A DNA stretch of 64,000 nucleotides from Longimicrobiales bacterium (GTDB lineage Bacteria; Gemmatimonadota; Gemmatimonadetes; Longimicrobiales; Gaopeijiaceae), in the NCBI GenBank assembly GCA_951813395.1, contig OX638356.1:2244501-2308500 (forward strand), written 5' to 3'. How positions within the stretch are numbered: position 1 is the first letter of the stretch; each line of letters begins with the position of its first letter. The position numbers were made by a program, and so were the translations under genes. Below, in pieces: positions 1 to 64,000 of the stretch. The notes beneath the pieces were generated by a model. That model searched no databases, was not told where the DNA came from, and saw nothing but the letters and a program-made list of their open reading frames with translations.

Positions 1-223
1 ACTCGTAGACCACCGCCGAGTCGGCGAGGATTCGGGTGCTGTCCGAGCAGCGGTAGTCGATCCCGCCCGAGGCCCGGTGTATGTAGTTCAGGGAATCGAA
101 GCGTGTGCTGTGGGTGTAGCCCCCCACGGCGTCCAGCCAGCACTGTCGCTGTTGTCCGGCCGCAACTCCGGGCAAGACAGCCGCCGCAAGCCATGCGCCA
201 CCGGCCCAGCCCGCGAAGCGCAT
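1..223 (-). CDS. OstA/LptA-like protein, N-terminal part (runs off window)
   Basis: Only the first 74 residues are in the window; the gene continues beyond position 1. The start ATG lies 2 nt after the lptC stop. Residues 1 to about 24 form a typical Sec signal peptide (an arginine near the N-terminus, a hydrophobic Ala/Leu/Val core, then AAGQQ), so the product is exported. The next part (a GGYTHSTRFDSL-type strand repeat) resembles OstA/LptA-family proteins, which form beta-jellyroll bridges carrying lipopolysaccharide across the periplasm. Position directly behind lptC supports an LPS export role. Family assignment rests on context and a short segment, so an unrelated OstA-like outer membrane protein is also possible. 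Confidence 0.55.
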   Translation of the reverse strand, partial: MRFAGWAGGAWLAAAVLPGVAAGQQRQCWLDAVGGYTHSTRFDSLNYIHRASGGIDYRCSDSTRILADSAVVYE

Positions 224-225
224 CG

Positions 226-795
226 TCAGGAGCACCCTCTCTCCCGCGTTCCCCAGATCCTCACGTCGTCGAAGTCCATGTCCGACTGGAGCCGGTCTCC
301 CTCGAACACGCACCCTTCCTCGTGCATCACGACCGGAACGTCGGTCCAGATCCGATCGGCCTCGGGGGCGAAGTGGAGTTCGTCCGTGCGGATTTCCCGC
401 CCCTGTTCCGGGATGCTCAGAACCGCGTTGCCCGACGCGGTCAACTCGTTGCCCATCCGGCTCAGACGTCCCTCGTCGGCCGTGATGGTGGCCCTGCGCC
501 CCCCCCTTTCGTCAAAGACGACCAGGGACAGACCCATGACCCGCGCGTGGGTTGAGTCCTTCCAGCTGAACATGCTGTCAGCGGCGAGCACCGCCTCCCG
601 GATGCCCTCGCGGGACATGTTGAGCGACACACCGTAGACGATCTCGTCGGCGTCCACGGCTTCCAGTCCCGCCGCCGGCGGCTCTTCGGTCGTATTGATG
701 CACGCCGCAGCCAGCAGCGGCAGGCAACCCGGCCACCACGGAGCGGTGCGCAGGGCCCGTCGGGGCCCCGCCGTCGATCTCGGCCCGGTCGCCAT
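226..795 (-). CDS. lptC: LPS export ABC transporter periplasmic protein LptC
   Basis: The 189-residue product has the LptC/DUF1239 pattern: an N-terminal export segment followed by a single beta-jellyroll domain (about residues 45-185) with repeated short strands such as ATITADEGRL and LTASGNAVL. Family members accept lipopolysaccharide from the LptBFG inner-membrane transporter and pass it to LptA. Unlike enterobacterial LptC, which has a transmembrane anchor, this one carries a lipobox-like LLAAAC ending at Cys32, so it may be a lipoprotein; that is inference. The start ATG overlaps the kdsD stop by one base (TGATG), and the OstA-like gene follows after 2 nt, giving a KDO-to-LPS-export operon. 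Confidence 0.85.
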   Translation of the reverse strand: MATGPRSTAGPRRALRTAPWWPGCLPLLAAACINTTEEPPAAGLEAVDADEIVYGVSLNMSREGIREAVLAADSMFSWKDSTHARVMGLSLVVFDERGGRRATITADEGRLSRMGNELTASGNAVLSIPEQGREIRTDELHFAPEADRIWTDVPVVMHEEGCVFEGDRLQSDMDFDDVRIWGTRERGCS

Positions 796-1790
796 CAGGC
801 CGCCCCCGCGCGCAGCAGGTCGTGAAGGTGCACGATACCGACCAGGACCCCGTCGCTGACCACCGGCATTGCCATGATCCCATGCTTCTCCATGCGCCGA
901 ACCGCCGCCGACCCCGGTTCCTCCGGCGAGGTGAGCCTGGGCGATCGATTCATGAAAACCGAAACGGGAACGTCCAGGAATGCGTTCGTCCCTTCCATGA
1001 GCCGCGTGAGATCGCCCGCCGTGACCACTCCCGTCACGGAACGATCCGCTGCGATCACCGGGACCGTACCCCTCATTCGTGCGAGAGGAACGATGACGTC
1101 ACGAGCGGGACAGTCCGCCGGCACCGCGGGATAGTCATCGCCCACCATCACATCGCCCACCTTCAGGGTCAGGCGCAGTCCCAGTGCTCCTCCCGGGTGA
1201 ATGCGTGCAAAGTCCTGCTGCCCGAACCCCCGCCGCCTCAGCAGCGCCATCGCGAGCGCGTCACCCATGGCCAGAGCGGCGGTTGTGGAGCAGGTCGGAG
1301 TGAGATTCATGGGACAGGCTTCGGCAGACACGCCGCAATCGACCGCCGTCGTGGCCCGTCGGGCCAGGGGTGAAGCACGGTCGCCGACGAGAGCGATCAC
1401 GGGTATTCCATGACTCTCGGCAAAAACGAGCAGCCCGTCCAGTTCCCCGGTCGCGCCGCTCCTGGACACGACGACCATCACGTCTTCCGGTCCGACCATG
1501 CCCAGGTCGCCGTGGAGCCCGTCGACGGGGTGGAGGAAGGCGGCTGGAGTTCCCGTCGACGTCAGCGTGGCGGCAATCTTGCGAGCGACAAGCCCCGACT
1601 TGCCGATGCCGGCAACCACGATTCTGCCCCTGGCGCCATGGATCAGGTCGACCGCATCGAGGAAGCCCTCTCCCAGCCTGTCCGCCAGGCACCGTACGGC
1701 GTCCGCCTCGGTCCGCAACACCCGGCGGCCCTCTGCGAGCACCCTGCCTCGGCGCCCGAGCACGGGCCGGATGTCAGTCGCTACGCTCAC
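795..1790 (-). CDS. kdsD: Arabinose-5-phosphate isomerase (KpsF/GutQ/KdsD family)
   Basis: KdsD interconverts D-ribulose 5-phosphate and D-arabinose 5-phosphate, the first committed step to KDO. The 331-residue product has an N-terminal SIS domain (about 40-180) with GIGKSG at 61-66 and SRSGATGE, then two CBS domains (about 205-260 and 275-328), which is the standard architecture. I chose the GTG at 1790: GAGGAG sits 7 nt upstream and the gene then overlaps the kdsC stop by 17 nt. A start further upstream at 1826 would lie deeper in kdsC. The gene is followed by lptC with a one-base overlap, so production and export of the LPS core are co-transcribed. Confidence 0.92.
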   Translation of the reverse strand: MSVATDIRPVLGRRGRVLAEGRRVLRTEADAVRCLADRLGEGFLDAVDLIHGARGRIVVAGIGKSGLVARKIAATLTSTGTPAAFLHPVDGLHGDLGMVGPEDVMVVVSRSGATGELDGLLVFAESHGIPVIALVGDRASPLARRATTAVDCGVSAEACPMNLTPTCSTTAALAMGDALAMALLRRRGFGQQDFARIHPGGALGLRLTLKVGDVMVGDDYPAVPADCPARDVIVPLARMRGTVPVIAADRSVTGVVTAGDLTRLMEGTNAFLDVPVSVFMNRSPRLTSPEEPGSAAVRRMEKHGIMAMPVVSDGVLVGIVHLHDLLRAGAA

Positions 1791-2325
1791 GACAGTACTC
1801 CTCGACCAGTTCGTCCCATTCTCCACGTGCTCTCAAGAGCGCTTCCGCGAACTCTCTTACCGCGCCCCGTCCGCCGCATCTGGAGCTCCTCCACGCGGCG
1901 ACGTTCCGCACCTCCGCCGTGCCATTGGCCACCGTGGCGGGGAGACCCACCCTGCGCAGTGCCGGCAGATCGGCCAGGTCGTCACCCAGCAGCGCGACCT
2001 CGGACCACTTCACCTTCCGGGCCGCGAGCAGCAGCCGCAGAATCGGCACCTTGCGGGCGCTGTCGTCCTGGAAGACGTCGGCGACACCAAGTTCCGCGGC
2101 ACGGAGTTCCGTCGCTTCGGAGACTCTGCCCGATACGATCGCCACATGTATGCCGGCCTGCTTCAGCATCTGTACGCCGATTCCGTCCTGAACGTCAAAT
2201 CGCTTAAGCTCGGTCGCCTCGCCGTTCCCGGTGGCGCCGATGTACAGGCCGCCGTCGGTCATCACCCCATCCACGTCGAGTACGACCAGGCGAATGCGTC
2301 GGGCCGTTGCCTGCGGAATCTCCAT
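1774..2325 (-). CDS. kdsC: 3-deoxy-D-manno-octulosonate 8-phosphate phosphatase
   Basis: KdsC hydrolyses KDO-8-phosphate to KDO. The 183-residue protein is a small HAD-family phosphatase of the usual length (about 180): motif I LDVDGVMTDG with catalytic aspartates D17 and D19, a flap region GLYIGATGNGE, a Ser/Gly motif around AIVSGRVSEAT, and the C-terminal metal motif LLGDDLADLP. The start ATG at 2325 gives MEIPQA and lies 11 nt after the kdsA stop. The downstream kdsD start is inside the end of this gene, indicating translational coupling. Nothing looks unusual. Confidence 0.93.
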   Translation of the reverse strand: MEIPQATARRIRLVVLDVDGVMTDGGLYIGATGNGEATELKRFDVQDGIGVQMLKQAGIHVAIVSGRVSEATELRAAELGVADVFQDDSARKVPILRLLLAARKVKWSEVALLGDDLADLPALRRVGLPATVANGTAEVRNVAAWRSSRCGGRGAVREFAEALLRARGEWDELVEEYCRERSD

Positions 2326-2336
2326 CGGCCCCACCG

Positions 2337-3146
2337 CTACGCGGTCGTTCCTGCGTCCAGGACGGAGCGGATGGCCGCCACGTCGTCCAGAAGGCGAGGG
2401 AGCTGCTCCAGCGGGAGCATGTTGCTGCCGTCCGAAGGGGCCGACGCCGGATCGGGGTGAACCTCGAGAAAGATACCGTCGCAACCCGCTGCAACCGCTG
2501 CTCTCACGAGCGGTGCAATGTGCTCGGGTCTCCCGCCGGTCGCGCCGTCCGCTGCGCCTCCGGGCTGCTGGACCGAGTGCGTCCCGTCGAAGATCACGGG
2601 GACTCCCGCGGCTTCCCGGATACGGGCAAAGTTGCGCATGTCGACGACGAGGTCCCCATAACCGAATGACGTGCCTCTCTCGGTGACCATGACGTGCCGG
2701 GCGCCCCCCGCACGCAGCTTTTCCACGGCGCCGGCCATCGCCTCCGGAGCCATCCACTGTCCCTTCTTCACGTTGACCGCCCTTCCGGTCCGCCCGGCCG
2801 CGACGAGCAACTCCGTCTGACGGCAGAGGAAGGCCGGGACCTGGAGCACATCCGCCACTTCCGCGGCGAGCTCGGCGTGTCCCGCCTCATGGATGTCGGT
2901 CAGGATGGGCAGTCCCGTCTCGGCCCGCACCGTCCGCAACCGTGCCAGCCCCGCCTCCAGACCCGGACCCCGCGGAGCGTTCAGCCTCGACCTGTTGGCC
3001 TTGTCGAAGGACGCCTTGAAGACCGCCGGGAATCCGGCCCGGCACGCCGCGGCGTGCACCGCCCTGGCCACGGCGACGTTCAGCTCGTCGTCTTCGAGAA
3101 CGCAGGGGCCCGCGAAGAGCGTGAACGATCCGGGCGTACCATACAT
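2337..3146 (-). CDS. kdsA: 3-deoxy-8-phosphooctulonate synthase (KDO-8-P synthase)
   Basis: KdsA condenses phosphoenolpyruvate with arabinose 5-phosphate to make KDO-8-phosphate. The 269-residue sequence shows the family signatures: FAGPCVLED near the N-terminus, FKASFDKANR, DIHEAGHA, LQVPAFLCRQTELL, NVKKGQWMAPE, and FDGTHSVQQPGG. The Cys in AGPC and the downstream His and Asp residues would suit the metal-dependent class, but I cannot assign this firmly. I chose the ATG at 3146 because a start at 3227 would overlap pyrG by 38 nt and add residues not usual in the family; the Shine-Dalgarno is weak for either. It sits between pyrG and kdsC in the KDO operon. Confidence 0.93.
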   Translation of the reverse strand: MYGTPGSFTLFAGPCVLEDDELNVAVARAVHAAACRAGFPAVFKASFDKANRSRLNAPRGPGLEAGLARLRTVRAETGLPILTDIHEAGHAELAAEVADVLQVPAFLCRQTELLVAAGRTGRAVNVKKGQWMAPEAMAGAVEKLRAGGARHVMVTERGTSFGYGDLVVDMRNFARIREAAGVPVIFDGTHSVQQPGGAADGATGGRPEHIAPLVRAAVAAGCDGIFLEVHPDPASAPSDGSNMLPLEQLPRLLDDVAAIRSVLDAGTTA

Positions 3147-3189
3147 CCGGCGCCGGGAATCGCTGCGCCGAGCGACATGCGGCACCGAG

Positions 3190-5629
<2,440 letters not shown>

Positions 5630-5689
5630 AGCGACACCTGAAACGAGGTGTGCAAGCCCCGGAAAGCCGTGTGATTCACGGACCTGAAG

Positions 5690-6277
5690 CTACCCGGAAG
5701 CGGGAGTCACGGCAAGAAAGTTCCGCAAGATGCGTCGTCCTCCTTCGGTGAACCAGGACTCCGGATGGAACTGAATCCCCCAAACCGGGTGTGCGCGATG
5801 CCGCATCGCCTGGATTTCACCTTCGTCCGACGGTTCCGTGCTCCATGCGATCGGAACAAGGTCATCCGGCAGGTCGGGTGACGTCACCAGCGAGTGGTAG
5901 CGCGCCACGCGGGAATGCTCCGGGATGCCCGCGAAGAGCGGATCGCCGTTGTGGCGTATGCTCCCGATCTTGCCATGCACCGTGCGCGCAGCCCGGACGG
6001 TGCGGCCTCCGTAGGCCTCGCCGATCGCCTGATGGCCAAGGCACACGCCCAGGACCGGGGTGGTCGGTCCGAGCACCCGGATGGCCTGGACGCTGATCCC
6101 GGCTTCGGCCGGCGTGCAGGGCCCCGGCGACACCACCAGGCGGGTCGTTCCCCCGAGGCGCAACTCTTCGGCCGTGACCTCGTCGTTACGGAAGACCCGG
6201 GGGTCGTGACCCAGTTCACCAAGCATCTGGACCAGGTTCCACGTAAACGAATCGTAGTTGTCGATTACGGCCAGCAT
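5690..6277 (-). CDS. Anthranilate/aminodeoxychorismate synthase glutamine amidotransferase subunit
   Basis: This 195-residue class I glutamine amidotransferase hydrolyses glutamine and channels ammonia to a chorismate-binding partner (TrpE or PabB). Signatures are MLAVIDNYDSFTWNLVQ at the N-terminus, VVSPGPCTPAEAG, nucleophile Cys79 in GVCLGHQ, VMHGK-like VHGKIGSI, and the C-terminal QFHPES. No TrpE or PabB gene is in the window, so the choice between TrpG and PabA cannot be made, and many bacteria use one protein for both. I chose the ATG at 6277 because MLAVIDNYDSF is the canonical N-terminus. It is the first gene of the kds operon direction, 60 nt before kdsB. Confidence 0.88.
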   Translation of the reverse strand: MLAVIDNYDSFTWNLVQMLGELGHDPRVFRNDEVTAEELRLGGTTRLVVSPGPCTPAEAGISVQAIRVLGPTTPVLGVCLGHQAIGEAYGGRTVRAARTVHGKIGSIRHNGDPLFAGIPEHSRVARYHSLVTSPDLPDDLVPIAWSTEPSDEGEIQAMRHRAHPVWGIQFHPESWFTEGGRRILRNFLAVTPASG

Positions 6278-6387
6278 GGACCACTCCGAGTCGGTCGGGC
6301 TCCGGGCCGCACGGCGGATCCGCAAATGTTCCACTCGGCCGGGACTGAAGGGCGGCGACCGCTGAACTGTAATAGTATGCGGGGATC

Positions 6388-7419
6388 ATGAGCATGTACC
6401 AGAAATGCCTCGTCTGCGGCCAGGGCTTCCGGCCCAACGAAGCGCTGGAGCACCTCGACAGAGGGCGGCGCGTGGCGTACGACCCCGCGCGCGGACGCCT
6501 CTGGCAGATCTGCCGCTCCTGTTCGCGCTGGTCCCTGGTTCCGATCGAGTCGCGATGGGAGGCGCTCGAGGAACTGGAGAAGCTGGTCACGGACCGGGGA
6601 CGGCTACTGTCCAGCACGGACAACGTCGCCCTCTTGCGGGCCGGACCGCTGGAGATTGTCCGCGTCGGGCGGGCCGAGTTGGTCGAGGAAGCGTGGTGGC
6701 GCTACGGCAGGGAACTTCGCGCGCGAAGGGAGCGCTACCGGAAGCTCTCGACGGCGGGTACCCTGGGGGCCGCGGCGGCGATCGCGGGCTCGTGGGCCAC
6801 TGGAGGAATGAGCTTCCTGGCGGCCTGGCTCATCTGGGACAACGCGCCGGGTGTCGTCACCGGAGGGGCGCGCTGGCTCCGTTTCGGCAATGTTGCGTGG
6901 CGAGGCGCGGGACAGTGCCGACGCTGCGGCAGGACAATCCGAAGCTTCCGCTACCGCGACCGGGGCGGCCTCATCATAACCCCGGGAGAGGAGGCCCAGG
7001 GGGTCGTCCTGTCGTGTAGCCGATGCACCGACCGCTCCGACGAGACCGGCGTTGAGCTTCGCGGCCAGGAGGCCAATCGCACGCTCCGCAAGGTTCTCGC
7101 ATACCACCACTTCGCCGGGGCGTCGGAGCAGCGGGTGAGGGGCGCTGCCCGCCTGATCGAGGTCGCTGGTGGCCCGCAGGCCCTTTCCGGCCGGATCATT
7201 CGGCCGGGGAGAACCCTGGGCCAGGTCGGCAAACTCGGACGGGTTGCCCTGGAGATCGCCGTGCACGAAGAGCACGAACGCCGACTGCTTTCCATGCGAT
7301 TGGCCGAGCTGGAGGCGCACTGGCGCCGGGAGGAGGAGCTGGCCGAGATCATGGACGGGTCGCTGACGCCGGCGCCTCTCGTCGATTCCCTGCGTCGCCG
7401 GATCGCCGGTCCGCGATAG
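6388..7419 (+). CDS. Unknown membrane protein with two zinc-ribbon-like segments
   Basis: I do not recognise a named family. The 343-residue product begins with a CLVCGQGF knuckle (C7, C10) paired with CRSC (C42, C45), then a helical charged region, one or two Ala/Gly-rich transmembrane segments (about 118-158, around GAAAAIAGSWATGGMSFLAAW), then a second ribbon with CRRCGR and a later SCSRC about 35 residues on. The C-terminal 120 residues are basic and helical, apparently cytosolic. It stands alone on the plus strand between divergent and convergent genes. A TAATAGTAT stretch just upstream could be its -10 region. Two separate four-cysteine modules suggest metal-dependent folding or protein/nucleic acid binding at the membrane; this is inference. 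Confidence 0.75.
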   Translation: MSMYQKCLVCGQGFRPNEALEHLDRGRRVAYDPARGRLWQICRSCSRWSLVPIESRWEALEELEKLVTDRGRLLSSTDNVALLRAGPLEIVRVGRAELVEEAWWRYGRELRARRERYRKLSTAGTLGAAAAIAGSWATGGMSFLAAWLIWDNAPGVVTGGARWLRFGNVAWRGAGQCRRCGRTIRSFRYRDRGGLIITPGEEAQGVVLSCSRCTDRSDETGVELRGQEANRTLRKVLAYHHFAGASEQRVRGAARLIEVAGGPQALSGRIIRPGRTLGQVGKLGRVALEIAVHEEHERRLLSMRLAELEAHWRREEELAEIMDGSLTPAPLVDSLRRRIAGPR

Positions 7420-7438
7420 GCCCGGCGCCCACGCCAGG

Positions 7439-9304
7439 CTAGTAGTCGACCGGACGCAGATACCAGTGTCCGATCGCGCTCTCCGAGAGCAGTGCGACCG
7501 TTGGCAGCTGCCGCTTCCAGTGCGTCGACGACAGGCGCCGCCAGACGGTCACCACCTCGTCCCGCCTGAATCCCATTCCCACAAGGGACTCGACATCATG
7601 CCCCTGCAGCAGCCAGTGCAGAACGGGATCGGCGTGGTGGTACGAGATGCCCAGCTCGTCCTCGTCGTGAACGCCCCTGATCAGGTCTGCGCTTGCCGGC
7701 TTGTCGACGATCTCGGCGGGCACGCCCAGGTGCCGCGCGAGAGCCCACACCTGCGTCTTGAACAGGTCGCCGAGGGGGTTGATCGGCGGTGAATCGTCGG
7801 CGTGCCAGGTATAGTAGCCAAGGAGGCGCTCGCTCTTGTTGCCGGTGCCGAGGGGGAGCGCGCCGAGTTTGGCCGACTGATCGAAGAGGATGAGCGAACG
7901 CTGCCGGGCGGCCAGGTTCCCGCGGCGCATGGCCGTCACCTCCGGCTCGTGGTCCCTGACGTAGGCGTCGACGGCCCCGGTGATCGACAGCGTGCGCTCG
8001 TGAGCGCCCACCGAGGAAATCACCAGGCGTGCGTGCTCAAGACTGTCGGGACTGGAGGTCGCGTAGGGCAGCCGGAAGGCGAATACGTTTTCCGGTCCCA
8101 GGGCCTTGCACGCCAGTATGAGGGACACCGCCGAATCCACGCCGCCGGAGACGCCGATCACCACGCGGGAAAAGTCACGCCGCCGCACCACCTCTTCGCG
8201 GATGAACTCCACGAGCGCGGTCTCCACCAGCTCCGGGTCGATTGCCAGCGCCTCCAGGTCCTCGCTGTCAGGACGCGGGCGTTTCGCATCGGGCGCGGCG
8301 GGTCCGCGCGCCCCGGTTTCTTTCCCGCGTTCCGTATCCCCGCCGCTCGCGGGTGGCTTCCCTCCATCCGGCCCGGCCTCGTCGCCCGGTACGCGAGGCC
8401 TGACGGCCCGGCGCGGTCGACTGCCGCCCAAGGGGTTCCCATCTGCGGTCCACGAATTCTCCAGAGACCGCAGGAGGTGCGGCAGGGCCGTGGTCAGGTC
8501 CGAGAGGTACGGGGATTCCGCCCGGACGCGGGTCACCTGGTCCGGATTCAGATCGACGGTTGTGGCGCATTGATCGAAGAGCGGCCCGCGGGCGAGCAGG
8601 CGCCCGTCGGGACCCCAGGCGGAAGACCCGCCTGCGAAGAGCTTGCCGCCTTCGGAGCCGGCGAGCTGGGAGAGGAGCACGAAGACGCCGTGCTCCGACG
8701 CCGCGCGGGACGCGATGCGGTCCCATGCTACCAGGTTGGCGGGACGCGACAGCGCCGGCCCGAACCCGCGGGCGGGCGACGCACAGCCGCACAGGATCAC
8801 GTTCGCCCCGCTGAGCGCCAGGATTGCCGCGGTCAACGAGTGCGTCAGGTCCTCGCAGACCAGCAGGCCGATCCGCCCGAACCGCGTGTCGAAGGCATGC
8901 ACCGCTCGTCCCGGCTCCACGAAGCGGCTTTCCTCGAAGAGCCCGTAGGTCGGCAGGAACACCTTGCGGTGAATGTGCACCACCTCATAGCGGGCCCGGC
9001 CGGGGGTCAGGTACGCCATGCTGTTGTACACGCCGCGCGTGTCCTTCTCGTAGAACCCGAGAACCACATCGGAGCCGCAGTCTTCGGGTGGCGCCCCAAG
9101 CCGACGCACCAGGCTGTCGCGCGTGAGCGCCAGTTCGGTGGCGGCTCCCTCGACGAAGTAGCCGGTCAGCGCCGTCTCGGGGAAGACGAGGATATCGGCG
9201 CCCGGCCGCAGCATGCTCCGCACCAGGGCCACGTTGGCGTCCAGGTCTCCCTTGCGCGGCTTGACCTGGCAGAGCCTGACGCGCAGCCGGCCCTCATGGA
9301 TCAT
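7439..9304 (-). CDS. nadE: Glutamine-dependent NAD+ synthetase
   Basis: The protein amidates deamido-NAD to NAD using ammonia released from glutamine. The N-terminal carbon-nitrogen hydrolase domain (about 1-265) shows the Glu-Lys-Cys triad context FPETALTGY, HRKVFLP and LVCEDL. The C-terminal NAD synthetase domain starts near residue 386 with the PP-loop SGGVDSA and includes LPLGTGNKSE and INPLGDLFKTQV. Between them lies about 60 residues of low-complexity Gly/Pro/Arg/Asp sequence, longer than usual. I chose the ATG at 9304 (GAGGGAG 5 nt upstream), giving 621 residues; an upstream start at 9418 would add residues unlike the family. It is convergent with the preceding gene and divergent from the S41 protease gene. 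Confidence 0.92.
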   Translation of the reverse strand: MIHEGRLRVRLCQVKPRKGDLDANVALVRSMLRPGADILVFPETALTGYFVEGAATELALTRDSLVRRLGAPPEDCGSDVVLGFYEKDTRGVYNSMAYLTPGRARYEVVHIHRKVFLPTYGLFEESRFVEPGRAVHAFDTRFGRIGLLVCEDLTHSLTAAILALSGANVILCGCASPARGFGPALSRPANLVAWDRIASRAASEHGVFVLLSQLAGSEGGKLFAGGSSAWGPDGRLLARGPLFDQCATTVDLNPDQVTRVRAESPYLSDLTTALPHLLRSLENSWTADGNPLGGSRPRRAVRPRVPGDEAGPDGGKPPASGGDTERGKETGARGPAAPDAKRPRPDSEDLEALAIDPELVETALVEFIREEVVRRRDFSRVVIGVSGGVDSAVSLILACKALGPENVFAFRLPYATSSPDSLEHARLVISSVGAHERTLSITGAVDAYVRDHEPEVTAMRRGNLAARQRSLILFDQSAKLGALPLGTGNKSERLLGYYTWHADDSPPINPLGDLFKTQVWALARHLGVPAEIVDKPASADLIRGVHDEDELGISYHHADPVLHWLLQGHDVESLVGMGFRRDEVVTVWRRLSSTHWKRQLPTVALLSESAIGHWYLRPVDY

Positions 9305-9463
9305 GTCGCTCCCTCGACCGTTTTCGTCTGCGGATTCAGCGCCGGGGGTAGCCCCGGCAGCGGACAATGTTCCATAATCTAGTATCGTGTCCCGGAAACA
9401 TCGCGGCTGTTCGAGCACCGATGCGTCCGGCCGTGCGGCGTTGCTCTTCCCAGGAAAGGCACC

Positions 9464-11080
9464 ATGCCAAGAAGATTCCCGCTGGCCACCATCGCCACCG
9501 TGCTGGCGCTCCTCCCGGGAGCCGTGTACGGGCAGGATGCGCGCACCCCCCCGGTGGAGCGCGCAGACAGCTTGTCCGCGCAGACTCCCCTGGGGACCGA
9601 CGAGGGCCAGGTCTTCCTCAAGGTGTTCGAGACGATCTCACGGTACCACTCGACGGCGCTGGGTGATTCCGCTCTCTGGGAACGTGCGATCGATGGTCTC
9701 CTCGAACAGCTCGACGATCCGTACGCGCGCGTGTTCACTCCCGACGAATACGGCAGGTTCCGGGAGACCAACACGGGTGACTACGCCGGAATCGGCGTCC
9801 AGATCAGCCTGCTGGCGGGACGGGTGACCGTTACCGCCGTGTTCCGCGACACGCCGGCCGAGGGTGCGGGGATGATCGTGGGGGACAGAATCGTCTGGGT
9901 GGAGGGTCACGACGCGCGCGACTGGTCGCTTGACCAGGCCAGGGATTCGATCCGCGGGACTCCCGGAACGCCGGTCCGGATTCGCGTCGCCCGTGACGGT
10001 TACGAGGAACCGCTCCCCATGACGATCGTGCGCGACAACGTGCACGTCGAGGCCGTTCAGGCGACGCTCCTCGAAGAGGGCATCGCATTCCTCGCCATCG
10101 ACCGCATCGCCCGGGGTGCGGCGGACGAGCTTGACCAGGCGCTTCGTGAATTCGGCGATTTGCGCACGTTGATCATGGACCTGCGCCGCAATCCGGGCGG
10201 GTACCTCGACGAGTCGCTGCGCATCGTAGACCTGTTCCTGGCACCCGGGCAGCGGCTCGCGAGCGCGGAGGCGCGAGGCCCCACCGGCGTCCTGGAGACG
10301 CAGTCCTGGCCGGCTCGCAGTCCCGTGCGTCTCCCCGACACGCCCATCATCATCCTGGTGGACGAGTTCACTGCTTCCGCGGCCGAAATCATATCGGGTG
10401 CCCTGCAGGATCACGACCGGGCCGTGGTGCTCGGGCAGAGGACCTTCGGCAAGGGAGTGGTACAGACGGTCTATCCCCTGCCCGCCGGGCGCCGGATCAG
10501 CATCACCACGGGTTCGTGGCACACGCCGCTGGGTCGTTCCCTGCACCGGGCGCGGCACCGCGACGGAACACCCGTTCCCGAGGCCGAGGCGGAGCGCCAG
10601 ACGATCGCGACGCTGGCGGGACGGGAACTCAGGAGTGATGGGGGCGTCTTTCCCGACCTGGAGGTCGCCGACGACTCGTTGAAGCCCCAGGAGGAAGCGC
10701 TCCTCAATCACGCCAACCAGCTTCGGGTGCCACTTGCGGTCCGAATCGAGGAGTATGCCTTCGAGTTGGCCAAGGACGCTCTCGAAGCCGGGGGCGCCGA
10801 GCCCCTGCCCTCGCCGTCCTTCGACGGATTGGCCGAGCAGCTCGTGGAGGAGGGCATGTCGTCCGACATCGTCCTTGACCCCGTTGCGCGGGACTATCTG
10901 GACTGGAGAACGCAGATGCGATACCTGTATCGCGCTGAAGCCCACGGCCCCATGCTCGACGTGCTCGCCCAGCGTGACCGGGTCCTGGCCAGGGCGCTGG
11001 AACTGGCCCGATCCGCGGACAGCCCGACGGAGCTGTTTGCCCGCATCGCCGAGCTCGGGGAAGCCCCCGCCGGCTTGTAG
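9464..11080 (+). CDS. S41-family C-terminal processing peptidase
   Basis: This 538-residue protein is an exported serine protease of the CtpA/Prc type, which trims or degrades envelope proteins from unfolded C-termini. Residues 1-24 are a signal peptide ending in VYGQD. A PDZ domain (about 95-185, with GIGVQISLLAGRVTV and VGDRIVWVEG) precedes the protease domain, whose catalytic Ser is about residue 305 in EFTASAAE and Lys about residue 330 in FGKGVVQT. The last 170 residues are a helical extension found in some S41 proteases. GGAAAGG lies 4 nt before the ATG. It is a single plus-strand gene; the region upstream (9305-9463) is shared with divergent nadE. Confidence 0.9.
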   Translation: MPRRFPLATIATVLALLPGAVYGQDARTPPVERADSLSAQTPLGTDEGQVFLKVFETISRYHSTALGDSALWERAIDGLLEQLDDPYARVFTPDEYGRFRETNTGDYAGIGVQISLLAGRVTVTAVFRDTPAEGAGMIVGDRIVWVEGHDARDWSLDQARDSIRGTPGTPVRIRVARDGYEEPLPMTIVRDNVHVEAVQATLLEEGIAFLAIDRIARGAADELDQALREFGDLRTLIMDLRRNPGGYLDESLRIVDLFLAPGQRLASAEARGPTGVLETQSWPARSPVRLPDTPIIILVDEFTASAAEIISGALQDHDRAVVLGQRTFGKGVVQTVYPLPAGRRISITTGSWHTPLGRSLHRARHRDGTPVPEAEAERQTIATLAGRELRSDGGVFPDLEVADDSLKPQEEALLNHANQLRVPLAVRIEEYAFELAKDALEAGGAEPLPSPSFDGLAEQLVEEGMSSDIVLDPVARDYLDWRTQMRYLYRAEAHGPMLDVLAQRDRVLARALELARSADSPTELFARIAELGEAPAGL

Positions 11081-11212
11081 CGTCGCGCCGACACCGGACC
11101 TCGCGACGGGATCCGGAGATCGCCGCCGTTTTGGCCGGCCCGTACCTGTCCGCTTTGGGCGACCGCCAGCCCCGCTTTGGCCGGGCCCCGCCGCGGCCCC
11201 ATCCGGGCGACC

Positions 11213-12142
11213 TCAGCCCGCCCGGCTCCGCGGATGGTAGAGACGGTGGGTCTCCCGCAGGTACTCCCGGTCCAGGTGGGTGTAGATCTGGGTGGTGGAA
11301 ATATCGGCGTGACCGAGCAGCTCCTGAACCGCGGCCAGGTCGGCGCCCCCCTCGAGGAGATGCGTCGCGCACGAATGGCGCAGCGTGTGCGGAGAAATGC
11401 CGCGGTCAATCCCGGCTCTACCGGCGGCCCGCCTGACGATGGTCCAGATCGACATGCGGCTCAGACGGCTGCCGCGCTGGTTGAGGAAGAAAGCTCCGGC
11501 GGCCCGACCGCGGTCCAATCCCGGACGGAGGGAGTCGAGGTACCGCCGCACCACGCCAAGCGCGACCGCGCCGACCGGCACGAGGCGCTCCTTTCCGCCC
11601 TTTCCGAAGACGAGGCAGCTCCCCAGTTCCAGGTCCATGTCGCCGAGCGACAGCCCCGTGAGTTCGCTGACGCGCATCCCGGTCGCGTAGAGAAGTTCCA
11701 GCACCGCACGGTCCCGCCAATAGGCCGGAGAGTCCGGATCGACGGCTTCCACAATGCGCGCCGCCTCGTCCTGGGTCAGAAACTCGGGGAGCCTTCTTGC
11801 CGCGGCGGGACGATCCATCCGGTCCGTGGGGTCGTCCGGCACGATGCCTTCGGCAGCGAGGAAACCGAAGTATGCGCGCAACGCCGACTGGGCCCTGCGG
11901 ATCGTCGTCGGCGCGAGCCCCTGACCGCTCAGATGGGACTGATACTCGTGGAGGATCCGGTGGCCGATCGTGTCGGGCTCCGAGATGCCCCGGTGCGCGA
12001 GGTAGGTCGCAAAGCGGCGGATATCGGTGCGATACGCGGCCAGAGTGCCGGGCCTCAGCCCCCTTTCAAGTGCCAGGTAGTCCAGAAACGGCTCGACGTG
12101 GTACCTGCGCTCAAGCGCCCCGCCCGCGCTCTCAGCCGGCAT
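11213..12142 (-). CDS. xerD: Site-specific tyrosine recombinase XerC/XerD
   Basis: The 309-residue protein is a tyrosine recombinase of the usual length for XerC/XerD, which resolve chromosome dimers at dif. It has the N-terminal SAM-like core-binding domain (about 15-105, LERGLRPGTLAAY) and a catalytic domain with Arg in ATGMRVSEL, Lys in GKGGKERLVP, HTLRHSCATHLL, and LLGHADISTTQIYTH with the nucleophilic Tyr. The ATG lies inside the end of the dedA gene (11 nt overlap), so it belongs to the fatty-acid/isoprenoid operon and not to a mobile element. XerC versus XerD cannot be decided from one copy; the symbol is my best guess. Confidence 0.88.
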   Translation of the reverse strand: MPAESAGGALERRYHVEPFLDYLALERGLRPGTLAAYRTDIRRFATYLAHRGISEPDTIGHRILHEYQSHLSGQGLAPTTIRRAQSALRAYFGFLAAEGIVPDDPTDRMDRPAAARRLPEFLTQDEAARIVEAVDPDSPAYWRDRAVLELLYATGMRVSELTGLSLGDMDLELGSCLVFGKGGKERLVPVGAVALGVVRRYLDSLRPGLDRGRAAGAFFLNQRGSRLSRMSIWTIVRRAAGRAGIDRGISPHTLRHSCATHLLEGGADLAAVQELLGHADISTTQIYTHLDREYLRETHRLYHPRSRAG

Positions 12143-12773
12143 CGCCGTCGATTCCCCGCCGATGGCGGCTCGTCTTGCGGCGGGCTCGCCACCACAACCC
12201 GGCGATCATGACCACGAGCGCGACCGAGGCGACCAGGAGGCCCCGACTGGTCCGTTCGAGCGTTGCCGCGATCACATCGAGGTTGTCTCCGCCGAGGTAG
12301 CCGACTTGCAGAAGGGCCCCGTACCAGATCGCGGACGCCACGACCATCGGCGGAATCGCCCGGCGCGGCTCCAGCTGCGTCACGCCGGCGAACACCGGAA
12401 CCACCGCGCGGAAGCCCGGCAGAAATCGTGCCAGGAAGATCGCAACCAGTCCCCATCGCCTGTAGAACGCGTGCAGCCGCTCCATCCGGCGTTCGCCTGC
12501 GAGCCTGCGCCCCGGCCCCGTGCGGAAGAACGAGGGCCCGTACCGGCGGCCGGCGCCATAGACGGCGATCGCACCGCCCACGTTGCCGCCCCAGACCACG
12601 CCGAAGACGCCTACGGGGTGTACCGTTCCCAGTCCCGCGATGAAACCTCCCGCGACGATGAAGGTGTCGGCCGGGATCACCGGCAGGATGTTCTCTATCG
12701 CCGCTCCGGCCGCAAGCAGCGCGTACGCCAGCGGCGCGGGCAAATCCGTCAGCAGGGAGAAGGCGCGCTCCAC
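12132..12773 (-). CDS. DedA-family membrane protein
   Basis: The 213-residue product is a DedA/VTT-family integral membrane protein. Members are linked to membrane potential homeostasis and undecaprenyl-phosphate or phosphatidylethanolamine recycling. Seen are the N-terminal hydrophobic segment with AAGAAIENILPVIPADTFI (the family ENxxPxxPxE-type motif, here with Asp), the Gly-rich NVGGAIAVYGAGRRYG loop, and the conserved FLARFLPGFRAVVPVFAG re-entrant motif, then two more membrane segments and a basic tail. No ATG fits; I chose the GTG at 12773, 7 nt after the ispF stop, giving VERAFSLL. A longer reading would run inside ispF. The stop overlaps xerD by 11 nt. Confidence 0.88.
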   Translation of the reverse strand: MERAFSLLTDLPAPLAYALLAAGAAIENILPVIPADTFIVAGGFIAGLGTVHPVGVFGVVWGGNVGGAIAVYGAGRRYGPSFFRTGPGRRLAGERRMERLHAFYRRWGLVAIFLARFLPGFRAVVPVFAGVTQLEPRRAIPPMVVASAIWYGALLQVGYLGGDNLDVIAATLERTSRGLLVASVALVVMIAGLWWRARRKTSRHRRGIDGDAG

Positions 12774-12780
12774 CCGGCGG

Positions 12781-13278
12781 CTAGTCGGCCCGGCCGGGCG
12801 CGGGTACCACGGCGGCCACGGCCTGAACGGCAAGGCCCTCGCGCCTTCCGATCCAGCCCATTCCCTCGTTCGACTTTCCCTTGATCGACACCCGGCCGAT
12901 CGGGACGCCCAGGCGTGCCGCGAGGCCGGCGCGCATCTCAAGGGCGCGCGGGCCGATCCGGGGGCTCTCACAGATGACCGTGACGTCCACGTTGCGAACG
13001 CTCCACGACTCGCCACCCAGGACCGCCACCGCCCGCTCCAGAAGGTCCATGGAATCGGCATCGCGCCAGGCGTCTTCTCCCGGCGGAAAGTGCGTGCCGA
13101 CGTCGCCGAGTGCGACCGCCCCCAGCAGCGCGTCGATGACGGCGTGAGCCACGGCGTCCGCATCCGAGAATCCTGCAAGCCCCGGATGGTCCGGAAAGTG
13201 AACGCCACCCAGAATCAGAGGCCGGGCCGCGTCGAAGCGGTGAGAATCGTACCCGATCCCGACGCGAACTTCTGTCAC
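12781..13278 (-). CDS. ispF: 2-C-methyl-D-erythritol 2,4-cyclodiphosphate synthase
   Basis: IspF cyclises CDP-methylerythritol 2-phosphate in the MEP isoprenoid pathway. The 165-residue protein has the metal-binding GIGYDSHRFD (D11, H13), LILGGVHFP, GFSDADAVAHAV, DIGTHFPP-like DVGTHFPPGED, and the terminal KGKSNEGMGWIGRREGLA. It begins with GTG at 13278, closely preceded by AGGAAG and 7 nt from the fabF stop. ispE, another MEP gene, is at about 48 kb in the window, so the pathway is split over operons. Nothing is unusual apart from being IspF alone, not the IspDF fusion seen in some bacteria. Confidence 0.95.
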   Translation of the reverse strand: MTEVRVGIGYDSHRFDAARPLILGGVHFPDHPGLAGFSDADAVAHAVIDALLGAVALGDVGTHFPPGEDAWRDADSMDLLERAVAVLGGESWSVRNVDVTVICESPRIGPRALEMRAGLAARLGVPIGRVSIKGKSNEGMGWIGRREGLAVQAVAAVVPAPGRAD

Positions 13279-13285
13279 GGACTTC

Positions 13286-14548
13286 CTACCCTTCGTATCT
13301 CCTGATCGCCAGGCAAACGTTGTGTCCGCCGAACCCGAAGGAATTGTTCAGGGCAACCGACACCGGGCGCTCGACCATGCCTTCGTGCGCATAGTCCAGA
13401 TCGCACGTGTCGTCACGCTCGGAAAAGTTGATGGTCGGCGGAATCCTGCCGGTCCGGCAGGCCATCACGCAGATGACGGTTTCCAGGGCTCCGGCGGCTC
13501 CGAGGAGGTGCCCGGTCATGGACTTGGTCGATCCCATGACCAAATCGTATGCGTGCCCCCCCAGCACCGCCTTGACCGCTGCAGTCTCCGCCGTGTCGTT
13601 CTGCGGCGTCGAAGTGCCGTGCGCATTGATGTAGTCCACATCCTCGGGACGTATTCCACCGTCCTGGAGGGCCAGCCGCATCGCCGCCTGGGCGCCGTGC
13701 GCATCGGGCGGGGGCGCCGTGATGTGGTGGGCGTCTCCGGTGGCCCCGTATCCGACGACTTCACCGAGGATCTCCGCGCCCCGCACGCGGGCGTGCTCCA
13801 GTTCCTCGAGCAGAATGCACCCCGCTCCCTCGCCGATCACGAACCCGTCCCGTCCCGCATCGAACGGGCGGCTGGCCCCTTCGGGGTCGTCGTTGCGGCG
13901 AGACATCGCCTTCATCGACGAAAATCCCGCGATCGTGATCGGCGTCACGGCGGCCTCCGCTCCTCCGGCGAGCATGAGCTTCGCATCCCCGCGCTGGATG
14001 TACCGGACCGCGTCGCCGATCGCGTGCGAGCCGGAGGCGCAGGCCGAGACGGTCGCGTAGTTGGGGCCCTGCAGTCCGTACCGGATGGACATCAATCCCG
14101 CGGCGATGTCCGGGATGAACATCGGGATGAAGAAGGGACTGACGCGACCGGGTCCGCGTTCGTTCAGAATGCGGCAGTTGGCTTCAAGGGTGGCGATGCC
14201 ACCGACGCCGCTGGCCATGATCACGCCGAACTCGGTCGGGTCGCAACCGGCCGGGGGACCCTCGAGCCCCGCGGACGCCATCGCCTGCACCGCCGAGGCG
14301 ATGGCGAAATGGCAAAACCGGTCGTAGCGCCGGCTTTCCTTCCGCGACAGATAGCGTTCCGAATCGAAGTCCTTCACCTCACAGGCGATCCGCGTGGCGA
14401 AACCTGCGGGGTCGAATGCCGTGATCGGGCCGCCCCCGGGCGTTCCCGCGAGCAGGGCGTCCCAATTGGAGGCCACGTCATGCCCGACCGCGCTCACCAT
14501 GCCCATCCCGGTGACGGCGACTCGGCGCTCGCTGTGCCGATCAGCCAT
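13286..14548 (-). CDS. fabF: 3-oxoacyl-ACP synthase II
   Basis: FabF elongates acyl-ACP chains by condensing them with malonyl-ACP. The 420-residue protein has the two-domain thiolase fold with nucleophile Cys in VSACASGSHA, catalytic His in NAHGTSTPQND and in KSMTGHLLGAAGA, and the C-terminal NNSFGFGGHNV gate. Length is typical (about 412). ATG at 14548 is 21 nt after the acpP stop. It is the last fatty-acid gene of the plsX-fabH-fabD-fabG-acpP-fabF run and is followed by ispF. No irregularity is seen. Confidence 0.96.
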   Translation of the reverse strand: MADRHSERRVAVTGMGMVSAVGHDVASNWDALLAGTPGGGPITAFDPAGFATRIACEVKDFDSERYLSRKESRRYDRFCHFAIASAVQAMASAGLEGPPAGCDPTEFGVIMASGVGGIATLEANCRILNERGPGRVSPFFIPMFIPDIAAGLMSIRYGLQGPNYATVSACASGSHAIGDAVRYIQRGDAKLMLAGGAEAAVTPITIAGFSSMKAMSRRNDDPEGASRPFDAGRDGFVIGEGAGCILLEELEHARVRGAEILGEVVGYGATGDAHHITAPPPDAHGAQAAMRLALQDGGIRPEDVDYINAHGTSTPQNDTAETAAVKAVLGGHAYDLVMGSTKSMTGHLLGAAGALETVICVMACRTGRIPPTINFSERDDTCDLDYAHEGMVERPVSVALNNSFGFGGHNVCLAIRRYEG

Positions 14549-14569
14549 GGCGCTGCGACTCGAAACCGG

Positions 14570-14809
14570 TCAGCCGGCGTTTTCCTGAATGTAGGATACG
14601 GCGTCCCCGACCGACCGCATCTGCTCCGCATCCTCGTCGGGGATGTCGATGCCGAATTCCTCTTCGAACGCCATCACCAGCTCAACGGTATCGAGGGAGT
14701 CCGCGCCAAGGTCATCCACGAACGACGCTTCCAACGTGACCTTGTCGGCCTCGACGCCGAGCTCGTCGATGATGATCTCCTTCACCCTGGCTTCGGTTGT
14801 GTCGGACAT
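14570..14809 (-). CDS. acpP: Acyl carrier protein
   Basis: The 79-residue acidic protein carries the growing acyl chain on 4'-phosphopantetheine. The attachment site is Ser38 in DDLGADSLD, followed by the recognition helix [22 protein letters not shown], which is split here only for description. GGAGA lies 6 nt before the ATG. It is flanked by fabG (60 nt upstream) and fabF, the usual arrangement. Length and charge are entirely standard for FabB/F-type ACP. Confidence 0.97.
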
Positions 14810-14869
14810 GCTTTTTCTCCGTACGTTGTTTCCGGTGGCGCACCTGGTTCGGCTCGAACACGCCGGCGA

Positions 14870-15616
14870 CTACATCGCCATCCCGCCATCCACGGCGATG
14901 ATCTGACCCGTAATGTAACCCGCCTCCGGTCCCGCAAGGAACCGGACGACGCCAGCCACATCGCCGGGCTCTCCCAGCCGCCCGGCGGGAATGCGGCCCG
15001 TCAGTTCCGCTACCTGTCCGTCGGGCAGACCGGCTGTCATATCGGTGCGGATGAATCCGGGTGCGACGGCATTGCAGCGGATGTTGCGCGAAGCCAGCTC
15101 CCTGGCCACCGATTTGGTCAGCCCGTGCAATCCCGCCTTGGACGCGGCATAATTGGCCTGACCCGGATTGCCCACCAGTCCGATGACCGAACTGATATTG
15201 ACGATGGACCCGTTCCGGCGCTTCATCATGCCGCGCGTCGAGGCCCGGATCATGTTGAAGGCGCCTCGCAGGTTGGTGTCGATCACCCGGGACCATTCCT
15301 CGTCGCGCATGCGGAGCAGGATGTTGTCGCGCGTCACGCCCGCGTTGTTCACCAGCACCGAGACGGGCCCCTGCGCCGACTCGACGCCGGCGACCACCTT
15401 CCTGCAGGCACCGCCGTCGGCGACATCGCACGAGTAGGCCGCATGGCCGTCGCCTTCCAGCCCCGCGACCGCATCGCGGGCCGTGGCCTCGTTTCGCGCG
15501 ACCACCGCAACCACGGCTCCCGCGCTCGCCAGTGCCTGCGAAATCCCCAGGCCGATCCCCCTCGACCCCCCCGTTACGATCGCCACCGATCCGGCGAGTT
15601 CTCTGGACGCCGTCAT
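14870..15616 (-). CDS. fabG: 3-oxoacyl-ACP reductase
   Basis: FabG reduces 3-oxoacyl-ACP with NADPH. The 248-residue short-chain dehydrogenase has the Rossmann motif VTGGSRGIGLG, NNAGVTRDN with the FabG-typical Arg-Asp, the catalytic Ser in NISSVIGLVG, YAASKAG, and the C-terminal ITGQIIAVDGG. I chose the ATG at 15616: it overlaps the fabD stop as ATGA and GGAGGG lies 6 nt upstream, whereas the ATG two codons earlier would have no spacing from that site. It sits between fabD and acpP as in the canonical fab cluster. Confidence 0.96.
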   Translation of the reverse strand: MTASRELAGSVAIVTGGSRGIGLGISQALASAGAVVAVVARNEATARDAVAGLEGDGHAAYSCDVADGGACRKVVAGVESAQGPVSVLVNNAGVTRDNILLRMRDEEWSRVIDTNLRGAFNMIRASTRGMMKRRNGSIVNISSVIGLVGNPGQANYAASKAGLHGLTKSVARELASRNIRCNAVAPGFIRTDMTAGLPDGQVAELTGRIPAGRLGEPGDVAGVVRFLAGPEAGYITGQIIAVDGGMAM

Positions 15617-16542
15617 TTCCATCCCTCCATGGAATCGATGCACGCCGACTCACCGATCGCGCTGGTCGGCACCCCTCTCGCGTTCCTCTTGTTCAACCCG
15701 GTCAGTACCTTGCCGGGACCCAGTTCCAGAAACCGGGTCACGCCTTCCTCCCTGGCCCGCGCGACGCATTCGATCCACCGCACCGGCGAGGTGAGTTGCC
15801 GTACAAGCAGCCCGCGTATCCTGTCCGGATCGCTTTCGACCTCGGCCGTCACGTTGGAAACGACCGGAAAGTCCGGGGACCTGACCGGCGTGTCTTCGAG
15901 CTGTTGCCGGAACTCCTCGGCGGCGGGCTGCATGAGGGGCGAGTGGAATGCCGCCGACACGGCAAGCGGAATCGCCCGCTTCGCTCCGCTCGCCTTCGCT
16001 GCCGAGCACAGCCATTCGACGCCGGCGAGGTCCCCGCTGACCACGATCTGGCTCTTTGCGTTGAGGTTGGCCGGCACGACCGTCATGCCGGTGTCCGCCC
16101 CTTCCCGGCACAGCGCGGCAACAGAGTCTGCGGAAAGGCCGATCACCGCGGCCATCGTACCCGGTGCTTCCTCTCCGGCCCTGGCCATCAGCTCCCCGCG
16201 CAGCCTCACCACGCGCAGGCCATCGGCGAAGGTGCAGGTGCCTGCCGCTCCGTGCGCGGTCAGCTCGCCAAGCGAGTGTCCGGCGGCCGCGGCGACGGGA
16301 CCGATCCGGCCGCGAATCACCCGGTATGCCGCAAGACCATGTACGTAGAGCGCGGGCTGCGCGTTTTCCGTCGCGGTCAGTCGTTCGAGAGGGCCTTCCC
16401 ACGCCAGCCGGGCGAGCCCGAAACGCAGAATGTCGTCCGCTTCCTCGAAAGTCTCCCGGGCCTCGGGGAAGCGCCGCGCGAGGGACCGTCCCATCCCCAC
16501 GTGCTGCGACCCCTGTCCAGGAAACAACAGGCCCGGCCTCAT
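15613..16542 (-). CDS. fabD: Malonyl-CoA:ACP transacylase
   Basis: FabD moves malonyl from CoA to ACP. The 309-residue protein shows LLFPGQGSQHVGMG at the N-terminus, the nucleophile in AGHSLGELTA, the Arg-containing VVRLRGELM, the catalytic His in SAAFHSPLM, and the C-terminal LGPGKVLTGL. Length is normal. It lies 43 nt downstream of fabH and its stop overlaps the fabG start by 4 nt, so fabD and fabG are probably translationally coupled. Confidence 0.96.
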   Translation of the reverse strand: MRPGLLFPGQGSQHVGMGRSLARRFPEARETFEEADDILRFGLARLAWEGPLERLTATENAQPALYVHGLAAYRVIRGRIGPVAAAAGHSLGELTAHGAAGTCTFADGLRVVRLRGELMARAGEEAPGTMAAVIGLSADSVAALCREGADTGMTVVPANLNAKSQIVVSGDLAGVEWLCSAAKASGAKRAIPLAVSAAFHSPLMQPAAEEFRQQLEDTPVRSPDFPVVSNVTAEVESDPDRIRGLLVRQLTSPVRWIECVARAREEGVTRFLELGPGKVLTGLNKRNARGVPTSAIGESACIDSMEGWK

Positions 16543-16585
16543 CCCCTCATCCCCGCGTCCGGCCGTGCCACCGATTCGACGGCGG

Positions 16586-17581
16586 CTACCACCGCATGAG
16601 CATGGCGCCCCAAGTGAGGCCAGCGCCGAACGCCGTCATGAGGATGTTCGATCCGGGCCCGATCCGGCCCTGCTCGGCGGCCTCGTCAAGCCCCACGGGG
16701 ATCGTCGCGGAAGAGATGTTTCCGTACCGGTCGAGGTTCACGAAGACCTTGTCCATCGCAATCCCGGCATGCCGGGCCGTTGCCTCGATGATCCTGGCAT
16801 TGGCCTGATGAGGCACCATCAGATCGATGTCGGACGCCGTGAGCCCGGCTTCCTCGATGACGCGTCTCCCGGCGTGTGCCATTGATCTCACCGCCGACTT
16901 GAAGACTTCGCGGCCGGACATGTGGAGCATGTGCTCCTTCTTGCGCAGGGACTCCTCGTCGAGAGGTTTCACGGCTCCGCCCGCGCGCCGCTGCAGGAGA
17001 GGCACGAGATCTCCGTCGGAGCGGTGGAAGCTCGACAGAATCCCTTCTCCGTTCACCGATGGCTGCACCACTGCGGCGCCCGCGCCGTCTCCGAAAAGGA
17101 TGCAGGTCGCCCGGTCCTCCCAGTCGATGATCGTCGACATCTTCTCGGTCGACACCACGAGGATGTTCCGGCCGCGTCCGGCCGCCACGCATCCCTCGGC
17201 CACCGACACGGCGTAGAGGAACCCGGTGCAGGCAGCCTGAAGGTCGAAGGCCACGCAGCTGCGGGAGGCCCCGATACGCGCCTGGATCTCGCAGGCGGTC
17301 GACGGGAGCAGGTGATCGGGGGTCGCCGTCGTGACCACGAGCATGTCGATGTCGGAGGCCGAGAGCCCCGCCTTTCCCAGGGCGCCGCACGCGGCACGCG
17401 CTCCCATGTCCGCCGCCGAGACATCGTCCCCGGCGATCCGCCGCTCGCGAATGCCGGTGCGCTCCCGAATCCAGGTGTCACTGGTGTCCACGAGGGCTTC
17501 CAGGTCGGCATTCGTCATGACCCGTTCGGGCAGATAGCGGGCGGTCGCCGATATCCGTGCCACCGGTGCCTGGCCGTTCAT
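16586..17581 (-). CDS. fabH: 3-oxoacyl-ACP synthase III
   Basis: FabH starts fatty-acid synthesis by condensing an acyl-CoA primer with malonyl-ACP. The 331-residue protein has the Cys-His-Asn triad: Cys in LQAACTGFLYA, His in VPHQANARI, Asn in RYGNISSATIP. WIRERTGIRERR near residue 40 is the CoA-binding helix typical of the family. The ATG is 12 nt after the plsX stop and fabD follows. The preferred primer, straight or branched, cannot be told from what I see. Confidence 0.96.
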   Translation of the reverse strand: MNGQAPVARISATARYLPERVMTNADLEALVDTSDTWIRERTGIRERRIAGDDVSAADMGARAACGALGKAGLSASDIDMLVVTTATPDHLLPSTACEIQARIGASRSCVAFDLQAACTGFLYAVSVAEGCVAAGRGRNILVVSTEKMSTIIDWEDRATCILFGDGAGAAVVQPSVNGEGILSSFHRSDGDLVPLLQRRAGGAVKPLDEESLRKKEHMLHMSGREVFKSAVRSMAHAGRRVIEEAGLTASDIDLMVPHQANARIIEATARHAGIAMDKVFVNLDRYGNISSATIPVGLDEAAEQGRIGPGSNILMTAFGAGLTWGAMLMRW

Positions 17582-17593
17582 GAAACGCCGTCC

Positions 17594-18559
17594 TTATCTG
17601 AAAGCCGGATCGCGAGCGATATGGGCGACCATGCCGCTGCGCACACTGCGCGCGGCCACGCCTATGGCCGCGCTGATCGCCTTGGGTGACGATTCTCCGT
17701 GACAGATCACGCTCACCCCGTTCACGCCAAGCAGAGGCGCGCCGCCATACTCGGCGTAGTCGAAGACACGAAACGCGTCTTCAAGCTCCCGGTCAAGACC
17801 CACCGGATTCAGCCGGGTGCCCAGTTCGCGGGCAAGGAACAGGGCGAGCGACTCATAGAACTTCAGCATGATGTTGCCGACAAGGCCATCGCAGACCAGC
17901 ACGTCGCACGCGTGGTGCAGGATGTCCCGGCCCTCGACGTTGCCCACGAATCCCAGGTCGCTGGCGGCAAGGGCCCGGTAGGTTTCCTGCAGCACCTCGG
18001 TGCCCTTCGCTGCCTCGGAACCGACGTTCAGGAGTCCCACCCTGGGCTCGCGGACGCCCTGGATATCCTGCATGTAGATGGTCCCCAGACGCGCGAACTG
18101 CACCAGGTGCTGCGACTTGCAGTCAAGGTTCGCACCCGTGTCGGCGACCAGTGTAGGCCCTCTGCCGGTCGGGAAGATCGTGCCCAGCGCCGGCCGGTCC
18201 ACGCCCCGCAAGCGGCCAAGCGTAAGCAGAGACGCCGCCATCACCGCCCCCGTCGAACCCGCGGACACGAAGGCGTGCGCCTCCCCGGCCCGCTGCATTT
18301 CGAGGCCGACACGGATGGACGACCTCGGACTGCGGCGAACCGCCGAGACCGGGGGTTCGGCGCCGTCCACGCGCTGGGGAGCGTGGACGACACGGATCCT
18401 TTCACCCGCGGCGGCTTCCTCCACCTGTGGAGCCAGCAGCTCCCGGTCCCCCGTGAGTATCACTCGAAGATCGGGATCCGATTCGAGGGCCGACAGGGCA
18501 CCGCGTACCTCCGTAACCGGGGCGTCGTCGGTCCCCATCGCGTCGAGGACGATCCGCAT
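17594..18559 (-). CDS. plsX: Phosphate acyltransferase PlsX
   Basis: PlsX makes acyl-phosphate from acyl-ACP, the acyl donor for PlsY in phospholipid synthesis. The 321-residue protein starts MRIVLDAMGTDDAP (family DAMGGD region), contains FVSAGSTGAVMAAS, GRGPTLVADTGANLDCK, LLNVGSEAAKGTE, and VCDGLVGNIMLKFYES. Length fits (about 330). It lies between rpmF and fabH, the most widely conserved context of this gene. Nothing unusual. Confidence 0.96.
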   Translation of the reverse strand: MRIVLDAMGTDDAPVTEVRGALSALESDPDLRVILTGDRELLAPQVEEAAAGERIRVVHAPQRVDGAEPPVSAVRRSPRSSIRVGLEMQRAGEAHAFVSAGSTGAVMAASLLTLGRLRGVDRPALGTIFPTGRGPTLVADTGANLDCKSQHLVQFARLGTIYMQDIQGVREPRVGLLNVGSEAAKGTEVLQETYRALAASDLGFVGNVEGRDILHHACDVLVCDGLVGNIMLKFYESLALFLARELGTRLNPVGLDRELEDAFRVFDYAEYGGAPLLGVNGVSVICHGESSPKAISAAIGVAARSVRSGMVAHIARDPAFR

Positions 18560-18595
18560 CGGAGTTGACTCAGGGCAACACGAAGGACCGGGAGC

Positions 18596-18778
18596 CTACT
18601 CGGGTTCCACCTCGTAGATGGGCTTCCCCCTGTACATCCCCGACGTGGGGCAGACGCGATGCCGCAACTGCGGATCACCGGTCCTGGAACAGGTGGCCAG
18701 CGTCGATTCCGCGGCCTTGTAGTGCGTGCGGCGCTTCCGTTTCCGCTGCTTGGACACTCGTTTCTTGGGTACGGCCAT
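18596..18778 (-). CDS. rpmF: 50S ribosomal protein L32 with degenerate zinc knuckle
   Basis: The 60-residue basic protein is L32 by its N-terminus MAVPKKRVSKQRKRKRRTH and its position between yceD and plsX. The usual zinc ribbon has two CxxC pairs; here the corresponding segments read CSRT and CPTS, so only the first cysteine of each pair (about residues 30 and 43) remains. Zinc binding by the four-Cys mode is therefore not possible, though the flanking HRV and GMYRG are kept. This is seen directly in the sequence. It makes up part of the 50S subunit near the exit-tunnel side. Start ATG at 18778, 12 nt after the yceD stop. Confidence 0.95.
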   Translation of the reverse strand: MAVPKKRVSKQRKRKRRTHYKAAESTLATCSRTGDPQLRHRVCPTSGMYRGKPIYEVEPE

Positions 18779-18790
18779 TGAACAATCTTC

Positions 18791-19303
18791 CTAGTCGGTT
18801 TGCAGGGCCTTCAAAGCGGACCACCTGGGATCGGGCTGGTCCTTCGGTCGTTCCGGCACCCGCCCGATTCGCTCCACCGCCTGGCCGCAACGATCGCAGC
18901 GACCGTCGGTGTCCGCCGGAATGAAGTACCTTGGGATCTCCAAAACCACCTCTTCGCGAATCGCCTCTTCGAGGTCCAGCGTCATTTCGTGATAGCCGAT
19001 CGTCCGCACGTCGGGGTCCGAGGTCTCCCACTCTCCCACAGGCACGAACACCAGGTTCAACGGCCTTTCGAAGGTGACCGGGACAGCTTCCAGGCACCGG
19101 CCGCAGTCGTACTCGACGGGGGCCTTCCAGCTCCCTCGCACGACAACCTCTCCGCCTGCCGCAAGCGTCACGGCGCCGGCGACCTCGACCGCACTCGAAA
19201 ACCTGAGTTCCGAGCCACCCCAGACCTCCGCGTCGGGTGCGATGGCCGCCTGCACGGTGGTCTTGCGACTGATCCGCAGGCGTGACAGATCGATCTGCAA
19301 CAT
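18791..19303 (-). CDS. yceD: YceD/DUF177 family protein
   Basis: The 170-residue protein belongs to the YceD (DUF177) family, which is nearly always located before rpmF and has been linked to 23S rRNA accumulation in plants and bacteria. It has paired cysteines: YDCGRCLEAV in the middle and DGRCDRCGQAVER near the C-terminus, the latter probably binding a metal. No Shine-Dalgarno precedes the ATG. Instead a TTGACA/TATCTT promoter ends 8 nt before it (see that entry), so the message may be leaderless. It heads the rpmF-plsX-fab operon. Confidence 0.88.
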   Translation of the reverse strand: MLQIDLSRLRISRKTTVQAAIAPDAEVWGGSELRFSSAVEVAGAVTLAAGGEVVVRGSWKAPVEYDCGRCLEAVPVTFERPLNLVFVPVGEWETSDPDVRTIGYHEMTLDLEEAIREEVVLEIPRYFIPADTDGRCDRCGQAVERIGRVPERPKDQPDPRWSALKALQTD

Positions 19304-19311
19304 AGACTTGA

Positions 19312-19341
19312 AAGATAGGACAATCGAGAGAATGATGTCAA
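19312..19341 (-). promoter_or_regulatory. Predicted promoter of the yceD-rpmF-fab operon
   Basis: A perfect -35 TTGACA (19336-19341) and a -10 TATCTT (19312-19317) are separated by 18 nt on the minus strand. Only 8 nt lie between the -10 and the yceD ATG, so initiation about 7 nt after the -10 would place the 5' end at or next to the start codon. This is pattern-matching, not a mapped start. Confidence 0.55.
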
Positions 19342-19375
19342 ACGGCCCGGTTCGACCCGGCCGTGGCGAAATCGC

Positions 19376-19792
19376 CTACCCTATCCGCTCCGATTCCGAG
19401 AAGAAGAAGGCGATCTCACGCCGTGCGTTTTCAACGGAATCCGACCCGTGCACCGCGTTTCTCTCCCTGGATTCGGCGTAGAGTCGGCGCACCGTGCCGG
19501 GCTCCGCTTCGGCGGGATCGGTGGCGCCGATCGCGTCGCGGTACCGGGAGATCGCCGATTCCGCTTCCAGCACCATCGGGATACAGGGTCCCGAGGTCAT
19601 GAAGCCGACCAGCGATTCGTAGAACGGCCGTTCGCGGTGCACTTCGTAGAAGGCGCGGGCCTGGGCGTCCGTCAGGGTCACCATGCGCAGGGCCCTGATC
19701 TCGAATCCGGCGGCTTCGAGATGAGCGATGATCTTGCCCGCGTCACCGTTCCCGGTGGCATCGGGTTTGATAATGGCCAGAGTCTGGTTCAT
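19376..19792 (-). CDS. ndk: Nucleoside diphosphate kinase
   Basis: Ndk transfers the gamma phosphate between nucleoside di- and triphosphates through a phospho-histidine. The 138-residue protein begins MNQTLAIIKPDA, contains FYEVHRERPFYESLVGFMTSG, and the active-site histidine in NAVHGSDSVENARREI. It is one reading frame of normal length. It lies 72 nt after the CBS-domain gene and is separated from yceD by the promoter region at 19304-19375, so it probably ends the sucCD transcript. Confidence 0.96.
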   Translation of the reverse strand: MNQTLAIIKPDATGNGDAGKIIAHLEAAGFEIRALRMVTLTDAQARAFYEVHRERPFYESLVGFMTSGPCIPMVLEAESAISRYRDAIGATDPAEAEPGTVRRLYAESRERNAVHGSDSVENARREIAFFFSESERIG

Positions 19793-19864
19793 GGAGTCTT
19801 CACATGCAACGGGTCGAATTCAGGACATGAGGGCCATAAACGCAATCAGGAACCGCGCCGGGCG

Positions 19865-20734
19865 TCAACCCGTGCGTGGACGTCGCGGCGGGAGGATGGT
19901 GTCCGCGAATGCGCGCATCACCGTCTCCCGTTCCAGGAAGCCGACGAGTTCGGCGTCGCGCACGACCGGAAGCCTGGAAACTCCCCGGGCGATCATCGAA
20001 CGCCCCGCCTCGACCAGGAGCTCGTCTTCGGAGACGCAGAGCACCGCCCGGGTCATCACGTCTCGCGCGGCGGTTGGCCGCCGCGCCCTTGTACCGGGCG
20101 TGTCCGGGCTGGGCAGCATGTGCTGCAGGATGTCGCTCACCGTGATCAGCCCGAGCATTTCGTGATTCGCTCCCACAACCGGCACGGCGGGCAGGTCACG
20201 ACGGACGAGGAGGTGCTGCACCTCGCTGAGCGGCGTGTCCGGGTAGATTCGATAGATGAGCGGCGTGATCACTTTCTCCACCCGTACGTCGATATCTATC
20301 GTCTTGCTGATCAATGATATGGATGTCAGTACTTCAAGTATGTCATCAATAGTGTCGGCCGCGACTATGGCATCGGTCAGGCCGGTCAGCACGGGCAGCA
20401 GGAAGAGGTTCAGCGATGGTCTCGGCAGGCCCCACACGACCCATGCGGCCCGGGAGAACAACCCTCCGTCGGCGCGCTCGGAGAGCCACAGGACAACCCC
20501 GGGCGACTCCTCGCCCCGTCTCAGATTGAGCACGTCCAGGTTGGAGGCAAGGGGCATCGGTTCGGGATGGCCGGCCGCGCGCTCCACACGGCGGCAAACG
20601 TCGCGCAGGGGGTGATCCCCGGGCAGGTCTTCCACGCCGCGGCGGAGCGAATCCCACGCGTCCTCTCCGGAGCCGAGCACGACCCGGGGCTCGCACAGGA
20701 GCTCGCCGAACGCCGGTGAGCGGACGTCGACCAC
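19865..20734 (-). CDS. CBS-domain protein with an EIIA-like N-terminal domain
   Basis: The 289-residue product has a C-terminal pair of CBS domains (about 150-215 with LPAVPVVGANHEMLGLITV, and 225-285 with VSRLPVVRDAELVGFLE), which usually bind adenine nucleotides and regulate a partner. The N-terminal 130 residues (including GVVLWLSERADGG and a long Leu-rich strand-helix run ending DAIVAADTIDDILEVL) resemble the PTS EIIA type-2 fold in pattern, but I see no phosphorylatable His in an equivalent place; this comparison is tentative. GTG at 20734 lies 13 nt after the sucD stop. Location behind sucCD suggests energy- or carbon-state sensing. No transporter or enzyme domain is attached. Confidence 0.7.
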   Translation of the reverse strand: MVDVRSPAFGELLCEPRVVLGSGEDAWDSLRRGVEDLPGDHPLRDVCRRVERAAGHPEPMPLASNLDVLNLRRGEESPGVVLWLSERADGGLFSRAAWVVWGLPRPSLNLFLLPVLTGLTDAIVAADTIDDILEVLTSISLISKTIDIDVRVEKVITPLIYRIYPDTPLSEVQHLLVRRDLPAVPVVGANHEMLGLITVSDILQHMLPSPDTPGTRARRPTAARDVMTRAVLCVSEDELLVEAGRSMIARGVSRLPVVRDAELVGFLERETVMRAFADTILPPRRPRTG

Positions 20735-20747
20735 TGGCCCTACCGCA

Positions 20748-21632
20748 CTACCGCAAGGCCTCGGCCACGAGCCCGGCGATTTCCACCGGGCGCCTGGCAA
20801 CGCGGATTCCGTTGTCCTCGAAGGCCCTCGTCTTCTCGGCCGCGGTTCCGGCAGAGCCGCTTATGATTGCTCCCGCGTGTCCCATGCGCTTGCCCGGAGG
20901 CGCGGTCCGGCCCGCGATGAAGCCGACGACGGGCACATCGAGATTGGCGCTGACCCAGGTGGCGGCCTCCTGCTCGGCGGTTCCACCGATCTCGCCGATC
21001 ATCACGACGGCTTCGGTGTCCGGATCCTCGGCAAAGGCCGCGAGGCAGTCGACGAAACTCGTGCCGATCAGGGGATCCCCTCCGATGCCCACGCACGTCG
21101 TCTGCCCGAGCCCGCCGCGGCTGAGGTGGTACACCGCCTCGTAGGTGAGCGTCCCCGACCGCGAGATGAGTGCCACGGGTCCGGGAGCGACCATCCTTCC
21201 GGGTATGATCCCCAGGGTGGTCTTGCCGGGACAGATGATTCCCGGACAGTTGGGACCGAGCACGCGGCTTCCGCGGTCCCGCGCCAGCGCGTGTGCGCGG
21301 GTCATGTCGAGGACGGGTATGCCCTCCGTCACGCATACGATGAACCCGACGCCCGCATCGGCGGCCTCCATGATCGCGCTTGCGGCAAACGCGGGGGGGA
21401 CGTAGACCACCGATGCGTCGGCGCCGGTCTCCGCCACCGCCTCGGCTACGGTGTCGTAGACCGGGATCGTGGTGCCGTCGGGGCCTTCGAAATCGCGCCC
21501 TCCCTTGCCCGGAGTCACCCCCGCGACGACCCGCGTTCCGTACGCCATCATCTGGCGGGAGTGAAAGGAACCGTCCCGGCCGGTAATCCCCTGAACCACG
21601 ACCCGGTTGGTCCCGTCAACAAAGATCGACAT
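20748..21632 (-). CDS. sucD: Succinyl-CoA ligase (ADP-forming) alpha subunit
   Basis: SucD binds CoA and carries the phosphohistidine of succinyl-CoA synthetase in the TCA cycle. The 294-residue protein has the CoA site [25 protein letters not shown], and the active-site His in [22 protein letters not shown] lies 5 nt before the ATG. It follows sucC after 54 nt. The stop is 13 nt before the CBS-domain gene. No oddities. Confidence 0.97.
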
Positions 21633-21686
21633 GGATTTCCCTCAGCTATGACGCGACGCGTCCGGACGCCGCATCCGTGTTCCGAA

Positions 21687-22817
21687 TCATCGGGCCAGGC
21701 GAACGGCCTGCTCCACCACCTCGTCCATCGTGGTCACGGCGGTCAGGTCCGCTTCCGCCAGGATCTCCCGCGCCAATTCCTCGTTGGTCCCGGTGAGCCG
21801 GATCACGAGCGGGACCTCGAATCCGATTCGGTTGACGGCCTCCACGATTCCGCGGGCGACATCGTCGCATCGGGTGATGCCGCCGAAGATGTTGAAGAGG
21901 ATGACCTTCACCTCGGGGTCGGAGGTGATGATTTCCAGCGCCGCGACCACCTTGTCCGGGTTTGACGATCCTCCGATGTCGAGGAAGTTGGCCGGTTCGC
22001 CCCCGTAGTACTTCACCAGATCCATCGTGGCCATCGCCAGGCCCGCGCCGTTCACGCAACAGCCCACATTGCCATCGAGCTTGACGAACGAGAGACCGGC
22101 CTCGCGCGCCCGGGTATCGGCGGACGCCTCGGAGCCGGCATCCCTCAGCGCCGCGACCGCGGGGCGCCGAAAGAGCTCGTTGTCGTCGATGCTCATCTTG
22201 GCGTCGATTGCCATCACCCGGCCCCGGGCCGTCGAGATCAGCGGGTTGATCTCGGCCATTGAAGCGCCATTGCCCACGAACACGTCGTAGAGCTGAGCGA
22301 TGATGCGGGCCGCTTGCCGGACCAGGCCTGGATCGTCGTAGAGCCTGGCCGCCAACCCGTAGGCCTGGTGGGGAAGCAGTCCGTAGCGGGGGTCGATGCG
22401 CATCCTGTGGATCGCCTCCGGGTTGCTGGCCGCCACTTCCTCGATGTCCACGCCGCCCTCCGCCGAGACCATGAATACCGGGCACTGTCCCTCCCGGTCC
22501 ACAAGGACCCCGACGTACGCTTCAGTGGCGATATCCTCGATCGGACACACCAGGACTTCCCCGACCGTGAGCCCGTTGATCTCCATGCCCAGAATGGCCG
22601 AGGCGTGAGCCGCGGCCTCCTCGGGGCTGTGGGCCAGCTTGACTCCTCCCGCCTTCCCTCTGCCGCCGGAGTGGACCTGCGCCTTGACGACGGCAGCGCC
22701 GCCGAATCGTTCGGCGAACGCGCCGGCCTGCTCGGGGCTTGTTGCGACTTCTCCCGGGTTCACGGCCATTCCGGCTTCACGGAACAGCTCCTTGGCCTGG
22801 TATTCGTGAAGGTTCAT
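21687..22817 (-). CDS. sucC: Succinyl-CoA ligase (ADP-forming) beta subunit
   Basis: SucC provides the ATP-grasp nucleotide site and the succinate site of the TCA-cycle ligase. The 376-residue protein starts MNLHEYQAKELFREAG, the universal N-terminus, and contains VVKAQVHSGGRGKAGGVK, GNGASMAEINPLI, NVGCCVNGAGLAMATMD and GGITRCDDVARGI. Length is slightly below the usual 385-390 but no domain is missing. It is the first gene of the operon; a weak promoter candidate lies about 95 nt upstream in the region shared with the divergent cysteine desulfurase gene. Confidence 0.96.
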   Translation of the reverse strand: MNLHEYQAKELFREAGMAVNPGEVATSPEQAGAFAERFGGAAVVKAQVHSGGRGKAGGVKLAHSPEEAAAHASAILGMEINGLTVGEVLVCPIEDIATEAYVGVLVDREGQCPVFMVSAEGGVDIEEVAASNPEAIHRMRIDPRYGLLPHQAYGLAARLYDDPGLVRQAARIIAQLYDVFVGNGASMAEINPLISTARGRVMAIDAKMSIDDNELFRRPAVAALRDAGSEASADTRAREAGLSFVKLDGNVGCCVNGAGLAMATMDLVKYYGGEPANFLDIGGSSNPDKVVAALEIITSDPEVKVILFNIFGGITRCDDVARGIVEAVNRIGFEVPLVIRLTGTNEELAREILAEADLTAVTTMDEVVEQAVRLAR

Positions 22818-22909
22818 CGTCTCGAAGGGAGGTGGTGTGCGTGGGGGCGACCGGACGAGGTTCCCGGCGGCGCGGGTGCCCGGAGAACCGGCTGCCGTCC
22901 GCCGCTAGC

Positions 22910-22937
22910 AAGTTATCGGGAAACACGTTTGCATCAA
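22910..22937 (-). promoter_or_regulatory. Possible sucCD promoter
   Basis: On the minus strand TTGATG (22932-22937) and TAACTT (22910-22915) are spaced by 16 nt in an AT-richer pocket of the divergent region. The -35 is 4/6 to consensus and the -10 shares the TAnCTT form of other candidates here. Weak alone. Confidence 0.3.
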
Positions 22938-22940
22938 GCA

Positions 22941-22970
22941 TTCACGCAAGCGGCGCTGCGTCGCCATATT
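22941..22970 (+). promoter_or_regulatory. Possible cysteine desulfurase promoter
   Basis: TTCACG (22941-22946) and CATATT (22965-22970) are 18 nt apart on the plus strand, about 27 nt before the TTG start of the desulfurase gene, leaving room for its AGGAG site in the leader. Both boxes are 4/6 to consensus, so this is a weak call. Confidence 0.25.
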
Positions 22971-22997
22971 ACGGCAGTCCCCGGCAGGAGCAGCCCG

Positions 22998-24161
22998 TTG
23001 CAGGGAATCTCAGACCCCATCTACCTCGACCACGCCGCCACCACGCCGGTCCGCCCCGAAGTGGTTGCCGCGATGTCGGCATGTCACGCAGAGGACTTCG
23101 GAAACCCGTCGAGCGGCCATTCATGGGGGCGCAGGGCCAGGCGCCGCCTGGAATGGGCCCGGGCTTCGGTGGCCACCGCACTGGGCATCCCCGCAGCCCA
23201 TGTGTTCTTCACCCGCGGTGGGACCGAATCGGACAACCTCGCGGTGCTGGGCCGAACGCGGCATGCAATCGCCGGGGGTGGCGACGCTCCCCTGGTGGTC
23301 ACCTCCGCCATTGAACACCCGGCCGTGTTCGAGGCTGCCGAGCAGGCCGCGGCGGAGGGCGCCCGGCACACGGTGATCGGATTCGGCGACGGAATCTTCG
23401 ACCTGGACGCGCTGAGAGCCGCCGTGCGCGAGCGGCCGGCGGTCGTGTCGTGCATGTGGGTGAACAACGAGGTCGGACTGGAACTCCCGATGGCGGCAAT
23501 CTCGAAGATCTGCCGCGAACGCGAAGTGGTGCTTCACAGCGACGCGGTGCAGGCCGTGGGCAAGGTCCCGTTGTCGCTTCGGGACACCCCGGTCGATCTG
23601 CTGACGGTTACCGGCCACAAGATCCACGGACCCACGGGGACCGGCGCCCTGATCGCGACGGATCCACGCGGTCTGCAGCCGCTGCACTTCGGCGGCGGAC
23701 AGGAGCGGGGCGTTCGGCCGGGCACCGAGGACGTCGCGGGTGCCGTCGGTCTGGCCGAGGCGTTGCGTCTGGCCGTTGTGGAGGTCCCATGCGAGTCCAC
23801 ACGGTTGGCGGCCATGCGGGACGCGGTGCAAGCCCGGTTGGCGGCGCGCATCTCCGACCTGCGAATCAGTGGGCAACGCGTTGCGCGTGCGCCGCACATC
23901 CTGTCGCTGGGCATTCCGGGGGCGGACTCCGACACGCTGCTGGCGGCGCTGGACGCCCAGGGAATCGCGGCGTCCGGGGGTTCCGCGTGCTCCAGCGGTT
24001 CTTCCGCTCCCAGCCGCACGCTCGCCACCCTCCATCCCGGCGAAACGGGGGCGACCCTTCGGCTGAGCTTCGGGAAGCTCAACCGGGAAGGCCAGGTGGA
24101 CAGGATTGTGGAAGTGGTCGCCTCGGCCATCGAGCGCACGCGCGAGTTCGCTCCGCAATGA
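22998..24161 (+). CDS. Cysteine desulfurase (IscS/NifS family)
   Basis: The enzyme takes sulfur from cysteine as a persulfide using pyridoxal phosphate. The 387-residue protein begins DPIYLDHAATTPVRPEV after a short lead, binds PLP through the Lys in VTGHKIHGPTG, and has the catalytic Cys in GGSACSSGS; the loop sequence suits the IscS-like group. There is no ATG in a suitable place: TTG at 22998 has AGGAG 7 nt upstream, so I chose it. The stop overlaps the mnmA ATG (ATGA), so the sulfur donor and the tRNA thiolase are translationally coupled. No IscU or IscA is nearby, which suggests a dedicated tRNA role. Confidence 0.92.
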   Translation: MQGISDPIYLDHAATTPVRPEVVAAMSACHAEDFGNPSSGHSWGRRARRRLEWARASVATALGIPAAHVFFTRGGTESDNLAVLGRTRHAIAGGGDAPLVVTSAIEHPAVFEAAEQAAAEGARHTVIGFGDGIFDLDALRAAVRERPAVVSCMWVNNEVGLELPMAAISKICREREVVLHSDAVQAVGKVPLSLRDTPVDLLTVTGHKIHGPTGTGALIATDPRGLQPLHFGGGQERGVRPGTEDVAGAVGLAEALRLAVVEVPCESTRLAAMRDAVQARLAARISDLRISGQRVARAPHILSLGIPGADSDTLLAALDAQGIAASGGSACSSGSSAPSRTLATLHPGETGATLRLSFGKLNREGQVDRIVEVVASAIERTREFAPQ

Positions 24162-25288
24162 CGGACCGGGCGACGATAACGGACCGGGGGCAGCCGCTGA
24201 GGATCCTGGTGGCCATGTCGGGCGGGGTCGATTCGTCGGTCGCGGCGGCGTTGCTCGTCGAGGCGGGGCACGATGTGGTCGGCGCCACCATGAAGACCTT
24301 CTGCTACAGCGGTACGGACACCGATGCGAGCCGCAAGACGTGCTGTGGCCTGGACGGAATCCGGGACGCCCGCAGCGTGGCCGACGAGCTGGGAATCCCC
24401 CACTACGTCTTCGACGTCGAGGAGGAGTTCACCCGCGACGTCATAGATGACTTCGTTGCCGAGTATTCGGAGGGACGCACCCCCAATCCATGTGTCCGCT
24501 GCAATTCCAACACGAAGTTCCGCGATCTCTTCAGACGGGGGCGGGTCCTCGGTTGTGACGGCGTGGCGTCGGGTCACTACGTGCGTCTGGACCGCTCCGG
24601 GACACGGCCGCGCATGCTCCGGGGCCGGGATTCATCCAAGGATCAGTCCTACTTCCTGTGGGGGCTTCCGGCCGAACTGCTCCAGCGGCTGCACTTCCCG
24701 CTCGGGGACCTGACCAAGACCGAGGTCAGGGAGCGGGCCCGGCAACTCGGCCTCGCGACCGCCGAAAAGCCCGAGTCCCAGGAGATCTGCTTCGTTCCCA
24801 CGGGCGACTACCGGGATTTCCTCGCGCGCAGGCTGCTCCCCACCCACCCGGCGCTCTCACCGGGCGCCATCGTCGACCACGGCGGCCGGATTCTGGGGAT
24901 GCACGAAGGCTATTCCGGGTTCACCGTCGGCCAGAGGAAGGGGATTGGCGGCGGAAGGACGGAGCCCTACTACGTCCTCGAGATTCGTGCGGCCACGCGC
25001 GAAGTGGTCGTGGGACCGCGTCACCTCCTCGCGGCCGGGGACATCCGGGTCGGCGAACTCAACTGGCTGACGCCGCCGCCACCCCCGGGGGGCCGATTGG
25101 ACGTCCAGATCCGCTATCGGTCGCCGGCACTGCCGTGCAGCGTCGAGGCGCACGGGGCCGATGGACTCACCCTCGCCCTGAGGAAGCCGGCGGCCGCGGT
25201 GACCCCGGGCCAGTCCTGCGTGTTCTTCCGCGACGAGGAAGTTCTGGGCGGCGGCCGTATCCGTGGCATCTCCGAAGCCGCCCGCTGA
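24158..25288 (+). CDS. mnmA: tRNA-specific 2-thiouridylase MnmA
   Basis: MnmA adenylates and thiolates U34 of Lys, Glu and Gln tRNAs. The 376-residue protein has the PP-loop AMSGGVDSSVAA, the first catalytic Cys in TPNPCVRCN, the second in SQEICFVPTGDY, and the later GYSGFTVGQRKGI. Length is typical. The start ATG overlaps the desulfurase stop, linking it to its likely sulfur donor. A tRNA-Gln(UUG), one of its substrates, is elsewhere in the window. The gene is convergent with dnaJ, with 6 nt between the stops. Confidence 0.96.
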   Translation: MTDRATITDRGQPLRILVAMSGGVDSSVAAALLVEAGHDVVGATMKTFCYSGTDTDASRKTCCGLDGIRDARSVADELGIPHYVFDVEEEFTRDVIDDFVAEYSEGRTPNPCVRCNSNTKFRDLFRRGRVLGCDGVASGHYVRLDRSGTRPRMLRGRDSSKDQSYFLWGLPAELLQRLHFPLGDLTKTEVRERARQLGLATAEKPESQEICFVPTGDYRDFLARRLLPTHPALSPGAIVDHGGRILGMHEGYSGFTVGQRKGIGGGRTEPYYVLEIRAATREVVVGPRHLLAAGDIRVGELNWLTPPPPPGGRLDVQIRYRSPALPCSVEAHGADGLTLALRKPAAAVTPGQSCVFFRDEEVLGGGRIRGISEAAR

Positions 25289-25294
25289 TCCGCC

Positions 25295-26404
25295 TCACCA
25301 TTTCATTCCCGCGGCGTCCGCGAACTCCCGGAACTGTTTCGCCTGCTCCTCGCCAAGCGATTCGGGAACGGAGACCTTGACCTCGACGAACTGGTCGCCC
25401 GTACGACTCTTGCGCCTGATCCCCTGCCCCCGGATCCGGAAGCGCGTGCCGGGCTGCGTGCCCGGCGGGATGCGGAGCACGACCTTCCTCCCCGAGATCG
25501 TCGAGACCCTGATTCGCGATCCCAGTGTGACCTGCGCGAGGTTGACGGGGACGGTGACATGGATATCGTTGCCATCGCGCCGAAAGAACGCATGCGGTTC
25601 CACTTTGAAGGTGATGACTACGTCTCCCGGCGCCCCGCCCTTCTGCCCGCGCTCGCCCTGGCCGGTGAGGCGGACCTTCGAACCGGTCTCCACGCCCGAG
25701 GGAACCGATACCTGGATCTTGCGGTCCTGGTGAATCTTCCCCGCACCGTCACACGCCCCGCACTCCTTCTCGGCCCGCTCCCCACGGCCCAGACACGCCG
25801 GGCAGGGCCGGTTGACCGCGAAGCCGCCCTGACCGAAGGAGACGCTCCCCTTTCCCTTGCACTCGGCGCACTTGTTCCAGGCCGTCCCGGGCGCGCCGCC
25901 GGACCCTCGGCAGGTCGCGCATTCCTCGTTGATGGGCACCGAAATCGCGACCTTGCCACCCTGCGCGGCGGTCATGAACGAGACCTCCACGCTGTATTCG
26001 ACATCCTTGCCCTTGCGGGGGCCGCCAGGCTTCGTGCTCGGCTTCCTGCCGCGGTCGAAGATGGAGGAGAAGATGTCCGAGAATCCGCCGAGCCCTCCGA
26101 GATCCTCGAAGGAAAAGCTGGAAGTGCTCTGTGGGTTCGTGCGTGAACCGGGTCTGCGCGCCGCCCCGAAGCCGAAGGCTCCCAGTTTGCGCATCTGGTC
26201 GTACTGCTTGCGCTTCTTCGGGTCGGACAGCACCCCGTTCGCCTCGCCGACCTCCTTGAACCGCTCCGCTGCCCGGGGATTGCCGGGATTCGCGTCCGGG
26301 TGATAACGCTTGGCCAACCGCCGATAGGCAATCTTGATCGCGGCCTGGTCGGCCTTCTCGTCTACCCCGAGTATCGCGTAGTAGTCCTTGGTCGCCTGGG
26401 TCAT
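25295..26404 (-). CDS. dnaJ: Chaperone protein DnaJ
   Basis: DnaJ delivers unfolded clients to DnaK and stimulates its ATPase. The 369-residue type I protein has the J domain (1-70) with HPD in RYHPDANPG, a Gly/Phe region (about 85-130, GFGAARRPGS), four zinc-finger repeats (CATCRGSG, CAECKGKG, CPACLGRG, CGACDGAG), and the C-terminal substrate domains. It is 22 nt downstream of grpE in the same direction; dnaK is not in the window. No CIRCE-type operator is visible upstream of the pair. Could be a second DnaJ copy (cbpA-like), but the full zinc domain argues for true DnaJ. Confidence 0.94.
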   Translation of the reverse strand: MTQATKDYYAILGVDEKADQAAIKIAYRRLAKRYHPDANPGNPRAAERFKEVGEANGVLSDPKKRKQYDQMRKLGAFGFGAARRPGSRTNPQSTSSFSFEDLGGLGGFSDIFSSIFDRGRKPSTKPGGPRKGKDVEYSVEVSFMTAAQGGKVAISVPINEECATCRGSGGAPGTAWNKCAECKGKGSVSFGQGGFAVNRPCPACLGRGERAEKECGACDGAGKIHQDRKIQVSVPSGVETGSKVRLTGQGERGQKGGAPGDVVITFKVEPHAFFRRDGNDIHVTVPVNLAQVTLGSRIRVSTISGRKVVLRIPPGTQPGTRFRIRGQGIRRKSRTGDQFVEVKVSVPESLGEEQAKQFREFADAAGMKW

Positions 26405-26426
26405 ATCGCTCGCCGATCCCTGGCTG

Positions 26427-27092
26427 CTATGCCTTGTAGACGCTGACTCGCGCGGGGCGCACGAGCAGGCCCTTCATGGCGTACCCGCGCTGAAATACCT
26501 GGGCCACCGTTTCATCGTCGTCCTCCGACTCCGCCGGGACCTGCATCATGGCCTCCATCGTGTTCGGGTCGAAGGTCTCGCCAGCGGGATCGACAATCTC
26601 CACCCCGATCTCCTCGAGGACGCGAAAGAACTTCCTTTCGACGAGGTCGACGCCCTCGACGATCGCCTCGACCGACGCGGTTTCGGGTTCCAGCGCGGTG
26701 ACGCGCAGGAGGTCGTCGAGGGGGTCGAGGAAACGTGATACGAGGTCGGCCTGGGCGCTGTTCCATCGTTGGCGCAACCGGTCCTCCGTGCGCTTTCGGT
26801 AGTTGTCGAAGTCGGCCGCCAGTCTCAGATGCTGGTCCCTCGACTTGTCCCGCTCGGCCCGGAGCCGCTCGGCAGCGTCCTCCTCATCGGCCTGTTCCGG
26901 TTCGTGCGGGGGCTCGGAACCACCCGGCGCGACGCCGGAGTCCGCGCCCGCCCGCTCGTCGGGGCCGCCGTCGGCGTCACCAGGCGTGAACGGGTACCCC
27001 GCCGGGCTCCCGGGCCCCGCGCTCTCCGCTTCCTCCCGACGATCTTCCTGCTCCGCCGGATTCACCTCTCCATTTGGTCGTTGTTCCGTCAT
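26427..27092 (-). CDS. grpE: Nucleotide exchange factor GrpE
   Basis: GrpE releases ADP from DnaK. The 221-residue protein has an acidic disordered N-terminus (about 1-75, rich in Glu, Gly, Pro), a long helix with the family pattern HLRLAADFDNYRKRTE, and a C-terminal beta domain ending in FQRGYAMKGLLVRPARV. The N-terminal tail is longer than in E. coli (197 residues in total). AAGG lies close before the ATG. dnaJ follows after 22 nt. Two GC-rich hairpins lie upstream toward the pncC gene. Confidence 0.94.
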   Translation of the reverse strand: MTEQRPNGEVNPAEQEDRREEAESAGPGSPAGYPFTPGDADGGPDERAGADSGVAPGGSEPPHEPEQADEEDAAERLRAERDKSRDQHLRLAADFDNYRKRTEDRLRQRWNSAQADLVSRFLDPLDDLLRVTALEPETASVEAIVEGVDLVERKFFRVLEEIGVEIVDPAGETFDPNTMEAMMQVPAESEDDDETVAQVFQRGYAMKGLLVRPARVSVYKA

Positions 27093-27123
27093 TCACCTTC
27101 AATCCGTCTGTTGATCACGCGAG

Positions 27124-27141
27124 ACCGGCGTCGCCGCCGGT
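27124..27141 (-). repeat. Perfect hairpin upstream of grpE
   Basis: A 7-bp perfect stem (ACCGGCG with CGCCGGT) closes a GCGA tetraloop on the minus strand, 32 nt before the grpE ATG. It could be a leader structure; no U-run follows, so it is not a standard terminator. Confidence 0.4.
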
Positions 27142-27182
27142 TCGCAATCCACGCGCCAGTACGCGTTGCGCCCATCCATTAT

Positions 27183-27198
27183 GGGGCCTTGCGGCCCC
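27183..27198 (-). terminator. Hairpin just after pncC, terminator-like without U-run
   Basis: GGGGCC and GGCCCC form a perfect 6-bp stem around a GCAA tetraloop, beginning 3 nt after the pncC stop. The following bases are ATAATGG, not a U-tract, so intrinsic termination is uncertain; it may protect the 3' end or separate pgsA-pncC from grpE-dnaJ. Confidence 0.35.
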
Positions 27199-27201
27199 GG
27201 C

Positions 27202-27723
27202 TCACAGACGGTGCCTCGCGATCGCCTCCGCCGCCAGCCGCAGGACGGCGGCGACGCTCCTGTTCCGGATCGACGCCCGCCCGCCTGCGAACTGCATACG
27301 CCGCGCCGTGCCGATTCCATCGCTCAGGGCCACGGCGATCCAAACGGTGCCCACCGGCTTCTCCGGGCTCCCGCCACGCGGGCCCGCGATCCCCGTGACG
27401 GCGAGGGCCACGTCGGCGGAGAAGAACCGTCGGGCGCCGAACGCCATCTGGAGAGCGACCAGCTTCGACACTGCGCCATGGGCACTGATGACAGCCGGGT
27501 CGACATTCAGGCAGCGCACCTTGACGTCGTCACGGTAGGCAACAGCGCCACCGACGTAACAGGCGGAGGCCCCGGGCTGATCGGTGATGGCGGCGCCGAC
27601 CATGCCGCCCGTGCAGCTTTCCGCAGTCGCAATCTTCAATCCGCGTTCACGTGAGGCACTCGACAGGTGCTGCACGAGTTCCGGGATGGACCGATAGTCC
27701 GCCACCCCGGGCTCCCGTGTCAT
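27202..27723 (-). CDS. pncC: Nicotinamide-nucleotide amidohydrolase (CinA C-terminal domain, PncC)
   Basis: The 173-residue protein equals the C-terminal domain of CinA, which deamidates NMN in the pyridine nucleotide salvage cycle. Seen are ATAESCTGGMVGAAITD with the active-site Ser, YVGGAVAYRDDVK, the VTGIAGPRGGSPEKPVGTVW loop (the family TGIAGPxGG signature) and a basic C-terminal helix. The N-terminal CinA nucleotide domain is absent, as in stand-alone PncC. ATG at 27723 overlaps the pgsA stop as ATGA, so it is coupled to pgsA; this pgsA-cinA pairing is common in bacteria. Confidence 0.9.
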   Translation of the reverse strand: MTREPGVADYRSIPELVQHLSSASRERGLKIATAESCTGGMVGAAITDQPGASACYVGGAVAYRDDVKVRCLNVDPAVISAHGAVSKLVALQMAFGARRFFSADVALAVTGIAGPRGGSPEKPVGTVWIAVALSDGIGTARRMQFAGGRASIRNRSVAAVLRLAAEAIARHRL

Positions 27724-28349
27724 CCCTTCCTCCCCACCAGCGCCCGATACCGCCACAGGTAGTCACCCAGCGAAAGCAGCGTGAGCAGGACGGCAAGACC
27801 CAGCATGACCCCGATCCAGGTCGTGTGGAACAGGCGCCAGCCGGCCCAGAAGGACCCGGACCACTCCAGGGCGGTGGCGGAAAGCAGCAGCGGATACCAC
27901 AGCAGCAGGCTCCCGATGAAGAAGTTCTGCGCCAGTGCCTTCCGCTTCCCCAGCGTACCGGCGGCTATCACGATCCCGCGTCGGGCGGCATAGGCCCGAA
28001 ACAGTGTGACGAACAGCTCGCGCCCGAAAACCACGACGACGACCCACAGGGGGAGCGTGCCCCACAAGGGGAGGCTGCTGAGTACATCCGTGCGCCGCGA
28101 AATCATGAAAATCGGTACGAACGTGCTCACCAGAAGCAGTTTGTCGGCGATCGGATCGAGCAGTTTGCCCGTATCCGTGATCCACCCGTGCCTGCGGGCC
28201 AGATAACCGTCCCACACGTCGGAAAAGGCCGCGAGCAGGAAGAGTCCGAAGGCCGCGTACCGATTCACGATCGAGGGTGAAAGGGCAAGGTAGGCGATGA
28301 GGGGACTGACAGCGATCCGCGCCACCGTAATGGCGTTGGGGATGTTCAC
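27720..28349 (-). CDS. pgsA: CDP-diacylglycerol-glycerol-3-phosphate 3-phosphatidyltransferase
   Basis: PgsA makes phosphatidylglycerol phosphate. The 209-residue integral membrane protein has the CDP-alcohol phosphotransferase motif as DVWDGYLARR, then G, D and D at the expected spacing in GKLLDPIADK, and five to six hydrophobic helices. The N-terminus NIPNAITVARI is canonical. The start is GTG at 28349 with no clear Shine-Dalgarno; instead a stable hairpin ends 8 nt upstream (separate entry), so translation may be controlled by structure. pncC follows with a 4-nt overlap. Confidence 0.9.
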   Translation of the reverse strand: MNIPNAITVARIAVSPLIAYLALSPSIVNRYAAFGLFLLAAFSDVWDGYLARRHGWITDTGKLLDPIADKLLLVSTFVPIFMISRRTDVLSSLPLWGTLPLWVVVVVFGRELFVTLFRAYAARRGIVIAAGTLGKRKALAQNFFIGSLLLWYPLLLSATALEWSGSFWAGWRLFHTTWIGVMLGLAVLLTLLSLGDYLWRYRALVGRKG

Positions 28350-28357
28350 CTGGCGGT

Positions 28358-28394
28358 CCGTGGACGAGGCCGTCCGGGGGGATCCTGTCCACGG
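28358..28394 (-). promoter_or_regulatory. Stable hairpin abutting the pgsA start
   Basis: On the minus strand CCGTGGAC-AGG pairs with CCT-(C)-GTCCACGG: eight plus three base pairs with one bulged C, with a further TCC/GGA inside the loop. It ends 8 nt before the GTG start, which lacks a Shine-Dalgarno. There is no U-run, so a role in translation or attenuation is more likely than simple termination; this is inference. Confidence 0.4.
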
Positions 28395-28469
28395 GCTGCC
28401 TTCCCCGCCCTCCGTCGCAGAAGGAAAAGACCGATCCGGCGCGTCCTACGATTCAAGGTTCTCTCCTCC

Positions 28470-29084
28470 CTACATTTCCCGCCGGCCGGCCAGAGCCTCG
28501 CCGATGGTGGTGCCGTCAACATACTCCAGATCACTTCCGACCGGGATACCCCTGGCCAGACGGGTCACACGCGATACATGCGGGCTGAGCAGGCCCTGCA
28601 GGTAGACCGCGGTAGCCTCTCCCTCGACGCTCGCGTTGGTCGCGAGGATAACCTCCACGGGCGTTTCGGGCGCATTGGCGATCCGGCTGACCAGACCATC
28701 GATATTCAGGTGTTCCGGACCGATTCCGTCAAGAGGAGAGAGACGGCCGCCAAGGACATGGAAGAGTCCGCGGTAGCGCCCGGCCCTCTCGATGGCACCT
28801 ACCTCGTAGGCTTCCTCAACCACGCAGATCACACCCTGATCACGGGACGGGTCCCGGCACACCGGGCAGAGCGCGCTGTCGCAATAGTTGCCGCACTGCG
28901 GGCAGGGGTGTATCCGCTCCGCGACCTCCAGAAGCACCTTCGCAAGCCGGCGCACATCGTCCCTGGACCCCTTGACGAGGTGAAACGCCAGGCGCAACGC
29001 GGTCTTGGTTCCGATCCCGGGAAGCTTCCGCAGTTCTCGGCAGAGCCCCTCGATCGGCGATTCTTCCGGGCGGCGGCTGTCCAA
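28470..29084 (-). CDS. recR: Recombination mediator protein RecR
   Basis: RecR works with RecF/RecO to load RecA at gaps. The 204-residue protein has the N-terminal helix-hairpin-helix LRKLPGIGTKTALRLAFH, a four-Cys zinc finger (CPQCGNYCDS with CPVC), and a Toprim domain starting VICVVEEAYEVGAIE with ILATNASVEGEAT. The start appears to be TTG at 29084, 9 nt after the ybaB stop. dnaX-ybaB-recR is one of the best conserved bacterial gene strings, which supports the call. Confidence 0.95.
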   Translation of the reverse strand: MDSRRPEESPIEGLCRELRKLPGIGTKTALRLAFHLVKGSRDDVRRLAKVLLEVAERIHPCPQCGNYCDSALCPVCRDPSRDQGVICVVEEAYEVGAIERAGRYRGLFHVLGGRLSPLDGIGPEHLNIDGLVSRIANAPETPVEVILATNASVEGEATAVYLQGLLSPHVSRVTRLARGIPVGSDLEYVDGTTIGEALAGRREM

Positions 29085-29093
29085 GAGCCCGAG

Positions 29094-29411
29094 TCAGAAC
29101 AGTCCGGGCAGCTGGACCGGCAGTCCTCCCGCCGCCCCGCGCATCCGTTCTTCCGAAAACTCTCGTGCGCGGTTCTGCGCCTCCGCCACGGCCGCCACGA
29201 CCAGATCCTCGAGCATCTCGGGATCTTCCGGGTCGATCACGTCCCGGTCGATCGAGATCCCCCTGAGGTCGCCCTTGCCGTTCACGCGCGCGGTCACCAT
29301 GCCGCCCCCCGACGAAGCCGTCAGTTCTTCCGTGTGCAGGCTGTCCTGGAGCTCCTTGATCCTGGCCTGGATCTGCTGTCCCATTTTCATCAATTGCTGG
29401 ATATTCGTCAT
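29094..29411 (-). CDS. ybaB: YbaB/EbfC nucleoid-associated protein
   Basis: The 105-residue protein is a small DNA-binding nucleoid-associated protein of the YbaB/EbfC family. It has the N-terminal helix NIQQLMKMGQQIQARIKELQ, the beta strand VTASSGGGMVTARVNGKGD with the conserved glycines, and IDPEDPEMLEDLVVAAVAEA. I chose the ATG at 29411 (MTNIQQLMKM) because longer readings run into dnaX. It lies between dnaX (32 nt) and recR (9 nt), the standard position. Confidence 0.94.
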   Translation of the reverse strand: MTNIQQLMKMGQQIQARIKELQDSLHTEELTASSGGGMVTARVNGKGDLRGISIDRDVIDPEDPEMLEDLVVAAVAEAQNRAREFSEERMRGAAGGLPVQLPGLF

Positions 29412-29442
29412 TTCGTTTCCGCCGGTTCCATGGATTCGCCGC

Positions 29443-31170
29443 TCAGTCGACCAACTCGAGATCCAGTTCCACGACGGCCCTCTCAAGTTCCGGAGCGCGT
29501 TTGACCAGTTCGTTCAAACGCGACTCCTGAACCGAGTCCCGAGTAATCCTCCCGGTGGCACTGCCCGGTGGGCCGGCTCTCCCGCCCGGAGCACTCTCCC
29601 CGTCTGAACGGTCACCCTCGTCAATCTCGATTGAAATCTCTGCAGATTCGCGGCCCGAATGAAGGGCCAGCGCGTCGAGCAGCGCCCGCCGGCTCGCAGC
29701 GTCCCGCAGTTCGTCGGAGGCCGGCCCGGCGGCAACGACCAGCGAAAGTCCCTGGCCGGTCTCGGTCAGCCTGGCCGATGTGCGCAGAAGGAACGAAAGA
29801 GCCCGTTGAACCCGTTTGCGGTCCCGCAACACGGTGTTCCACACCGCATCGAGAGCCCCGCCGGGCGCTCTCGGCTGCGCGACGGAATCGCCGGGGCTTC
29901 CGGGGTCGCCCGGGGCGTCGGGCCCGGCTGGCGCGACGGCGTCGGCGATATCGCCGGAAGCGTCGGACCCCGCGGCCCGGGCGGGGGCCTGCACCGCCGG
30001 TGCCGGAACCCTCGGCGGTGTCCGACCGAGTGCCCGGATGATCTCCTCCAGTTCCACGGTCCGGTCGAGGTAGCTCATGCGCAGCAGGAGCATCTCGATG
30101 AGGACCCGCGGTCTGCCCGTCCGCCGCAGGCTGCCGTCGGCCTCCAGCGCCGCGGCCATGGCCAGCATCCTGACCAGGTCCCCCGGCGCGAACGCTGCCG
30201 CCCGCCGGGCGAAGTCGTCGCGCAGCTCCTCGTTGAGATCGTCTGCCGTGGAAGAGGAATCCAGCGACATGCGCAGCAGCAGCCGCAGCTTCTCGGCCAG
30301 CCCGTAGTAGAACTCGACGAGATCGTACCCTTCGTCGATCAGCTCCTCGACGAACTCGAATACGGCCCCGTGCCGGCGCTCGATGACGATGTCGAAGAGA
30401 TCCAGGTAGCGTTGCTCGTCGACCACCCCGAGCACGCGCACCACGGAGTCCATGCTGACCCTCTCATCGGACAGGGCCAGCACCTGGTCCAGAAGCGACA
30501 GCCCGTCGCGCATCCCCCCGTTCGCTTTCCGGGCAATCGCCCGCAACGCCTCGGGTTCCGCCTTGAGACCCTCGGCCTCCAGCACCTCATCCAGCCGCTT
30601 CATGATGTCCGTGGCGCCGATTCGGCGGAAATCGAACCGCTGGCAGCGCGACAGGATCGGCGACGCACTCTGGCGGATCTTGCGAGGCTCCGTAGTGGCG
30701 AAGACGAAGATCACCCTGGGCGGGGGCTCCTCCAGGATCTTGAGGAGTGCGTTCCACGCCTCGCGCGTGAGCATGTGGGCCTCATCGAGGATGTAGACCT
30801 TGTAGCGGTCCGCCTCGGACGGAGCATACATGGCGCGTTCACGAAGCTCGCGGGCATCGTCGACGCCGCGGTTGGAGGCCGCGTCGATCTCCACGACATC
30901 GAGCGAGGTATGGCCCGCCCAGATGTGGGAGCAGTCCCGGCAAACGCCGCACGGCTCTCCCTCGGTGGTGCGGTCGGGGCAATTGAGCGACATCGCGAGC
31001 ACCCGTGCCAGCGTGGTCTTGCCGACGCCCCGCGGACCACAGAAGAGGTACGCATGACCGACGCGGTTCCCGGCCACCGCATGCCGAAGCGTGTGGGACA
31101 CGTGCTCCTGCGTGGAGACCTCCCCGAAGCGCCGGGGTCGGTATTTGCGTGCTAGCGCGAGATAGGACAA
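29443..31170 (-). CDS. dnaX: DNA polymerase III gamma/tau subunit
   Basis: DnaX forms the clamp-loader core. The 575-residue protein has Walker A in CGPRGVGKTTLAR, a zinc finger with CPDRTTEGEPCGVCRDC, DEAH in YILDEAHMLT, the sensor motif ILSRCQRFDFRR, then an Ala/Pro-rich linker (about 385-450) and a C-terminal domain. SASPILSRC shows a slightly altered KIPxTI region. The frame opens with TTG at 31170, giving SYLALARKYRP, the usual N-terminus. I found no A-rich slippery site for a gamma-form frameshift. The SRP RNA gene lies just upstream, transcribed in the same direction. Confidence 0.95.
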   Translation of the reverse strand: MSYLALARKYRPRRFGEVSTQEHVSHTLRHAVAGNRVGHAYLFCGPRGVGKTTLARVLAMSLNCPDRTTEGEPCGVCRDCSHIWAGHTSLDVVEIDAASNRGVDDARELRERAMYAPSEADRYKVYILDEAHMLTREAWNALLKILEEPPPRVIFVFATTEPRKIRQSASPILSRCQRFDFRRIGATDIMKRLDEVLEAEGLKAEPEALRAIARKANGGMRDGLSLLDQVLALSDERVSMDSVVRVLGVVDEQRYLDLFDIVIERRHGAVFEFVEELIDEGYDLVEFYYGLAEKLRLLLRMSLDSSSTADDLNEELRDDFARRAAAFAPGDLVRMLAMAAALEADGSLRRTGRPRVLIEMLLLRMSYLDRTVELEEIIRALGRTPPRVPAPAVQAPARAAGSDASGDIADAVAPAGPDAPGDPGSPGDSVAQPRAPGGALDAVWNTVLRDRKRVQRALSFLLRTSARLTETGQGLSLVVAAGPASDELRDAASRRALLDALALHSGRESAEISIEIDEGDRSDGESAPGGRAGPPGSATGRITRDSVQESRLNELVKRAPELERAVVELDLELVD

Positions 31171-31211
31171 GGTGACGGCGTGGACTCACGGTTGGCCGGA
31201 CGGGGCGCGAT

Positions 31212-31311
31212 GTGCCCCAGGCACTCCGCGGCGACGTTCACCACACTTACCGCTGCTACCTGCGGGGTCCTGACGGGGTTCATGAGTTCCCGTCCCGCGG
31301 ACCTGGGGCAC
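31212..31311 (-). ncRNA. ffs: Signal recognition particle RNA (4.5S type)
   Basis: On the minus strand a 100-nt RNA folds into one long hairpin: GUGCCCCAGG pairs perfectly with CCUGGGGCAC, then UCCGCGG with CCGCGGA, and the conserved symmetric loop AACCCCGUCAGG opposite AGCAGCGGUAA is present. This is the SRP Alu-less bacterial form that binds Ffh and helps target membrane proteins. The apical part differs from nearly all known bacterial SRP RNAs: ACC-CCGCA-GGU replaces the usual GGAA-capped stem. A promoter ends 5 nt before its 5' end. Location before dnaX is common. Confidence 0.9.
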
Positions 31312-31316
31312 GGCCA

Positions 31317-31346
31317 AAGCTACCCGGGTCCGGGAGGGGGCGTCAA
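31317..31346 (-). promoter_or_regulatory. Predicted promoter of the SRP RNA gene
   Basis: TTGACG (31341-31346) and TAGCTT (31317-31322) are separated by 18 nt, and transcription about 6 nt after the -10 would begin at the first base of the SRP RNA stem. The agreement between the box spacing and the independently recognised 5' end supports both. Confidence 0.55.
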
Positions 31347-31388
31347 CGGAGAGTTCCGGCAAACCGTTGGCGCTACGGGCCGCCGGGG

Positions 31389-31763
31389 CTACATGCCGGG
31401 GCGCCACGCGTCCGGGATGTGCTCGATGCGCGGCGTGCCTCGGGTCATGTCCACTGCGATCGCGTCGAAGCGGTAAGTGACCCCGGCTTTGCCGTTCTCG
31501 TGGATCCATCGGCGGGCCGCCGCCTCCACGGTTCTCCGCTTCGGCGCCCGAATCGGCTCCAGGGGCGTCCCGCCGGTGGTCGAGGAACGGGTCTTCACCT
31601 CCACAAAAGCCACGGTACCGCCGCGTTCCGCGACGAGATCCAGCTCCTTGGGACCCGCCCTGAAGTTGCGCGCCAACAGCACCCATCCCCGTGCCCGCAG
31701 ATAGTCCGCCGCCACGGCTTCGCCACGCCGTCCCAGGCCCCACCGATCGCTATCGTTCCTCAT
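31389..31763 (-). CDS. YraN/UPF0102 endonuclease-like protein
   Basis: The 124-residue protein belongs to the UPF0102 (YraN) family of restriction-endonuclease-fold proteins with unproved function. It has the family pattern GRRGEAVAADYLRARGW, ARNFRAGPKELDLVAERGG with the E-D metal ligands, and FVEVKTRSS (ExK). Length is normal. It stands between the DAHP synthase gene (57 nt upstream) and the SRP RNA promoter. A DNA-processing role is likely by fold only. Confidence 0.88.
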   Translation of the reverse strand: MRNDSDRWGLGRRGEAVAADYLRARGWVLLARNFRAGPKELDLVAERGGTVAFVEVKTRSSTTGGTPLEPIRAPKRRTVEAAARRWIHENGKAGVTYRFDAIAVDMTRGTPRIEHIPDAWRPGM

Positions 31764-31820
31764 GGAACTGCAACCTGTGCCCGCCGCGTGGGCACCTACA
31801 TGGCTCTGTGGGACGTCCGG

Positions 31821-32897
31821 TCAAGCGGAGGCGAGCGGAGCCGGTTTCCGCGCGCCGGCCACTGCACCTTCCTGAAGGGTTGCCAGGCTCCGGCCGATGG
31901 CACGTGCGATCGGCCCGCAGTGGGCGACCAACTCGGCGAACTGCTCCGGGTAGAGGCTCTGGGCGCCGTCCGAAAGCGCCTCCGGCGGATTGGGGTGCAC
32001 CTCCACGATCAGGCCGTCGGCACCGGCCGCCACCGCCGCGCGGGCCATCGGCGTGACCTTGCTGCGCACGCCGGTGCCGTGACTGGGGTCCGCCACGATC
32101 GGCAAGTGCGTCAGCGACTTGACCAGTGGAATCGCGGTGAGGTCGAAGACGTTGCGCGTCTGCGGATCGAAGCTGCGGACACCGCGTTCGCAGAGGATGA
32201 CGTCAGGGTTGCCCTCGCTGAGCAGGTACTCGGCGGCGAGTAGCAGTTCCGTGATCGTCGCCGACATCCCGCGCTTCAGCAACACCGGCTTCCCGATGCG
32301 GCCCGCGCGCTTGAGCAGCGGGTAGTTCTGCATGTTGCGCGCACCGATCTGGATCACGTCCGCGTGCTCCGCGACAACGGCGACACCCTCCGGTTCGACA
32401 GCCTCCGTCACAATGGCCAGGCCCGTCCGCTCCCGGGCTTCGGCCAGCAGTTCCAGCCCGCGCACGCCCAGCCCCTGAAACGAATAGGGCGAGGTCCGGG
32501 GCTTGAAGGCGCCGCCACGCAGCACGCTGGCGCCGAGGTCGCGCACCTGGGTGGCGATGTCGAGAATCTGTTCGCGCCCCTCGACCGCGCAGGGTCCGGC
32601 CATCAGGACGACTCCCTCGCCTCCGATGACCATCCCGGTCCCGAGCTCGACGACCGAGTCCTCTTCGCGCCATTCCCGCGAGACCTGCTTGTACGGCTTG
32701 CTGACCTTGATCACATCGCGGACGCCTTCGAGGCCCTCGAGCCTGGCCGACTGCACGCGTCCGTCGTTTCCGACGAGCCCGATGGCGATCCGCTGCCGTC
32801 CAAGCATCGGCTTGGCGCGGTATCCCATTTCTCCGATAACGTCCACGACTCGCTCGATCTGGGCGGGCGTGGCCCGATGATCCATGACGATCAGCAC
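31821..32897 (-). CDS. aroF: 3-deoxy-7-phosphoheptulonate synthase (DAHP synthase, AroF/AroG type I-beta)
   Basis: The enzyme condenses phosphoenolpyruvate with erythrose 4-phosphate, the first step of the shikimate pathway. The 358-residue protein has an N-terminal ferredoxin-like regulatory domain (about 1-70, [19 protein letters not shown]) as in Thermotoga-type enzymes, then the barrel with [63 protein letters not shown] and DPSHGTG. No ATG fits the family N-terminus; GTG at 32897 is preceded by AAGGAAAGG and is chosen. The nearest relative in fold in this window is KdsA. Confidence 0.92.
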
Positions 32898-33093
32898 GGC
32901 GAGTGCCTTTCCTTCGGAAAACGTGTTGGGGCCCAAAGTGAAGGCCGAAGCAGCCTGGTGCGCCGGTGGAGCTGGCGCCGGGATTGGCCGAAAGAAGGGG
33001 AATCGTAAGCAACACGGGCGAAAAGGTCCACCCATGCGGCTGAGCGTCGCCGGACCGACACCTTTCGGCCATCGCGGCCGCGTTCCCCGTTGC

Positions 33094-33855
33094 CTACACG
33101 AGCACGAAGCGCTCTCCATCGCTGGCGCAGACGACGTTCCCCCGGTAGCCGGCCTCGCGCACGAGCGACGCGGCCGAGCCGGCGTCGAGGGGGGGATACA
33201 TGTGCGTCAGCACCAGTTTTTCCGGTCGGGCGCGTCTGGCCATTGCGGCGACCGACACCGGGGACAGGTGGCGCCCCGGCGGCGCGGGGTCGGGGTGCGC
33301 ACATTCGCTGATCAGCACATCCACGCCGCGCAGAAACGATCCCAGCGTCCTGTCCGGGCCCGTGTCCCCGGTATACCCGACCGACCAGTTTGCGACCTCG
33401 AGGCGCACCGCGATAGAGCTGTCGGTGTGCGGCACCGGATGGAACCGCAGCGTCAGCGAAGCGTTCGTGGCACGCCAGGTCCCGGAACGTGCGACCTCCT
33501 TGTAGCCCAGGTCGAATCCGGGACGGACCATGAATTCACCGTGTGCGCGCCGCAGCGCTTCGGCGCGCTCGATAAGTCCGGGCGGCCCCAGGATGCGCAA
33601 GGGACGGCTGCGGGGCGCGGGAGAGGCCCATTTCATGGCGAAGAGGAGGTGGGGCAGATCGCCGAAGTGGTCGGTATGGTAGTGGGTGAAGACGATGTGC
33701 GTGATCTTCCACCAGGCCACGCCGTGGCGCGCCAGCCCGTGGACCGTCCCGGGCCCCGCGTCGAGCAGCACCCGCGTCGGGCCGTACTCCACCAGATGGG
33801 CGGGCGACGACCGCTCACCGGACGGAACGAGCGTCCCGGATCCGATGACCGTCAC
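33094..33855 (-). CDS. Metallo-beta-lactamase-fold hydrolase (ribonuclease Z-like)
   Basis: The 253-residue protein has the MBL fold: the metal motif [12 protein letters not shown] (HxHxDH), a later HTDS region, YTGDTGPDR, and the closing LTHMYPP. The overall layout with a short N-terminal [17 protein letters not shown] resembles the RNase Z/ElaC or arylsulfatase-like branch, but the substrate cannot be named. GTG at 33855 gives the usual VTVIGSG; a TTG at 33867 overlapping the smc stop (TTGA) is a serious alternative. It lies directly behind smc in the same direction. Confidence 0.8.
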
Positions 33856-33863
33856 CGCGGGCG

Positions 33864-36800
33864 TCAAGCTGCGGTTCCCGCGGTCTCCGTGCGTCCCTCC
33901 AGCCGCACTCCCACGATCGAGGACACCCCCGGCTCTTCCATGGTAACGCCGTAGATCCAGTCGGCCGCCTCGATGGTCCAGGGATTGTGGGTGATTACGA
34001 CGAACTGGGTCTGCGTCTTGAAGCCCTGCAGAAGGCGGACGAAGCGACCGATGTTGGACTCGTCCAGAGGAGCGTCCACCTCGTCCAGCACACAGAAGGG
34101 ACTCGGCTTGACCAGGTAGATTCCGAAGAGCAGTGAAAGCGCGGTCAGCGCCCGCTCCCCCCCGGAAAGAAGGTCGATCCGCTGCGTCCTCTTCCCTCTG
34201 GGCGCTGCGTGAATCTCCACGCGCGACTCCAGCGGGTTCTCCGGGTCGGCGAGCCAGAGATTCGCCTCTCCACCACTGAACAGGTGCTCGAACGTCCGCT
34301 GGAAGTGCTCGCGGATCGCCTCGAACGTCGTCATGAAGAGCTCCGTGGCCGTGGCGTTGATCCGCCGGATGGCCGCCTTCAGGTCGTCGCGCGCGGATAT
34401 CAGGTCGTTCTGCTGGCCGACCAGGAACTCGAGGCGCGCGCCCTCTTCCGCGTGCTCCTCTACCGCCAGCATGTTCACGGGTCCGAGTCGTGCGAGGCGG
34501 GCCGTGATGCCGTCCAGTTCGCCCCGCAGGTCCTCCGCGTCCCCCTCCGCCGGTTCGACCTCGTCGAGGAGCGTCTCCAGGGGGCGCCCCCACTCGGTCT
34601 CCAGACGCTCGCCGATGCGGGCGGCCCGATTCCGCAGATCCTGGCGTTCGAGCTCAAGCTGATGCCTGCGGTCGACCGCCTTGCGCTCGAGGTCACGGAT
34701 TTCACCAACGCGACGCTCCGCCTTCAACACCTCGGCCGATGCTTCCCGCAATTGTCGGTCCTGCTCCGAGAGCACGCTCTCCAGCTCGTCGCGCTGCCGG
34801 AACATGCCCTCCAGCCCTTGCTGCGCGCGCTCCCGCTCCTCCCGGACCCGGACGATCTCGTCGTCGAGCGACTCCGCCTCCCGCTTGAGCCTCACGATCC
34901 GGTCGCGTGTCCTGGTCACCGTCTTCCCGGCATCCGCTATCCGGTCCCCAAGGCGCTCGAAATCGCCTTCCAGGCGCGTGAGGCGGATCGCCGCCTCCGA
35001 CTCCGCACTGCGAGCCTGCTCCCATTCGGCGTCGACGGCCGCATGCAGCGAACGCAGTTCCTCCAGCCGGGTGCTCAGGGTCTTCTCCTCGTCCAGCAGC
35101 CGGGCGCGCTCCGCGTCGGCGTCGGTTGCACGCTCCGCTGCGCTCTCTCGCGCGGATCGAGTACCCTCCAGCTGCCTGGCAAGCTCGCCCTGATGTTGGG
35201 CGAGGCGTTGCCTGCGGCCGCTCTGCACCCTGGCTTCCACCTCCGCCGCCCTCGCCGCGTCACGGCTGGAAAGCAGGTCCTCGGTGAGGGCGTTGACCTC
35301 CTTCTCGCACTTGCGGCTCTCCTGCTCGACGTGGCTCCGTGCCCGGCGCGCCTCCTCCAGTTCACCGCGGGTCCTGCGGACGCGGGTCTCCAGGCGGTCG
35401 AGGCGCTCCCTGCGCTCCAATGGACCTTCGGCACCCGTGTCCGGAACCAGATGCACGGCTCCCCGGACGTCGGTCCAGTCCGGCGCCCCGGCAGCGTCCG
35501 TTTCCCCGCCCGGGGCCGGCTGCCGCTCAGGAGACCCGGAGGCCTGAAATGTGATGCCCCCAAGCAGCGCGCGTACCCACGGAGCTCCCTTCCCCGTTGT
35601 GGCCACTCCCGGCGGCAGGGCGCCGTCCGGTTCCGGAACCCGGTCCAGGGGCAGCAGCACCAGGGGGGCGACCCGGACCTCATCGGACCGATACCAGGCC
35701 CGGATTCGCTCGACGTCCCCGACACCGGCGACCAATAGCCCAAGGCTGAACTGCCCAAGGGCGTCGTCGACGGTTCGGGCGGCAGCCGCCTCGACCTGAA
35801 CACAGTCCGACAGCATTCCGATGACGCAGTCCGGAAACGCCTCTGCCGCTTCCGCCGCCACGGTCTCCGCGCCCTCGCCCGCCAGCGTCATTCGCCGAAC
35901 GGCCGCAACCTCGGTCTCCAGCGCCGCGACGCGCGTACGGGCCTCCAGTTCGGTCTCGCGGGCTCCCCGCAACCTGTCACGGAGCATCACGGCTCGCCGC
36001 CGGGACCGCTCGAGATCGCGACGGGTTTGCTCCACCTGCCGGGCGGCGTCCCTGCTGCGGTCGACGAACAGATCTCCCTGCGACTGAAGCTCCCGCAACG
36101 TCCCGGCACCGGCCCGGGAGTCCGCCGTGAGTCGCTCCAGCCTGCGGTTCAGTTCCCCCGTCTGCAGGCGTGCACTGTCCAGATCTCCCTCGGCCCGGGC
36201 GATCGCTCTGGCGACCTCGCGGCTGCGTCCCTCCACCACCGCCAATTCCTCGCGGGCCGCCTCCATGCGGGTCCTCGTTTCGGCAGCGGCCTCACGACGT
36301 GATGTCAACTCTGCTTTACATGATGTCAGCTCTGCTTTACAATCGTCCTGCTCACGGCGCAGGGTAAGGATCTCGTCGGTCGACCGCGCCCTCAGTCCGG
36401 CCAGGGTCCCTTGCTCGCCGGCGATCTGTTCGAGGCGGCGTTTGCCGTTGCCGATTCGCTCCCCCGCAACCGCGACTTCGCGTTCGACCGTGGCCAGGCT
36501 GGTTCGCACTCCGTTCAGCCGTCCCGCGGCGTCGATGCGGACCTTCTCGGCCTCCACGTGTGCCAGGCGCACGCGCTGCAGCTCCGATTCGGCGGTCGCA
36601 AGGCGCGCGGCCATCCCGGCCGTCTCGCCGTGGTCGCGCGCAAGTTCGTGCTCCACTCGGGTCAACCGCGCCCTCATGTCCTCCAGGTCAGAGCCCACTA
36701 CAGCGATCTCCACCGCCAGGCGGCGCTCCCGCAACTCCACATGCCGCTGCGCCTTGCCCTTCTGCCGGGCCAGGGAGCGGACCTTCGAGCGCACTTCGCC

Positions 36801-37385
36801 GATCACGTCCTCCAGACGCTGCAGGTCCGCCTCCGAGGTCTCCAGCCTCCGTATCGCCGCGCGGCGGCGATCCTTGTACTTGCCGATCCCCGCCGCCTCC
36901 TCGAAGAGCGATCTTCGCTCGTCGGTGCGCTCCGAAAGGATGGCGTCGATCATGCGGATCTCGATGATCGAGTAGGCGTTCGCCCCGAGGCCCGTGTCCC
37001 GGCAGAGGTCCACGATGTCCCGCAGGCGGCATGGAGAGCGGTTCAGGCGATAGTTGCTGCCGCCGTCCCGGTAGATCGTCCGTCCGATCTCGACCTCCCG
37101 AAACGGGGTCGGAAGCCCACCGTCCTCGTTGGTGACGACCATGGACACCGCGCCCCGGCTCAGAGCCCGGCGCGCAACCGTGCCCTGGAAGATCGCCTCT
37201 TCCATCCTGGCGCCGCGAATTGCCGTGGGACGCTGCTCGCCGAGAACCCAGCGAATGGCGTCCCCGATGTTGGACTTGCCGCAGCCGTTGGGGCCCACGA
37301 TTGCGGTGATCCCGTCGTGGAACTCTACCGTTGTCGTATCCGGAAAGGACTTGAATCCACTCAGTTCCAATGACTTGAGCTTCAT
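33864..37385 (-). CDS. smc: Chromosome segregation protein SMC
   Basis: SMC is the ATP-driven chromosome-organising coiled-coil protein. The 1173-residue product has Walker A GPNGCGKSNIG near residue 32, two long coiled-coil arms, a hinge around 520-650 with an extra Pro/Gly-rich stretch, the signature LLSGGERALTALSLLFG, and Walker B FCVLDEVDAPLDESN near the C-terminus. Residues about 348-361 hold an exact repeat of a seven-residue unit (CKAELTS twice). I chose ATG at 37385, which overlaps the rsfS stop as ATGA; 15 extra upstream residues would be non-conserved. ScpA/ScpB are not in the window. Confidence 0.95.
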   Translation of the reverse strand: MKLKSLELSGFKSFPDTTTVEFHDGITAIVGPNGCGKSNIGDAIRWVLGEQRPTAIRGARMEEAIFQGTVARRALSRGAVSMVVTNEDGGLPTPFREVEIGRTIYRDGGSNYRLNRSPCRLRDIVDLCRDTGLGANAYSIIEIRMIDAILSERTDERRSLFEEAAGIGKYKDRRRAAIRRLETSEADLQRLEDVIGEVRSKVRSLARQKGKAQRHVELRERRLAVEIAVVGSDLEDMRARLTRVEHELARDHGETAGMAARLATAESELQRVRLAHVEAEKVRIDAAGRLNGVRTSLATVEREVAVAGERIGNGKRRLEQIAGEQGTLAGLRARSTDEILTLRREQDDCKAELTSCKAELTSRREAAAETRTRMEAAREELAVVEGRSREVARAIARAEGDLDSARLQTGELNRRLERLTADSRAGAGTLRELQSQGDLFVDRSRDAARQVEQTRRDLERSRRRAVMLRDRLRGARETELEARTRVAALETEVAAVRRMTLAGEGAETVAAEAAEAFPDCVIGMLSDCVQVEAAAARTVDDALGQFSLGLLVAGVGDVERIRAWYRSDEVRVAPLVLLPLDRVPEPDGALPPGVATTGKGAPWVRALLGGITFQASGSPERQPAPGGETDAAGAPDWTDVRGAVHLVPDTGAEGPLERRERLDRLETRVRRTRGELEEARRARSHVEQESRKCEKEVNALTEDLLSSRDAARAAEVEARVQSGRRQRLAQHQGELARQLEGTRSARESAAERATDADAERARLLDEEKTLSTRLEELRSLHAAVDAEWEQARSAESEAAIRLTRLEGDFERLGDRIADAGKTVTRTRDRIVRLKREAESLDDEIVRVREERERAQQGLEGMFRQRDELESVLSEQDRQLREASAEVLKAERRVGEIRDLERKAVDRRHQLELERQDLRNRAARIGERLETEWGRPLETLLDEVEPAEGDAEDLRGELDGITARLARLGPVNMLAVEEHAEEGARLEFLVGQQNDLISARDDLKAAIRRINATATELFMTTFEAIREHFQRTFEHLFSGGEANLWLADPENPLESRVEIHAAPRGKRTQRIDLLSGGERALTALSLLFGIYLVKPSPFCVLDEVDAPLDESNIGRFVRLLQGFKTQTQFVVITHNPWTIEAADWIYGVTMEEPGVSSIVGVRLEGRTETAGTAA
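36300..36341. repeat. Tandem 21-bp duplication inside smc
   Basis: Two adjacent 21-nt units, 36300-36320 and 36321-36341, differ by one base and encode CKAELTS twice. The stretch is noticeably poorer in G+C than its surroundings, and the unit length equals one coiled-coil heptad. Confidence 0.9.
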
Positions 37386-37759
37386 GACTTGGCGTCTTGC
37401 TCGAATACGGTTGCTACCGCGTCCCCCCACAGTGACTCCAGCCGGTAGAACTTCCTGACGGCCGGATGGAAGACGTGCACGACATAGTCGATATAGTCCA
37501 GGAGCACCCAGCGCCCCTGGTCCAGGCCTTCAATATGCTCGGGACGGGCTCCGTCACGCTTTGCGCTGTCGACGATGTGTTCGGCGATCGCGCGTACCTG
37601 CACATCGGAGCGGCCCGTGGCGATGACGAAGAAGTCGGTTGCGGACGAAATGTCGCGCAGGTCCAGGAGCGTGACCTCGGTCGCCTTCCTCTCCAGGGCG
37701 TAGCGGGCGGCTCTCCGGACGCAGGCGTGCGTCTCCGAGGCCGCCGGAGACCCCGTCAA
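37382..37759 (-). CDS. rsfS: Ribosomal silencing factor RsfS
   Basis: RsfS (Iojap/RsfS family) binds L14 and blocks subunit joining during starvation. The 125-residue protein contains VTLLDLRDISSATDFFVIATGRS, HIVDSAKRDGARPEHIEGLDQGRWVLLDYIDYVVHVFHPAVRKFYRLE, described here by its key WVLLDY and HVFHP motifs. It is one domain of normal length. TTG at 37759 overlaps the rplI stop (TTGA), and the stop overlaps smc (ATGA), so it is coupled on both sides. The usual partner nadD is not adjacent. Confidence 0.92.
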   Translation of the reverse strand: MTGSPAASETHACVRRAARYALERKATEVTLLDLRDISSATDFFVIATGRSDVQVRAIAEHIVDSAKRDGARPEHIEGLDQGRWVLLDYIDYVVHVFHPAVRKFYRLESLWGDAVATVFEQDAKS

Positions 37760-38211
37760 CCTTCTTCGGCCTCCACGACTACCCGGATCTCCGTCTCGAC
37801 CCCCGACTGAAGCCGGACGGGCACCAGGTGCTCACCCAGGGCCTTGATCGGCTCGGCCAGGAGAACGGCCCGCTTGTCCAGTTCGAAGTCGATGTCCGAC
37901 TCCTGTACGAGGTCCCAGACGTCGCGGGCGTTGACCGACCCGAACAACTGCCCCTCCGATCCGGCCCTGGCGGATATGGACACGGTGAGTCCTTCCAGCT
38001 GCGACGCCTGGCGGTTGGCCTCCAGGTAGTCCCGACGCGTCCGCTCCTCCCGCCGGACCGCTTCCTCCTCGATCCGCTGGATGTTGGCCCCCGAGGCCGT
38101 GTAGGCGAGGCCCTGCGGCAAAAGATAGTTGCGGGCGTATCCGGGCTTGACATTCACGACCTCGCCGGCCTGCCCCAGGCTGGCGACGGTCTCACGCAGA
38201 ATCAGCTTCAT
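37756..38211 (-). CDS. rplI: 50S ribosomal protein L9
   Basis: L9 is a two-domain dumbbell-shaped ribosomal protein that helps reading-frame maintenance. The 151-residue protein begins MKLILRETVASLGQAGEVV, with the conserved VKPGYARNYLLPQGLA, a long connecting helix and the C-terminal domain ending in VVVEAEEG. Length is normal (about 150). It follows the S6-S18 fusion gene after only 4 nt, matching the usual rpsF-(ssb)-rpsR-rplI order, and is coupled to rsfS. Confidence 0.96.
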   Translation of the reverse strand: MKLILRETVASLGQAGEVVNVKPGYARNYLLPQGLAYTASGANIQRIEEEAVRREERTRRDYLEANRQASQLEGLTVSISARAGSEGQLFGSVNARDVWDLVQESDIDFELDKRAVLLAEPIKALGEHLVPVRLQSGVETEIRVVVEAEEG

Positions 38212-38215
38212 GACC

Positions 38216-38893
38216 TCAGGCCTCGTGATCCCTGATGTACGGGAGAAGGGCGATGTGCCTCGCGCGCTTGACGGCAGTGCCGAGACGCCTCTGGAAGCGG
38301 GCCGACACCTTTGTGGTCCGCTTGGGCAGGATCTTGCCCTGTTCGGTCAGGAAGCGGGCCAGCGTTGTCACGTCCTTGTAGTTGAGCAGCACGATCGGCG
38401 GCCCCTCGTGGCGCCGGCGCCGGCCGCGGGCGCCCGCAAACTCCGGCGGACCGGTCGGCTGTGGGGCCGCGGCGGGCTGGTCGGCGTCCTCGTCGTCGCT
38501 CGACGACGCCTCGTCGGCTTCGTCGTCCGCGGTCTCGCCACCGGTCTCGTCCCCATCGCTTTCCGGCTGCGGCGGCGGCGGACGGACCGCGAGCACGGAG
38601 GCGCCGGTCGTGGGCTGGCCTTCATTGACGACGATGAGGTATCGGGTGGTCTCCTCGTCCAGCTTCACCACCCTTTCGAATTCGGGCAGGGCGGCGGGGT
38701 CGGCGTCCACGTGGACAATCACGTAGTAGCCTGTCTTCGATTTCCCGATCGGATAGGCCAACTGCCGAACACCCCAGTGATTGACGGCGGTGATTTCCCC
38801 GCCAAGCACGCCGTGGAAGGCTTCGAGCTTCGCGTCGACGGCCTCGCGCTCCAGGGCCGAATCCAGGATGTAGACGATTTCGTACGCTCTCAT
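38216..38893 (-). CDS. rpsF-rpsR: Fusion of 30S ribosomal proteins S6 and S18
   Basis: One uninterrupted 225-residue frame encodes both proteins. Residues 1-97 are S6: MRAYEIVYILDSALE, LAYPIGKSKTGYYVIVHVD, RYLIVVNEG. Residues 98-155 are a Pro-then-Asp/Glu/Ser-rich acidic linker. Residues about 156-225 are S18: basic GRRRRHEGPP, LLNYKDVTTLARFLTEQGK, ILPKRTTKVSARFQRRL, AVKRARHIALLPYIRDH. No ATG lies in the linker; one GTG there has no Shine-Dalgarno. S6 and S18 normally bind each other in the 30S platform and are encoded separately, often with ssb between; ssb is absent here. The S18 part lacks the N-terminal cysteines of zinc-type S18. GAGGGAG lies 10 nt before the ATG. Confidence 0.93.
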   Translation of the reverse strand: MRAYEIVYILDSALEREAVDAKLEAFHGVLGGEITAVNHWGVRQLAYPIGKSKTGYYVIVHVDADPAALPEFERVVKLDEETTRYLIVVNEGQPTTGASVLAVRPPPPQPESDGDETGGETADDEADEASSSDDEDADQPAAAPQPTGPPEFAGARGRRRRHEGPPIVLLNYKDVTTLARFLTEQGKILPKRTTKVSARFQRRLGTAVKRARHIALLPYIRDHEA

Positions 38894-38929
38894 GCGATGG
38901 GAACTCCCTCGGACCGTGTGTGGTGACGG

Positions 38930-38950
38930 GCTCCGCTTCCCCGGCGGAGC
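38930..38950 (-). promoter_or_regulatory. Leader hairpin before the S6-S18 gene
   Basis: GCTCCGC pairs with GCGGAGC around the 7-nt loop CGGGGAA in the predicted 5' leader, 36 nt before the ATG. Bacterial rpsF leaders often carry a structure bound by the S6:S18 complex with a CCG element; a CCG occurs here at the stem-loop junction. The match is suggestive only. Confidence 0.35.
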
Positions 38951-38961
38951 GGGACAAGGGA

Positions 38962-38991
38962 AATGTAGCCAGAGACGCCTTGCAATGTGAA
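38962..38991 (-). promoter_or_regulatory. Predicted promoter of the rpsF-rpsR operon
   Basis: TTCACA (38986-38991, 5/6) and TACATT (38962-38967, 4/6) are 18 nt apart. Initiation about 7 nt downstream would place the whole hairpin at 38930-38950 inside a leader of about 60 nt. Confidence 0.4.
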
Positions 38992-39101
38992 GTGTCCGAC
39001 GCCACGCGTCGCGGCAGCCGCTTCAAGGGGGGTTGCGTTCTGGCGCTTAGTGTGAACCTTTTGTACGGTTCGGGAACACCATGCATCGAGGGTATCCTTC
39101 C

Positions 39102-40184
39102 ATGACATTTGCATTCGTCGGAGCGCCTGACAGCGACACCTTCCGGTGGTTCTCCAGGGGACTGCGGAAAGTCATGGAGGCGGAGGGCCACCGCTACAGC
39201 ACGCAGTCCGACGGGGCGAAGCTCGTCTTCAACTTCTTTCCGAAGGGGAGCCCGAAGCCGTTTCGACGTCAGGCGCAAGCCGTTTTCGTCTGCGCCGTTA
39301 CGGAGTTCCCGGTTCCGTTCACGGACCACATCGTGCAGGGCTATCCCACGCTGCTTCGCGCCCTGGCCAACCTGGCCGTGGGGTTGATTCCGTCGTCCGG
39401 CAACGACCCGGACGCCCACTTCATCACGATGGAGCAGGGCCACTACATCGTGCCGGGGAAAGCCGAAACCGGCGCCTATTTCGAGCGCGTCTACGCCCGG
39501 ATTCAGCCCATGGCCTCGTCGACACTGGTGATCAACAACGCCTTCCAGCCGGATCTTCCCGAGGAACTATGGGATGGAGACGACATCACCCGGTCGATCT
39601 ACCGCGCCGGCAGAAAGCTGGACGAGCTGGACCTGCTGCCGGCGCCCTTTCCGATGGATGAGGTTCTGACGGAGCGCGATTTCCGGCACGTGAAGCGGAT
39701 CTTCGGCATTGGCGGTCTGTCCTACGGCAACGTTTCCGCGCGCTTCGACGACAAGTGGTTCTGGATGAGCGCCAGCGGGGTTGACAAATCAAACCTGCGG
39801 CAAATCGGGCGCGACATCCTCATGGTGAAGGACTACGATCCCGAAGGGAACGCCATGGTGGTGAGCCACCCGCCGGGCGTGGAGCCCCGCCGCGTCTCGG
39901 TGGATGCGATCGAGCACTGGATGATCTACCGGGAGCACCCCCGGATCGGCGCGATCCTCCACTTCCACGGCTGGATGGAAGGGGTCCCGTCGACGGAGTT
40001 CAACTACCCCTGCGGTACGCGCGAACTCGGCCAGGCGGTTGCCGACATCGTGCGCGAGGCCGATGACCCCAACCGATGCGTGGTGGGGTTGAAGAACCAC
40101 GGCCTGACGGTGACCGGGACGAGCCTTGACGAGATCTTCGCACGCGTGGAAGGAAAGGTGCTCCGGACCGTCCCGATGGACTGA
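39102..40184 (+). CDS. Class II aldolase/adducin-domain protein with N-terminal extension
   Basis: Residues about 190-360 form a class II aldolase/adducin domain: LSYGNVSARFDD, WMSASGVDKSNL, zinc-ligand histidines in ILHFHGWM, and GLKNHGLTVTGTSLDEIF. Family members act on short phospho-sugars or related aldols; here the substrate is unknown. The first 185 residues (FAFVGAPDSDTFRW, TEFPVPFTDHIVQGYPTLL, FITMEQGHYIVPG) are not part of that domain and I do not recognise them. I chose the ATG at 39102, with GAGGG 8 nt upstream; an ATG at 39081 has no such site. It is a lone gene divergent from the rpsF-rpsR operon. Confidence 0.82.
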   Translation: MTFAFVGAPDSDTFRWFSRGLRKVMEAEGHRYSTQSDGAKLVFNFFPKGSPKPFRRQAQAVFVCAVTEFPVPFTDHIVQGYPTLLRALANLAVGLIPSSGNDPDAHFITMEQGHYIVPGKAETGAYFERVYARIQPMASSTLVINNAFQPDLPEELWDGDDITRSIYRAGRKLDELDLLPAPFPMDEVLTERDFRHVKRIFGIGGLSYGNVSARFDDKWFWMSASGVDKSNLRQIGRDILMVKDYDPEGNAMVVSHPPGVEPRRVSVDAIEHWMIYREHPRIGAILHFHGWMEGVPSTEFNYPCGTRELGQAVADIVREADDPNRCVVGLKNHGLTVTGTSLDEIFARVEGKVLRTVPMD

Positions 40185-40246
40185 AACGTAGTCCGCTGCG
40201 GAACGGGCGCGTGGCGGGCAAGCGTCCGTGAAGGGCCCTCTCCCGG

Positions 40247-41485
40247 CTAGTCGCGCCTGTCCGCGGCCGACTGCACCGCCGGCACCAGTTCCAGGTACCG
40301 CTCGTACCCCCACCGCGCTTCATCCAGATCGAGACGCTCGGTGTTGGTGTGGGCGAAGCGCTCCTCGCCGGGAGCGAAGCCGATCGTGGGGATGCCTCGC
40401 ACGCCGCAGGTCCACCCTCCGTCCGTCGCGAAGGTCCACGGGCGAACGGTCGCCGCGCCGCCGGATCCGTCTCCGCCGGGCTTTCCGACCGCTCGCGCTG
40501 CCGCCAGCACCACGGGATGGTCGGGCTCCATGAGGAAGCCGGGACTGAGAATGCTGCGCTCCTCCTCCACGCCGGTATACGCGCGCTGCCGCTCGGTTGC
40601 GACACGCACCTCCACCGACTCGCGGGCGCCGGGCCAGCCGTCCGCTTCCAGGCGCTCCAGGTATGGCGCAACGGCGTCGCGCACCCGGGCAAGCAGGTTC
40701 TCCTCGGTGTCTACCGGAAGGATCCGCCAGTCCAGAGTGACGGTAACGCGGTCCGGAATCACGTTCAGACTCGCCGGAACGGCATCGACGCCCGTCGCTA
40801 CGACCGAGGCGCGGCCGAGCACGTCATCGGTCTCCTGGGCCGCCGACAGGTCCTTGACCCCCGCCAGGATGGCCGGCGCCAGGTCGAGCGCGTTGCGGGC
40901 GCGATCGGGAGCGGAGGCGTGGCCCGCCAGACCGTATCCGACGATCTCGACTTCGCACCTGCCTCGATGACCGATCGCGATATCGCCGTGCGTGGACTCC
41001 CCGATGATCACGACGTCGGGGCGCAGGCCGCCGTCCACGCGGGTCAGGTGGTCCATTCCCCAGCCGCCGCGTTCCTCGTAGACGGGGTGGGCGACGATGA
41101 TGTCTCCCGGCGTCCGGCCGCGCAGCGCCGCGGCTACGTGGACCTGCAGCGCCAGCGGCCCCTTGATGTCCATCGCCCCGCGTCCGTGCAGGCATCCTTC
41201 AGCGATAACGCCGCCGAAGGGCGGGTATTCCCACTCGCCGTGATCCCCCTCGGCGACCATGTCCAGGTGGGCGCTCAGCATGGCCGTCGCGCCGTCTCCG
41301 CCGCGCACGATCCCGATCGCGTTGCCGAGCTCGTCCGTATGGGCCTCGTCATAGCCCAGCGCGTCCATCTCGCCGATCACGCGGCGCGTGAGTTCCCGCT
41401 CTTCCCCCGGGAGCGACGGGATGCGGATCAGGTCCTGTGCGAACGCCACGGCACCGTCGAACGAAGCGCTCTTCTTCGCCCTCAT
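40247..41485 (-). CDS. M20-family metallopeptidase (ArgE/DapE-like)
   Basis: The 412-residue protein is a di-zinc M20 amidohydrolase with the catalytic domain ligands in SAHLDMVAEGD, GRGAMDIKGPLA and HPVYEERGGWGMD (EE pair), a dimerisation domain in the middle (about 185-300), and the final His in FAHTNTERLDL. The RIPSLPGEERE start and the GDHGEW loop resemble the YgeY/ArgE branch, but the true substrate (acetylornithine, succinyl-diaminopimelate or a dipeptide) cannot be told. ATG at 41485 has GGAGAG 6 nt upstream. It is the last gene of the minus-strand run from recA. Confidence 0.85.
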   Translation of the reverse strand: MRAKKSASFDGAVAFAQDLIRIPSLPGEERELTRRVIGEMDALGYDEAHTDELGNAIGIVRGGDGATAMLSAHLDMVAEGDHGEWEYPPFGGVIAEGCLHGRGAMDIKGPLALQVHVAAALRGRTPGDIIVAHPVYEERGGWGMDHLTRVDGGLRPDVVIIGESTHGDIAIGHRGRCEVEIVGYGLAGHASAPDRARNALDLAPAILAGVKDLSAAQETDDVLGRASVVATGVDAVPASLNVIPDRVTVTLDWRILPVDTEENLLARVRDAVAPYLERLEADGWPGARESVEVRVATERQRAYTGVEEERSILSPGFLMEPDHPVVLAAARAVGKPGGDGSGGAATVRPWTFATDGGWTCGVRGIPTIGFAPGEERFAHTNTERLDLDEARWGYERYLELVPAVQSAADRRD

Positions 41486-41523
41486 CGCCCACTCTCCGTC
41501 ATCGCGAACATGCCCCGCGCGCC

Positions 41524-43587
<2,064 letters not shown>

Positions 43588-43615
43588 GGCTTCCTTTTTC
43601 CTGTGTTGTAGGGTT

Positions 43616-44266
43616 TCACCTGTTGAAGCGGTTCATCGCGGCCTCCACACCCTCCCGGGCCCAGACGGCCACTGCGCGGCTCAATTCCGGCAGCAGGGCC
43701 ACGATCACGTCCTCGTCCTCCTCCGGCATGGCCGAGAGAACCCACGCCGCGAGGTCGGCATGCGGAGGAGCCAGGCCCACGCCGATCCGTAGCCTCGCGT
43801 AGGTTCGAGTGCCCAACACGGCGGTTACGGACTTGAGACCCTTGTGGCCGCCCGTACCGCCGCCCGGCCGGAATCGGATTCGCCCCACATCCAGATTCGT
43901 ATCGTCGGCCACGACGAGCAGGTCCCGCGCCGTCTCGAAGCCCGCTGTCTGCCGAAGCGTCGCGAGGGCGAGACCGCTCCGGTTCACGTAGGTCCGGGGC
44001 TTGACCAGCCGGATCTCCCGCCCGCCGACCGTGCCCGAGGTCTCGAGCCGCTCGCCTCGCCGCTCGAAGGCCGCAAGGTCGTGGTCGTAGGCAAACCGGT
44101 CCAGCACCCACCAGCCGACGTTGTGCCGTGTCGAGTCGTATTCCCGCCCGGGATTCCCCAGGCCCATGACCAGCTTGAGTTCGGGGCCGGACGCGTCCTC
44201 CGGCGGTGGCGGCGCATCGGACGAGGAGCGTGGGGTATCCGGACCGGGAGCGCCCGCCGGATTCAA
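43616..44266 (-). CDS. pth: Peptidyl-tRNA hydrolase
   Basis: Pth frees tRNA from prematurely released peptidyl-tRNA. The 216-residue protein has the catalytic core beginning at about residue 28 with [22 protein letters not shown] (active-site Asn and His), [37 protein letters not shown], and RIGVG. The preceding 27 residues are Pro/Ser-rich and not conserved. TTG at 44266 overlaps the rplY stop (TTGA); a later start is possible but I see no better codon. rplY-pth order is widespread. Confidence 0.93.
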
Positions 44267-44919
44267 TCCTGGTCCTCGCCGGGCTCACTCGTCGGGGTCT
44301 CCATCCCGGGCTCGACCTCGAACTCTTCCTCTTCCTCTTCCTCCACATCCTCGAGGTCCACTCTCGCGGTCGCGACACCGCAGATCATGCGTTCAGGATC
44401 GACGAGATTGTCCACCCCTTCGGGCATCTCGACGTCGCCGGCCCTCAGGACATCGCCCACGCCGAGGTGCGTGACGTCCACCTCGATCGCTTCGGGAATC
44501 AGCGACGGGATGCACTTGACGATGATGTCGTGTGCAACCTGGTCGAGAATTCCGCCCTCGTTGCGCACGCCGTCGGGCAGGCCCACGAGGTGTACCGGCA
44601 CATGCACCTCGATCGGAACGCCGCGCTGAATGCGCAAGAAGTCGACGTGGAGGAGTTCGGTGCGGCAGGGGTGCACCTGCACTTCCCGCACGAGCGCCTG
44701 TTCGCGGCCCGCTTCACCGTCGAGCGAAAGTTGGAGAACGGTGTTGTCCACCGGGATGGACCGGAAGAGCTGCAGTGCTTCGCGGGCCTCCATGGAGACC
44801 ATGACGGGTTCGTCCGCGCCCCCGTAGATGACGCCCGGGACGCGCCCGGACCGGCGGAGCTTTCGTGCGGCGCCCTTACCGGATTCGCCGCGTCTCAAGA
44901 GATTCAGTTTCGCTTCCAT
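44263..44919 (-). CDS. rplY: 50S ribosomal protein L25 (general stress protein CTC)
   Basis: The long CTC/TL5 form of L25 binds 5S rRNA. The 218-residue protein has the N-terminal L25 domain (about 1-95: RRGESGKGAARKLRRSGRVPGVIYGG and VREVQVHPCRTELLHVDFLRI) and the second TL5 domain (about 100-190, VPVHLVGLPDGVRNEGGILDQ), ending in an acidic Glu-rich tail. Motifs are quoted only in part. It follows prs after 28 nt, the classical prs-rplY-pth arrangement, and overlaps pth by 4 nt. Confidence 0.94.
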   Translation of the reverse strand: MEAKLNLLRRGESGKGAARKLRRSGRVPGVIYGGADEPVMVSMEAREALQLFRSIPVDNTVLQLSLDGEAGREQALVREVQVHPCRTELLHVDFLRIQRGVPIEVHVPVHLVGLPDGVRNEGGILDQVAHDIIVKCIPSLIPEAIEVDVTHLGVGDVLRAGDVEMPEGVDNLVDPERMICGVATARVDLEDVEEEEEEEFEVEPGMETPTSEPGEDQD

Positions 44920-44947
44920 GTCGTGTTCCCTGCGCCGCCCGAAGCGC

Positions 44948-45937
44948 TCAGGCCAGAGCGATCTTCGGCGGGTCTTTTTTGTCTCTCAGTTCGAACAGCT
45001 GGCTGACCGATGCGTTCGAATGAATGTAGGTGATTGCCCGCGCCAGGAGATCCGCCACGGAGAGTACCCTCAGGCGGTCGAATCTCTTGGACTGCGGAAT
45101 GTCGATCGTGTTCGTGACGACCAGCTCTTCGAGCGGAGCGGCGGAGAGTCTGGCCACCGCTTCGCCGGAGAGCAGGGCGTGGGTCGCGGCCACATACACG
45201 CTGCGTGCCCCCCGGTCGATCAGCGCCTGAACGGCCTGAGCGATCGTACCGCCGGTATCGATCATGTCGTCGGTGATGAGGCAGGTGCGATTGTCCACCT
45301 CCCCAACCACGTTGAGCACCTCGGACACGTTGGCCGAGGGACGCCGTTTGTCGATGATCGCCAGGGAGGCGCCGAGGCGTTTTGCGAACCCGCGCGCCAT
45401 CTTGGCCGAGCCCACGTCCGGAGCCACGACAACCAGATCCGGCAACTCCATCCCGCGAAAGTAGGCGGTAAAGACCGGGGCCGCGTAGAGGTGGTCGACC
45501 GGAATATCGAAGAAGCCCTGGATCTGGTGCTGGTGGAAGTCGATGCTGACCACCCGGTCCGCCCCCGCCGCCACCATGAGGTTCGCGACCAGCTTGGCCC
45601 CGATGGAGACTCGAGGCTGGTCCTTCCGATCCTGACGGCCGTAGCCGAAATACGGCACCACGGCCGTGACGCGGGCGGCGGAAGCACGCTTGGCCGCATC
45701 CACGAGCAGCAGCAGCTCCAGGATGTTGTCGGCCCCCGCCACGGTCGGCTGGAGGATGAAAACATCGCGCCCGCGCGCATTGCGGTCGATGCGAACGAAG
45801 ATCTCTCCGTCCGCGAAGTTGAAGATGGTCACCCCTTCCGCCGACGTGCCCAGCATGTCGGCGATCTCCCGCGCAAGGGGACGGTTGGCCCGTCCCGCGA
45901 GCAGGAGCAGAGGTCCGCGTCCGGTGGTTTCGTCCAT
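44948..45937 (-). CDS. prs: Ribose-phosphate pyrophosphokinase
   Basis: Prs makes PRPP from ribose 5-phosphate and ATP for nucleotide, His and Trp synthesis. The 329-residue protein has the class I signatures: FADGEIFVRIDRNARGRDVF, the regulatory flap YFGYGRQDRK, SIDFHQHQIQGFFDIPVDHLY, VVAPDVGSAKMARGFAKRL, and the PRPP loop LITDDMIDTGGT. ATG at 45937 gives the canonical length; the mRNA leader has no clear Shine-Dalgarno. It is preceded by its own strong promoter candidate at 45989-46018. Confidence 0.96.
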   Translation of the reverse strand: MDETTGRGPLLLLAGRANRPLAREIADMLGTSAEGVTIFNFADGEIFVRIDRNARGRDVFILQPTVAGADNILELLLLVDAAKRASAARVTAVVPYFGYGRQDRKDQPRVSIGAKLVANLMVAAGADRVVSIDFHQHQIQGFFDIPVDHLYAAPVFTAYFRGMELPDLVVVAPDVGSAKMARGFAKRLGASLAIIDKRRPSANVSEVLNVVGEVDNRTCLITDDMIDTGGTIAQAVQALIDRGARSVYVAATHALLSGEAVARLSAAPLEELVVTNTIDIPQSKRFDRLRVLSVADLLARAITYIHSNASVSQLFELRDKKDPPKIALA

Positions 45938-45988
45938 GGCCGGGAGGAGGAGCTGGATGGAGGGCTGACGTTTCGGTGACAGCCGTAT

Positions 45989-46018
45989 AGTATAGCGAAT
46001 CACCCGCCCTGATGTCAG
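45989..46018 (-). promoter_or_regulatory. Predicted prs promoter
   Basis: CTGACA (46013-46018, 5/6) and TATACT (45989-45994, 5/6) are separated by 18 nt on the minus strand, about 50 nt before the prs ATG and just after the preceding gene ends. It is the closest match to the sigma70 consensus -10 in the window. Confidence 0.55.
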
Positions 46019-46034
46019 ACTCTCGAAGTCGTCG

Positions 46035-47822
46035 TCACCAGACCGTGAACGCGCGGCGTCCCACCAGGGGCGCCCTTCCGTGCACGGAGACCTCAAGCAC
46101 CACCTGGTATTCACCCGGGTCGAGTCCCGGTAGCCTGAGCCGCAGGGTCCGAAAGAGTGGACGGGGGAGTTCCGGACCGCTTTCCTCCCAGCGAATCGAC
46201 ACCTCTTCGCGGGGGCCCCGCACCCGTAGCCAGCGCCCGAAGCGCGAGAGCACACCTTCGTTGCGCCTCTCGACCCAGGCGCTGAAGCCGATGCCCTCGG
46301 CGCGAAAACCCAGGCCGTAGACCTCGAACGCCACGGTCAAGTCCTCGTCGGCGGCAACATGGGTGGACGCCCTCACGACATCGGCCATGGCTTCGAGGCC
46401 GGCCGGCTCCGCTCCGGCCTCGAGCAGAACGAGGTCGGAGAGGGCCAGGAGATCGGGCGGCAGCCGCCGCAGCCCGACGCCCCTGCGAAGGCGATGGGCC
46501 CGGCGGTGCCCGGGCGCCCACGTCTCGAGACTTGCGACGGCCCGGTCCGCCCAGGGCGCCACTCCCGTCAGGCGCACGACCGCGCCCGTCTCGACAGCCG
46601 CGCGTCCCAGCGTCCGCACCACACCTTGCGTCTCCACGAACAGACCCGCAGCGACGGGTTCCCGGGACGGCGCGCCGGCGGGCGGATCCGGCACGGTCGC
46701 CGCTCCGATCAGGATCACGCCATCGCCGCGCCAGAACCTGCCCGTCTGTCCGCCGAGCGCGCCGAGCGTGTCGAGGTAGGGGGGAAGGTAGACGCTGCGG
46801 GCGTGACCGTCGGGGATTTCCCACACCACCGCGTCCAGACCCTCGGAACCGCCGTCGAGCACGTCGCGTGGCGGCAGCGTCCGCACCGAGGCCGGCGGAT
46901 CGCGCCCGGTGACCTGAATGGTGCTCTGCCCCGCGCGGGGCCACGAACGCTCCCACGCGATTGGCCACCCGTAACGCACCACCGCCTCCGTCATGTCATC
47001 GGCCCAGCGCAGCTGGTGGGGACTCAGCGCTCCGTCGGAACTCATGGCGTACACCCGGCGGCTGAGGTGTGCGCTCCACCGTTCGTTGCCGTCCACGAGG
47101 AACAGCGGATCGGCCAGCGCCCAGAGCCGCCCGGCGGCGGCCGCGGAATCGGGCTGTGCCTCCAGCCATTCGCGAAGTTCCGCGTCCAGCAGGGGTTGGG
47201 GGTCGGCCCAGCTGCCCGCCGTGTCCGCCGGCATCGCCGCGAGTGCTCGCGCGAACACGGACTCCGCCCCGGCGAAGTCCTCCTGGTGGTGGTGGACGTA
47301 ACCCAGGAACGCGTTGCAGCGCCATCGCGCCGGCAGTCCGCAGCCGCGGACCAGCGCCTCGGCCTCGGGAAGAAGTCCCGCCTCCACGCTGTATCGGATC
47401 CGCTGGCCGAAGATCCAGTGGTCCCCCGGAACGGCACGGGCCAGGGACGCCAGTTCGGTGAGCAATTCGAGGCGCCGGGCCCGGATCGACTCCGGCTCCT
47501 CCCGGGGCTCCCAATCCTCGTCACCGTCGTCCCAGATGCACAGGCGTCCGATGATCGCATCGCAGGAATGACTGCCCCCGCCGAGGGTGCGAGGGAGGTC
47601 TCGCACGCGTCGGCGTTCGAAGCGGGTCTGAAGGGCGCGCGCACGGGAGTGGGCGTCGGCCGAGTCGATTGCGTTCGGGGCCTGGAGAGAGATAGCGGCG
47701 GCCAGCGGGGCAGGTTCGGGATGGGGCTCGCCCGCCCCGGAACGGGATGCATGGGCAGGTGCCGCCGCAGCCAGACCACAGCAGGCCAGGAGCGCGGTGG
47801 TCAACGGAATGGGAATCGACAT
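46035..47822 (-). CDS. Unknown exported protein, TPR-like and GWxTD-like segments
   Basis: The 595-residue product has a signal peptide (1 to about 25, ending APAHA) and is probably periplasmic. I do not recognise a named family. A helical repeat-like part (about 120-200) includes RWRCNAFLGYVHHHQEDFAGAE, in which two Cys frame a segment (GCGLPARWRC). Next, LWALADPLFLVDGNERWSAH with RRV and RWADDMTEAVVRYGWP resembles in order the GWxTD-containing proteins of Gemmatimonadota and Acidobacteria, though GWxTD itself is not literal. The C-terminal 200 residues are beta-rich. It lies between tRNA-Gln and prs. Confidence 0.72.
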   Translation of the reverse strand: MSIPIPLTTALLACCGLAAAAPAHASRSGAGEPHPEPAPLAAAISLQAPNAIDSADAHSRARALQTRFERRRVRDLPRTLGGGSHSCDAIIGRLCIWDDGDEDWEPREEPESIRARRLELLTELASLARAVPGDHWIFGQRIRYSVEAGLLPEAEALVRGCGLPARWRCNAFLGYVHHHQEDFAGAESVFARALAAMPADTAGSWADPQPLLDAELREWLEAQPDSAAAAGRLWALADPLFLVDGNERWSAHLSRRVYAMSSDGALSPHQLRWADDMTEAVVRYGWPIAWERSWPRAGQSTIQVTGRDPPASVRTLPPRDVLDGGSEGLDAVVWEIPDGHARSVYLPPYLDTLGALGGQTGRFWRGDGVILIGAATVPDPPAGAPSREPVAAGLFVETQGVVRTLGRAAVETGAVVRLTGVAPWADRAVASLETWAPGHRRAHRLRRGVGLRRLPPDLLALSDLVLLEAGAEPAGLEAMADVVRASTHVAADEDLTVAFEVYGLGFRAEGIGFSAWVERRNEGVLSRFGRWLRVRGPREEVSIRWEESGPELPRPLFRTLRLRLPGLDPGEYQVVLEVSVHGRAPLVGRRAFTVW

Positions 47823-47856
47823 GTCCTTCCGCTGGATGACCAGGCGTGTTCGACCA

Positions 47857-47927
47857 TTGGCCCGGGTGGAGTCGAACCACCACCCCCGGTTCCAAAGACC
47901 GGTGTCCTGCCATTAGACCACGGGCCA
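47857..47927 (-). tRNA. tRNA-Gln (anticodon UUG)
   Basis: On the minus strand a full cloverleaf is present: acceptor TGGCCCG with CGGGCCA, D-arm GTC...GAC, anticodon stem CCGGT/ACCGG around loop CTTTGGA (anticodon TTG), variable GGGT, T-arm GGTGG-TTCGACT-CCACC. The T1-A72 start is typical of tRNA-Gln. No CCA is encoded, so it depends on the CCA-adding enzyme encoded at 53566-54831. Confidence 0.95.
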
Positions 47928-47935
47928 CTCCATCA

Positions 47936-47954
47936 CCCCTGCGTTCGCAAGGGG
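47936..47954 (-). repeat. Imperfect hairpin upstream of tRNA-Gln
   Basis: CCCC and T pair with A and GGGG, with a bulge and a two-base inner stem. It lies between the ispE stop and the tRNA 5' end and may be a processing or 3'-end element; no U-run is present. Confidence 0.25.
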
Positions 47955-47994
47955 CGATCGTGTCAACTGTAAGTTACATCCTGTAAACCCTGAT

Positions 47995-48957
47995 TCACAT
48001 TCCCGGCGCGCTCTTGCGGCCCGCGCGGGGCATTGTTGCCAATGTCGGTGCAGTAAGGGCCGCCACTACGCCGGGCGTCGTCTCCGCGCGCCGGGCGGCA
48101 CGACGTGCGCGCCCGGGATCGGTGAATACCCCGAAGATCGCGGACCCGCTCCCGGTCATGCGCGCGATCACCGCGCCCTCCTCCTCGAGGAGCGTTCGCA
48201 CCTGGGCGAGAACGGGGAAGCGTGCAAACGCACCGGGCTCGAAGTCGTTGCCCTGAAGGGCGGCGATGCCCTCCCAACCATCCTTCGCGAGACCCCGCAG
48301 GCGAGTCGGAGGAGCCGGGAGGGTCATGTTGCGCGAGATCTCCCGGTAGGCTTCGGCCGTGGCGATCCGGCCCTCCGGTATGATGACGGCCAGTGTAGCG
48401 GCGGGTGGTGGCGGGCGGCTCAGCAGGCGGTCTCCCCTGCCCCATGCCAGCGCCGTGGGCGAGCCGGTGCAGAAGAACGGCACGTCCGCTCCGATCGCGC
48501 CCCCGATTTCGAGGAGCCGACCCGGCTCCAGCGGCTGACCGTGCAGCGCGTTGAGCGCCACGAGAGTCCCCGCCGCGTCGGTGGACGCTCCGCCGAGCCC
48601 CGTGCCGGCAGGGATCGACTTGGTCAGGACGACGGAGACCGCCGGGGCGATCCGCGTGGCGGCGAAGAACGCGCGGGCCGCCCTCATGACCGTGTTGTCG
48701 TCGGCCCCTTGCAGTTCGGACACGAGGTCGCCGACTCCTGCAGCCGTCTCTCCCGGCGCCACGTGCAGCGCGACTCCGGGGTCTCCCGCCCGCGCCCGGA
48801 TGCGATCATACAGCCCCACCGCCTGGAACAGCGTCTCGATCTGGTGGTACCCGGTGTCCTCCCTGGCCAGGACGCGCAGGAAGAGGTTGACCTTGGCCGG
48901 ACAGGGGATCGTGACGCAGACCCGGGCGTCATGTCCTCGCGACGGGGGCCGGCTCAC
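47995..48957 (-). CDS. ispE: 4-diphosphocytidyl-2-C-methyl-D-erythritol kinase
   Basis: IspE phosphorylates CDP-methylerythritol in the MEP pathway. The 320-residue GHMP kinase has PCPAKVNLFLRVLARE, the GHMP motif PAGTGLGGASTDAAGTL, ALAWGRGDRL, and the C-terminal MTGSGSAIFGVF. Because no ATG lies in frame near the N-terminus, I chose GTG at 48957, which overlaps the preceding stop as GTGA. The C-terminal 25 residues are not conserved. It is followed by tRNA-Gln. Confidence 0.93.
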   Translation of the reverse strand: MSRPPSRGHDARVCVTIPCPAKVNLFLRVLAREDTGYHQIETLFQAVGLYDRIRARAGDPGVALHVAPGETAAGVGDLVSELQGADDNTVMRAARAFFAATRIAPAVSVVLTKSIPAGTGLGGASTDAAGTLVALNALHGQPLEPGRLLEIGGAIGADVPFFCTGSPTALAWGRGDRLLSRPPPPAATLAVIIPEGRIATAEAYREISRNMTLPAPPTRLRGLAKDGWEGIAALQGNDFEPGAFARFPVLAQVRTLLEEEGAVIARMTGSGSAIFGVFTDPGRARRAARRAETTPGVVAALTAPTLATMPRAGRKSAPGM

Positions 48958-50024
48958 CGGGGCGTCCCTCCGGCCGCGCCCACCTTCGGGGAGCCACCTC
49001 CACCGGATGCGCCGGTCTGGCCCCGCCCGCGCCGCGCGAAGTCCTTGATGGTGATCCCGATTCGGCGGGCGTACCACAGCCCCACCAGGGTGATGGGGAA
49101 GAAGTTGACGAAATGCCATCCCACCGCGAAGCCGAGGGCGGCCTCTTCGGCCACGGCGTAGACCTCGACAAGCGCCACGGACGCACCGATTTGAAAGGTT
49201 CCGAGGTATCCGGGGGGGGCGGGCATGGCGACCGCGACGGCGATTGCCGCGTTTGTGAAGAGCGCGGCGGCAAAGGGCAGATCGATCCCGAAGGCCGCAA
49301 ACCCGATCCAGAACGAGAGGGACTGCAAGACCCACACGACGAAGCTCCACAGCAGCGCCGGTACGATATGGCGCACTCCTCGCATTGAAGCCAGCCCGGC
49401 CACGATTCCCCGGAACATGGAGTCGAAGCCGGCTGCCAGTCTATGCGGCAGAATGCGGGCGGCAGCAGCGCGGCATAGGCCTGCGCTCCTTTCCGGAAAC
49501 GCGACGACTGCCAGCGTGACCGCCAGGACCAGCCCAAGGAGCGCCGTCAGGCCCCGCATCCCGGCAACGAGCACTTCCGGCAGCGATTCGGCGGGGAAGG
49601 AAGCGCTCAGGACGGCGATCACCAGCAGCGCGAACACGGCGACGCCGTCGAGCAGCCGCTCAACGATGAGGGTGGCGAAGGCGGTTGCCGTGGATACCGG
49701 CTCCAGTCGGCTGTACGCATACGCCCGCCCGATTTCGCCGACGCGCCCGGAAGGCAGCAGGTTGTTTGCCATGAACCCCACGCTGACCGCCGCGAAGCGG
49801 GATCGGTAGGGGCTCCGGGGCTGCGCGGGAGCGAGCAGGAAGCGCCAGCGCGCCGCGCGGGCCGCGAAGCCGCCCATGGCCACCGCGCAGGTCGCCAGGA
49901 GATACAGCGGATTGCCGGCGCGGATGGTGGCCCAGACCTCGCCGGGGTCGGCGTCGCGAAACAGCCACCAAAGCAGGACCGCGACAACGGCCAGTCCCAG
50001 CAGCGTCTTCCAGTTCGGGCGCAT
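48954..50024 (-). CDS. YbhN/UPF0104-type lysylphosphatidylglycerol-synthase-TM-like flippase
   Basis: The 356-residue protein has about eight transmembrane segments and belongs to the UPF0104/LPG_synthase_TM family (the membrane half of MprF, AglD). Seen are LAVVAVLLWWLFRDADPGEVW at the N-terminus, the R-rich SPYRSRFAAVSVGFMANNLLPSGRVGEIGRAYAYSR signature quoted in part as NNLLPSGRVGE, and PPGYLGTFQIGASVAL near the C-terminus. Such proteins move or couple lipids or isoprenoid-linked sugars. Its coupling to ispE (4-nt overlap) fits an isoprenoid-lipid link but does not prove it. Confidence 0.85.
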   Translation of the reverse strand: MRPNWKTLLGLAVVAVLLWWLFRDADPGEVWATIRAGNPLYLLATCAVAMGGFAARAARWRFLLAPAQPRSPYRSRFAAVSVGFMANNLLPSGRVGEIGRAYAYSRLEPVSTATAFATLIVERLLDGVAVFALLVIAVLSASFPAESLPEVLVAGMRGLTALLGLVLAVTLAVVAFPERSAGLCRAAAARILPHRLAAGFDSMFRGIVAGLASMRGVRHIVPALLWSFVVWVLQSLSFWIGFAAFGIDLPFAAALFTNAAIAVAVAMPAPPGYLGTFQIGASVALVEVYAVAEEAALGFAVGWHFVNFFPITLVGLWYARRIGITIKDFARRGRGQTGASGGGGSPKVGAAGGTPR

Positions 50025-50102
50025 GGACCGCGGGGACGCTAGCGTCGCATGCCGGGGATTCGCGGGCCGTCCGAATGGCCGAGAGCGATCAGGGACACGG
50101 TA

Positions 50103-50873
50103 TCAGAACCCCCGCGGCGGAACCCATGCTCCGGGATTCGGCACGCGTCGGGATGCCCCCAGGACGACTGCCCTCATCTCACGGACGGCGCGCTCGAGCC
50201 CCACCATCACCGCGCGGGAAACCACGCTGTGACCGATGTTCAACTCTTCGACATGCGGCAGGGCTGCAACCGGCACGACATTCTCGTAGGTGAGTCCATG
50301 GCCGGCGTGGATCGCCAGCCCGAGACCGTGCCCATACTCCGCGGCGGAGGCCAGGCGGGCGAGTTCGGCCGCCCTCTCGGTGTCGTTGCCCGCGTTGGCG
50401 TACTCTCCGGTGTGTAGTTCGACCGCGTGCACCCCCAGCACCGCCGAGTGCTTCAGAGCGTCGGGATCCGGATCGATGAAGAGCGATGTGCGCGTCCCGG
50501 CGGCCTCGAGGCGCCGGAGCGCGGCGGCCACGCCGTCCCGAACCGAGGCGGACGCCAGGTTGAGGCCGCCCTCGGTGGTCACCTCCTCGCGCTTCTCGGG
50601 CACCAGCGTGGCCTGCATCGGAGCCAGCGCGACGGCGATGTCGACCACCGGATCGGCGGCCGCGAGCTCGAAGTTGATGCCGGTGCGCACGGTTTCGGCC
50701 AGAAGTCGGACGTCGCGGTCGTTGATGTGACGCCGGTCCTCGCGCAGGTGGATCGTGATCCCGTCGGCACCGCCCAGTTCGGCGAGAACGGCGGCCCGCA
50801 CCGGATCGGGCTCGTCCGTTCGCCGTGCCTGACGGACTGTTGCGACATGGTCGATGTTGACATAGAGCCTCAT
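50103..50873 (-). CDS. pdxJ: Pyridoxine 5'-phosphate synthase
   Basis: PdxJ closes the ring of pyridoxine phosphate from deoxyxylulose 5-phosphate and aminoacetone phosphate. The 256-residue TIM barrel has [52 protein letters not shown] and the phosphate site [18 protein letters not shown] lies 8 nt before ATG at 50873, which overlaps the hflX stop (ATGA). The deoxyxylulose phosphate it uses also feeds the MEP pathway (ispE, ispF in this window). Confidence 0.95.
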
Positions 50874-52141
50874 TGCGGCGTTCCTCCGTGCGATTGATGT
50901 GCCTTGACCCGCACCCCGTCGCGGGACCGAAGCCGGCCGATGAGCGCTGGCGGTGCGTGCGCGACGACGCGCACGGTGCACCCGTCCTGACTGCGTGAAA
51001 GCACTTCACCCTCGTGATACAGCGCGGCCAGGGCCCTGCCCTCTCCCGCTGGCATCTCCACGTCCACCGTCTGCATCCGTGCCCGGACCCTCGTTCGCAG
51101 CTCCCGCCGGAGCGGCTCCAGGGTGGCGGGCCTGACCGCAGACGCGAGTATCGCGCACCGGCTGTCCGGAGCCGAGGCGCGCTGGCGCAAGGCCAGCAGG
51201 TCGTCGCTCCCGAGGAGATCGATCTTGTTGAACACCACGATGCGCGGGCGCTGGCGCAGGTCGAGCTCCTCCAGGACGTCCCGCACGACGCGTCGCTGGC
51301 CGTCCATGTGCGGGTGTGAGGCGTCGATGACGTGGAGAAGCACGTCCGCCTCGGCCGCTTCCTCCAGGGTCGACCTGAAGGAAGCGATCAGGTGGTGGGG
51401 AAGCTTGCGTATGAACCCTACCGTATCGGTAACCAGCACCTCGTGCCCGTCTCCGACGTCGACGAGGCGTGTGGCCGCGTCCAGCGTGGCGAAGAGCCTG
51501 TCCTCGACGAGCTGCCTTGAGCCGGACAGCGCCTGCAGCAGGGAGGATTTCCCGGCGTTCGTGTACCCGACCAGGGCGGCTCGAAAACTTCCCTTGCGCC
51601 GCTTGCGCCGTACCGCCTGCGCGCGTGCCACCCCGCGCAGCTTGCGGCGGAGCTCGGCGATTCTGGTCCCGATCAGCCTGCGGTCGGTCTCCAGCTGCGT
51701 CTCACCGGGACCGCGCAGGCCGATCCCCCCACGGATGCGGGAGAGGTGGATCCACATCCGGCGGAGCCGGGGCAGAAGGTATTGCAACTGGGCCAGTTCC
51801 ACCTGCATGCGCGCTTCGTGCGTCCTGGCGCGGGTCGCGAAGATGTCGAGGATCAGTTCGGCGCGGTCCATGACCCGGACGCCGCACAGCTCCTCCAGGT
51901 TCTTCCCCTGGGCGGGCGTCAGTTCATCGTCGAAGATGATCAGATTCGCGTCCTGCTCCCTGACCAGCTCCGACAGCTCGGCGGCCTTGCCCCGTCCCAG
52001 GTAGTAGCGTGCTCCCGGTGCCCGGCGGCGCTGCACGAGCTCGCCGACGATCACGCCGCCGGCCGTGTCGGTCAGCTTCCCCAGTTCCGCGAGATGCTCC
52101 CTCGCATTCTCCGCGCGTTCGGAGTCTCCGGGCGTCCCCAC
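50870..52141 (-). CDS. hflX: GTPase HflX
   Basis: HflX is a ribosome-associated GTPase that rescues or splits stalled ribosomes. The 423-residue product has the N-terminal ATP/HflX domain ([34 protein letters not shown]), the glycine-rich [20 protein letters not shown]1 [13 protein letters not shown]3 [10 protein letters not shown], and G4 VFNKID. The annotated GTG at 52141 begins inside the conserved RAILVG strand. In-frame codons upstream (after the rarA stop) contain no ATG, GTG or TTG, but an ATT at 52192 has AGGAGA 9 nt upstream and would restore that strand. Start therefore uncertain. Confidence 0.9.
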
Positions 52142-52198
52142 GAGGATCGCGCGGTCGACGTGCGTCCGAATGTCCAGCAGTTGGGTCGGAATCGGTCG

Positions 52199-53566
52199 CT
52201 ATCTCCTCTGTTTCCGCCATTCGGAAAGTCGTCTGTCCAGGTCGGCTTCCCAGCCCTTGTCGCCGGGGCTGTAGAACCGCTCGCCGACCAGTCCCTCCGG
52301 CAGGTATTGCTGACGGGACACGCCACCCGGCTGTTCCGGATCGTAAAGATACCCCTCTCCGTGGCCAAGGTCCTTCATGAGCCTGGTGGGGGCGTTGCGA
52401 AGGTGCTTTGGCACGGCTTCGCCCGGCGTCTCCCTCGCCCGCGACAGCGCTCGGCCCCACCCCTTGTAGAGACGGTTGGACTTCGGACTTCCGGCCAGGT
52501 ACACCGCAGCCTGGGCGAGCGCCAGCTCTCCTTCGGGGGATCCCAGAAACCGGTACGCGTCGCGGCAGGCCATCGCCACGGCGAGCGCCGAAGGGTTGGC
52601 GAGGCCGATGTCCTCGCTGGCCATGCGCACCATGCGTCGTGCGATGTACAGGGGATCCTCTCCGGCATCGAGCATCCGTCCAAGCCAGTAGAGCGCGGCG
52701 TCCGGATCGCCGCCCCGCACCGACTTGTGGAGCGCCGAAATGTGATCGTAGTGCTGGTCCCCGGACTTGTCGTAGACCGCGAAGCGGTGCTGCATCGCGG
52801 CCTCCACGGCCTCGACGGACAGCGTGCCGCCCGCCCCGCACACAACCGCCGCACGCTCGAGGATGCCGAGCGCGCGCCTTGCGTCGCCGTCCGCAACGTC
52901 GGCGATGCGGCGGACGACCTCTTCGGGCGCCACGAGCCCGGCCTCGCCAAGCCCCCGCTCCCGGTCGCCGAGGGCGTCGTACAGAACCTGCGCGAGTTCG
53001 CGCCGTGACAGGGGGGCGAGTACTACGACCGGCGCGCGGGAGAGGAGGGGCCGCACCACTTCGAAGCTGGGATTCTCGGTCGTGGCCCCGATCAGGGTGA
53101 CCACACCCGCTTCGACAACCGGGAGGAACGCGTCCTGCTGGGCCTTGTTGAACCGGTGGATCTCGTCACAAAAGAGGATCGTTCCGCGGCCGCTCGCCAG
53201 GCGCCGGGCACGCGCTTCGGCAATGATCTCGCGCACCCGCGCCACGCCCTCGGTAACCGCGCTGAAGGATGTGAAGGCTGCGTCGGCGGATTCCGCGACC
53301 AGCCTGGCGAGCGTCGTCTTCCCGGAGCCGGGCGGCCCCCAGAGGATGAAGCTTCCGATCTCTCCGCTGTCGATCATCGTCCGGACCGAACCCCCCGGTC
53401 CGACGACCGGCTCCTGGCCGTGGAACTCGGCAAGCGTGCGTGGCCGCATGCGCGCGGCCAGCGGCGCGGATCGTGCACCAGGCGCTGTACCGGCCTCGTC
53501 CGCCTCCCCGCTCCTTGCCCGGCCGCCGGTGGGGGCGTCCGGAAACAGATCGAAGGTCTTGGCCAT
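52199..53566 (-). CDS. rarA: Replication-associated recombination protein RarA (MgsA)
   Basis: RarA is an AAA+ ATPase that acts at stalled forks. The 455-residue protein has MRPRTLAEFHGQEPVVG, Walker A LWGPPGSGKTTLAR, Walker B FCDEIHRFNKAQQD, GATTENPSFEVVRPLLSR (sensor and Arg finger), and the C-terminal RLMKDLGHGEGYLYDPEQPGG signature. ATG at 53566 overlaps the cca stop by one base (TGATG), and the earlier part of the frame is inside cca. hflX follows 57 nt later in the same reading frame. Confidence 0.95.
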   Translation of the reverse strand: MAKTFDLFPDAPTGGRARSGEADEAGTAPGARSAPLAARMRPRTLAEFHGQEPVVGPGGSVRTMIDSGEIGSFILWGPPGSGKTTLARLVAESADAAFTSFSAVTEGVARVREIIAEARARRLASGRGTILFCDEIHRFNKAQQDAFLPVVEAGVVTLIGATTENPSFEVVRPLLSRAPVVVLAPLSRRELAQVLYDALGDRERGLGEAGLVAPEEVVRRIADVADGDARRALGILERAAVVCGAGGTLSVEAVEAAMQHRFAVYDKSGDQHYDHISALHKSVRGGDPDAALYWLGRMLDAGEDPLYIARRMVRMASEDIGLANPSALAVAMACRDAYRFLGSPEGELALAQAAVYLAGSPKSNRLYKGWGRALSRARETPGEAVPKHLRNAPTRLMKDLGHGEGYLYDPEQPGGVSRQQYLPEGLVGERFYSPGDKGWEADLDRRLSEWRKQRR

Positions 53567-54831
53567 CAGGGGCCTCGGGCCGCATCCATGTGCGCCGCCG
53601 CCTCGAGCAGCCTCGCGTGATCGTTCGGCACTGAGTCGTCCCAGACCGCCTGCAGCAGTTGGCGCAGCGCTTTCCCGATGTCCGGACCCGGCTGCCATCC
53701 CAGTGCGACGAGGTCGCGTCCGGCAATGGCCAGCTCCCCGGTGGACAGAGGGACCGCCCGTTCGATGTCGCGCGCGATGGCTGCAATGGCCTGTTCCACA
53801 GCCACCTCACGATCCGCTCCGCTCCGCGCCACAGCGCGCCATACCTGGAAGATGTCGCGAATCACCGCCTTCCCCCTCTTCGCGGTCCACCGCCTGCGGG
53901 CCGCCGGGTGATGCGCCAACCCGTCGGGCGGCCTGAGCCCTCCGCTGAACGTCGACCGGATGCGCTCCACGTCGCTATTGGAAAAGCGGAGACGCTCCAG
54001 CAGGCCGGATACCGCCGGCAAGGGGGCGGCGACGCCCAGGCCATGGAGCAACAGCATCGCGAGCCGCACGGCCGGGTGGTTCCTCGACAGGGCGTCCACG
54101 GTGGCCAGGGCCTCGCCGGCATAGGGCCGCCCAATCTCGGGGAAGACATGCGCCATGGCCCCGCAACGCTGGTACAGATCCAGTGCCCGGGACGGTTGCG
54201 GTCCACCCAGAACCTTCATCAGCTCCTCGCGTATGCGCTCCACCGAGAGCTTCGATATGCCCCGTGCGGCCGCAACCAACCCCGCCCAGGTATCGGGCTC
54301 TACCTCGAACCCCAGCGCTCCGGCAAAACGCAGCCCCCGGAGCACGCGCAAATAGTCCTCGCGAAAACGCTCGGCCGGGACGCCCACCGCCCGCAGCACC
54401 CCCCGTTCAAGATCTGCCTGTCCACCGTGGGGATCGCACAGCCTGCGCTGCCCGGGATGCCAGGCCATGGCGTTTACGGTGAAGTCCCGGCGAGCGAGGT
54501 CGTCGTGGAGGCTTTCGGCGAATGCAACGACCGCCTTGCGCCCATACGTAATCACGTCATGTCGGAAGGTGGTGACCTCGTACAGGACGCCGTCACCGCC
54601 GAAGACCCCGACGGTCCCGTAGTCCATGCCCAGCGGCACGGTGCGCGCGAAGAGACGCCGCACCTGCCCGGGGCGCGCCCGGGTCGCCAGATCCCAGTCG
54701 TCGTGTTCCCCCGGGCTCCCACGGACCGCATCCCTGACGGCGCCTCCCACCGTCCACGTCTCGAACCCGGCCTCCTCAAGTCGTTCGACCATCTCGCAAA
54801 CGGCGGGCGGAACCTCGATTCGCATGCTCAT
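53566..54831 (-). CDS. cca: CCA-adding tRNA nucleotidyltransferase
   Basis: The enzyme adds or repairs the 3' CCA of tRNAs; the tRNA-Gln gene in this window lacks an encoded CCA. The 421-residue class II nucleotidyltransferase has the head domain TWTVGGAVRDAVRG, DWDLATRARPGQVRRLF, YEVTTFRHDVITYG, RRDFTVNAMAWHP and the ERFREDYLRVLRGLRFAGALGF tail. Whether it adds the full CCA or only part cannot be judged. ATG at 54831 is chosen; two further Met codons follow. It lies between the SDR gene and rarA. Confidence 0.9.
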   Translation of the reverse strand: MSMRIEVPPAVCEMVERLEEAGFETWTVGGAVRDAVRGSPGEHDDWDLATRARPGQVRRLFARTVPLGMDYGTVGVFGGDGVLYEVTTFRHDVITYGRKAVVAFAESLHDDLARRDFTVNAMAWHPGQRRLCDPHGGQADLERGVLRAVGVPAERFREDYLRVLRGLRFAGALGFEVEPDTWAGLVAAARGISKLSVERIREELMKVLGGPQPSRALDLYQRCGAMAHVFPEIGRPYAGEALATVDALSRNHPAVRLAMLLLHGLGVAAPLPAVSGLLERLRFSNSDVERIRSTFSGGLRPPDGLAHHPAARRRWTAKRGKAVIRDIFQVWRAVARSGADREVAVEQAIAAIARDIERAVPLSTGELAIAGRDLVALGWQPGPDIGKALRQLLQAVWDDSVPNDHARLLEAAAHMDAARGP

Positions 54832-54901
54832 TCGTCCAGCAGACCCGCGGGAATAAGCGGTGCGCGCTTGCGTTCGCTCGCCCCGCCTGGAGTCCGACAG
54901 C

Positions 54902-55669
54902 TCACCCGACGAGCACTGCTCCTCCGTTAACGTTCAGAATCTCGCCGGTGATGTGGCGTGCCAGCGGCGAGCACAGAAGTGCGATCGGCCCGGCGACATC
55001 CTCTGCGGTTGCCACCCTGCCGATCGGGATGTCCGCCTCGATCCTGGCACGGTCCTCACTGCCCAGCGCGTCCTGTGACATCTCGGTGTCGATCCAGCCG
55101 GGCGCCACCGAATTGACCGTGATGCCCCTGTCCCCCACTTCCACGCAGAGCCCCTTGACCATGGAGATCATCGCACCCTTCGTGGCGGCGTAGTCGGCGT
55201 GGTAGGCCTCACCGCGCTGTCCCGCGGTCGAACTTACCAGGATGACGCGCCCGTCGTCGTTCATGCGCCGCAGCGCCTCGCGCGTCGTATAGAATATCGA
55301 ATGCAGATTGACGGCGATTGTGTGCTTCCAGCGCACATCGTCCATCTCCGCCAACGGCACGTCGGGGATCGGCCAGATGCCGGCGTTGCCGACAAAGATG
55401 TCAAGGCTGCCGAACTCCCGGTCCAACCGGCTGAAGAGGCGGTCCACGGCCTCCGGGTCCGCGAGGTCACCACCTTCCGCCCAGCTGCTGACGCCCATGT
55501 CCCTGGCCTCCGCCACCACCCGGCGCGCTTCGGCGCTGCGGCGGTGGTATGAAATGCCCACGTCGGCGCCCGCGCCCGCAAGCAGCCGGACGGTCGCGGC
55601 ACCAACCCCCCGTGAGCCGCCGGTTACCAGTGCCCGCTTCCCCTTCAGTCTCAGGTCAAGTGCGTTCAA
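54902..55669 (-). CDS. Short-chain dehydrogenase/reductase (FabG-like)
   Basis: The 255-residue SDR has the Rossmann VTGGSRGVGAATVRLL, NAG at VGNAGIWPI, Ser in LVSSTAGQRG, YxxxK as YAATKGA, and ITGEILNVNGG near the end. It resembles FabG but is separate from the fab cluster, so the substrate is unknown. No ATG is available near the N-terminus; TTG at 55669 overlaps the gmhA stop (TTGA), with AAGGA 11 nt upstream. Position after gmhA suggests a sugar or envelope role; inference only. Confidence 0.83.
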   Translation of the reverse strand: MNALDLRLKGKRALVTGGSRGVGAATVRLLAGAGADVGISYHRRSAEARRVVAEARDMGVSSWAEGGDLADPEAVDRLFSRLDREFGSLDIFVGNAGIWPIPDVPLAEMDDVRWKHTIAVNLHSIFYTTREALRRMNDDGRVILVSSTAGQRGEAYHADYAATKGAMISMVKGLCVEVGDRGITVNSVAPGWIDTEMSQDALGSEDRARIEADIPIGRVATAEDVAGPIALLCSPLARHITGEILNVNGGAVLVG

Positions 55670-56292
55670 GTGCTCAACTGTCCTTCGGAATGGAGCGGAT
55701 CGTCGGTGTGTGTGGGGACATCGCCGAAGAGGGACTCTTCCACGTAGCGGCAAACGATATGGCCGATCGCAAGGTGCACCTCCTGTGCCCGGGAAACTCG
55801 CTCCGTTGGCACCGGGACGGCAACATCGACCAGGAATTTCAGCTGGCCACCGTCGCCCGCCAGAAGGCCGACGGTCGCTACACTCCTTTGCCGCGCCCGG
55901 GAAGCGGCCTCGATCAGGTTGGCCGACTCTCCGGACGTCGAGTGCATGACGAGGAGATCACCGGGTCTTCCCAGCGCAGCGATCTGGCGCGCGAACACTT
56001 CGTCATACCCGCGGTCGTTGGCGCATGCGGTCAGAACGGACGTGTCCGTCGTCAGCGCGAGGGCGGGGAGCGCCGGCCGTTTCCACGCCAGGCGCACCAC
56101 GTACTCCGCGGCGAGGTGCTGGGCGTCGGCCGCCGAGCCACCGTTGCCACAGAACATCAGCTTGTTGCCGCCCGCGATGGTGCCCAACGCGCGGGTCGCG
56201 TACTCCGTGATTTCCGGGCGCAGCGTTTCCGCCACGAGGCCCGCAACCGTCGCAAGTTCCGACAAACCGGAACGAATACCCATGCTACCCAT
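55666..56292 (-). CDS. gmhA: Sedoheptulose 7-phosphate isomerase
   Basis: GmhA converts sedoheptulose 7-phosphate to D-glycero-manno-heptose 7-phosphate for the LPS inner core. The 208-residue SIS protein has KLMFCGNGGSAADAQHLAAEYV with the metal-site His, TTDTSVLTACANDRGYDEVFARQ, and TSGESANLIEA. GGGAGG lies 8 nt before ATG at 56292, so the gene overlaps the phosphatase gene by 8 nt. Later heptose genes (hldE, gmhB) are not in the window. Confidence 0.9.
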   Translation of the reverse strand: MGSMGIRSGLSELATVAGLVAETLRPEITEYATRALGTIAGGNKLMFCGNGGSAADAQHLAAEYVVRLAWKRPALPALALTTDTSVLTACANDRGYDEVFARQIAALGRPGDLLVMHSTSGESANLIEAASRARQRSVATVGLLAGDGGQLKFLVDVAVPVPTERVSRAQEVHLAIGHIVCRYVEESLFGDVPTHTDDPLHSEGQLST

Positions 56293-57088
56293 CGACCCAA
56301 CCTCCCATTTGATGCTTGAACGGCTCGGGGATCCGGAGCGGTGGGACCGCGCGCGGCGGCTCTCCCCGAAACAGCCGCGCCGGGTTTTCCTGCCCAAGCA
56401 ACCGCAATTGTGCGTCGCCATCCCATTGCTGCAGCACCTCTACGCCTCTGTCCATGTAGAACGTGTACTCGGGGCGGCCGTGGAAATCGGAAGACAGGTA
56501 GTCGAGCGTGCCCTCGCTGAGCATTCTCATGATCCGAGCCTTCGGTCCGGGTCCGTACTGTCCTGAAAGGGAGCCATAGTTCCCCTGCAGCCAGGCGCCC
56601 GCCTTCTTCCAGGCGTGTGCGGCACGCAGCCCGCTTCCGAGTCCGCGGTAGCGCTCCGGGTGGGCGACGACCGGAACGCAGCCCGAGGCGACCAGTCTGC
56701 TCATGACCTCTGGACCGTTGGCGGGTGCACGGAAGCCGGGCCACTCCACGAGCGCGAAGCGCGTGCCGCCGAGACGGGTCCTGCGGTCGGACAGATCGGG
56801 GTCCGAAGTGTCCAGGCGCACCTCGAAGCCACGGCGGAAGTCCAGTTGGGGAAAGGCTTGACGTGCGGCATCCCGTATGCTTCGCCAGCGCTCGTCGTGG
56901 TACGCCAACAGGTCTTCCAACAGAGGCGAATCGAGCGAGGACGCCAGGAAATGCGGGGTCGTGATGATCCGGACGACCCCCGCTTCGACCATGCGTTCCA
57001 TGGAGTGCAGGGCGTCAGCCACGCTGCGAGATCCGTCGTCGACCCCCGGGACGAGATGGTTGTGAAAGTCGGAGTAGCTGCCGGTCAT
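56285..57088 (-). CDS. PHP-domain tyrosine-protein phosphatase (CpsB/YwqE type)
   Basis: The 267-residue metal-dependent PHP phosphatase shows DFHNHLVPGVDDGSRS (HxH and DDG), TTPHFLASS, VEWPGFRAPANGPEV, VAHPERYRGLG and SSDFHGRPEYTF, the metal-ligand motifs of the CpsB/YwqE family, which dephosphorylate tyrosine kinases controlling capsule and exopolysaccharide. No BY-kinase gene is in the window. The start overlaps the preceding stop (TGATG). It overlaps gmhA by 8 nt, so a sugar-phosphate substrate is also conceivable. Confidence 0.85.
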   Translation of the reverse strand: MTGSYSDFHNHLVPGVDDGSRSVADALHSMERMVEAGVVRIITTPHFLASSLDSPLLEDLLAYHDERWRSIRDAARQAFPQLDFRRGFEVRLDTSDPDLSDRRTRLGGTRFALVEWPGFRAPANGPEVMSRLVASGCVPVVAHPERYRGLGSGLRAAHAWKKAGAWLQGNYGSLSGQYGPGPKARIMRMLSEGTLDYLSSDFHGRPEYTFYMDRGVEVLQQWDGDAQLRLLGQENPARLFRGEPPRAVPPLRIPEPFKHQMGGWVDG

Positions 57089-57386
57089 CACCCGTTCCCG
57101 GCGCGCCAGCCGCGCACCACCCGCTCCCCCACATCTCGCAACGTCCCAAGATCTCCCCCCTCCAACACCGCCCAGAGACAAGCGTAAGTGATGTACGCGT
57201 CCGCCGCCAGCAGCGCGTAGGCGGCCCTCCGGTCGTCGTCATCGCCAGACGCGGTCAACGCCTCCTCGGCCGCGTGGACAAGGGTCGCCAGGGACACCGG
57301 GGCGCCGGCCCGCAGAGCGAGCCGAAAGCCGTCCGGAACCCTTCGCTCGCGCTCGGAAATCCACTCCGCGATGGTCATGGCACCGA

Positions 57387-57390
<4 letters not shown>
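57088..57390 (-). CDS. Small unknown helical protein
   Basis: The 100-residue product is predicted all-helical: MTIAEWISERERRVPDGFRL, then an Ala/Asp-rich middle and a second helix with AYITYACLWAVLEGGD. I see no cysteine pair, signal peptide or known motif. The start is either GTG at 57390, which overlaps the alaS stop as GTGA, or ATG at 57378; overlap is the rule in this operon so I keep GTG. It is tied on both sides (TGATG to the phosphatase). Function unknown. Confidence 0.65.
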
Positions 57391-60080
<2,690 letters not shown>

Positions 60081-60273
60081 CGGATGGGAAAGCGGCGGGA
60101 TCGTCGCCGGTCGGTCGGTTCACTTCGTTGCGCTCGCCGAATGTCACGACGGCGGACTGACCGTAAAGTTAGCCCAACCGGAACTCAACTGCCCGAGGGC
60201 GCTTGAATCGCCGGCCGGCGGAGCGCATCGCCGCGGGTGCGGGCCCGAGCGATCCGCCCACCCCATCCAACGC

Positions 60274-61380
60274 TCAGACCACCTTTACCGCGGGACCCTC
60301 CTGCTCACCGGCGCCCCCGCGCGTTTTCTCCTCCGCTTCTCTGATCCCCAATGCCACCAGGAGGCGCGACTCGATCTCCTCGGCAATGTCGGTATTCTCT
60401 TCGAGGAAGGTCCGGACATTCTCCTTCCCCTGCCCCAACCGCAGATCGCCGTAGGAGAACCACGACCCGGACTTGTCGACGACTCCCTGCTCGACGCCGA
60501 TATCGATCAGAAGACCCGTGTGGCTGATTCCCCTTCCGTACAGAATGTCGAATTCGGCCTGTTTGAACGGTGGAGCGCACTTGTTCTTGACCACTTTCAC
60601 CCTGGTCCGGTTCCCGATGATCTCCGGCCCGTCCTTCAGGGCTCCTATGCGCCGGATATCCATGCGCAGGGAGGCATAGAACTTGAGAGCACGGCCCCCC
60701 GAGGTCGTTTCCGGGCTCCCGAACATGACACCGATCTTCTCCCGGATCTGGTTGGTGAAGATGATGGCGGCGTTGGACCGGCTCACCGCCCCGGTCAGCT
60801 TCCTCAGCGCCTGGCTCATGAGGCGGGCCTGAAGCCCCACGTGCGAATCGCCCATCTCTCCCTCAATCTCCGCCCTGGGCACCAGTGCAGCGACCGAGTC
60901 CACCACGATGACGTCTACGGCGTTGCTGCGGATGAGCACCTCGGCAATCTCCAATGCCTGCTCGCCGGTGTCGGGCTGCGATACCAACAGATTGTCGACG
61001 TCGATCCCGAGCCTGCGGGCGTATTGGATGTCGAGCGCATGCTCCGCGTCGATGAACGCGGCAATCCCCCCGTCGCGTTGCGCGTTGGCGATCACATGGA
61101 GGCAGAGGGTCGTCTTGCCCGAGGACTCGGGTCCATAGATTTCGCTGATTCGTCCCTTGGGGACTCCTCCGACTCCGATCACGCCGTCCAGATTGATCGC
61201 GCCGGTCGAGATGCTCTCGATCTGGAGCCTGGAGCTGTCCGAACCCATGCGCATGATCGCCCCCCGGCCGTAGGACCGCTCGATCTGGGTAAGCGCGGTG
61301 CTGAGTGCTTTCTCCCGTCGCTGCCGTTCCTTACCGTTCCTTGGTGTTGTCGGTGTTCCGGATGTCGGGTTCCTGGACAT
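60274..61380 (-). CDS. recA: Recombinase RecA
   Basis: RecA coats single-stranded DNA, drives strand exchange and induces the SOS response. The 368-residue protein has Walker [53 protein letters not shown] quoted in part as [29 protein letters not shown], and [17 protein letters not shown] chose ATG at 61380 (AAAGG 7 nt upstream) because 15 extra upstream residues are not conserved. It is the first gene of a long minus-strand run; a promoter candidate lies at 61486-61513. I found no clear SOS-type inverted operator. Confidence 0.96.
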
Positions 61381-61485
61381 ATGCGACCTTTCGCTTGCCC
61401 CCAGGGGCGTTGGGTCGGTCACGCCGCGCGACGGCTTCCGGAGGACTCGGCCGACGCTGTTCGCAACCGACGAATGCTAATACCG

Positions 61486-61513
61486 AAGATAAAACGAAAT
61501 AGCTCCCGGTCAA
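61486..61513 (-). promoter_or_regulatory. Possible recA promoter
   Basis: TTGACC (61508-61513, 5/6) and TATCTT (61486-61491, 4/6) with 16 nt between them, about 105 nt before the recA ATG in the AT-richer part of the divergent region. Confidence 0.4.
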
Positions 61514-61554
61514 GCTCGGGAACTCGCTGCGTACCGGTGAAGGTATCCTTATCG

Positions 61555-62994
61555 ATGGGCGATTACATGTCTGAACGAGCCAACTTTTCCGGCAACTGCG
61601 ATCTTGTCGCCATCGGCGGCGGCACGGGAGGCCTGGTAACCGCCGCCGGTGCGGCCTACCTGGGGCTCAAGCCGGCCCTCGTGGAGAAGTCGGCGCTCGG
61701 CGGAGATTGCCTCTGGACAGGATGCGTGCCGTCAAAGGCACTGATCGCGTCCGCGCGCCTGGCCCGGAACATCGACCAGGCCTCCACGCTGGGATTGCGG
61801 GCTGACGGAGCCCGGAGCGAGTTCGGCGTGGTCATGGAGCGAATGAGGGCTGCGCGCGCGACCGTCGCCCATCACGACGACCCGGAGAGATTCCGCCGGA
61901 TGGGCGTGTCCGTGCATTTCGGGACCGCACGGTTCCTCGACGCTTCGACCGTGGAGGTGGAGGGAGTCGGAAGAATCCGGTCGAAGCGCTTCGTGATCGC
62001 CACAGGCGCGGTTCCCGCCATTCCCCCCATCCCCGGCCTGGAGGAAGCGGACTACTGGACGCACGAGACCGTGTTCGATCAGAACGAACTGCCCCGCTCG
62101 ATCGCGATTCTGGGAGGCGGCCCGATCGGACTCGAGTTCGCACAGGTTTTCGCCCGACTGGGGGCCCGCGTTACGGTCCTCGAGATGGCGCCGTCGATTC
62201 TGATCCGGGAGGATCCCGATGTTGCCGCCTTCATGCACCGGCTCCTGACCGCCGAGGGCATGGAAATCCGCGTCGGAACCATGGCGACCGCGGTTCGTAC
62301 GGAGGGGAGCACCACGGTTGTGGAAACGAGCGAAGGCCCTCCCGTGACCGCGGACCGCCTGTTCGTGGCCACCGGACGCCGGCCCCTGACGGACGGCTTG
62401 AACCTGGAGGCCGCCGGGATCCGGACGGACAAGGGCGCAGTGGTCGTGGACTCCCGGCTGCAGACCTCGTCCGGTTCCGCATGGGCGGTGGGCGACGTCA
62501 CAGGGGCACTGCAGTTCACGCATGTCGCCGAACAGATGGCCAGGATCGCGCTGCGCAACGCGATCATTCCGGGCAGCACGAAGATCCGCTATGACAGCGT
62601 CCCGCGGGTGACCTATACGGACCCCGAGATCGCTCACGTGGGCATGTCCGAGGCGGAGGCGGCCGCGGAGGGCGGAACGACCTATCGATACGAGCTGGAC
62701 GACCTGGACCGGGCCATCGTGGACGCCTCGGCGGTGGGATTCGTCAAGGTATCCGCCGACCGCAAGGGCAGAGTGCTCGGAGCCACCATCGTCGCCCACG
62801 GCGGCGGCGAATTGATCCTGCCCCTGGTCATGGCCAGGCAACACGGACTGACCCTTGGCCGGATCGCCAACACCATCTTCCCGTACCCCACAATGGTCGA
62901 GGGCGTAAAGCGGGCGGCGGGCGAGTACATGCGCTCCCGACTCGATACGACGTCGGGCCGACTGCTCAAGAGAATCATCCAATGGCTCAAATAG
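61555..62994 (+). CDS. Flavoprotein disulfide reductase (mercuric-reductase/LPD-like)
   Basis: The 479-residue pyridine nucleotide-disulfide reductase has FAD motif VAIGGGTGGLVTAAGAA, the redox disulfide GGDCLWTGCVPSK, NAD motif ILGGGPIGLEFAQ, WAVGDVTGALQFTHVA, and a C-terminal dimerisation domain with PYPTMVEGVKRAAGEY. The N-terminal mercury-binding domain and the terminal Cys pair of MerA are absent, so mercury reduction is unlikely. ATG at 61555 is chosen over 61567. It overlaps the next gene by 13 nt, and such a reductase-VTT pair is seen widely, but the joint function is not established. Confidence 0.85.
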   Translation: MGDYMSERANFSGNCDLVAIGGGTGGLVTAAGAAYLGLKPALVEKSALGGDCLWTGCVPSKALIASARLARNIDQASTLGLRADGARSEFGVVMERMRAARATVAHHDDPERFRRMGVSVHFGTARFLDASTVEVEGVGRIRSKRFVIATGAVPAIPPIPGLEEADYWTHETVFDQNELPRSIAILGGGPIGLEFAQVFARLGARVTVLEMAPSILIREDPDVAAFMHRLLTAEGMEIRVGTMATAVRTEGSTTVVETSEGPPVTADRLFVATGRRPLTDGLNLEAAGIRTDKGAVVVDSRLQTSSGSAWAVGDVTGALQFTHVAEQMARIALRNAIIPGSTKIRYDSVPRVTYTDPEIAHVGMSEAEAAAEGGTTYRYELDDLDRAIVDASAVGFVKVSADRKGRVLGATIVAHGGGELILPLVMARQHGLTLGRIANTIFPYPTMVEGVKRAAGEYMRSRLDTTSGRLLKRIIQWLK

Positions 62995-64000
62995 ACGAAA
63001 ACCGCCGGCACGGCGACGGCTCCGACGAATTGACCGGCTCCGGACACGACGGGTCTGTGTCGGGGGAGCCACGGACCGGCGGTCGCACCGGCGCCCTCTT
63101 GAAGCTGGCGGTCCTGGCGCTGCTGTTGATCGGGGGGTACCTGGCGGCGGCCCGGACGCCGCTGGGGGCCTACCTCACGCGGGAGGGCATCGGAGAGGCG
63201 ATCGAGCTGCTGCGGGGGAACCCGTGGGCACCGCTGATCTTCATGGCGACCTACGCGACGGCCACCGCGCTGGCCGTGCCGGGGACAATCCTGACGCTCG
63301 CGGGCGGCGCGCTGTTCGGGTTCTACTGGGGGACGCTATTCAACTACGTGGCCGCCAACATCGGCGCCAACGCCGCATTCGTGCTCGCACGCACCCTCGG
63401 TGGAGACGGCGTGCGACGCCTGATGGGCGACGACTCGGCCGCGCTCAGGAAGCTGGACAGGGTCGTCGGCAAGCATGGGTTTCGCGGAGTGCTCACGCTT
63501 CGCCTCATACCCCTCATCCCCTTCAACGCCCTCAACTTCGGATCGGGACTCGTGCCCCTCAAGTGGCGCACGTACGCGGTCGCGACGCTCGCAGGCATCC
63601 TTCCCGGCACCGCGGTCTACACGTTCTTCGCCGATTCTCTCCTACAGGGCTCCCTGGACGCGTCGAGAGATGCGCTGTTCGGGGTCCTCCTCGCCGGCGG
63701 CCTTCTCCTTCTTCTGAGTTTCCTGCCTGCGATCCTGAAACGCCTGGGAGTCAGGCTGCCGGGGATGTCCGCCGTCGTCGTGCCCCTCGTTGGCCTCTCG
63801 CTTGCGGGACGGCCGGCAAGCGGCCTGCAGGACGCCGCAGTCCCGCAACTTCCCGATCATTCGGACTTTACACGTGTGCTCACCGCAGTCGTCGAGGGGC
63901 CCGTGGTGAACTACTCGCGCCTGGCCGCGGACCCCACCGCGTTGAACCGCTACCTCGCCGCGCTGGCATCTACCGATCCATCTGCGCTCGACGCCGCCAA
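62982..64000 (+). CDS. VTT/TVP38 membrane protein fused to DUF547 (partial)
   Basis: The frame is open from ATG 62982 to the window end (339 codons) and was checked codon by codon. Residues about 35-250 are a TVP38/TMEM64-type VTT membrane domain: LAVPGTILTLAGGALFGF, ANIGANAAFVLAR and TLRLIPLIPFNALNFGSGL. Residues about 262-285 look like a signal peptide (MSAVVVPLVGLSLAGRPASG), after which DFTRVLTAVVEGPVVNYSRL matches the beginning of a DUF547 domain; the rest is outside the window. The ATG lies inside the end of the reductase gene, so the two are coupled. Confidence 0.8.
   Translation, partial: MAQIDENRRHGDGSDELTGSGHDGSVSGEPRTGGRTGALLKLAVLALLLIGGYLAAARTPLGAYLTREGIGEAIELLRGNPWAPLIFMATYATATALAVPGTILTLAGGALFGFYWGTLFNYVAANIGANAAFVLARTLGGDGVRRLMGDDSAALRKLDRVVGKHGFRGVLTLRLIPLIPFNALNFGSGLVPLKWRTYAVATLAGILPGTAVYTFFADSLLQGSLDASRDALFGVLLAGGLLLLLSFLPAILKRLGVRLPGMSAVVVPLVGLSLAGRPASGLQDAAVPQLPDHSDFTRVLTAVVEGPVVNYSRLAADPTALNRYLAALASTDPSALDAA

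Follow-up and report, generated by a model that had tools for sequence, protein, structure and literature searches.

The GGAA cap is regarded as an all but universal element by which the SRP RNA of bacteria accelerates receptor docking, and Lys399 and Arg386 are important residues at the surface of FtsY that faces this cap. According to the accessible parts of the papers cited here and below, FtsY contacts the GGAA cap together with the two C-G pairs below it (PMC11404819), and this contact is made within a short-lived early complex of SRP and its receptor (PMC4737761); residues at the RNA-facing surface of FtsY are named in PMC6059433. UMAC loops are described as mimics of GNRA, and in GNRA-like pentaloops the additional base is placed between n4 and n5 (Cas6-bound crRNA) or between n3 and n4 (P22 boxB) (PMC12550061). 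The chloroplast SRP RNA of Physcomitrella has an apical loop of ~10 nt and weakened cpSRP54 binding (PMC5115805).

Here we analyse the SRP RNA gene within a 64,000-nucleotide stretch of a Longimicrobiales genome (hereafter the window). It is an ordinary gene with an unusual, rule-bound cap, a phylum-level variant of a known RNA. Our literature search returned no description of these pentaloops; subscription literature on SRP RNA variation lay outside that search, and absence from print is not claimed.

An SRP RNA gene adjoining dnaX

The bacterial small SRP RNA gene, ffs, occupies 31212..31311 on the minus strand, as indicated by RF00169, fold, covariation and dnaX linkage; we infer its predicted 5′ and 3′ ends from pairing of the outer stem. 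The covariance-model scan proposed in the preliminary description (cmscan) matched RF00169 at 31308..31212 on the minus strand, a strand left unstated in that description, with 41.3 bits (E 1.9e-5), and since the gathering score is 40 bits the locus qualifies as a family member. This is the single RF00169 match in the whole 4.09-Mb single-contig genome, and the large-SRP model, RF01854, matches the same locus only. A canonical second SRP RNA, which the preliminary description had named as grounds against its own reading, was therefore rejected as far as these two models reach.

The Ffh-binding internal-loop motif is present. The core GUCAGG-ACC-CCGCA-GGU-AGCAGC, which comprises this internal loop and the apex, lies at 31252..31274 on the minus strand and is the sole genomic match of GTCAGGNCCN{3,8}GGNAGCAGC; the genome also encodes an Ffh with an SRP_SPB domain. 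Two statements made from the letters are thus borne out, namely that the conserved CAGG...AGCAGC region is intact (GUCAGG..AGCAGC) and that the apex, reading ACC-CCGCA-GGU, has a loop of five bases and no GGAA. The pentaloop CCGCA replaces GGAA at 31261..31265 (minus strand), as seen in the sequence, in the MFE fold and in common with relatives. A GGAA/GNRA tetraloop, a feature usual for RF00169 and not demanded by the model, is lacking here.

The MFE fold of the full-length RNA is the expected rod with a 3-bp stem and a 5-nt apical loop, at −53.3 kcal/mol, a value reached by 0 of 200 shuffled sequences. For an isolated 35-nt piece bearing the CCGCA apex, the MFE structure is not the expected hairpin; for isolated 34–35-nt pieces with GUGAA, UCGCC or GGAA, it is. 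This predicted misfold weighs mildly against a GNRA-like reading, although the full-length RNA folds as expected. In an alignment of 46 SRP RNAs, the window's among them, both partners vary at 15 of the 24 predicted pairs. Covariation backs the apical stem, as the pair beneath CC-GG is A-U in 34, G-C in 9, C-G in 2 and U-A in 1. The two C-G pairs directly under the loop are invariant (46/46), a figure shaped by the fact that most loci were found or cut with patterns demanding those pairs. The claim that all other helices are perfect proved too strong, as cmscan flags several non-standard pairs against the model.

Upstream of the gene, a −35-like hexamer TTGACG (31341..31346) and a −10-like hexamer TAGCTT (31317..31322), both on the minus strand, are separated by an 18-nt spacer, and the 3′ end of this TTGACG-N18-TAGCTT element lies 5 bases ahead of the predicted RNA 5′ end. 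Upstream DNA was long enough for comparison in 43 order-level loci (two others begin too near the gene), and in the same 37 of these TTGAC and TANNTT occupy these places, 28 of them as TAGCTT. The suggestion of a promoter at the 5′ end is supported by this conservation and not by a consensus promoter scan, which found none upstream of the window's ffs.

Directly 3′ of ffs lies dnaX (29443..31170; Pfam DNA_pol3_delta2, DNA_pol3_gamma3), accompanied by ybaB/ebfC (29094..29486; YbaB_DNA_bd) and recR (28470..29084; RecR_HhH, Toprim_4, RecR_C), and the upstream neighbor is a yraN-like UPF0102 gene (31389..31763; Pfam UPF0102), all on the minus strand. In 114 of 119 usable loci the SRP RNA is on the same strand as dnaX and no more than 1.2 kb upstream of it. 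Two SRP GTPase matches were found in the genome, one Ffh (with the SRP_SPB M domain) and one FtsY. Because the promoter-like sequence is conserved, dnaX adjoins, the core is intact, and both Ffh and FtsY are present, ffs looks functional, consistent with the earlier assessment, and looks like the working SRP RNA of this organism.

Apical loops in the Gemmatimonadota and beyond

The window's order was searched through 59 genomes, its own among them; RF00169 matches were obtained in 47, and all 47 have 5-nt loops; the 12 genomes without a match are uninformative on the loop, and two weak additional matches, in G020 and G021, were omitted from the count. CCGCA is found in 27 of the 47, GUGAA in 6, UCGCC in 5, UUGCC in 3, CCGCC in 2, and GUGCA, GCGCA, CUGCA and CUGCC in one genome each. 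These were caught by a loop regular expression in 46 cases, the CCGCA of L032, outside its flank rule, being read by eye. Seven loop types occur inside the window's own genus (23 genomes). The preliminary description had held that GGAA in relatives would point to a local error, and had proposed an alignment to see whether the loop is shared: none of the 46 other matching genomes has GGAA and five-base loops recur in 47/47. Only 13 of the 59 genomes pass the RF00169 cut-off, compared with 47 with any match, so annotation based on that cut-off will overlook many SRP RNAs in this order.

At the level of the class, a pattern free in loop length (3–8) matched 117 of 149 genomes, with 108 pentaloops and 9 tetraloops as tallied by reading the rows without a script. 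The tetraloops are seven GGAA (five in family f5, one in f8 and one in f6), one GAAA and one UAAC. Outside the window's order, pentaloops are found in 64 of 73 matching class genomes. The pattern missed 32 of the 149 genomes, some of which bear GAAA. Second rows in G162, G227 and G245 were left out of these counts, those of G162 and G227 looking like chance; a short-flank pattern was dropped from the tallies, its matches being equal in number to those of its backward control. The second row of G245, a canonical GGAA motif, comes from a different contig of this MAG (81% complete) and is perhaps foreign. Local sequencing error was rejected as the source of the window's loop, since pentaloops of the same type are common to its order- and class-level relatives.

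A draw across the phylum gave pattern matches in 187 of 249 genomes, and among the matches listed there are the rarer tetraloops GAAA, GAGA, GGCA and UAGC, with GGAA in one f7 genome. RF00169 was also run on 40 genomes, many of which had escaped either the pattern or RF00169 before, and on six f11 genomes of another class. The 21 matches, again tallied by reading, comprise six GGAA (all six f11 genomes), eight GAAA, three CCGCA, two CCGAA, one GUGAA and one UAGC. Because f11, which bears GGAA, sits outside the class, its sequences suggest that GGAA is the likely ancestral state of the cap.

Named contigs were scanned for GTCAGGNCCNNGNNGGNAGCAGC, which gave at least 115 stretches. Among the matches listed, 83 are Gemmatimonadota by title and 81 of these pass the flank check, the failures being L138, of a tRNA-embedded type, and L158, which runs off its contig end. 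Three further stretches among those listed (L108, L110 and L150) have SRP flanks under non-Gemmatimonadota labels; their DnaX proteins share 67%, 57% and 69% identity with that of the window, and the ones that the tree displays fall inside the phylum. L150 (VYDD01000073.1) is labelled Gammaproteobacteria SB0675_bin_31, yet its ffs and dnaX resemble those of Gemmatimonadota, and given its DnaX identity of 69% that label is probably wrong. Also among the matches listed are 28 chance-like stretches, of which 17 were scanned with Rfam, none reaching the RF00169 cut-off, and 11 were judged by their flanks. L171 was dropped as an SRP RNA candidate, being a chance match.

The pentaloop is usual among sampled Gemmatimonadota and rare in the single comparison phylum. 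The latter is that of genome G354, whose L097, one more of the listed stretches, has an SRP RNA below the Rfam cut-off (27.3 bits) with a CCGCA loop; this phylum was taken to be a different one on the basis of its loops and of a DnaX identity of just 43%. Of 151 genomes searched there, 66 match; by our reading of the rows, 63 have GNRA tetraloops (GGAA, GGGA, GAGA, GAAA), two have chance-like rows only, and CCGCA occurs in G354 alone. This RNA, at G354:C258:1625-1734, lies upstream of dnaX, and may reflect independent origin, transfer or a misbinned contig.

Two families stand apart. In f9, no SRP RNA was found in eight genomes (G182, G184, G188, G192, G204, G214, G226, G243) by model R1 or the pattern, with RF00169 run on five, a weak negative because each of the two models scored only part of its candidates and most f3 genomes likewise escaped R1. 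The f9 SRP RNA may be very divergent, rearranged or lost. Four of the eight genomes are single-contig.

In f3, of the window's order, RF00169 found no SRP RNA in G036, G040, G044, G046, G048, G054 and G058. Here a CCGCA core is flanked by tRNA genes, and tRNA-Val(cac) follows it immediately in each of six loci inspected, a pair of which share one sequence. Candidate two-hairpin RNAs lie at L046:297-384, L047:290-395, L138:804-913 (a named MAG contig matching the stretch of G044), L199:175-266 and L257:1488-1575. The consensus of these five distinct stretches is a short helix-8 hairpin with the pentaloop, abutted on its 3′ side by an 11-pair hairpin. When one sequence supplies the structure for all five, both partners vary in 5 of 27 pairs and pairing holds in 96.3% of cells, a result equalled by 1 of 500 shuffles. 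Single folds gave the two hairpins in four of the five stretches, L138 lacking the first. Stacked end to end, the predicted hairpins would rebuild the usual rod with its 5′ end in mid-stem, and this RNA looks like a candidate permuted or split-stem SRP RNA. A permuted SRP RNA described in Thermoproteus owes its circular form to the tRNA splicing machinery (PMC4731332, accessible part).

Loop sequence, tree and receptor

The five bases follow strict rules. Base 3 is G in all 108 class-level pentaloops, which were found with a pattern that makes no demand for G; base 2 is C or U in all 108, and base 4 is C or A, with one U. The ends of the loop are G..A in 42, C..A in 45, U..C in 18 and C..C in 3, so that no Watson-Crick 1-5 pair occurs among the 108; one U..A-ended loop was found outside this set (L216). 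With regard to GNR(N)A, the first G and last A occur together in 42 of 108 loops and do not in the C..A loop of the window, and the purine third base and free fourth base are there (G in 108/108; C, A or U). All G-first loops read G-Y-G-N-A and become GUGA or GCGA when base 4 is removed; U..C loops likewise become UNRC. The members that fit GNR(N)A are GUGAA, GUGCA, GCGAA and GCGCA. Since these sibling pentaloops fit, and most relatives with four bases are of GNRA or UNAC-like type, the shape of the cap may be GNRA-type even without the GGAA letters.

Close relatives also differ in length. The loops of L202, L203, L204, L075 and L205, from genus g70 of f6, are two UAAC, two UAGC and one UCGCC, and by its sequences this genus is a natural switch between four- and five-base caps with unchanged end letters. 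Among the matches listed for f6, GGAA, GGCA and GAGA stand alongside GUGCA and GUGAA, again with the end letters kept. In the alignment, the RNAs of L016 (UCGCC) and L017 (CCGCC) are separated by a single loop base.

On a 113-row DnaX tree, in which 107 rows have pentaloops, parsimony requires at least 12, 8, 0, 10 and 8 changes at loop positions 1 to 5, respectively, the zero at position 3 arising partly by construction, as 73 of 114 rows come from the G-demanding scan. Loop length changes twice, a lower bound because the six tetraloop rows include none with GGAA. L190, L142, L132, L192 and L100, far from dnaX or on the opposite strand, were left out of the tree, and L097 was excluded from the parsimony count for its long branch and other phylum. 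Of the 12 changes at position 1, five are C to U on the same branch as an A to C change at position 5, two are C to U alone, and five are C to G with A retained; three A to C changes at position 5 stand alone. Five joint branches would be expected by chance with p ~1e-5, on a simple branch count with ambiguous Fitch nodes resolved arbitrarily. A stricter independent-pairs test has the same direction: among the pairs listed, U goes with C in 3–4 of 5 and opposes it in none (median p 0.25, from too few pairs for significance). The loop ends tend to change jointly on this tree, which suggests that the two bases of a non-canonical pair evolve together, and such coupling escapes covariation tools founded on Watson-Crick pairs. 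Over the 114-row tree there are 29 changes among 15 loop types.

FtsY was found in 35 of 36 genomes searched (G039 being without), partnered by 17 pentaloop, 14 GGAA, three GAAA and one UAAC SRP RNAs. With E. coli numbering transferred by alignment, the equivalents of Lys399, Trp343, Arg386 and Val403 are identical and position 365 is aromatic in all 35. The Lys406 equivalent (K, R, Q or S) and Ser362 (A or S) vary within both loop groups. The columns that best separate GGAA from pentaloop genomes are E. coli 257, 373, 381, 438 and 456; these may follow families only. Key receptor residues therefore look unchanged in the alignment while the RNA cap differs. That they are kept with every loop type would favor a shape-preserving cap over a lost contact, though Lys399 could be kept for other reasons.

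A probable GNRA-like cap and its alternatives

We consider it fairly probable that this is a working SRP RNA in which GGAA gained one base to give an N-Y-G-N-M pentaloop (C-C-G-C-A here), with a GNRA-like cap that still serves FtsY. The one-base gain in a probably ancestral GGAA cap would account for the pentaloop in most sampled Gemmatimonadota. Bases 1 and 5 would form a non-Watson-Crick closing pair (G.A, C.A, U.C, sometimes C.C), base 3 would stand where GNRA has its R, and base 4 would be looped out in the manner of GNR(N)A pentaloops. What the FtsY G domain would then meet in the early SRP-receptor complex is a GNRA-like surface carried by the same two C-G pairs. The cap probably keeps the same job, and loss of function is not implied by the missing GGAA. 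CCGCA and CCGAA start with C, and the accessible part of PMC12550061 offers no precedent for a GNRA mimic closed by C.A. We consider rather unlikely the broader proposal that much of the phylum has remade the most conserved signal of its SRP RNA as interchangeable five-base GNRA mimics, their 1-5 ends coupled as non-Watson-Crick pairs (G.A, C.A, U.C), with FtsY reading the looped-out base 4.

The constancy of base 3 as G, with C or A (one U) at base 4 and a pyrimidine at base 2, could also mark a new recognition element, read base by base by a co-adapted FtsY or Ffh, for example through an extruded base 4; looped-out bases touch proteins in three of four solved GNRA-like pentaloops (PMC12550061, accessible part). 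We think this unlikely, as Lys399, Trp343, Arg386 and Val403 are equal in GGAA and pentaloop genomes. That retained Lys399, together with G3 in 108/108, the zero Watson-Crick 1-5 pairs and the joint 1-5 changes, also makes it improbable that the receptor dispenses with the loop and lets it drift under selection on the Ffh internal loops only, even though the loop letters are more variable than the CAGG/AGCAGC core and 29 changes among 15 types were counted on the tree.

Mismatched A+.C, U.C, C.C and G.A pairs can all stack in helices, and this ability would suit a Y-G-N triloop on a mismatch-closed helix, of a shape unlike GNRA. We regard that arrangement as very improbable: it predicts Watson-Crick 1-5 pairs, of which none were seen in 108 loops (one U..A elsewhere, L216), and relatives whose four-base loops keep those end letters are a better match to GNRA or UNAC. 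Nothing was found in favor of a sequencing or assembly error, or of an RNA other than SRP RNA, and this reading has a negligible chance of being correct, as the loops are common to many genomes and Rfam, fold, covariation, promoter-like sequence and adjoining dnaX are concordant. The preliminary description is partly borne out, in that this is a real SRP RNA with a non-GGAA pentaloop; beyond what it states, the loop is no local oddity, being the commonest state in the class-level sample, rule-bound and possibly GNRA-shaped. The close loop variants of this phylum and its unchanged key FtsY residues amount to a natural mutational series that could tell whether GGAA letters or only the GNRA shape are what FtsY reads.

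Compared with bacterial 4.5S-type SRP RNA (RF00169), the window's RNA shares the single rod, the CAGG/AGCAGC Ffh motif, the CC-GG apical pairs and the adjoining dnaX, and differs in an apex of five bases, CCGCA, rather than GGAA. Lambda boxB is a GNR(N)A pentaloop, and like the GNRA-like pentaloops the cap has five bases, GUGAA, GCGAA, GUGCA and GCGCA sharing their G..A ends, a purine at base 3 and variation at base 4; unlike them, the window's loop is C-first and known from sequence alone, and its partner would be FtsY. UNAC and UMAC tetraloops are approached by the UAAC within the set and by the U..C ends that recur in the UCGCC and UUGCC pentaloops, whereas the pentaloops have an extra base and G3, and UAGC is not UNAC by letter. 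Finally, chloroplast SRP RNAs with enlarged apical loops, as in Physcomitrella, have likewise lost the GNRA tetraloop in a genuine SRP RNA, but theirs is a loop of ~10 nt, while the cap described here is short, rule-bound and bacterial.
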